Of a stretch of 31,912 bases of DNA, positions 1 through 31,912 are shown in pieces. The notes beneath the pieces are model-generated. The model made no database searches. It was not told the DNA's origin and was given only the letters and a program-made list of their open reading frames with translations. The stretch's first letter is position 1. Each line of letters starts with the position of its first letter. Source of the stretch: a virus. A program made the translations under genes and the position numbers. The stretch is from the IMG/VR virus record IMGVR_UViG_3300025138_000193, positions 1 to 31,912 of that record; one strand, written 5' to 3'.

Positions 1-389
1 CACCTGAAGGTTCTATATTAAGATTAGAATCACCGTTTGATTTGTTTGAAAGAATTAAGAAAGTTGCTCAAGAGTGGATTGTTCCTGGCCATAGAAAAGG
101 ATCTAACACTCATAATGTTTCAGCTACGGTTAGTTTGAAGCAAACAGAATGGGATCAAGCTGGAAAATGGATGTGGGAAAATAGAGATCATTACAATGGC
201 TTATCTGTATTACCTTATGATGGCGGTACTTATACTCAAGCACCATTTGAAGATATAAGTAAAGTACAATATGATATGGCCATGAAACATCTTAAAGATG
301 TTGATCTTAGTAAAATTGTAGAAACAGAAGATGAAACAGATCTTGCAGGAGAATTAGCTTGTGCAGGTGATAATTGTGAAATAACATGA
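1..389 (+). CDS. nrdJ: Class II (adenosylcobalamin-dependent) ribonucleoside-triphosphate reductase, 3' end only
   Basis: Reduces ribonucleotides to deoxyribonucleotides for phage DNA synthesis in the host cytoplasm. The reading frame is open from base 3 to the window edge, so this is the C-terminal part of a gene that starts outside; no start codon is claimed. Visible are the segments EWIVPGHRKGSNTHNVSATV and NGLSVLPYDGGTYTQAPFED, which match the end of the catalytic barrel of monomeric RTPR-type class II reductases as known from marine phages. The protein ends ELACAGDNCEIT; the C-x4-C pair is the family's C-terminal redox shuttle that re-reduces the active site. The stop overlaps the next start as ATGA, suggesting translational coupling. 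Class II rather than class I is inferred from the CX4C tail and these segments; the upstream active-site residues are not in the window. Confidence 0.85.
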   Translation, partial: PEGSILRLESPFDLFERIKKVAQEWIVPGHRKGSNTHNVSATVSLKQTEWDQAGKWMWENRDHYNGLSVLPYDGGTYTQAPFEDISKVQYDMAMKHLKDVDLSKIVETEDETDLAGELACAGDNCEIT

Positions 390-547
390 GAAAGTTAGCA
401 ATAATTGGAGGTCTTAGCCTGATGACAGCTGGTACTTCATATATGATGTGGCATCCACATGCACCACAGTTTGACTTAAACCCTAGTACATTAGCTATAG
501 CTAGTGGAGGGTTTTTCATAGCTGTTGGAATTAGTTATAAATTTTAA
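386..547 (+). CDS. Small two-helix membrane protein (53 aa), function unknown
   Basis: This small gene starts with ATG overlapping the reductase stop (ATGA), so it is probably translated by re-initiation. The product has a short basic start (MRK), a hydrophobic segment at about residues 4-22, a polar turn WHPHAPQFDLNPS, and a second hydrophobic segment at about 35-50 ending in YKF. This looks like a membrane hairpin. I do not recognise a family. It could be a small inner-membrane accessory protein or a holin-like peptide, but no lysis gene is visible next to it, so no function is assigned. Its position says only that it is expressed with the nucleotide-metabolism gene before it. Confidence 0.6.
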   Translation: MRKLAIIGGLSLMTAGTSYMMWHPHAPQFDLNPSTLAIASGGFFIAVGISYKF

Positions 548-558
548 AATAAAATAAT

Positions 559-606
559 ATGTGCGGACTATGTTTAGGCGGTATTTGCGAATACTGTAAC
601 ATTTAA
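559..606 (+). CDS. Possible 15-aa four-cysteine micropeptide
   Basis: An ATG at 559 opens a 15-codon frame encoding MCGLCLGGICEYCNI, with two CxxC pairs (C2/C5 and C10/C13). It lies 11 bases after the membrane protein stop and just before the terminator. The leader is A/T-only (TAAAATAAAATAAT before ATG), like the other starts in this window. Two CxxC pairs in so short a peptide would suit metal binding or thiol exchange, but the frame is so short that chance is possible. Reality would have to come from conservation in related genomes. Confidence 0.35.
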   Translation: MCGLCLGGICEYCNI

Positions 607-625
607 ATAAAAATAATACCAAATA

Positions 626-658
626 AAAAGGGGACCTCGTTATGAGATCCCCTTTTTT
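626..658. terminator. Two-sided intrinsic terminator between convergent blocks
   Basis: Arms 626-638 (AAAAGGGGACCTC) and 644-656 (GAGATCCCCTTTT) pair with one C/A mismatch around a GTTAT loop. A T run follows on the + side and an A run precedes it, so the hairpin can stop transcription from both directions. It sits between the reductase cluster (+) and the end of the late block (-). Confidence 0.88.
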
Positions 659-693
659 GGTTACAGGAACTTTTGGGTATGGTGCCCAGTTTT

Positions 694-1209
694 TTATTGT
701 TCCTTTATGTATTTACTCATAGCTAATCCTAGTTTTTTACCAAGACTAGAATCTGATTTATAATGTGCTTTAGCTACATTTCTACTATAGCATATATCTT
801 CAGCTGCTTTATCTAGTTGTTTAGATTTATCAGGATATTTACCTTTTAAATGATCAGCTATTAAATAAGCCTGTGTAGAATGTCCTGAAGGATAAGAAGG
901 TGTTTTCATAGACTTTAACTCTACATCATTAAGTTTTATATCAAAATTTTTAGCTAAATTTTTAGGTCTAGGTCTGTTAAAATATTTTTTAAGTTTGCTT
1001 ATATAAGGCACAGACTTATCTATTAATATGTCTATATCTTTATCTTTTACAATATCATTAAACTTTTTACTAATATTATCATTTGTTTTAACAAAACTTT
1101 CATTGTCAGGTATAGTTGTTAGCTTTTTAATTTCAGACATTGTTTTTAAAGAATTATCTTTAGGTGGTTTTTCTTTTTTAAAAGGCTCTATATCAAAATT
1201 TTCTAACAT
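694..1209 (-). CDS. PAP2-superfamily (class A acid phosphatase-like) phosphatase, 171 aa
   Basis: Probably hydrolyses phosphomonoesters or a lipid phosphate. All three parts of the PAP2 / acid phosphatase / vanadium haloperoxidase signature are present: K-x6-RP at K74...R81-P82, PSGH at 107-110, and SR-x5-H-x3-D at S142-R143...H149...D153. H149 would be the phosphoenzyme nucleophile, H110 the general acid, and K74/R81/R143 the phosphate ligands. The N-terminal 60 residues are charged and carry no signal peptide or membrane segments, unlike periplasmic class A enzymes or membrane PAP2 proteins, so a soluble or virion-packaged enzyme is inferred. It follows the giant virion protein by 9 bases and is the last gene before the terminator, so it should be expressed late. 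The substrate cannot be told from sequence. Confidence 0.85.
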   Translation of the reverse strand: MLENFDIEPFKKEKPPKDNSLKTMSEIKKLTTIPDNESFVKTNDNISKKFNDIVKDKDIDILIDKSVPYISKLKKYFNRPRPKNLAKNFDIKLNDVELKSMKTPSYPSGHSTQAYLIADHLKGKYPDKSKQLDKAAEDICYSRNVAKAHYKSDSSLGKKLGLAMSKYIKEQ

Positions 1210-1218
1210 AATAAATTT

Positions 1219-4200
1219 TTAAAAAGGTGAAACCCTAATTGATTTTCTTCTAATCTTATTATTTTTTGGTAAAGATTTTTTCTGAGAAGATTTATTTTGT
1301 GGGTTGATTTGCCACTCTGGCCAACCAGCTAACATAGCTACTGACTGCCACCACTCTGTTTCTTCATCAAGTGCAGCATCAATGTTTTTCATTTTAAGTA
1401 ATAACCTATCAAGCGGAACGTTAGTTACAGCTGACACTACTTTAGTAGCGGCATCGTACCCTGGATTATCTAATCCAAAATCTTCCATAGCTTTTTTTCT
1501 ACGCTTCTTACTGTCAAGTTGATATGCTGCTCCTCTAACTCTGGATATTTTAGAACTTATAGGTGGTGAAAATTGTAATAGTTTATAAATAGAGTCTACA
1601 TACTCAGGTCTTTTTCTTCCAGATCTTTCATATATGTCTAGTAAAAAGTTTTTAGCTACAGCTACTGCTGCTCCTCCCATACCTAAACCTCTTAATATAG
1701 AATCAGCCATGCCATTAGCAACGCCTATAGCTTTCTTTCTTTCTTCATCGTCGTCATCTTCGCTATTAAATCCTAAAGCAAATACTGCTTGTTGCAAAGC
1801 GTTAAATATTAAGTTTTGTAAAACACCATAATATATTATCTTGCTAACGTTGGTTTTATTATCTCCTCTTCCATTAGCTAAATCTTGAAAAGCTCTTTTT
1901 TGCATACGAGCATATTGCATTGGTGTGTTAGCATAGGCAAGTATTAAACGCCCAGCGTCACTTGATTGTTGTTGAGATATTCTCATAGGATCAGAAGACT
2001 GTTGAGACTCTTCAGCTTTTTCTCTAAACTCTAACATAGCTTGCTCTTTGGCTTCGGCTTCTGTTTTGCCTTCATTTTTCATAAGATCATTAATTCTATT
2101 TCTATAGAACATAGCGCCTCCGGTAGCTATAGCAAAGCTATCAGCAAATTGAGTAGGTGCATAACCTTTTTGTAGTATGTAAGCTATAGCAGCTTGAGCC
2201 TTGTTGCCGCTAGTATTAGCTGCATTTGCTATTTCATTTTCAGATATGTTAATTCTTAAGCCATTACGTCTATCAACTAAAAAGTCTGAATTCATTAAGA
2301 ATTTAAAATCTTTCCAGTATTGAGCTTGATTTGCAAAAGCTGCACCTGCTTTTATAGGGTTATTAAAACTCCAGTTTATAAAGTTTATATTAGATATAGT
2401 TTGCAGCACAGCTGATCTTATATTTAAGAACATGACAACACCATTAGCATTGTTTATATAATCAAGTATTCTATTGCTTAATCTATTTCCAGTAGCTAAT
2501 CTGTTTTTACCTTGCTTCATTCTTTCAAGAACATTCTTTAAAGACTCTACATATTTAGTTCCAAATGCAGCCTCTAGTTTGTTGATGTTTTCTTGAGAAA
2601 ATATAATGTCTACATTAGCTTGCCACTCTTCTAAATACTTACGTCTAACGTTTTTATTAACACCGTCTATTAAGTCTGTAGTTATAGTTCCTGCTAACCA
2701 ACCTTCTGATGGAGCTACATAACCAAAGTTTTTGTTTAGTTTAATTATCTGGTCTCCAAAATCTTTTAGATTAGGTTTAGATTCTATAATGTCTAAAAGC
2801 TCCTTAGTGTCAGCCTTAGACAATCCTGGGATAGGCATGCCTTGTTTGTTCCATATATAAACTCTAACAGCCTGCTCATTACTAAATCCAGATTCATTTG
2901 TTTCTTTCAAGTCTTTAGGCACATCAAGATCCTCTTTAAGCTTTTTAAAATCTTCCATCATGTTTTTTCTAAACGTAGATAAATTATTTTGAGCTCTAGT
3001 GTAAGGATCCATTAATCTTTCCTTAAACCACTTCATGGCTGAGTCGCCTTTCTTACCTTTAGGTAGTATAGGGTATATAAGTCCTAAAAAATCTTCAGCT
3101 GAATAAGGTATGAAAAATTTAAACCTACCTTTCTTAGCTCCTACAATTTTACCTTTAGCTTCTGAATACCTAGCTTCAGATCTTATACCTGTAGCTTGTT
3201 GAACTATATCGTTAAAGTCTTTATTTATATCTTGTTCTAAACTCATTTTAGCTTGTTGAACTTTAGATTTAACATCTAATACAGACATAGCATCTCTTAC
3301 TGCTTTAACATTTTGATAAGCATCATCAGCAAAGTAAAAGTCATTATAACCTTCAGCAGCTTTTTCTACAACCCATTTAGCTTTAGCAGCACCAGTAGAG
3401 TTACCTAACCCTGTTATATTAGATAAAGGTATATTTAAACCTACACTATCTAAAAAACCTTTAATAGGTCCTTGAGATTCAGGAGCTCTGGCTGTCAATA
3501 CAAACACATCTTCTGTCCCTCTAGCTGCTTGTATTTTTTTAGCTATATCTAATAGTGGACCAGGCTTACCATCTCTAACTATATTAAAGTCTGTAAAATC
3601 AAAATTGTAACCATCAGCAAGCATTTGAGCTCCGTTGTTAGCAAACTCTTCTGCACTCATCTCTACTCTTTCTCCACTTTTTATTGCAAAAACTTTACTA
3701 TTACTTCTGGCTAATGTGTCATCAAAATCAAATATTCTAATCTTTTTAACAGGTGCGTTTAATTTTCTAGCATTGTCAAGAGCTGCATCAACTGTGGCTG
3801 CATAGTTTATAATATCTTCATTAGTCTCCATAGACATTTTAACTACATCATTGCTTAAATCTTGTTCATTAGAAGCTTTAGCTTGTTGTATACTATTCCA
3901 TAAATTAGCAGGACCAACTGATTCTTTAACTATTTTACCTGTTTGTATATTAAATAACTCTGTAACTTCGCCACCAATAGTAAATTCATTAAACCACCTA
4001 GTAAGTGGATTATCTCCATATTGATAAGTTAGCGGCATAGAAGCTTTAAAGAAGTTACCAAAGTTATCATCAAAACCTTTTGATATAACACCTACTTGAT
4101 AACTGTCTTTTAATTTACTTAAACTAATCTCTTTGTTTTTGCCAAATATAGCGTCAGCTATCATTAAGTTCATCACAGATGAAGGTATACCATGCTCATA

Positions 4201-7200
4201 TTCAAACAGCTTACCTACGTTTTTGCTATTATAACCTTTAGTATCTATGTTTGTTGGCACGTAAGTTAATCTACCAGCAGCTCTCATAGGCCCTTTCATA
4301 TTGTCGTTAAAGCCTTTCATTAACATAGCTGCATTTTCTTTGGTTGCAGTAATGCTTTTGTCTTTTAACATTTTATCTGTAGTCTTATAATATGTTGTAA
4401 TAAAGTTCCAAGCTCTGTCAGAATAATCATTTCTACCATCTACTTCTTTCTGAGACATGTTGTTCGTAACCATATCCATAGTAGTTTTCTGCGCGTATCT
4501 TTTTGGAGCTAAAACTTCTCTAGTAGATCCGTCTTTCATTTTAAACTCTAATGAGGTTACACCAGATTTTTTATCAGTTTTAAACTTATAATCTACAATA
4601 TCAAAATTACTTTCAATAAGCTCTTTATTAAAAACCTCAACATGCCCACCATCACCAGACTCATTACCGTAAGTCATGTTTCTTTTTAATCCACCGTCTT
4701 CAAAACCTCCCTTAAACAATATAAAATCAGCAGCTAAGTCTAATTTACTTTTACCTTGTTTTTTGTATTCATTTACTAGTATAGGTATAGATACATTTAT
4801 AAAAGCTTTTTGTCTTTGTCTACCTTCAGAAGTAAATAAATTTCCAACACTAATACTGTTTCCATCTGCATCTTTTAAGTTCCAGAACTTATTTAAAGTA
4901 GTATTTTCATCAGCATTTAAACTACCATCAATATAAGATTTTAAAGGAAAATCAGTTATACCTTCGTATTCTACTACTTGTTTTCCAAACTTGTTTATTA
5001 ATGGAGTATATAGGTCTACTAACTTAGTTATTTCAGGTTTACTTAATTTATCAGCGTATAAACTTTCTATAATACTTCTAACTTGAACTTTGGTATCTTT
5101 AATTTTATTAGAAAAACCTACGTTATACCCGGTGTCAAGCAATAGTTTAATTAACCTGTCTTTATCTTCCATGTATATTCCAAAGTTGTTAGCTGTTGGA
5201 TTTTTAATTTCAGAAAACTGTCTCTCTACTTCTTTAGATAGCTTAGACTGAACACCTCTGTCTATAGCAGAAGCCATTACCTGTATAACATCATCAGCTA
5301 CTAGATAATTTAACTCAGGGTTTCTATTAGTAATTTTATCTATAGTATCCTGTTCTGTCATTACTTGCATAGTGCCATCAAAACCGTATGTCTTAGCTAA
5401 GTTTTTAATTAGTGCTTCGTCTCTACCTCTTTTCTTAAAAAAGTCTACAAATTCTTTTGGGCTAGGATCTAGTCTTGTGTAGAGATTTGGACCAGACTTT
5501 GGGTTAGAATAAACTAATCTACCAGTTCCTTCATAAGAAGGTATTTCATTTACGTTTAAGTTTGTTTTATCTAGTCTAGTGAATATTTTATCTTTTGATA
5601 ATCTCTCCATAGCTACTAAATCAGCTATAGAAAGTTTATTTACTACAGCGTCTTTAAGTTCTAATAATCTTTCGTCACTCTTGCCTAACGATTCTTTTAT
5701 ATTATCATAAAGTATAGACTCATACTGAGCAGCTATATTATTTCTAAAATCTTTTATTATTCTTGTATAATCTAATTCAGCTTGTTGAAAATCTTTTCTA
5801 CTTATTGAGTCTTTATTTTTTAATATAGCTCTAACGTCTTTTAAATTAACTACAACGTCTGGTTGTCCTTTTTTCTTTCTAGTATATTCTAGCTTTGGTA
5901 ATTTAGTACCTAGCACTAGCTCATTAGCTCTAAGTATAGCATTATACATATCAGAACCTGGCAACACACCAGACTGTCTAGTGAAATTTAATTCTTCTGG
6001 TATGTTAACTTCTTCTGCAGCGACAGGGTCAAATTGTTTTCTACCTTCTACTTGAGCATCTATTTCTAATGAATTACTTGGAGAAGCTCCTTTAGCCATT
6101 TGTTTTCTAGCATCACCAACTTTAAATGGCGCGTAATTACCCATATAAGCAGCTATAGGATTTTTAGCTGTCATTTGTATCTCTGGGTTCATAGCTAACA
6201 AGTGGTTTAAAAAAGGTCCTGTTATAGTAGTCATTGCTAATTCAGCATCAAAACTTGACAGTTGCATTATTTGATCTATCCAGTCTCTACTAATATCTTC
6301 AAATAACTGTGCGCCTTCAGGAGTTAATACTCCACCTTTTTTTGTTTTGTTATCAAACTTTTTACCATCGACTAACATATAGTTTAGGTACTCTTGTTGA
6401 CTTATTGATATTCTTTTTTCTGGATCTTCTGGATCAACTACAGTAAACTTCTTATTAAATATATCTCTATACTTTATATTTCTATCGTCTTGTTCTTTAG
6501 ATGTTTTTGGCTTTTCTTTTTTTGGACCTTTACTTACTACACTATTAATAGCAGCTAGTACTGTTGGCGCTAAAGCTTCTGAAGATCTAGCATCTGCAAC
6601 ATCTTGCTCTGTTAAAGTACCAGTACTTATTTTCTTAGCTAAACCAACTAAAAACGAAACAGCGTCAGTTTCTCCTTTAAAATTAACTTCAAAACCTTTT
6701 TCTTTTGTAGTATTATTAGACATAAAACCAAATAAACTAGCTAGCTTTCTATTTTTCTTTTGGTTAAAATCTATATTACCTTGATCTACCTGTTCTAAAA
6801 ATTCTATTACAAATTCTTCTGCTTGTATCTTAGGAGTTGCACCAACACTCATTTTTTGTCTTACAACATTGAGCATATCAGGATCTTGTTTTCCTAAGTA
6901 ATCTGATATAGATCCTGCTAATTGACTAAAATCTCCATCTCCAGTTTGTAATATTTCCTTAAACACAGCGTGACCAGGCTCATGTACACCTATAGAAGTT
7001 CTATCATTTTTAACAGAGTTTTCTAATATAATAAATTGCTGGCCGTTTATATTATCTAAACCGTTTAGTGTTCCATCTTTTATAGATTTTATTTGAGCAG
7101 ATTTATCTTCTTCTGATAAGTTTTCAGCATTTTTAACAAGCTCAATTGCTTCAGCGTTTGTATTAGCAACATTCACACTAACACCATAACTATTTTGAGC

Positions 7201-10146
7201 AGCAGCTACCTTGTCTAATATAACTTGCTCTGTGTAAATATCATAAGCAACATCTTGAACTTCTTTGATTTCTGGAGTAAAATCTGGATTTTCATTTTTC
7301 TTTATCCTTATCTTCTCTTTAGCATCAGCCATTATAGAATTATATCTATCAGGATCTGTTTGCTCTAGTAATTTAAAAGTATTTTTAAAAGCTTTATTAT
7401 TTCTAAAAAGATCTCTCGCATATTGTGTAGCATCAAACTTTTCTTTTAAATCATTTAATAATTCTTGTTTTTTATCTTTACTAAGTCCTGGATCATTATA
7501 TATGTTTTGTGCTTGCTTTTTTAAAGCCTCTTGTTCTTGAGTAGCTCTATTAAATCTTTTCCACCCATCTTTACCCATGTTATTTTCCATCTCACTAACC
7601 ACACCTTTCAATATGTCTTGAGACTTTGTTTCTAAATCTGCTTTCTTTTTTCTAAGTATTTCTTTAGAAGATTCACTTATTAAATCGTTTTTAAGAAGCT
7701 TGTTTATACTAGAAACATCTTTTATAACATTATTATACTCATCATATTTTTTAGGATCACTAAACTTTTGTAAAGCCATACCATACATTACTGGAGATAC
7801 TGACATACCAAAACCAAACATACCACCAGAAAACATAGCGTGATCAACATTATCTAGTAAACCTACACCATCCAACATGTTTTGAGTCATCTGAGTTAAT
7901 CCTTCACCTACAGCCTCTGATAAAGGATCTTGTATTAAAATTCTTTTACCTTGCTCTTTCCAAGTTTGTTTTATTGCTTGATTAAAGTTTAACAAGCTTT
8001 CACCACCCGCAGCTTTTAAATAGCTTTTACCACGCTTAAGTATTTGAACTGTAGTTAATGCTTCAAACACTGCTTCTGCAGCACCATAACCTGCTGATAC
8101 ACCAAGCTTGACAAGTTCATTTCTTTCAAAACCAGATCTTAAATCTTCTTGATCCATTTCCATATACTTCTCTCCAGCAGCATAAGCACCTATTATATAC
8201 GGTGATGCGGTACCACCTGAAGCTATTATAGTAGCAAGTATAGGTAATTGTTGTCCCATTTCTTGAGTCATAAACCTACCAAAAGCAGCTGATCCACTTG
8301 TAAAAGCACGATCAAAACTTACGTCTTTAGCGTACCGATCTCTGTTAATATTCTTCCAGTCAGTAAATTTAGTAGCTGTTTCATCTAAGAAATCACCAAC
8401 AGCTTCAGATTTTGTTCTAGGGCCGTCGTAATCTTCCATGAAGTAAGTTCCACCTTGAATAACTTTACCTACACCATAAGCTAAACCACCTCCTATAGAA
8501 GCAAATCCTGAACCTACGTTGTATTGAAATTTACTCCAAGTATTATAATCCCTACCCAGTAAATCAAACTGTGCATCTATACTTTTTAATTTATCTGTTT
8601 CAGTATCAATTCTAGACTGTCTATCTTGTAATCTAGCGTACTTATCTCTTAAGTTCTTAGATGATGTAAGGTATTTATCAAAAACCTCTTTAGGAACAGT
8701 TTTACCATTTCTAAGTTCTATAGCTTCTTGACCTTCTTCAATTATAAATTGCTTACTATTATCAGAGTATATTTTTTCAAAGTCTTCTACTACAACTCTA
8801 TCACCTTCTGAGGCTGAAGAATTATAATCTGCTAATTCCACCTCTTGAAGCTTTTGTAGTCCAGCAGCTTTTTTAAACGATCTATCTTCTTCAACGGCCT
8901 TATAAGCTTTAAGAACACCTTGCATTTCATCATCATTCTCTTCTAAATAATCAGTCCACTTATCATCCTGAAGTTGATTGTATTTCTTATTATATAATAT
9001 TTTTCTAGCAGCATTTTCTATTTCATCTTCAGTGGCTGCTGGCAGTTGATTATCTATAGATCTTTTTTTATTTGCTATTGCTCTGGCGTCATTGAGCATT
9101 TTTTCAGCAGCGTCTAATTCTTTTTCATATGGATTTACAACAACTTGTCTAGTTTCTTTTACTTGAAAATCACCCATAGCAAAAGTAGAACCTCCATATA
9201 TTTGTACGTCTTCTGTATAAGGTTCAAATAAATCTATACGTTCAGATTCTTTTTCTATTTCAGCTACCTCAGCATCTGTAACGTTTACAATATTATTTAT
9301 TCTTTTAGTTTCCTCTGATATTTTTTCGTCTGCTTCATCATATAGTTTCGCATCGTAACCGTGAGTGTCTACAAATTTTATAATATCACTCTTCATTTTA
9401 GTAGTAGATCCAGACCCAATCTCACCATCTACACCATCTTTTATATCACTTATAAACTTTGTTTCTCCGTTAGGAGCTGTCATTGTTATACCTACGTTTG
9501 TGCCGCCTCCAATATCAAAACCAAGAAATTTATTTTCATCTGCTATTTCAAAACTATAATCAGGATACATAGTTTTTAAAGCGTCTACTGTAGCACCATA
9601 ATCTCCTCTATTCATTTTCTCATATTGAGAAAAAGTTTCTGTAGTACTTTCATTGTCTAACCAGTTGTGTATACCTCTTCCACTAGACGTTTCAGGGTTT
9701 TTACTATCGGCTAGTAATTGTCTATCATTTCTCTTTTGTTCTGCTAAAGCTAAGGCTTCTTTTCTTTGTTTGTTTAGCTGTTTAGTTTTAGTATCTACTA
9801 CATTGTCTTCTACATCGAAGCTGCTGTACTCTTTTTTATCAGCTTCTGTAACATCTAAATTATTTATTTCCTCATCGTAATCTAAATTAATCTTTTGAAC
9901 TTCTGAATCGTAATCCGATAAAACATTGTCCGATGTTAAGTCCGTATTCATAGACTCTAGCGCTGCTTCGTCTTCCGCTACAAAGTCCGCAGCGTTCTCT
10001 GTAGCTTCTTGCTTTTCCACTTCGCCTTTCGCTTGTGCTCCTACTAAAGATAAATATTCTTCAACTTCCATTTCAGAGGCTGTTGCAGCTTCTTGAATCT
10101 CTGCTAATGAAATTTCTTCTCCGTCTATTATATAAACTTCTTCCAT
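1219..10146 (-). CDS. Giant polyvalent virion-type protein (2975 aa) with zincin and HAD motifs
   Basis: A giant protein probably packaged in the capsid and ejected with the DNA, by analogy with polyvalent and internal virion proteins. The N-terminus (IIDGEEISLAEIQEAA...) is a short helical element I associate with marine phage giants, followed by an acidic, coiled-coil-rich region to about 560. Residues about 570-790 are Gly/Ala-rich and hydrophobic with EAVGEGLTQMTQ, possibly membrane-interacting. A zinc-protease motif HEPGH (HExxH) is at 1055-1059. A complete HAD phosphatase motif set lies in about 2135-2290: DFDDT at 2140-2144, T2218 in VLTARAP, and D2274-D2275 in YFADDA. A conserved helical C-terminal region follows, with an acidic run (SEDDDDEERKK) and a basic tail rich in Lys/Arg. 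Related QQAKxSxEQD segments flank the HAD region. The roles of most of the length are unknown; enzymatic activity is inferred from motifs only. Confidence 0.8.
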   Translation of the reverse strand: MEEVYIIDGEEISLAEIQEAATASEMEVEEYLSLVGAQAKGEVEKQEATENAADFVAEDEAALESMNTDLTSDNVLSDYDSEVQKINLDYDEEINNLDVTEADKKEYSSFDVEDNVVDTKTKQLNKQRKEALALAEQKRNDRQLLADSKNPETSSGRGIHNWLDNESTTETFSQYEKMNRGDYGATVDALKTMYPDYSFEIADENKFLGFDIGGGTNVGITMTAPNGETKFISDIKDGVDGEIGSGSTTKMKSDIIKFVDTHGYDAKLYDEADEKISEETKRINNIVNVTDAEVAEIEKESERIDLFEPYTEDVQIYGGSTFAMGDFQVKETRQVVVNPYEKELDAAEKMLNDARAIANKKRSIDNQLPAATEDEIENAARKILYNKKYNQLQDDKWTDYLEENDDEMQGVLKAYKAVEEDRSFKKAAGLQKLQEVELADYNSSASEGDRVVVEDFEKIYSDNSKQFIIEEGQEAIELRNGKTVPKEVFDKYLTSSKNLRDKYARLQDRQSRIDTETDKLKSIDAQFDLLGRDYNTWSKFQYNVGSGFASIGGGLAYGVGKVIQGGTYFMEDYDGPRTKSEAVGDFLDETATKFTDWKNINRDRYAKDVSFDRAFTSGSAAFGRFMTQEMGQQLPILATIIASGGTASPYIIGAYAAGEKYMEMDQEDLRSGFERNELVKLGVSAGYGAAEAVFEALTTVQILKRGKSYLKAAGGESLLNFNQAIKQTWKEQGKRILIQDPLSEAVGEGLTQMTQNMLDGVGLLDNVDHAMFSGGMFGFGMSVSPVMYGMALQKFSDPKKYDEYNNVIKDVSSINKLLKNDLISESSKEILRKKKADLETKSQDILKGVVSEMENNMGKDGWKRFNRATQEQEALKKQAQNIYNDPGLSKDKKQELLNDLKEKFDATQYARDLFRNNKAFKNTFKLLEQTDPDRYNSIMADAKEKIRIKKNENPDFTPEIKEVQDVAYDIYTEQVILDKVAAAQNSYGVSVNVANTNAEAIELVKNAENLSEEDKSAQIKSIKDGTLNGLDNINGQQFIILENSVKNDRTSIGVHEPGHAVFKEILQTGDGDFSQLAGSISDYLGKQDPDMLNVVRQKMSVGATPKIQAEEFVIEFLEQVDQGNIDFNQKKNRKLASLFGFMSNNTTKEKGFEVNFKGETDAVSFLVGLAKKISTGTLTEQDVADARSSEALAPTVLAAINSVVSKGPKKEKPKTSKEQDDRNIKYRDIFNKKFTVVDPEDPEKRISISQQEYLNYMLVDGKKFDNKTKKGGVLTPEGAQLFEDISRDWIDQIMQLSSFDAELAMTTITGPFLNHLLAMNPEIQMTAKNPIAAYMGNYAPFKVGDARKQMAKGASPSNSLEIDAQVEGRKQFDPVAAEEVNIPEELNFTRQSGVLPGSDMYNAILRANELVLGTKLPKLEYTRKKKGQPDVVVNLKDVRAILKNKDSISRKDFQQAELDYTRIIKDFRNNIAAQYESILYDNIKESLGKSDERLLELKDAVVNKLSIADLVAMERLSKDKIFTRLDKTNLNVNEIPSYEGTGRLVYSNPKSGPNLYTRLDPSPKEFVDFFKKRGRDEALIKNLAKTYGFDGTMQVMTEQDTIDKITNRNPELNYLVADDVIQVMASAIDRGVQSKLSKEVERQFSEIKNPTANNFGIYMEDKDRLIKLLLDTGYNVGFSNKIKDTKVQVRSIIESLYADKLSKPEITKLVDLYTPLINKFGKQVVEYEGITDFPLKSYIDGSLNADENTTLNKFWNLKDADGNSISVGNLFTSEGRQRQKAFINVSIPILVNEYKKQGKSKLDLAADFILFKGGFEDGGLKRNMTYGNESGDGGHVEVFNKELIESNFDIVDYKFKTDKKSGVTSLEFKMKDGSTREVLAPKRYAQKTTMDMVTNNMSQKEVDGRNDYSDRAWNFITTYYKTTDKMLKDKSITATKENAAMLMKGFNDNMKGPMRAAGRLTYVPTNIDTKGYNSKNVGKLFEYEHGIPSSVMNLMIADAIFGKNKEISLSKLKDSYQVGVISKGFDDNFGNFFKASMPLTYQYGDNPLTRWFNEFTIGGEVTELFNIQTGKIVKESVGPANLWNSIQQAKASNEQDLSNDVVKMSMETNEDIINYAATVDAALDNARKLNAPVKKIRIFDFDDTLARSNSKVFAIKSGERVEMSAEEFANNGAQMLADGYNFDFTDFNIVRDGKPGPLLDIAKKIQAARGTEDVFVLTARAPESQGPIKGFLDSVGLNIPLSNITGLGNSTGAAKAKWVVEKAAEGYNDFYFADDAYQNVKAVRDAMSVLDVKSKVQQAKMSLEQDINKDFNDIVQQATGIRSEARYSEAKGKIVGAKKGRFKFFIPYSAEDFLGLIYPILPKGKKGDSAMKWFKERLMDPYTRAQNNLSTFRKNMMEDFKKLKEDLDVPKDLKETNESGFSNEQAVRVYIWNKQGMPIPGLSKADTKELLDIIESKPNLKDFGDQIIKLNKNFGYVAPSEGWLAGTITTDLIDGVNKNVRRKYLEEWQANVDIIFSQENINKLEAAFGTKYVESLKNVLERMKQGKNRLATGNRLSNRILDYINNANGVVMFLNIRSAVLQTISNINFINWSFNNPIKAGAAFANQAQYWKDFKFLMNSDFLVDRRNGLRINISENEIANAANTSGNKAQAAIAYILQKGYAPTQFADSFAIATGGAMFYRNRINDLMKNEGKTEAEAKEQAMLEFREKAEESQQSSDPMRISQQQSSDAGRLILAYANTPMQYARMQKRAFQDLANGRGDNKTNVSKIIYYGVLQNLIFNALQQAVFALGFNSEDDDDEERKKAIGVANGMADSILRGLGMGGAAVAVAKNFLLDIYERSGRKRPEYVDSIYKLLQFSPPISSKISRVRGAAYQLDSKKRRKKAMEDFGLDNPGYDAATKVVSAVTNVPLDRLLLKMKNIDAALDEETEWWQSVAMLAGWPEWQINPQNKSSQKKSLPKNNKIRRKSIRVSPF

Positions 10147-10151
10147 AAATA

Positions 10152-12041
10152 TTATTTAACTATAAATTTACCTTTATTTTTCCCAGTACCAACTATAACA
10201 CTACCACCACTTTTCTTAGCAGCTGCATCGGCTTCTTCCTTAGTATCGTAAGCTTTTATTTTATTTTTCTTGTCAATGCTAGCAAACTTACTTCTAAGAT
10301 AAGTCTGCTCATTAGTTTCAATACCTTGTGCACCAGACATATAGCTAGTTAAGTCTGTTGAGTTAGTGCTTAGAACATTGTCTGTAGTCATTATCTCTTC
10401 ATAATCTGGAGTTTGTGCTGGTTCACCTTTTTGTCTATTAACAGTATTAACCATCTTCACTTTGTAAATAGCATAAGGACTTCCTACTGCTGCTTTTCCA
10501 GGATACCTTTCAACATTCTCCATAACAGGTTTACCTGTTTTATCTAAAATTACATCACCATCTTCGTCTAATTTTTCTTGCTTGGCCATTAATTCTTTGT
10601 TAAGATTATATCCAGCAACATATTTAAAAGTGTTGCCCATGGTGGAATTATTATTATTTAAATCTTTGACTATTCTACTTGCTCTTGCTTCTTGATCTTC
10701 TGGAGTTTGATTAGGCAGCTTGGATATATCTACAGCTTCAGTTCTTAGCTTTTGATATACAGGAGCTTTAGATTCTAGCTTTATTTTTTGGTCTTGAGTT
10801 AAAGGTTTTCCTTGTGCAACACTTCCATCATTAGGCTTTTGCCCTTGAACATTTACTGAAACAACTTGATCTTCTTGAGGTGCCATTTCCTCTGAGTAAT
10901 AATTAGCTAAACCTACTTTAGCTGCGTTGTCTACGTTGCTTAATAAAAGCTTTTTATCTTCTTCATTAACAACACCATCTGCATTAATATCACCACCTCC
11001 AGTTAACTCTGATGCATACTCAGACCATTGATTGGAATTCATAGTAGATATTTTCCTTATGTCTTTCCAAGATATTTCACCTTCAGCTAATGCAGTTCCA
11101 TTATCATCTCTTAAATAACCGTTTCTCCACAGCTGATCCCAAGTCTTTTCAAATCCAGGCCCTCTTATTTCGGCATCTAATCTACTACTGTAAGTAGTTA
11201 ATAAGCCTGTTTTAATTTTTGCAGGATCATAAACCTTAACTTTTGTTTCAGTAGTTTTACCTAGATCTTTATCCCATTTTTTTACAGTTCGATCTATAGG
11301 CGTGAATAAATTACTATACCCATTAACATTGTCATTCCATCTTTTACCTAAAGAATTTTGCAATAAATCATCTTCTCCTATACTTGAATACCAAGTATTA
11401 CCAGCTGTGTTATTAGCTACATCTGCAGATAAGTTTCTATTTTGCTCTCTTAAGATGTTACCATCAGCGTCTCTAGCGCTAGCATTTAAAACAACATTAC
11501 CACTTTCGTCTATTTGAAAATCATAATTACTATACCTGTTGTTTTGCATGTTTTGTGCAAAAGCATACTTGTCAGTATCATTACCTCTAGTCATTCTACC
11601 TAAATCAATATTCTGTTCGTGAGCATCTTCATTGGCAATCATGTCTTTTGAGTTTTGATTACTTAAAGCTGCCCACTGCCCTATGCTTGATAAAACCTGT
11701 CTGTCTCTTGATTGTTTAATTCTAAACTGATTCCTAAGTTCAGGAGTTCCTCCAGCCGTAAAAGCTTTATAATATAATTCCTCTTGTTCACTAGCTAATC
11801 TTCCTACTAACTCACTAGCTCCTGAGTTCCAAGCTACAGTACCGGATTTTTCTTGCTCATCATAGAGGGCATAAAAATCATTACCGTACTGTCTACCCTC
11901 TTGAACTATAGCATCTGCTTTAGCATTTTCAGCAGCTTGTTTATCAGCAGCTCTTTTAGTAATCTGCTGTATCATTACGGCAGTCTGTTGATTTCTTTTG
12001 CTAGCAGCTTCAGCAGCTTTAGTTATGTAAGTTAATGCCAT
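10152..12041 (-). CDS. Probable internal virion protein (629 aa) with one dockerin/EF-hand-type loop
   Basis: Mostly polar and helix-rich, with no signal peptide or membrane segment. It begins MALTYITKAAEAASKRNQQT and is rich in Gln, Asn and Asp throughout. At D351-D362 it carries DINADGVVNEED, which fits the 12-residue calcium loop of EF-hands and type I dockerin repeats (acidic or Asn residues at positions 1, 3, 5, 12; Gly at 6), followed by a helix KKLLLSNVDNAAKVG. Only one copy is present, whereas true dockerins have two. The C-terminal end (about 600-629) is a small Lys/Ala-rich tail with GTGKNKGKFIVK. It starts 1 base after the following gene's stop and precedes the giant protein by 5 bases. 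The role as an internal, ejected protein is inferred from position between tail genes and the giant protein. Confidence 0.6.
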   Translation of the reverse strand: MALTYITKAAEAASKRNQQTAVMIQQITKRAADKQAAENAKADAIVQEGRQYGNDFYALYDEQEKSGTVAWNSGASELVGRLASEQEELYYKAFTAGGTPELRNQFRIKQSRDRQVLSSIGQWAALSNQNSKDMIANEDAHEQNIDLGRMTRGNDTDKYAFAQNMQNNRYSNYDFQIDESGNVVLNASARDADGNILREQNRNLSADVANNTAGNTWYSSIGEDDLLQNSLGKRWNDNVNGYSNLFTPIDRTVKKWDKDLGKTTETKVKVYDPAKIKTGLLTTYSSRLDAEIRGPGFEKTWDQLWRNGYLRDDNGTALAEGEISWKDIRKISTMNSNQWSEYASELTGGGDINADGVVNEEDKKLLLSNVDNAAKVGLANYYSEEMAPQEDQVVSVNVQGQKPNDGSVAQGKPLTQDQKIKLESKAPVYQKLRTEAVDISKLPNQTPEDQEARASRIVKDLNNNNSTMGNTFKYVAGYNLNKELMAKQEKLDEDGDVILDKTGKPVMENVERYPGKAAVGSPYAIYKVKMVNTVNRQKGEPAQTPDYEEIMTTDNVLSTNSTDLTSYMSGAQGIETNEQTYLRSKFASIDKKNKIKAYDTKEEADAAAKKSGGSVIVGTGKNKGKFIVK

Positions 12042-12042
12042 T

Positions 12043-12933
12043 TTATATTAATTCTAAGTTAACGTCAATTTCGGAGTAATCAACTAAATCATATCCATCT
12101 TCTGTTTTCCATATAGAAGTTTTAGGAAGCATAGGGTCAAAAGACATAACACCTTTAAACTTGCCTGATCCATGCTTGAACTTATCTATATATTCAAAAG
12201 TATATATATTTAAACCACTTTCAGCTTGTCCAACTAATTCTATATTTTGTTTTAATCTAATATCACTACCAGCTAGAGCCATACCTACGTTCGTTACACC
12301 ACCTACTAAAGCCTCAGTAGCAGCATCACCATAAGCAACCTCTTGTTGTTTGTAAAAATCTTCTTTTTCTTCAACCCTAGCCAAATCAGCTGATTGTCTA
12401 GCTTCTAAAGTATTGAAAGCTTTTCTATCTTCGGCAAACGCAGACTGTTGAATAGCTACTTTTTGTGCGGTTGCAGCAGCTTCGCCTTGAGCTCTTTGTT
12501 TTGCATTTGCAGTTTCTTGTTGTTCTATACTAGCTGAAATACCTTTTTTACTTTGCAATGCTGCTCTAGCTAAAGCAGTGGCTCCTCCAGCAGATGCTCC
12601 TGAGGAAACCATAGCATCTAAAGTGTTAGCTAATGCCATATCGGTTTGTTCTGCTTGAAATTCAGCAGCTTGAGTAGCCACACCTAGATTTGCATATGGA
12701 TTATTCACTTGATTAGCAAGCGCTCTAATTCCGTCAGCATTATTTAACACGGGCTGTCTATTAGCTCTTAGTCGAGCAGCTTCAGCTTCTCTTTTAGCAG
12801 CTTCGGCTGCGGCTGCTCTTTGTTTCTTTTTGTTAGATCCAAAAGACAAAGCTCCACCAATTAAAGCTGTACTTCCTGCTACTATAGCTGCAACACCTAC
12901 TGTAGCTTGCATATAAACTATTTCTAATATCAT
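12043..12933 (-). CDS. Ala-rich internal virion-type protein ending in an S74-like SDxRLK domain (296 aa)
   Basis: The N-terminus carries a hydrophobic Gly/Ala segment (about residues 9-31), then a long Ala/Gln/Glu-rich helical stretch (about 35-205) typical of internal or ejection proteins. The last 75 residues change character: SDIRLK at 223-228, then GLNIYTFEY, GKFKGVM and DGYDLVDYSEID. This is the pattern of the peptidase S74 / intramolecular chaperone domain, which keeps a Ser and a Lys five residues apart (S223, K228). The usual long C-terminal coiled coil is missing. The ATG at 12933 overlaps the cupin stop (ATGA); an internal Met at residue 8 (MQATVGV) is an alternative start. Chaperone or self-cleavage is inferred, not shown. 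Confidence 0.7.
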   Translation of the reverse strand: MILEIVYMQATVGVAAIVAGSTALIGGALSFGSNKKKQRAAAAEAAKREAEAARLRANRQPVLNNADGIRALANQVNNPYANLGVATQAAEFQAEQTDMALANTLDAMVSSGASAGGATALARAALQSKKGISASIEQQETANAKQRAQGEAAATAQKVAIQQSAFAEDRKAFNTLEARQSADLARVEEKEDFYKQQEVAYGDAATEALVGGVTNVGMALAGSDIRLKQNIELVGQAESGLNIYTFEYIDKFKHGSGKFKGVMSFDPMLPKTSIWKTEDGYDLVDYSEIDVNLELI

Positions 12934-13427
12934 ATTTTTAATTTTGGATGATTATAATTTTCACTAGTAACGTCTTTAATAACATCTTCAACATTTGTTT
13001 TGTCAGTTGGATGTACTGTTACCCATACACATTCTTCATCAATGTATAAAATTCTTTGTGTTCCTGGTTCTGTCATACCGTGGTGTGGAGCTTTCATTTT
13101 AGTAAGACCTTTGTCAGATATGACAGTGCACTCTCCAGACATTACGAAGTAAGGATGCTTAACTAAATGTATAGCACTTAAATATATCATACCTTTTGGC
13201 ATAGTTATTTTCCTAATATAAGTACCTTCTCCAAACTCATGTTCTAGCTTACCACCATTAAAAGTGTCTAAAACATCGTTTTCTTTATAAGACTCTCTAA
13301 CTACAGAATCTTCAAAATCTCTTATGTTATTTTGAAACTCAGTTATTTTTTCTCTAAAACCAATTTTATCAATATTACCGGCTAGTGAAATAATCTCATT
13401 AATATTATCACTTGTTTTTTTGTTCAT
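12930..13427 (-). CDS. Cupin-fold protein of the tail region (165 aa)
   Basis: A helical N-terminal part (about 1-55) is followed by a single cupin-like beta barrel at about 60-140. Cupin motif 1 is approximated by G79...H87-x3-H91...E99...G107 (IHLVKHPYFVMSGECTVISD), and motif 2 by P121-G122...H139 (RILYIDEECVWVTVHPTDKTN). The histidines could bind a metal, but spacing differs from the classic HxH, so an enzyme is not certain. Similar cupin-like proteins recur among structural genes of marine phages, as far as I recall. Its stop overlaps the next gene's start by four bases, so the two products are probably made together. The exact role (structural or small-ligand binding) is unknown. Confidence 0.75.
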   Translation of the reverse strand: MNKKTSDNINEIISLAGNIDKIGFREKITEFQNNIRDFEDSVVRESYKENDVLDTFNGGKLEHEFGEGTYIRKITMPKGMIYLSAIHLVKHPYFVMSGECTVISDKGLTKMKAPHHGMTEPGTQRILYIDEECVWVTVHPTDKTNVEDVIKDVTSENYNHPKLKI

Positions 13428-13446
13428 TTAATTTAATTTAATTTAA
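13427..13446. repeat. Four tandem TTTAA units at a gene junction
   Basis: TTTAA is repeated four times without change. The array touches the cupin start codon (13425-13427) and includes the stop codon of the 690-residue tail gene (13443-13445), so it is the whole leader of the cupin gene. Confidence 0.85.
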
Positions 13447-15515
13447 TAACCTGTAGACTGTATAAATTCTGTTGCTACAGACCATAGCTCTTTAGTGCCT
13501 CCTACTTCAGTTGAGTTATCTGTTTTTACTTTTACTGTAGCAAAATATCCTTTTATACCTGTAATATCAGGCCCAAATCTAATTTCACCAGGAGCGGCTA
13601 CAGAGTTAGAAACTAAATTAGCAACATATTTATTTTCTTTTCTATTAAAACCAGCTCTTTGAGGCTGCCCTGTTGTAGCGTCATTATATAGCCCTTCGTC
13701 ATAACTATACACAGAGTTAGTTTTATCTTGTGTGTTTACAAAAGCGCCGCCTGGAGATAAATTTGGCTCTGTAAAACCAGATTTAAAAGAATCTACTTCC
13801 CAACCATTACTACCTTCATATTCAATTGTTTTAAAAACTTTAACATTAGATGGATTAGGATTTAAAACAAAAGTAACAGTTGATGGGTTATAAGTTCCAT
13901 AATAAAAACCTCTAGAATCTACAGTTGTTTCATTATAATGCTCGTATAAGCTAGCCTCTGTAAAAGTGTAAAAATTGTTTTTTAAACTACCCATCATCTC
14001 AGGCTTGTAAGTAGCAAAGCTTACCCAACCGTTTATTGATTCATCAAAAGTTAAAGTTTTATAACTAGAGCTTTTGAAATTATCTACTTGTGTAGGTGTT
14101 TTTTGTAAAGAAACAACATAATTTTTGTTGTGAATATCCCAACCGCCTATAATTCTAGTTTTTATAGGGCTAGTAAATCTAAATATTGTAGCATAAGTAG
14201 TAGAGCCAATTGTTGTAGAGGTAGGTATTACTACATTGATATTTCTGGATAAATAAACTTTAGTTGTAGTCCCACCAGTAGGTACTAAAACTTGAGTTAT
14301 ATATCCATCTAAGTTATTATATTTAGATCCACCATCTAAGCTATAAGAACATACCATGCCTGGGCTTATGTTTGTTAATTCATAACCATCGGCTAATATA
14401 GTAGAAGTTGTTAAGCTTATTAATGTATTATCTACACTTGTTGCTACACTATTGTTTGAGTTTATAACATAACTAAGGACGCCACTGGTTATCAAAGTTA
14501 ATTCATCTCTAAAATAATCTGTCATACCATAAGCGCTTATTTCTGTTAATCCGTCTCCAGATAACCTCATAATAGCACTTCTATCTTTATCTGCAAAATA
14601 TTTTCTATAACCATAAACAGCAAAGCTTTCAGGATTATTGCTAATACCGTATTCACCTTTATAAGGCACTATTTGACCTAATACTTTTGCACCTGCTTGT
14701 GTTTGTGTACCACCTTCAGTTGTATATATAGTGTCTTTATCAATCAAAGCCCTACTTATTTTATCTTCTTGAAAAACAATTAAGTTAGTGTCTTCAGCAT
14801 ATGTTTTTTGTATAGAGCCATTTTGAGGGTCTGCTGATCTAGTTAAATCATCTGCAACAGAAAAAACATTAGTATTATTAATACCTGTTCTAGAGTTATA
14901 AACACCAGAATATATTAAAGTATTAAACCTATGTTGTTGTTGCGGCTCAGGTTCATTTACATATGCTTTAACTCCTTTGTCAGTAGATATGCTGTTAAAA
15001 CCGCCATTAATTCTAGACTCTTCAACATACCAAGTATTGTTTACAAAGTCAACGTTGTAACCGCCTTTCAGTGTTATTACTATATTTGTAGTCGCTCCTG
15101 TAACACCAGCAATTGTTAGTGTGTCACCTATTTCATATCCTTTACCTGGTTGTAAAACAGTTATATTACTAATTAAACCGCTTTGGACAGTACCTACAGT
15201 AATCTGTAATTTAGCACCTAACCCGTTGCCACTAGTTGTTAAAACAATATTTCCCTCGTCACCAGGATCGTTAGTAACATAAACACCATTAGTGTAACTT
15301 CCAGATGCAGTAACAGAGTTTGTTAAACCACCATCTTGTTTTGTTAGCGTAGGCCCATTTATAAGACCTGGATATGCTACTCCAGGCGATATAGGAAACC
15401 CATCTTTTGGCGTTGTATAAATACTATCTACATCAAGACTTTCAGCAGTATTTACATCTGTAACTTTTTTTAACAAGTACGTATTAAACCAATCAACTTC
15501 TATAACTGTTCCCAT
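13443..15515 (-). CDS. Tail / muzzle-type structural protein (690 aa)
   Basis: A beta-rich virion protein, probably in the tail complex. Residues about 85-150 contain a GxGY module (GLGAKLQITV ... GKGYEIGDTLTIAG, with GKGY at 124-127). The middle, from about 185, carries a conserved region with YSGVYNSRTGINNTNVFS, then GEYGISNNPESFAVYGYRKY, and RLSGDGLTEISAYGMTDYF at about 290-345. I know this pattern from structural proteins of marine and crAss-like phages. A second small module with PGMVCSYSLDGG lies near residue 383. The C-terminal half is Tyr/Thr/Asn-rich beta structure. It follows the 1774-residue tail gene by 29 bases. In some relatives the equivalent regions may sit in one chain; here they are two genes. 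Exact position in the tail is inferred. Confidence 0.7.
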   Translation of the reverse strand: MGTVIEVDWFNTYLLKKVTDVNTAESLDVDSIYTTPKDGFPISPGVAYPGLINGPTLTKQDGGLTNSVTASGSYTNGVYVTNDPGDEGNIVLTTSGNGLGAKLQITVGTVQSGLISNITVLQPGKGYEIGDTLTIAGVTGATTNIVITLKGGYNVDFVNNTWYVEESRINGGFNSISTDKGVKAYVNEPEPQQQHRFNTLIYSGVYNSRTGINNTNVFSVADDLTRSADPQNGSIQKTYAEDTNLIVFQEDKISRALIDKDTIYTTEGGTQTQAGAKVLGQIVPYKGEYGISNNPESFAVYGYRKYFADKDRSAIMRLSGDGLTEISAYGMTDYFRDELTLITSGVLSYVINSNNSVATSVDNTLISLTTSTILADGYELTNISPGMVCSYSLDGGSKYNNLDGYITQVLVPTGGTTTKVYLSRNINVVIPTSTTIGSTTYATIFRFTSPIKTRIIGGWDIHNKNYVVSLQKTPTQVDNFKSSSYKTLTFDESINGWVSFATYKPEMMGSLKNNFYTFTEASLYEHYNETTVDSRGFYYGTYNPSTVTFVLNPNPSNVKVFKTIEYEGSNGWEVDSFKSGFTEPNLSPGGAFVNTQDKTNSVYSYDEGLYNDATTGQPQRAGFNRKENKYVANLVSNSVAAPGEIRFGPDITGIKGYFATVKVKTDNSTEVGGTKELWSVATEFIQSTGY

Positions 15516-15544
15516 ATATATATTATCACTTATTTTTTAATTTT

Positions 15545-18500
15545 TTAACTAGTAGGTGGAGGACCTTCTGGTCTACTAACAACTACTTCAATATACAACG
15601 TTTGAGAAGCTAGCCCTGTTCCACCAGCATCTTCTACTTTTAAAGTGTTAGTATATGTTCCAGATGGTAAATTACCTGGTGTAAATCTTACAAGCTGTCT
15701 ACTAGCTTGCTTTACAAAACTTGTAGATCCGTCAGGCACAAACACATAATTTCCAACTGCTCCAGCGACTCCATCTACAAATGACCAGTAAGATAGGTTT
15801 AGGCCAAACTCCCACCTAATTTGTTGGCCTGAAACTGGGTGTGCAGCTCCGTTGAAAGCATAAGGAACTTGACTACCTGATGTTTGAGCTGCTCCACCGT
15901 TTGAAGTTAAAGAGATATTAACTGATTCACTAGTTCCACCTCCTGGATATTTACTTCCTTTATTATCAACTATTGAAGGAGCATTATTACCTACAGACCC
16001 ATTCCAAGTAAAAGTATTTGTGTAAGCTATACCACTAACAATATTTCTAGCTTCTACACTTAAAGATAAACCATTTGTGAGTTGATTGGAGTTAAAATAC
16101 CTTGGAGCTGTTATATCCACTTTACCGTTATTAACGTTACTCACTGTACTATTACTCAAAGCAAATCCAGATTGGGGGTTATTTGAACCGTCAGTTACTT
16201 GTAAATTTTGAAATTGACAATTACTAAGGACAGTGCCATCTTGTGCTTTTGCTGTAAATTGAGACACAAGAGAGCCAATTTCTCCTGCTAGTGGACTTGA
16301 AGCGTTTGTTCTGTTTTCTGGAAAATCTAAATCAGATGCCCGATCTTCTCCCGGAATTCCAAAAGTTAAAACAGAAGGTCTAGCCGAACTATCAGCGTTG
16401 TTTATTTTAGAGTTTAATTCAGATACTAATCCACTTGTAGAAGTTTCCCAGTATATATCTAAATTAGATATTTTAGGCTCTATTTCTAAAACGCCTATTG
16501 GATCAGGGTTGTCTTGGTTTACTTGTTTTAAATGCTCTGGCAGTAATGTAAACCTAATAGGACCAGTCCATGTTAACCCGTATGTAGGTGAGTTAAGACC
16601 TCCGGGCCACGGTGGCACTTCAATTACATTACCAGCTCTATAGCCGCTACCAACGTTAATAACTTGCCAAGTTATGTCTTCTAAAGAGCCAGTGCCAGGA
16701 AACCCATCTTTTGGTGGATGTAAAACAAATTTACCAGATTTTTTCCATGGGCCAGAACACATAGCTCTAAGCGTTAAACCAGATCCACCACCACCAGATA
16801 TTAATTTTGTTTCTATAGATCCTCCTGCTTGCAAGTTAAAATCTCGTAATTTAATAAGGATATTATCTGAGCCAATGACGGGAGTTGAACCCGTGAGTAT
16901 TGTTACAAAAGTAGGATCAATAGTAATAATATCGTCAACTGCATAACCAGTACCTTCGTTTATTACTGATATTTCAAAATTAGCAGGTATAGTTCGATTT
17001 ATAAGTATACCCTGGGGGTTGAAGAAAAAATCTCTAATAGGAGGATTTACAACTTTAACGGTAGTGCTTGCTGTAACGTTTTGTGGAACGTTAATAGTTA
17101 TTTTTATAGTTAAACCGAATCCACTTCCAGTGCATGAAAACGTATTTGCAGCTGGCTCAGTTGCATTATCTTGAGTTAAAGTTACTTCAGTAAGAGAAGA
17201 TGTAATCGTAGCAGTTATTAATGAAACAGTTCCAACCAACGGGTCTCTGAACCTTGGCGTAAAATAATTAAAAGTTGATCCATTTGGAAAGTTTATTAAT
17301 CCAGTAGACACACCTCTATTAGGAACAGTAAACACTTGACCAGTTCCTAGCGAGGTGGTATTAGCACTATTACCTCCATAGTGGCTCCAAACTCCCCACT
17401 GATGTGTACCATTATTATTTGGCTTTAAACTTCTTGTTCCATTTTCCTTTCCCGCCCATTCTGAATCAGGTATTGGAAACAAACTTCCATCAGCCGCATT
17501 ACCTTCAAACCTAGTTGGTTCACCGTCTACAATACTAGGCATTCTAATAGCTGTATTAAAATTTAAACAACCTTGGAGCTCATTTAAGTCTCCATTTTCA
17601 TTTTCTAAATAATAATGTGTTCCAGAAAAAATATAATTATTATACCAAGCTCCAAATTTATTACCGTAAGTACTTACCTTAGCTACACTAGGGTTACTAG
17701 CAGCATCATATATGCCAGGTGCATGAATATCACGCATATCACCTTCAAACCTAGTATTAAGACCCATGTCGCTAGTTTTTCCTATAGCATCTACTGTGAA
17801 AAATAATGAGTTTGAACCGGTTGTTCTATTTTTTCGTGAAAATTGCTCACTCTGTATATTAAAGCCAGTAGCCGCAACTCTAGGATATAAAACAACATCA
17901 CTAGTTCTAAATTGAGTTTGCTCAGGAGCTGGATCTATAGTGTCTGCAGGTATTTTATCTATATTATCTCCAGTCAGTGTTAAATAACTTTGTCTAGTTC
18001 CTAGTAATCTACTATATTGAGTAGTTCCAGAAAGTGGATTAGGAACGTAAGCATTGTAATAATCTTCAGCTTCTTGTTTTACAACAACTTTATAACTATA
18101 CCAACCTAATGGATTACCATTGCCAATTATAGTTATAGCTGTATTAGCACTAATTGTAACATTGTTACTTAATGTTATTTTTTTAGTACTAGCATCTATA
18201 GCTGTAATTGATTCAGAAAAAGAAACTGCACTGCTGTTAGTGCCTTGAACTATACTACCAACTATTATATCATCATTCCACTCTGTTAGAATAAATATGT
18301 TATTAGTAGTATCATTACTCGCTTTAGCGTTTATAAAACCGCTTCTGTATATACCAGGATATCCATCTGCATATGAAACTGTTTCAGGAATAGAATTATT
18401 AAAAAGTATTTTAATACTATCACCAAACCAATTATATATGTTTGAATTTTCTACTCTGTAATCGTGAAAAACTGTAGATCCTGAAAATATATTTTCTTGA

Positions 18501-20869
18501 GGAATATCTTCTATTGGAGTTCCTGAAGCAACAGCCGGAAATATTTGAGTTGAATCACCAAGTGAGGATAACACAACATCTGAAGATCTTCCGTATTTAT
18601 CCTGTAAAACTATACCTACTTGATAATTTCTATTTTGCTTAACACTGTGCGTTGGGTATGCTACTGAAGATTTATTTGAATATTGATTATATAATCCAAA
18701 TTTTGAATTAACTCCAACTGAGTAGTCTAATGTTAATGGTGGAGTTGGTTTATCAAAAAAGTTTCCAAATACAACTCTATTTCCAGTAACTGATTGAGTT
18801 TTAGCTCTTACAGGTATTTTATCGTATACTCTAACTGTTTGAGCTTCTGTTAGGTTTCTAAAAGGTTTTCTAGACTGATAGTTGTAAGTTAATTTTTTAC
18901 TACTGTTATTAACTATTTCTGAATCTGTAGAACTGAAAGTGTCTAAAACTTTAACCACAAGTCCATCAGACTCTTTGTATAGTAAGTCAATTTCTACTAC
19001 TTTTAATTCATTATAAAGATCGTTAACAGGGTATTCAAAAGGAACAACTATATCGACTTCTTCTATTCTATTTTCAAAAAAGTTTAACACAGTAGAAGTA
19101 CCAATATCACTTTCTTGAGAATTTAATTTACCAAAATCGTAACGTATTTCTTGTTTTCTACGCCAAGTTTCATAGTATGGATCTTCTGCATCAACGCCTA
19201 TAAATACGTTATTTACTTTATCTGATAAAGTTGTTAAATACCCATCTTGATTAGGTATAAATGCAGGTTGTGTAAACGGTGAAATAACGGAATATTCACC
19301 ATCTTCAAATTTAAGTCTATAAGCAAATCTTACAAATTTTTTAGATAAAAAGTCACTATCGCCAGGCCACTGAGGTAAATAATAAGGATTTGGAGGTGAT
19401 AAAACTATTTGAGTTGATTTTATAAATGTTGAAGAATTAAATGGAGGAGTTACAGTAACGCTATGTACTGTGGTAGCGGGTGTTGAACCAGTTGTAGTAA
19501 CGTTAGTTATATAAGTATTAGGTAACAAAGGACCTCTATTTACTCCAGTACTATTTCCGCCACCTACGGCAGAACTAACTAACATACCTTGAAAAGGAGT
19601 TCCATTACATTTCATTATAAAAGTAGTCCTGCTAGATTGTCCACCTTTAGGACTGTCATCTACTTGAAAACCATTTCCAGACGTAACAACACCTAGCATT
19701 GTAGGACTTAAGTGCCTTTCAGTTCTAGTGTATGAGTTTTGGTAATATACCGTTATTGGTTGAGAACCCCAAGATTTGTCATCAGGCACAGTGGTATCTA
19801 CAACAAAAGTACTTGTATCAAGAGAAGCTGCCCCACCAGTGGTAAGAGTACTTAAAACTCTCATATTTTGGCTTTGAGCACCTCCTTGGCTATTATTACC
19901 GCTTAGAACTATATACATTCCTTGCATTAGTAAATTCTGAAATGCACCACTAGTACTAGTAGCGCCTCTCCAAAACCACCACTTAGTAGTTACGGAAGTT
20001 CCAGTAGTAACAACACCAAGAGATGGTTTATCTACAGTTACTGTGTATATACCTGTTTCAGGGTTTATATCAACAGAAACAATAGAACTCAAGTTATCAC
20101 CATTAGCAAAAACTATATACATACCAGGGTATATATTTTGTTCAGTTATAGCTGTTAAACTAGTAGCAGAACCACTTAAGGTATATACAGTGCTGCCGAC
20201 AGGATAATCAGTTGTTCCATATATGAAAGAACTTCCAGGAGGTATTGTAGCTGTTCCATTAGAAGCTGATACTCCGTATAGAACATAATTGCTAGATAAT
20301 TCAGGCGCTTTAAAAGGGGAGTATTTAGCTAAAGAAATTTGATCCTCACTAGTGTAATGGTAGTTTGTAGAGCTCGTAGTAACAGAGTTAATAGCTAAGT
20401 TTACATTTATTTTTCTAGGTTGATTTCTATTATCAGTAAAAAATAATAAATCTTCTACTATATTAACTCCATTAATAACATGTGTAGTAGAAAAATTTAA
20501 AAAAGATCCTACAACTAGATTAAGACTTTGGCTTGTATTTAAATCATAAACTGATATACTACAATAGGCACCAGCTCCAGCAGGGTTACTAAGTGAGTTA
20601 GAAGATGAATCTGTATAGTTAGTAATAAAAACATATATCCTGTCATTAGTATAATCCATTAAATTACCTATAATAACGGCTCCATCTACTGTAGTAAATT
20701 TATTTAATTCTAAATTTCCTAAAACATTTTCTAGCGCGCCAACATCAGATCCTTCAGACTTGCTTACGTTTATATTTTGAGCATCTCTATATTCGCCTTT
20801 AGATAATATTCTATCATCTAAGTCTTTATTCATTTTAGACTTGATAAAAGTATTTTGTGCTTTAGCCAT
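15545..20869 (-). CDS. Large tail / stabilisation (muzzle-type) protein (1774 aa)
   Basis: The N-terminus has SKMNKDLDDR, GEYRDAQNINVSKSEGSD and ALENVLGN (residues about 10-52), a signature of large stabilisation or muzzle proteins in marine short-tailed and crAss-like phages. A beta-propeller-like start (DGAVIIGNLMDYTNDRIYVF) follows. Repeated small beta modules with GMYIV or GM (about residues 247, 314, 425) interrupt the first part. The core (about 480-1200) carries the conserved FRFAYRLKFEDGEYSVISPFTQPAF-like strand region at about 510-540, split here only for description. Two GxGY modules lie at GTGY (about 1306) and GSGY (about 1406). The end (about 1560-1770) looks like Ig/cadherin-like repeats, closing with RPEGPPPTS. 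It lies 6 bases after the second neck protein. A tRNA T-arm-like sequence is embedded at 16868-16895. Tail location is well supported; host-binding by the C-terminus is inference. Confidence 0.75.
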   Translation of the reverse strand: MAKAQNTFIKSKMNKDLDDRILSKGEYRDAQNINVSKSEGSDVGALENVLGNLELNKFTTVDGAVIIGNLMDYTNDRIYVFITNYTDSSSNSLSNPAGAGAYCSISVYDLNTSQSLNLVVGSFLNFSTTHVINGVNIVEDLLFFTDNRNQPRKINVNLAINSVTTSSTNYHYTSEDQISLAKYSPFKAPELSSNYVLYGVSASNGTATIPPGSSFIYGTTDYPVGSTVYTLSGSATSLTAITEQNIYPGMYIVFANGDNLSSIVSVDINPETGIYTVTVDKPSLGVVTTGTSVTTKWWFWRGATSTSGAFQNLLMQGMYIVLSGNNSQGGAQSQNMRVLSTLTTGGAASLDTSTFVVDTTVPDDKSWGSQPITVYYQNSYTRTERHLSPTMLGVVTSGNGFQVDDSPKGGQSSRTTFIMKCNGTPFQGMLVSSAVGGGNSTGVNRGPLLPNTYITNVTTTGSTPATTVHSVTVTPPFNSSTFIKSTQIVLSPPNPYYLPQWPGDSDFLSKKFVRFAYRLKFEDGEYSVISPFTQPAFIPNQDGYLTTLSDKVNNVFIGVDAEDPYYETWRRKQEIRYDFGKLNSQESDIGTSTVLNFFENRIEEVDIVVPFEYPVNDLYNELKVVEIDLLYKESDGLVVKVLDTFSSTDSEIVNNSSKKLTYNYQSRKPFRNLTEAQTVRVYDKIPVRAKTQSVTGNRVVFGNFFDKPTPPLTLDYSVGVNSKFGLYNQYSNKSSVAYPTHSVKQNRNYQVGIVLQDKYGRSSDVVLSSLGDSTQIFPAVASGTPIEDIPQENIFSGSTVFHDYRVENSNIYNWFGDSIKILFNNSIPETVSYADGYPGIYRSGFINAKASNDTTNNIFILTEWNDDIIVGSIVQGTNSSAVSFSESITAIDASTKKITLSNNVTISANTAITIIGNGNPLGWYSYKVVVKQEAEDYYNAYVPNPLSGTTQYSRLLGTRQSYLTLTGDNIDKIPADTIDPAPEQTQFRTSDVVLYPRVAATGFNIQSEQFSRKNRTTGSNSLFFTVDAIGKTSDMGLNTRFEGDMRDIHAPGIYDAASNPSVAKVSTYGNKFGAWYNNYIFSGTHYYLENENGDLNELQGCLNFNTAIRMPSIVDGEPTRFEGNAADGSLFPIPDSEWAGKENGTRSLKPNNNGTHQWGVWSHYGGNSANTTSLGTGQVFTVPNRGVSTGLINFPNGSTFNYFTPRFRDPLVGTVSLITATITSSLTEVTLTQDNATEPAANTFSCTGSGFGLTIKITINVPQNVTASTTVKVVNPPIRDFFFNPQGILINRTIPANFEISVINEGTGYAVDDIITIDPTFVTILTGSTPVIGSDNILIKLRDFNLQAGGSIETKLISGGGGSGLTLRAMCSGPWKKSGKFVLHPPKDGFPGTGSLEDITWQVINVGSGYRAGNVIEVPPWPGGLNSPTYGLTWTGPIRFTLLPEHLKQVNQDNPDPIGVLEIEPKISNLDIYWETSTSGLVSELNSKINNADSSARPSVLTFGIPGEDRASDLDFPENRTNASSPLAGEIGSLVSQFTAKAQDGTVLSNCQFQNLQVTDGSNNPQSGFALSNSTVSNVNNGKVDITAPRYFNSNQLTNGLSLSVEARNIVSGIAYTNTFTWNGSVGNNAPSIVDNKGSKYPGGGTSESVNISLTSNGGAAQTSGSQVPYAFNGAAHPVSGQQIRWEFGLNLSYWSFVDGVAGAVGNYVFVPDGSTSFVKQASRQLVRFTPGNLPSGTYTNTLKVEDAGGTGLASQTLYIEVVVSRPEGPPPTS
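16868..16895 (-). other. tRNA 3'-end-like sequence inside the tail gene
   Basis: Read on the - strand the sequence contains ACGGG-TTCAACT-CCCGT, a perfect 5-bp stem with a seven-base loop of T-arm type, followed by CATTGGC, T and CA as in an acceptor end. No matching 5' acceptor strand (GCCAATG on the - strand) lies about 60 bases upstream, so it is not a whole tRNA. It is read through in frame as LTGSTPVIGS using G/C-rich codons unlike the neighbours. Confidence 0.4.
19944..19963. repeat. 20-base exact repeat, copy in the 1774-residue tail gene
   Basis: GCACCACTAGTACTAGTAGC occurs here and at 21906-21925 in the preceding neck gene, in the same reading frame, encoding ATSTSGA in both. Both copies are in beta-rich module sequence, so local recombination or module copying is a plausible cause. 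Confidence 0.8.
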
Positions 20870-20875
20870 TTAATT

Positions 20876-22318
20876 TTAATGTTTAATCCACTTAGATTTG
20901 CCTCTCATTACTTGAGTAAACTCACCTAGCTTTATATTACTTAATCTTATTTTAGCATTTCTTAACTTTGCTGACTTTTCTTTTTTAAATCTTTGAACTA
21001 TGTATTCTGGCGTCTTTGGCCTATAAGCTATTATATTATACGTCATGTAAGCATATAGTGCATCCTCGGCCATCTTAGGCACCTTAGTGTCCTCGTCATA
21101 AGCTAACCCGTCTGATATGTATTCTAGAGTTATTAATCTATTAGCAAGATCACTACTAAAAGCAAATACACCACGTCTTTCATCTACAGTAAACCATCCA
21201 TTTTTTTGTGAAATCTCTGGGTCTAAACCATATCTTTGACCATAAGCCATTTTCCACCAAGACCAATCAAACACATTAGCATTACTATTTACCTCTGCTA
21301 AAGTTGAATTTCCACTTGTGTTATTAGTGTTAGCAGATTTCCACCTTCCATTAACTAAAGATTGTGTAGCTTGTAATGAATTACCATAAAAATCCTGTGT
21401 AGGTATACCACTAGCATCTTGTAGTGGTAGATTTGTAGGATTAGAAGTTAACGTTGTAGGATATATTATATGTTTAACACCACCACCATCTACCCAAGAT
21501 AATTGTACATAGTTAACATAGTCTTGTGGTAATACTAAAGAAAGACTAGGTGGTATAGTTAATTCTTGTGATTTAATACTCTTTAGAGTATCGTAACTAA
21601 ATTCTTGTAAACCTCTTTTAGCATGGAATATAACGTCAGATCTTTTTACTCTAGGTATAAGTTTGTCTGTACCTACATAAGCAACCATGAAATTATTTAC
21701 AATATCTTTTAAATTTATGTATTGATAACTTTTATAATTATCCCAAAGTGAAGAGTTTATTAATCTAACTGTTATTATAGACTGTGCAGGTATATTTGTT
21801 GTGGTTGTACCCACTGTGTATGTTGCAGTTCCTGTAACACCTTGTCCAGTTACTTGTACAGTATCACTATTGACATAGCCACTGCCATCACTAAATATTG
21901 ACATAGCACCACTAGTACTAGTAGCTTGAAGAATTAAATCTTTTCCTACACCAACTTGTCCTCCACCGTTAACAACTGTATAGTTTTGACCTACTACAAA
22001 GTTTGAAGCCCCTCCAGAAGGAGCACTTACACTAGTTACATCTTGTTGTGAGGTTAAAGTTAAAGTTTGAGTTCTTATGCCGCTAACTATAGAAGTTGAT
22101 AGTGATTGACTTAAGTTGTAAGGATCTAATGTAGGGTATTGTTCTATACCATCAACAAATACTTTAAAGTTATTAACAGATGTAGGCGTAGCGCTAGCGT
22201 CCCATATTAAAGGTGTTAAATTGCTTGGCCAAACAACAGCATTAGTTGCAGTTCCCGTAGGATTATATACTGCTTCTCCTTCGTAATATTCAGAGCTAGT
22301 TTGTTTTATTAAACCCAT
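20876..22318 (-). CDS. Neck / head-tail connector protein, second of two (480 aa)
   Basis: A conserved neck or tail-adaptor protein by position and pattern. The conserved core is the C-terminal part, from about residue 190: INLKDIVNNFMVAYVG, HAKRGLQEFSYDTLKSIKSQ, LPQDYVNYVQLSWVDGGG, YGLDPEISQKNGWFTVDERR, LEYISDGLAYDEDTKVPKMA, and a basic end (KLRNAKIRLSNIKL, MRGKSKWIKH). I associate this region with a connector/ring protein common in marine phages. Residues about 105-165 form a GxGY module (GSGY at 145-148) that seems inserted before the core. The ATSTSGA repeat is at 132-138. It lies 3 bases after the first neck gene's stop and 6 bases before the large tail gene. Assignment to a specific ring is not possible from sequence alone. 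Confidence 0.7.
   Translation of the reverse strand: MGLIKQTSSEYYEGEAVYNPTGTATNAVVWPSNLTPLIWDASATPTSVNNFKVFVDGIEQYPTLDPYNLSQSLSTSIVSGIRTQTLTLTSQQDVTSVSAPSGGASNFVVGQNYTVVNGGGQVGVGKDLILQATSTSGAMSIFSDGSGYVNSDTVQVTGQGVTGTATYTVGTTTTNIPAQSIITVRLINSSLWDNYKSYQYINLKDIVNNFMVAYVGTDKLIPRVKRSDVIFHAKRGLQEFSYDTLKSIKSQELTIPPSLSLVLPQDYVNYVQLSWVDGGGVKHIIYPTTLTSNPTNLPLQDASGIPTQDFYGNSLQATQSLVNGRWKSANTNNTSGNSTLAEVNSNANVFDWSWWKMAYGQRYGLDPEISQKNGWFTVDERRGVFAFSSDLANRLITLEYISDGLAYDEDTKVPKMAEDALYAYMTYNIIAYRPKTPEYIVQRFKKEKSAKLRNAKIRLSNIKLGEFTQVMRGKSKWIKH
21906..21925. repeat. 20-base exact repeat, copy in the 480-residue neck gene
   Basis: Partner of the copy at 19944-19963; identical over 20 bases and in the same frame (ATSTSGA). 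It adjoins the GxGY module of this gene. Confidence 0.8.
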
Positions 22319-22321
22319 ATT

Positions 22322-23443
22322 TTATTTTTTTGAATTTTGTTCATCAAGTTGCTGTAATCCACTAGCGGCTTGAATAACTTGAGTATCTTTTACTATTACT
22401 CCAGCATACTTTAAAATACCTAATGTAAGGTTTGTTTGTAAACTATCACTAATTTCAAACTGTTTTGAACCTTGACCAGTACCACCTATTAAGTTGTTAC
22501 TAGCTATATTTATAATAATAGACGCTGAAGGGCTTCCTGTAATAAATGAATTAATTGGAATTTGTATAATTGCACCAGCTACATAGCCTGAACCAGAGTC
22601 AGTAACTACTATGCTAGTATTTGCATTAGATATAGTTACTACTTGTTGGGTACCATCACTAGTAGCGCCTGTAACTGTCATTGTTATTTTTGCGCCAGTG
22701 CCACCACCAGGAGAAAGAAAACAAAAACACCCTGTAGAGCCACTATTGCTTTGAGTTAAAGTGTAAGCTACGGAACTTTCACCACTTGGCGGGGTTTGTG
22801 TTATTGTTATACCAGCACCATTGTTTGTAAAATTAGTTGAAGTGTTTAAACTAGCTAAAGCCATACCTGTAGGCACGTAAGCTCTATTGTCATATATATA
22901 TTGGCCTAAAGAGCCTATTGTATAACCCCATCTAACATCTTCAGGTTTTCTAATATAATTAAAACTAACGTCAGAACTTGAGAAAGACGTTAAAGGTGGA
23001 AATACTGTTAATTTATTTTCTTGATATTTTGCTATAGGAAAATTCATGCTAGGTTGTAGCAATGGGGATAATACTTGTTCTCTATATTCTCTAGAACTTA
23101 CTATTTCAATAGAAGGCTGTCCGTTTGCTTTTGTGTATGTTGCGGATCCAAATCTATGTAATGTTGTTGGTTGAGTATACACGTTACCAGCGTGAGCAGA
23201 AGCATTTTCTGTTTTCTCAAACACTTGAAACTCTTCTCTAATATGATCAACTCTTGAGGCAAACTCTTCATCTGTTTTTGGCATACGTAAATACTGGTTA
23301 TAGTCTTCAAAAAACTTTTCAAACTCTTCTAACTGAACTTGAGTAGCTATTTTATTAAACTCATCTGGAGTTAAATAACCACGCTGTTCTTTGTTCAATA
23401 TGCTTAATACTGTTGTATATACCGTGTTTACGTTCATTGCCAT
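22322..23443 (-). CDS. Neck / head-tail connector protein, first of two (373 aa)
   Basis: The N-terminal part is helical with VNTVYTTVLSILNKEQRGYL, TPDEFNKIATQVQLEEFEKF and FEDYNQYLRMPKTDEEFASR (about 5-64), a pattern I know from neck-type proteins of marine phages. It continues to RKPEDVRWGYTIGSLGQYIYD (about 165-185, split at YTIG for description). A beta-rich stretch at about 195-320 contains a GxGY module (GTGAKITMTV at 248-257; GSGY at 284-287). After it the helical core resumes: KQFEISDSLQTNLTLGILKY and AGVIVKDTQVIQAASG. The module therefore looks inserted into a shorter ancestral protein of roughly 250 residues. The gene follows a terminator and is 3 bases from the second neck gene. 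Role is inferred from gene order. Confidence 0.7.
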   Translation of the reverse strand: MAMNVNTVYTTVLSILNKEQRGYLTPDEFNKIATQVQLEEFEKFFEDYNQYLRMPKTDEEFASRVDHIREEFQVFEKTENASAHAGNVYTQPTTLHRFGSATYTKANGQPSIEIVSSREYREQVLSPLLQPSMNFPIAKYQENKLTVFPPLTSFSSSDVSFNYIRKPEDVRWGYTIGSLGQYIYDNRAYVPTGMALASLNTSTNFTNNGAGITITQTPPSGESSVAYTLTQSNSGSTGCFCFLSPGGGTGAKITMTVTGATSDGTQQVVTISNANTSIVVTDSGSGYVAGAIIQIPINSFITGSPSASIIINIASNNLIGGTGQGSKQFEISDSLQTNLTLGILKYAGVIVKDTQVIQAASGLQQLDEQNSKK

Positions 23444-23454
23444 TTTAATATTTT

Positions 23455-23485
23455 AAAAAAAAAGGGTGGCGATAAAACCACCCTT
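23455..23485 (-). terminator. Intrinsic terminator before the neck genes
   Basis: On the - strand, arms 23485-23478 and 23469-23462 form a perfect 8-bp stem (AAGGGTGG/CCACCCTT) with an 8-base loop, followed by a long T run (23461-23455). It stands after the 257-residue gene and before the first neck gene, with too little room for an obvious new promoter, so partial read-through is expected. Confidence 0.82.
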
Positions 23486-23500
23486 AATTATAATCACTTG

Positions 23501-24274
23501 TTATTTGATTTTTTTCTCTATAGTTCTGTAAACTTCAAGTCCTTCATCTGTTTTAAACCACGCAGCCATAGCTGAATAAGGGTTTTCATCAAAAGGAACT
23601 GTCATTAGTTTACGCCCATTAGAAGTCCATTTAAAAGTTCTTTGATCTTGAGCTAAAGAAATTATATTTCTTTCTGTAGCTACAATAGCAAAGTTTCTAA
23701 GAACAACATTGTCATCTTTAGATAACTCTATAAAAAGATTTGGATTTTGTTTAGCGAATAACAATAAATCTCTTTTTAATTCTTTAGAACTTAAGCTATT
23801 AACACTAGATCCTTTTTCAACTCTTAATATTGCCTCAGCTTGATCTATATCCATTTCATAAGCCATATTCATAGCGGCTAATTCCATTTCTAAGTAATCA
23901 TGGTGATTTTCAGCTTCAACAACAGAATCATGTTCTGTAAAGATAATCTCTTTGTGAGGGTGCTTTTCAAGAAACTCTTGTAAATTTCTTTTTTCTTTTG
24001 GAACCATTAAATGCCCCATCTCAAACATAATATGTTTTAAAGTAACATTACCTTTTTGTTCGTCAACAAATATACTTTTATGATTAGTAGCATATCTTAG
24101 TTCTCTTTCATAACCAGCTTCTGGATCAAACCAAACTAGTGGATATTTTTGAGAATGTTTAGAGGGTAAGGTGTACGTAAGAGGATTTTTATTTCTTAAT
24201 AGATAGTAGTTTCTATCTTTGTATTCCCAAGTGTCTTTATGTACTTGAGGTTTTTTCTTTTCTTTTGTTTCCAT
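23501..24274 (-). CDS. Conserved phage protein of unknown function (257 aa)
   Basis: A charged soluble protein with no signal or membrane segment. Conserved-looking blocks are YKDRNYYLLRNKNPLTYTL, FDPEAGYERELRYATNHKS, VTLKHIMFEMGHLMVPKEKR, MDIDQAEAILRVEKGSSVNS, LSSKELKRDLLLFAKQNPNL, and near the end FKWTSNGRKLMTVPFDENPY and WFKTDEGLEVYRTIEKKI. I recall close relatives at the head/neck junction of many marine phages, always uncharacterised. It starts after an A/T pentamer leader (24275-24293) and ends just before a terminator, so it forms a unit with the 140-residue gene. A role in head completion or assembly is possible from position only; a DNA- or RNA-binding role cannot be excluded. Confidence 0.6.
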   Translation of the reverse strand: METKEKKKPQVHKDTWEYKDRNYYLLRNKNPLTYTLPSKHSQKYPLVWFDPEAGYERELRYATNHKSIFVDEQKGNVTLKHIMFEMGHLMVPKEKRNLQEFLEKHPHKEIIFTEHDSVVEAENHHDYLEMELAAMNMAYEMDIDQAEAILRVEKGSSVNSLSSKELKRDLLLFAKQNPNLFIELSKDDNVVLRNFAIVATERNIISLAQDQRTFKWTSNGRKLMTVPFDENPYSAMAAWFKTDEGLEVYRTIEKKIK

Positions 24275-24293
24275 AATATAATATAATATAATA
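24275..24293. repeat. AATAT tandem leader at a start codon
   Basis: Three AATAT units and one AATAA lie directly before the start of the 257-residue gene (on the - strand, ATATT repeats running into ATG). A shorter copy precedes the scaffold gene at 27858-27872. These are A/T-only leaders without Shine-Dalgarno sequence. Confidence 0.75.
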
Positions 24294-24301
24294 ATTTGAG
24301 T

Positions 24302-24724
24302 TTATACAGATATTGAAGTTGTTAAAGTAACTTGATTGGCCGGTATTTCAAAAATATTACTACCACCACCTTCGTTAACAGCTGGAGCTTGAGTAATTAA
24401 ACCGGGAACTCCACTGGCTCTAGCTAATGCTAAGTTAAATAAACCACTGTACGTTGGCGCATCATATTCTAAATCACTTCGTGTGGCACTAGAAGCGGTG
24501 TAAGTAATAGTTTTTGCTAATAATTCCTGATCTTCCAAAACAACTTTATAAACTATTGTAATTGTTAATACTTCTCTAGAAGGCGTTGACCCATCTTGAG
24601 AAATAACAGCAAAGACTCTATCTATTCCATCAGCACTTATTATATTTGCTGACTCATAATCTATTCTATATCTATTGTCAACAGCGCCATTACCTATTTT
24701 AGTACCAATATTAATATAACCCAT
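24302..24724 (-). CDS. Small capsid-region protein (140 aa), paralogue of the 117-aa protein
   Basis: A small, beta-rich protein. Its centre (LTITIVYKVV ... LLAKTITYTASS ... FNLALARASGVPGLI) aligns by eye with LTIDVIYALD ... KLAKANIVYTKGA ... FAKAFSLAMGTSGPALV in the 117-residue protein on the other side of the terminator, and both start MG with an Ile-rich strand. The extra length is at the N-terminus and the C-terminal NIFEIPANQVTLTTSISV. Duplication of a capsid-decoration or auxiliary head protein is a reasonable inference, since the other copy directly follows the major capsid gene. No family is recognised. Confidence 0.6.
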   Translation of the reverse strand: MGYINIGTKIGNGAVDNRYRIDYESANIISADGIDRVFAVISQDGSTPSREVLTITIVYKVVLEDQELLAKTITYTASSATRSDLEYDAPTYSGLFNLALARASGVPGLITQAPAVNEGGGSNIFEIPANQVTLTTSISV

Positions 24725-24734
24725 TTGTTTTTAT

Positions 24735-24765
24735 TTAAAAAAAGACCCCGCCGAAGCGGGATCTT
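24735..24765 (-). terminator. Intrinsic terminator after the capsid genes
   Basis: On the - strand, arms 24765-24756 and 24751-24742 form a 10-bp stem with one mismatch (AAGATCCCGC/GCGGGGTCTT) and a four-base loop (TTCG), followed by a T run. It lies after the major capsid and 117-residue genes, as the terminator after the capsid gene does in T7. It should favour capsid mRNA over downstream genes. Confidence 0.88.
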
Positions 24766-24779
24766 AAATATAACCTTAA

Positions 24780-25133
24780 TTAAGCTAAAGCTGTTGAAAG
24801 CTTTAATGTAACTATAGGTGCAATTGTTCCTACTAGCATTCCAGTAGCCGTGACTTTTTGTTCAACAATTGGTCCAACTAATGCTGGTCCACTTGTTCCC
24901 ATTGCTAAGCTAAACGCTTTTGCAAATTCAGCTAAATATTGAGCTTCAGTTAAAACAAAAGAGTTAGATGCGCCTTTAGTATAAACAATATTAGCTTTAG
25001 CTAACTTGCTTGATCCCATGTCTAAGGCATAAATAACATCAATTGTAAGCGTGTTGCTTGATATTGTTGCTGTAAGTTGTAATATGCCTTCGGCCATTAT
25101 AACTTGATCTTGTGTGATTTTTAATAAACCCAT
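24780..25133 (-). CDS. Small capsid-region protein (117 aa), possible decoration protein
   Basis: Beta-rich with Ala/Thr/Val; the sequence has no charged clusters, signal or membrane segment. It directly follows the major capsid gene (29 bases) and precedes the capsid terminator, so it should be made in amounts similar to the capsid protein. That suits a decoration or auxiliary head protein. It is a paralogue of the 140-residue product of the next gene (shared LTI..VY, LAK..I.YT and P.L motifs). No family is recognised, and the assignment is positional. Confidence 0.6.
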   Translation of the reverse strand: MGLLKITQDQVIMAEGILQLTATISSNTLTIDVIYALDMGSSKLAKANIVYTKGASNSFVLTEAQYLAEFAKAFSLAMGTSGPALVGPIVEQKVTATGMLVGTIAPIVTLKLSTALA

Positions 25134-25162
25134 TTTCTTATTTTTTAAATGTTAATTATTAA

Positions 25163-26704
25163 TTAAGCTCCTTTGAATAACACGAAGTTATTAGCAGCTT
25201 GAGTTACTAAACATCTTTCAGATAAGAAACTAACAGTCATAGCATCTAAAGTGTCAGTGTAAGCACCGCCCACTGAACCAGTGATCCAAGACTTCATTCT
25301 TCTATCTTCAGTTTCAGAAGCTCTGTATCTTACGTGTAAGAAAGGACGTCTGATGTTTGATCCTAACATTTGATCATATACTGTAGTAGTTCCAGCTGGA
25401 ATCATTACACCATCAATTTCCTTATCCATACCTCTTAAAGAAGCGTCGTTAAGATATTTCCAGTCAGTTTTGTAGAAGTCATAAGAACCTCTTCTAAACC
25501 CTGAGAAACCAAAGTTAAGAGCCATGTCACCGTCATTCTCAAATAAACCATAAGAAGCAGCTGTAGTAGAAGCAAATCCACCATTAACAGCAGCAATCAT
25601 ATCGTCAAAGTCAAGAGCAGTAGATCTTGATAAGAATAACATGTTTTCTTCAATAGCACCTTGCTTATCTAAGTTTTTGAGTATTTCATCAAAATCTCCT
25701 AAAGCACCTGAACCAGGAGCAGCAGCGCCAGCAAAACCAGAGTATACATTACCTCTTGCTTCAATAGCAGCAAATAAACCTTCAGAACCTTGAATATTAG
25801 TTGTTAAAGCAGCGTTAGCTGTTCCACCATATTGATATTGTACAGCGTTAGCAGCTTCAGTATAAGCAGCACTGTACATGTCTTCTGATTCAACCATAGA
25901 CATCTCTAGATAATCTTCAAATCTTAATCTTGTTTCAGACTCAGACTTTAGATACCACAAGTATCCAGACTGTCCATCTTCAGTAGAAACTTCAACCCAA
26001 CCAATTTGTGCAGTATCAGAACCATTTATTTCAAAATTATCTTTTAAAATCATTGGTCTGTTACTAAACTGCGTGAAAGCTGGTTGAATAGATCCTTCCA
26101 TACCTACAGCACCTTTTCCAAACTCAGAACCATAAACAAACACGTTTACACCATTTGCAGCAAGTGGTAAAGCATTAGTAGCAGTTCCGTAGAATTTAAC
26201 TTCTAATTGATCTAGCATATTGTTAGCAGAGCTATTTACAGCTTGTACTAAACCTTTTTGTACTATAAGACCAGTAGCAACATCAGACATTAAAACTGTT
26301 TGTCCTTGTCTAACAGCTCCTCTTCGTGAAGCAGCAACCACATCTGGTTGAGCAGTAGCTAAATTAAGTGTTAACCTAATATCAGCATCAGCTAAACCAC
26401 CTGGAGCAGTAACAGTAGAATCTTTATATGCTACGTGTAGTCTATTTTGTTCAGACCATATTACTTGATCCGATGTCATAGGCATTTCAGCACCTACCAT
26501 TCTTAAGAAACCAGAAATTGTTCTGTTTCCATATCTTTCTATCTCAGCTTCGTAAAGCTCAGGTAGATATTGTTGTGCGAAGTTGTTTACTGGATCTCCG
26601 CCCGCAGCATTACCTGTAAAGTCTAAATAGTTAGTGTTTAAAGCTAATCTATTTTGTGCTGGGACTATTGATGCAGGAAAACTTCCTGAATTTGAAAAAC
26701 TCAT
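25163..26704 (-). CDS. Major capsid protein, HK97-like fold expected (513 aa)
   Basis: The main shell protein by position (after portal and scaffold), length and sequence character. Features are NTNYLDFTGNAAGGDPVNNF and QQYLPELYEAEIERYGNRTI near the start, FLRMVGAEMPMTSDQVIWSE at about 65-85, and a long conserved body including DFDDMIAAVNGGFAS and MGLDKEID-like strands near the C-terminal third (RGMDKEIDGVMIPAGTTTVY). The C-terminal part (KSWITGSVGGAYTDTLDAMT, LSERCLVTQAANNFVLF) is typical of P-domain strands. No protease gene is adjacent, so head maturation may not need cleavage, or the enzyme is elsewhere. The start follows an A/T-only leader. HK97 fold is known for tailed phages generally, not visible directly. 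Confidence 0.85.
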   Translation of the reverse strand: MSFSNSGSFPASIVPAQNRLALNTNYLDFTGNAAGGDPVNNFAQQYLPELYEAEIERYGNRTISGFLRMVGAEMPMTSDQVIWSEQNRLHVAYKDSTVTAPGGLADADIRLTLNLATAQPDVVAASRRGAVRQGQTVLMSDVATGLIVQKGLVQAVNSSANNMLDQLEVKFYGTATNALPLAANGVNVFVYGSEFGKGAVGMEGSIQPAFTQFSNRPMILKDNFEINGSDTAQIGWVEVSTEDGQSGYLWYLKSESETRLRFEDYLEMSMVESEDMYSAAYTEAANAVQYQYGGTANAALTTNIQGSEGLFAAIEARGNVYSGFAGAAAPGSGALGDFDEILKNLDKQGAIEENMLFLSRSTALDFDDMIAAVNGGFASTTAASYGLFENDGDMALNFGFSGFRRGSYDFYKTDWKYLNDASLRGMDKEIDGVMIPAGTTTVYDQMLGSNIRRPFLHVRYRASETEDRRMKSWITGSVGGAYTDTLDAMTVSFLSERCLVTQAANNFVLFKGA

Positions 26705-26723
26705 GTTTTTATTTTTTTATTTA

Positions 26724-27857
26724 TTAATTGTTCTTTTTTTTTGTTTTAAATTTCAACTTAGAACTATCAACTCCATTTATTGCTCTCACTTTTAACCCGC
26801 CAATAAATACATCACCTGTAGGATTATTCCTTGGCTCTGCATTTATATTGTTAGATTTAGCCACTACATCTTTAACAGCGTCAGCTTTGCCTTGCTCATA
26901 AAAATGTTGGGCTATAGTGTCAGCGTTTCTAGCTGCGTAAACAGCCTTATGATAGCCTGCAGTATCACTAATCTCACCCTCTTTGTTTAAGAACTTCTTA
27001 ACAAACGTACTTAAGCTTGATTGTTTTTCAACGACTTCGCTAGGGTTTGAAACATTATATCTAAAAGTTTTTTCGCCAACGTTAAAATCGAAACCTTCAA
27101 AATTTTCGTTTAGCAACTCTTTAGTATCTGCTTCAAAGTTATCGCGAATACGTTTAACTTTCTCTTGTTCTTTGTTGTGTCTATTGAAAAAATCCATTGC
27201 TTTTTGTTGTTCCTGAGTTACGCCCGGCCTCAACTTGATTTCGTCGTAATATTTCTCTTTTGTTTCTTTCAAAAAGCTTTTGGCTTTTGCAATTTCTTCT
27301 TTGAAGGCAAGTTTCTTTTTCTTTATATCTCGCTCTTCATCCGCTTCTTCGTCATAAGTAAAATTGTCTTCCATTATGAAAGATATTTCTTCATGATCTA
27401 AATGCGGTTTAGTATTTTTATAATATTCTCTTAGTAAGGAATTTTCATCTAATTGAGAATAATCTCTATTTAACCTAGTATAATCTTCTATAGTGCCACC
27501 TGTTTCTTTCATAAAAGAAACTAATTTGTTTATATTTTCAGGCATAACAATCTCAGGCTTTGTTTCTAAAACTGGCTCTGGAGTAATTGTTTTTTCTTCT
27601 ACTCTTTCTATTTCTTTAATAGGTGACTCTAATACTGGCGTTTCAACACTCTCGTTTTTATTAGATTTTTCTTCGCTAACTTTAGGTTTTTCAGTATTAA
27701 CAACTTCAATTGGTTTTTTATCTTCAATAGCATCTTTTTGATCTTCTGGTTTTTTAGTTAAATCTACTTTAATGTCTTTATTGACTTTATTAATTAGTTT
27801 TTTTGGTTTTTTAATTTTTAAAGGCTCCGCCTTTTTATCTTGGATTGTTTCTGACAT
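26724..27857 (-). CDS. Scaffolding protein (377 aa)
   Basis: Located between portal and capsid genes with the composition expected of a scaffold. Residues 1-105 are Lys/Glu/Pro-rich and low in complexity, probably disordered. From about 105 a conserved helical region carries ENINKLVSFMKETGGTIEDY, TRLNRDYSQLDENSLLREYY and HLDHEEISFIMEDNFTYDEE. A long charged coiled coil follows (about 170-255), and the end is basic (GGLKVRAINGVDSSKLKFK then Lys/Asn), the usual capsid-binding tail. I recall the middle region next to capsid genes of other marine phages. It is preceded by an AATAT-type leader. It is 19 bases upstream of the capsid start. Confidence 0.8.
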   Translation of the reverse strand: MSETIQDKKAEPLKIKKPKKLINKVNKDIKVDLTKKPEDQKDAIEDKKPIEVVNTEKPKVSEEKSNKNESVETPVLESPIKEIERVEEKTITPEPVLETKPEIVMPENINKLVSFMKETGGTIEDYTRLNRDYSQLDENSLLREYYKNTKPHLDHEEISFIMEDNFTYDEEADEERDIKKKKLAFKEEIAKAKSFLKETKEKYYDEIKLRPGVTQEQQKAMDFFNRHNKEQEKVKRIRDNFEADTKELLNENFEGFDFNVGEKTFRYNVSNPSEVVEKQSSLSTFVKKFLNKEGEISDTAGYHKAVYAARNADTIAQHFYEQGKADAVKDVVAKSNNINAEPRNNPTGDVFIGGLKVRAINGVDSSKLKFKTKKKNN

Positions 27858-27882
27858 AATATAATATAATAATTAATAATAT

Positions 27883-30297
27883 TTAAGACATGTTAAATGC
27901 ACTTAAATCTAGACCTTCAGGATTTTCAGTTTCAGTAAAATTAGTTGGTCCACTATCGTTTTTACGTTGACTAATCATTTCACTTTGCTGACTACCTGAT
28001 ATTCTAGTTCTTTTATCTTTACGATCTTCTATAAACTCTTCTCTTTGTTTTTCTCTATCTACTTTTAATTTTTCAAGTTGAACGTTGTATCCAAACTCGT
28101 ATTCCATTAACTCTCTTTTTATTTGAGCTTCTGCTTGCATTCTCTGTATTTCAAATTGAGACTTACTCTGTTCTATCTGTAGAGTTGTTTCTGCTAACGC
28201 TTGTTGTTTTTGAACTTCTGACATTGCAGCTTTTTCTGCAGTTTGTTGATTAGCTTGGGCTTGAGATTGAATATTAGCTTGTTGAGCTTTTTGATCTGCT
28301 TCTTGCTTTTTCTTTCTTCTATACTTTAAAAATTGATTAGCTAATTGTATGTTTTTAACTTCTCTAATATCTATAGCATCTTCTAAAAATATTTGACCTG
28401 ATTTTAAAGCTACTTGTATATTTTCTTCAAGTTTAGCTTTATCTTCTTCATCAGGTTCTAAGTTTAAAAATATACCAAAATCATGGATATTTAAACTAGC
28501 GAGTTCATCTAAAGTTCCTACATTGTATTGTGATATACTATTTTCTAATGAATTCCTAGTTAAAGGAAATTTTAAAGAATCAGCAACCCTTAATGATATG
28601 TTTTCACAAGCCCTTAAAGTTAAAAATAGTTGACCTTGAAGTATGTGCCTTGTAGCTACATTTGAGTTAGCAGCAGCTAGTTTTTGTAAACCAACTAATG
28701 AAGCTTTGTCCGGAAGAGAACCATCTCTTGCTTCGTTTAACCCTGTAACATCTCTTATCATCTGTAAGTAATACTGATAAGTTTGAATTAGTGATTGTAT
28801 TTTAGAACCACCTGACCCAGTCTGCAATTCTTGTATTGGAATTTTACCCCTATTAGGATCTCCTTCTTGAGTGTTAGATCTACCAACTATGCTTCCTGTT
28901 TGAAAATACATATTAAGAGCTTCTCTAGGATTATAATTAGTTCCATTACCTAAATCAACTTCTGCTAATCCGTCCACGTCTAAAAACACACCGTCAGGTA
29001 CAACTCTAGATAATACTTGCTGTATCTTTAAATGAGTTAATTGTATCATATCTGCAAATCCAGTAACTCTTGAAACTAAAGACTCTATTCTGCCCTTATA
29101 CATTCTAGGTGCACATATAGCATAGCTCATATTAACTCTAGTAGTATCTGAAACGGGTCTAGTCATACTTTCTGATAACTCCCACTGCATCATCATAGGA
29201 TGCCCAAGTATTTTAGCTCCAGAATATAGAGTTTCTATAGTTCTAGATACTCTTTCAAAATTATCATTTTCAGGTGGATTAAAAGTATCAGGTTTTTCTA
29301 ATGCTTTTTCAAGACCATAAGCATTTTTCTTTATTTTAAATACTTGATCTGAGTAAGTTTTATATTCAAAATACAAAACTTGAACAGTAAGATCGTCAGA
29401 TCTTCCACTCCAGTTTCTTAAGTATTCTGCATTACCTGGATATTTCTGTATAGTTTCCATTTCTTCATCAGTAAGACCTGGAAACTGAGTTTTTAAATCC
29501 TGTAAAGAAATAGACTTAACTTCACCAACATAATATATATCTTCAAAATTAGGATCTTCTGTATAAGAATAAACTAATCTTGCTGGATCTACATATTCTA
29601 CTACAACACCTCTAGCTCTATCCCATCTAGTTTTAACAGCACCAATACCTAAAACTGTTAAATCGTAAGCTATTCTTTGTCTTGTTAAATCATATTTATT
29701 ATATTCTAAAACTTGATTTATAACCTCTTCTTCAGCTACCTCAACACTTTGTTTAAAATCCATTTGCAAATGTACAGATAGTTCTTCTTTATCTTGTGGG
29801 GCAGAATCAGGATCTTGTGAATTAAAACCATTAACTCCTAGAACAGCTTTAGCTTCTGTTAAAAAGTCTTTAGCTACTATATCTGTCATTAAGCCTCTTG
29901 CATACTCAGTTCTTTGTCTAGCACAAACTGGATCCTGTGCAAAAGCGTTTATTTCATAGCTTCTGTCTGTTATTCCATTTACAACTATATCAACAAATTT
30001 AGCTAAAACAGGTACTGGTTTCCAGTCTAAATTAAGATAAGATAAGTCACCATCAATAGCTAGTTCATCTTTGTATTTTTGAACAGGTTGCTCGCCTCTA
30101 GCGTATAATCTTAAGTTGTGATAGTTTTGATAATTAACAGCATAACCAGACATACCAGCTCCTCCTCTGTAGTTTCTAAACCATTCACCTTCTATAGCTC
30201 TTCCTACAGCTAAACCATATTCTTCCGTTGCTTTTTCAGCATCAGGAACAACTTGATTTGGAAATGAACTGTTATTACTAGTATAAATTTGTGCCAT
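27883..30297 (-). CDS. Portal protein (804 aa)
   Basis: Forms the dodecameric channel at one head vertex for packaging and ejection. The N-terminal half carries LRLYARGEQPVQKYKDELAI and LNLDWKPVPVLAKFVDIVVN. The core has SRVTGFADMIQLTHLKIQQV, and the most recognisable segment is IRDVTGLNEARDGSLPDKAS followed by LVGLQKLAAANSNVATRHIL (about 510-550), which I know from portals of marine and crAss-like phages. From about 660 the C-terminus is a Gln/Ala/Lys-rich coiled coil (barrel-like helix) ending in an acidic, disordered-looking tail. It lies 2 bases after the terminase stop. Length is usual for this portal type. Confidence 0.9.
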   Translation of the reverse strand: MAQIYTSNNSSFPNQVVPDAEKATEEYGLAVGRAIEGEWFRNYRGGAGMSGYAVNYQNYHNLRLYARGEQPVQKYKDELAIDGDLSYLNLDWKPVPVLAKFVDIVVNGITDRSYEINAFAQDPVCARQRTEYARGLMTDIVAKDFLTEAKAVLGVNGFNSQDPDSAPQDKEELSVHLQMDFKQSVEVAEEEVINQVLEYNKYDLTRQRIAYDLTVLGIGAVKTRWDRARGVVVEYVDPARLVYSYTEDPNFEDIYYVGEVKSISLQDLKTQFPGLTDEEMETIQKYPGNAEYLRNWSGRSDDLTVQVLYFEYKTYSDQVFKIKKNAYGLEKALEKPDTFNPPENDNFERVSRTIETLYSGAKILGHPMMMQWELSESMTRPVSDTTRVNMSYAICAPRMYKGRIESLVSRVTGFADMIQLTHLKIQQVLSRVVPDGVFLDVDGLAEVDLGNGTNYNPREALNMYFQTGSIVGRSNTQEGDPNRGKIPIQELQTGSGGSKIQSLIQTYQYYLQMIRDVTGLNEARDGSLPDKASLVGLQKLAAANSNVATRHILQGQLFLTLRACENISLRVADSLKFPLTRNSLENSISQYNVGTLDELASLNIHDFGIFLNLEPDEEDKAKLEENIQVALKSGQIFLEDAIDIREVKNIQLANQFLKYRRKKKQEADQKAQQANIQSQAQANQQTAEKAAMSEVQKQQALAETTLQIEQSKSQFEIQRMQAEAQIKRELMEYEFGYNVQLEKLKVDREKQREEFIEDRKDKRTRISGSQQSEMISQRKNDSGPTNFTETENPEGLDLSAFNMS

Positions 30298-30299
30298 AT

Positions 30300-31912
30300 T
30301 TATTTTATAATTTTTGAAATGCTACCTTTGTTATCGTATCTTTTTATTCCAAGATAAACAGGTTTTCTTTTTAAATCAGGTATAGGCTTGTATTTGTTCT
30401 TATTACAAGCCATAATAGCTAAACCAGAACTTATAGTTGCATCGTGTTTAGTTCTATTATTTATGTTGAATATAGCCCAATCTTCTAATGTCCTTTGAAG
30501 ATACATGTCTCCATATTCTTCGTTGTTTAATCCCACATATTCTTCTATGTAAGATTCTATAGCCGCAGCATGTGCCTGCTTAATATCTTCACTTGAGTTA
30601 GGTATACCACCTATTTCTTTTTCTGTTGTAGAAAGTTTATTCCATATCTTATCAGGGCGATTAATCGAAAACCCTCTGTACCCTCTACGCTTTAAATAAT
30701 AAAGCAATCTAGGTTTATTGTTTTCACAAAGTAAAGGCATGCCATAGAATATTAAAGCCATTAAAACATCTTCAAAGAATATCTCAGCTGTTTGAGGTCT
30801 AGCTATATATTCTAAAAAGAAATGATTAGGCGGCGCATCCTCCATGGAAAACTTAGTTAATCCATGTAGCGATCCATTAGAACCCTTACCATCAACAGTA
30901 CCGCTAATGTCGTAACTGTCACAGCCAAAAGCTCCAATGTGTTCGTTAGCAGGGTGTTTAATACCATTTTTTAATATTATTCTGTTTTGTAAACTCACTG
31001 GTGGCACCCAAGATATTAAAAATCTACCGTTTTTATCTGGCACAAACTGCACGCTCGTATCTTTAATTCCACCTTTCCATACAAATTTACCTTTAGTAAC
31101 ACTAGTTTCATTATTAAACTCAGCATTATAATCTATTTGTTGATAAATCCTTGTTAAGTTAAATAAACTTTGCTTAGACTCATCTCTAAAAGCGTGTTGC
31201 TCTGTTCTTGGAAATTGTCTATAATATTCATTTAAACTATCTTGATCGTTTTTTAAACCTTCAACTTCGTTTTGCCAGTGTTCAATAACGCCTGTTGTAA
31301 TGTCATAACCGTCAACTCCTTTGACGCTATTTTTTTCTCTAATAAAGACAGGTGATCCGTAAACATCCATGAATCCTTCGTAATTCCATTCCATAGGGAC
31401 GAACAAAGAATAGAGTCCAGAAGAAGTTTGTCCATTGCGATTTCGTTTTGTAACGTCTGAATTATAGTATAGTTTCTTGAAGTTATTTCCACCTTTGTCT
31501 AAAGCATTTGAAGTCGAGCCCATCATACATTTACCTACAATTCTAGATCCTAGTCTTAATGTAGTTTTTGTAACTCTCCAGTTATTTAATATATTGTCCG
31601 GTCTTTCCCATTTACCACTTTCATCATGAGCTAATAGCTTTAGCTTTTCACCATCATAAGAATTATCACCTGTGTTTTTCCAGTCAATAGTTGTGTCAAG
31701 TCCGTCTAACTCTCTTAATTGCTCATTACTTTCAAGCTTTCTTCTAGTAAGTTTTGAAGCCGGAACCCTATACGCCAGTTCTGTTTTAGGACGATCCATA
31801 CCGTCTTGGATCGGCTTGAAGAAAAACGGATAGTTAACGGATATTGGCACGACTTTATCTGTGAACATTTTTTTAGCATCTGATCCAGATTTAGATAATA
31901 TACCGAATCTGG
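30300..31912 (-). CDS. Large terminase subunit, 5' end outside the window
   Basis: The packaging motor: an ATPase that feeds DNA through the portal and a nuclease that cuts it. The frame stays open to the window edge upstream of the first Met at 31868 (RFGILSKSGSDAKKMFTDK), so the start and probably Walker A/B lie outside. Visible are RIVGKCMMGSTSNALDKGGN, a likely ATPase coupling motif (nt about 31,490-31,550), and GAFGCDSYDISGTVDGKGSN with Asp codons at 30909-30911 and 30918-30920, the probable first metal ligand of the RNase H-like nuclease. Further acidic residues (EDVLMALIFYGMPLL; KHDATISSGLA) follow in the usual order, ending basic. The portal gene follows after 2 bases. Assignment rests on these motifs and gene order. 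Confidence 0.85.
   Translation of the reverse strand, partial: RFGILSKSGSDAKKMFTDKVVPISVNYPFFFKPIQDGMDRPKTELAYRVPASKLTRRKLESNEQLRELDGLDTTIDWKNTGDNSYDGEKLKLLAHDESGKWERPDNILNNWRVTKTTLRLGSRIVGKCMMGSTSNALDKGGNNFKKLYYNSDVTKRNRNGQTSSGLYSLFVPMEWNYEGFMDVYGSPVFIREKNSVKGVDGYDITTGVIEHWQNEVEGLKNDQDSLNEYYRQFPRTEQHAFRDESKQSLFNLTRIYQQIDYNAEFNNETSVTKGKFVWKGGIKDTSVQFVPDKNGRFLISWVPPVSLQNRIILKNGIKHPANEHIGAFGCDSYDISGTVDGKGSNGSLHGLTKFSMEDAPPNHFFLEYIARPQTAEIFFEDVLMALIFYGMPLLCENNKPRLLYYLKRRGYRGFSINRPDKIWNKLSTTEKEIGGIPNSSEDIKQAHAAAIESYIEEYVGLNNEEYGDMYLQRTLEDWAIFNINNRTKHDATISSGLAIMACNKNKYKPIPDLKRKPVYLGIKRYDNKGSISKIIK

Follow-up and report, generated by a model that had tools for sequence, protein, structure and literature searches.

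Why does the same glycine-rich beta pattern recur in consecutive tail genes of a single virus? The DNA analysed here, a 31.9-kb stretch from a virus record that we refer to as the window, has a podoviral gene order on the minus strand: terminase, portal, major capsid and small proteins, and then structural proteins of 373, 480, 1774 and 690 residues. These were compared with relatives on contigs labelled L001 onward. The four structural genes are:

22322..23443, minus strand: ring/neck protein, R1-like, 373 residues, phrog_14543 (PHROG match; fold resembles the phicrAss001 ring protein 7qoj_D)
20876..22318, minus strand: second neck/ring-like protein, R2-like, 480 residues, phrog_13977 over residues 193-466
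15545..20869, minus strand: muzzle-front, 1774 residues, read as the front half of a split muzzle (phrog_14478; relatives)
13443..15515, minus strand: muzzle-back, 690 residues, read as the back half of a split muzzle (crAss_MUZ_C, PF25729, residues 536-634)

Among named phages, Flavobacterium Elemovirus, Cellulophaga and Maribacter phages encode the nearest relatives of the 373- and 480-residue proteins. The crAss_MUZ_C domain of the 690-residue protein scores 47 bits against a Pfam cut-off of 27 (E 3.7e-12), and residues 486-578 of the same protein align with residues 1200-1288 of phicrAss001 gp44 at an hhalign probability of 93%. Because the front and rear parts of the phrog_14478 profile match one gene each (positions 3-181 the front of the 1774-residue protein, positions 918-1098 the 690-residue protein), we read these two genes as the halves of a split muzzle. 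The top VIA match of the 373-residue protein is 7qoj_D, with Z 9.0 and an rmsd of 4.1 over 116 aligned positions, in a model where much of the core has pLDDT below 50. When the R1 and R2 alignments were compared as profiles with gp43 and gp40 of phicrAss001, there was no match. Sequence searches of the PDB with the ring, R2, 1774- and 690-residue proteins or alignments found no relative, and a profile search of genome contigs with the R1 alignment found none either. We refer to the phage as a marine crAss-like podovirus.

The muzzle is a single long gene in elemoA (1470 residues), in the Manatee Spring relative (1551 residues) and in phicrAss001 (1371 residues), and two genes in the window (13443-20869), L004, L006, L007, L010 and others; the split may imply a two-chain assembly of the tail-tip protein. 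Elsewhere in the window, the region 12043-13427 encodes a 165-residue protein with matches (E 5e-25) to PHROGs of short tail fibres/adhesins and a 296-residue protein whose C-terminus, DIRLKQNI..., we take to resemble an intramolecular-chaperone fibre tip. A PAP2-family phosphatase-like gene (694-1209; E 1.8e-7, over the cut-off) adjoins a gene for a 2975-residue protein without a Pfam match.

The recurring segment is a beta-rich module of about 60-80 residues with the pattern GxG...VxxG(S/T/K)GYxxGD. An iterative profile seeded with the copy in the 690-residue protein converged at 53 domains in 47 proteins from the window and 43 related contigs. The module profile A3 matches five copies in the four consecutive window genes, with E-values from 4e-5 to 2e-16:

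22490..22717, minus strand: copy 1, R1-like protein, within the insert (A3, E 9e-16)
21791..21958, minus strand: copy 2, R2-like protein, N-terminal variable region (A3, E 7e-12)
16880..17131, minus strand: copy 3, 1774-residue protein, in pieces 16880-16984 and 17042-17131 (A3, E 1e-8 and 4e-5)
16571..16801, minus strand: copy 4, 1774-residue protein (A3, E 9e-15)
15066..15239, minus strand: copy 5, 690-residue protein, within the insert (A3, E 2e-16)

These matches bear out the five copies that the first-pass annotation had placed in the four genes; in copy 3, the motif halves are set apart by a loop of approximately 23 residues. Reversed and three locally shuffled versions of approximately 1150 ORFs returned zero module matches, which rules out chance resemblance. 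In a cross-family test, in which the training set of each profile left out the gene family under test and all sequences of the window, the copies were recovered at E 4.9e-4 (373-residue protein), 0.021 (480), 9e-5 and 2.2e-5 (1774) and 1.8e-11 (690), with the best non-carrier window ORF at E 31 or worse. The 480-residue copy and the first 1774-residue copy are the weakest; the former has orthologous copies in L001, L003 and L012, with which it is joined. The cross-family recovery and the empty controls confirm the proposal that one pattern is common to several stacked tail proteins, and on this profile evidence we conclude that the five segments share ancestry as copies of one module.

All window copies fall in segments that are missing from many relatives. 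For two of the carriers, the surrounding insert can be delimited:

22481..22879, minus strand: R1-like lineage-variable insert, residues ~189-321 (alignment of relatives)
15054..15356, minus strand: insert of the 690-residue protein, residues ~54-154 (absent in 16 of 16 other aligned relatives)

The R1 insert is present in 17 relatives (L001-L017) and is reduced to a short loop between two strongly conserved blocks in 22 (L018-L037, less those that are cut off, together with L039 and L040); it interrupts the conserved core between the beta-sandwich and the C-terminal helices. The R2 copy, at residues 119-168, lies in an accessory N-terminal beta region, ahead of the conserved helical core that begins at about residue 195. 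The R2 proteins of L004 and L005, 71-73% identical in other respects, lack the copy at this site, and those of L013 and L037 have the module at two different N-terminal positions, for a total of three R2 sites. The clean absence of the segment in relatives thus upholds its description as an inserted decoration; that it interrupts the conserved helical cores of both neck proteins, as had also been proposed, holds for the 373-residue protein and fails for the 480-residue protein, in which the copy precedes the helical core. That the segment might belong to the core of every relative is ruled out by those that are insert-free.

Residues 1-190 of the R2-like protein form their own N-terminal beta region, which holds all three R2 insertion sites; the shorter R2 homologue of elemoA (286 residues) seems to be without it. 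Muzzle-back copies elsewhere (L010, L012, L013 and L020) are located near residues 288-349 of their own proteins. The two muzzle-front copies of the window share a segment with 11% occupancy among relatives, and the muzzle-front copies of relatives sit near residues 220-230, 741-817, 991-995 or 1042. A fifth carrier class comprises small proteins of 209-222 residues encoded upstream of R1 (L006:5936-6601, L009:6250-6882, L013:7793-8458 and L042:8411-9037), possibly free-standing decoration proteins; two of these, when searched against PHROGs, had no match. At L040:8677-9987, an additional R1-like gene (36% identical) and then a partial R2-like gene lie upstream of the main pair, as if the ring genes had been duplicated.

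The history of the insert was followed on a carrier tree built on R1 and R2 core columns, with the inserts excluded. On this core tree, the R1 insert carriers demand at least four changes, and a single clade of carriers is rejected (p-AU 1.2e-32). The core of L014 groups with that of the insert-less L033, and L014 and L015 are 88% identical in the insert versus 77% in the core. For L014/L015, DNA identity is approximately 62% just before the insert and 74-92% inside it; for L014/L033, it is 75-89% before, and there is no insert. DNA identity along the gene thus switches at the insert, which shows that the ring-gene insert was exchanged by recombination in the L014/L015 pair. The L014 ring gene (L014:7875-8876) is itself a recombination mosaic, in which the beta-sandwich part and the insert differ in their closest relatives (L015, L033).

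On the module tree, which is poorly resolved, copies from the same gene do not form one group (11 label changes versus a minimum of 4), and same-site, orthologous copies mostly cluster. Because same-site copies usually group, swapping between genes does not appear to be constant; capture would be occasional and followed by inheritance. The window copy in the 690-residue protein is nearest to R1 copies (45-48% identical, 48% for the L010 ring insert) and to one that the 1774-type gene of L067 carries (45%), not to the copies of its own family. Taken together, the trees and alignments demonstrate repeated gain and loss, or replacement, of the module. The suggestion of a mobile module is substantiated on three counts: i) the carriers are not one clade, ii) there are several insertion sites, and iii) one case of recombination was found.

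Structure models were obtained for two of the five copies. In its model, the R1 insert forms a beta domain whose block pLDDT values are mostly 75-91, with one block at 69; its strands span residues 252-258, 276-282, 292-295 and 309-312, with 267-271 in an extra loop. The R1 core model is poor, with pLDDT 29-50 in much of it and below 50 over residues 99-156. The copy in the 690-residue protein is modelled with four strands at a mean pLDDT of 76. Strand order and motif position agree between the two models, which supports one fold for the R1 and muzzle-back copies. A Foldseek search of the insert against the PDB and viral models returned nothing usable. VIA with residues 190-322 gave weak beta-barrel rows alone (EF-Tu and aIF2-gamma domains and the SafD adhesin, Z 2.0-2.5), and a 65-residue model gave a single fold row at Z 2.1. 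A Pfam scan of 41 members found no family that covers the module; the best Ig-type row was Big_11 at E 0.035, and no Ig or BACON family exceeded its cut-off.

Beyond the crAss-like relatives, the module profile matches 21 times in S-SSM6b, 20 times in S-ShM2, 7 times in P-SSM2, 5 times in pelagiphage Mosig, twice in HTVC008M and once in T4; no module was found by profile search of lambda, T7, phicrAss001, elemoA, Maribacter phage Panino and the Manatee Spring relative. Carriers in S-ShM2 include the baseplate protein gp8, the neck protein gp14 and a 6198-residue protein located between gp6 and gp7. The gp8 and gp14 proteins of S-ShM2 have 510 and 387 residues as against 334 and 256 in T4, with the module placed in stretches that T4 lacks. 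Among PHROGs, weak matches extend to baseplate, head-decoration, head-closure and fibre families. The same profile therefore detects the GGSGY modules of Kyanoviridae cyanophages (S-ShM2 gp8, gp14 and SShM2_093; phrog_6005 and others), at approximately 20 per genome in neck and baseplate proteins. In Kyanoviridae these often form tandem arrays in giant proteins, whereas in the window phage the podoviral ring and muzzle proteins carry one or two inserts each. Judged by shared profile matches, the module is common to unrelated marine phages, crAss-like podoviruses and T4-like cyanophages among them.

The sole match in T4 falls on residues 92-119 of the sheath protein gp18, where domain I begins, and the module's top PDB match is likewise gp18 (E 0.004, with the next unrelated rows at 0.05). 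Domain I of gp18 (PF22639; PDB 3fo8, 3foa) resembles the module in being a loop insertion of a tail protein and in its N-terminal hairpin, GSxYxVGDxI, of which the GSxYxVGD part was recovered at an hhalign probability of 92%. The alignment, however, spans only 25 columns, and PF22639, searched on 19 records, reached at best 14.6 bits against a cut-off of 27, with no match in the window itself. The R1 insert model has approximately eight strands and a short helix, and gp18 domain I is a six-stranded beta-barrel with a helix. The absence of gp18 from the VIA rows for the R1 insert excludes nothing. In T4, domain I is inserted in domain II and protrudes, making no subunit contacts; it binds the baseplate and the retracted fibres, and fibre retraction is inhibited by three mutations in this domain (PMC3004832). 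We take the gp18 resemblance as a lead on mode of action, not as membership. A more ambitious proposal, doubtful in our estimation, is that one mobile beta module not described before, with distant homology to gp18 domain I, has been traded among unrelated marine phages (Bacteroidota crAss-like podoviruses, T4-like cyanophages and pelagiphages) and fitted in varying combinations to ring, neck, baseplate and muzzle proteins, where it would serve as a general docking surface for fibres or cells.

Other known systems offer partial parallels. Phage Ig-like and BACON domains are likewise promiscuous beta domains of tail proteins with horizontal spread, and BACON repeats occur in crAss-like tails (PMC6949934), but their motif is different and no such profile exceeded its cut-off here. 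The ring proteins and muzzle gp44 of phicrAss001 (PMC10172136, 7qoj) appear to be of the same types as the carrier proteins, and insertions in crassvirus muzzles are described there; phicrAss001 differs in having no module copy and in encoding its muzzle in one gene. The R1 and R2 proteins of phicrAss001 form the fibre docking hub interface, and its rings are dodecamers (PMC10172136). In A-1(L), an insertion domain of the wedge holds the long fibre (PMC10966104).

What might such an insert do? The reading we prefer, and consider reasonably probable, is of a mobile beta-rich domain, about 60-80 residues in its core and up to about 130 as a full insert, that is spliced into loops of ring and muzzle proteins as a solvent-exposed decoration making weak multivalent contacts; its surface exposure, copy number and binding partner are here what we infer. 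The scaffold would be held by four conserved strands together with the GxG and GxGY-GD turns, and the fast-changing loops would provide weak, many-fold contacts around the tail, with 12 copies in each ring should the rings be dodecamers like those of phicrAss001. The contact partners could be fibres or hub of the same phage while the virion is at rest, or polymers of the host surface, which makes fibre/hub docking and cell-surface adhesion the two leading candidate roles. Because R1 and R2 form the hub interface in phicrAss001, fibre docking is plausible for the R1 and R2 copies; the muzzle copies would be borne on the cell-facing tail tip.

A narrower version of the decoration reading would make the module a carbohydrate-binding domain for host capsule or exopolysaccharide, an idea to which we give some chance, well short of an even one. 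It would fit the position of the module on the tail and its abundance in marine phages, and Ig-like and BACON tail modules are themselves thought to bind surfaces (PMC6949934). However, no Pfam carbohydrate-binding family exceeded its cut-off, with CBM_5_12 at E 0.055 in two members only. Across families, the conserved positions comprise the GxG, the GxGY and the glycine of the GD that comes next, a set of mostly structural glycines with one Y and one D; they offer no universal ligand-like site and no aromatic platform common to all copies. This pattern is consistent with a scaffold that displays variable loops.

Rates of change bear on whether the insert has a selected function at all. In four R1 pairs that include the window, dN/dS is 0.42-0.74 in the insert versus 0.04-0.12 in the core; dS for the window/L001 pair is alike in insert and core (0.105 vs 0.088) and is higher in the insert for the other window pairs. 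The other informative R1 pairs have insert values of 0.14-0.38, mostly above the core, with the exception of L014/L015, in which the insert was exchanged, and for R2 the values are 0.36 versus approximately 0.1. By these estimates the insert changes faster than the core, usually with a several-fold higher dN/dS. A ratio raised yet below 1 may reflect relaxed constraint rather than adaptation. The raised dN/dS, gain and loss, and low conservation would suit a neutral filler, in which a module able to fold spreads through illegitimate recombination and persists in loops without any selected function. We consider that explanation unlikely, as dN/dS in the insert stays below 1 throughout (0.14-0.74), scaffold residues are more than 90% conserved across families, and inserts persist at one site over deep divergence (R1 cores 86% identical for window/L004 and 77% for L014/L015).

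The recurrence of the module in stacked rings could also mean that copies bind one another and stiffen the tail, and in the window, L012 and L013 each of the four consecutive tail proteins does carry a copy. Most relatives, however, have the module in one or two of the four proteins, many being without it in R1 or R2, and the R1 and R2 inserts are not gained or lost together (L037 has it in R2 only, L004-L007 in R1 only). Since gain and loss are not coupled between rings, such glue between them is quite unlikely. Convergence of unrelated low-complexity segments is very improbable: the segments are short, rich in Gly, Ser and Thr and 20-45% identical to the 690-residue copy, but reversed and composition-preserving shuffled ORFs gave zero matches, recovery succeeded across families, and strand and motif order are alike in the two models.

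We return to the decoration reading for its wider meaning. PHROGs register the module only as pieces of structural proteins, a literature search of open papers found none that names it, and we know of no named family for it. Mobile decoration domains as such are already known; this one is a real, mobile and un-named phage module, probably a decoration. If the reading is true, a widespread domain could be picked out when the abundant marine "virion structural proteins" are annotated, and natural pairs with and without the insert, such as L014 and L033, would be available for probing the role of tail decoration. One module would link the tail evolution of marine crAss-like podoviruses and cyanomyoviruses, and would help to explain the oversized structural proteins of marine phages.
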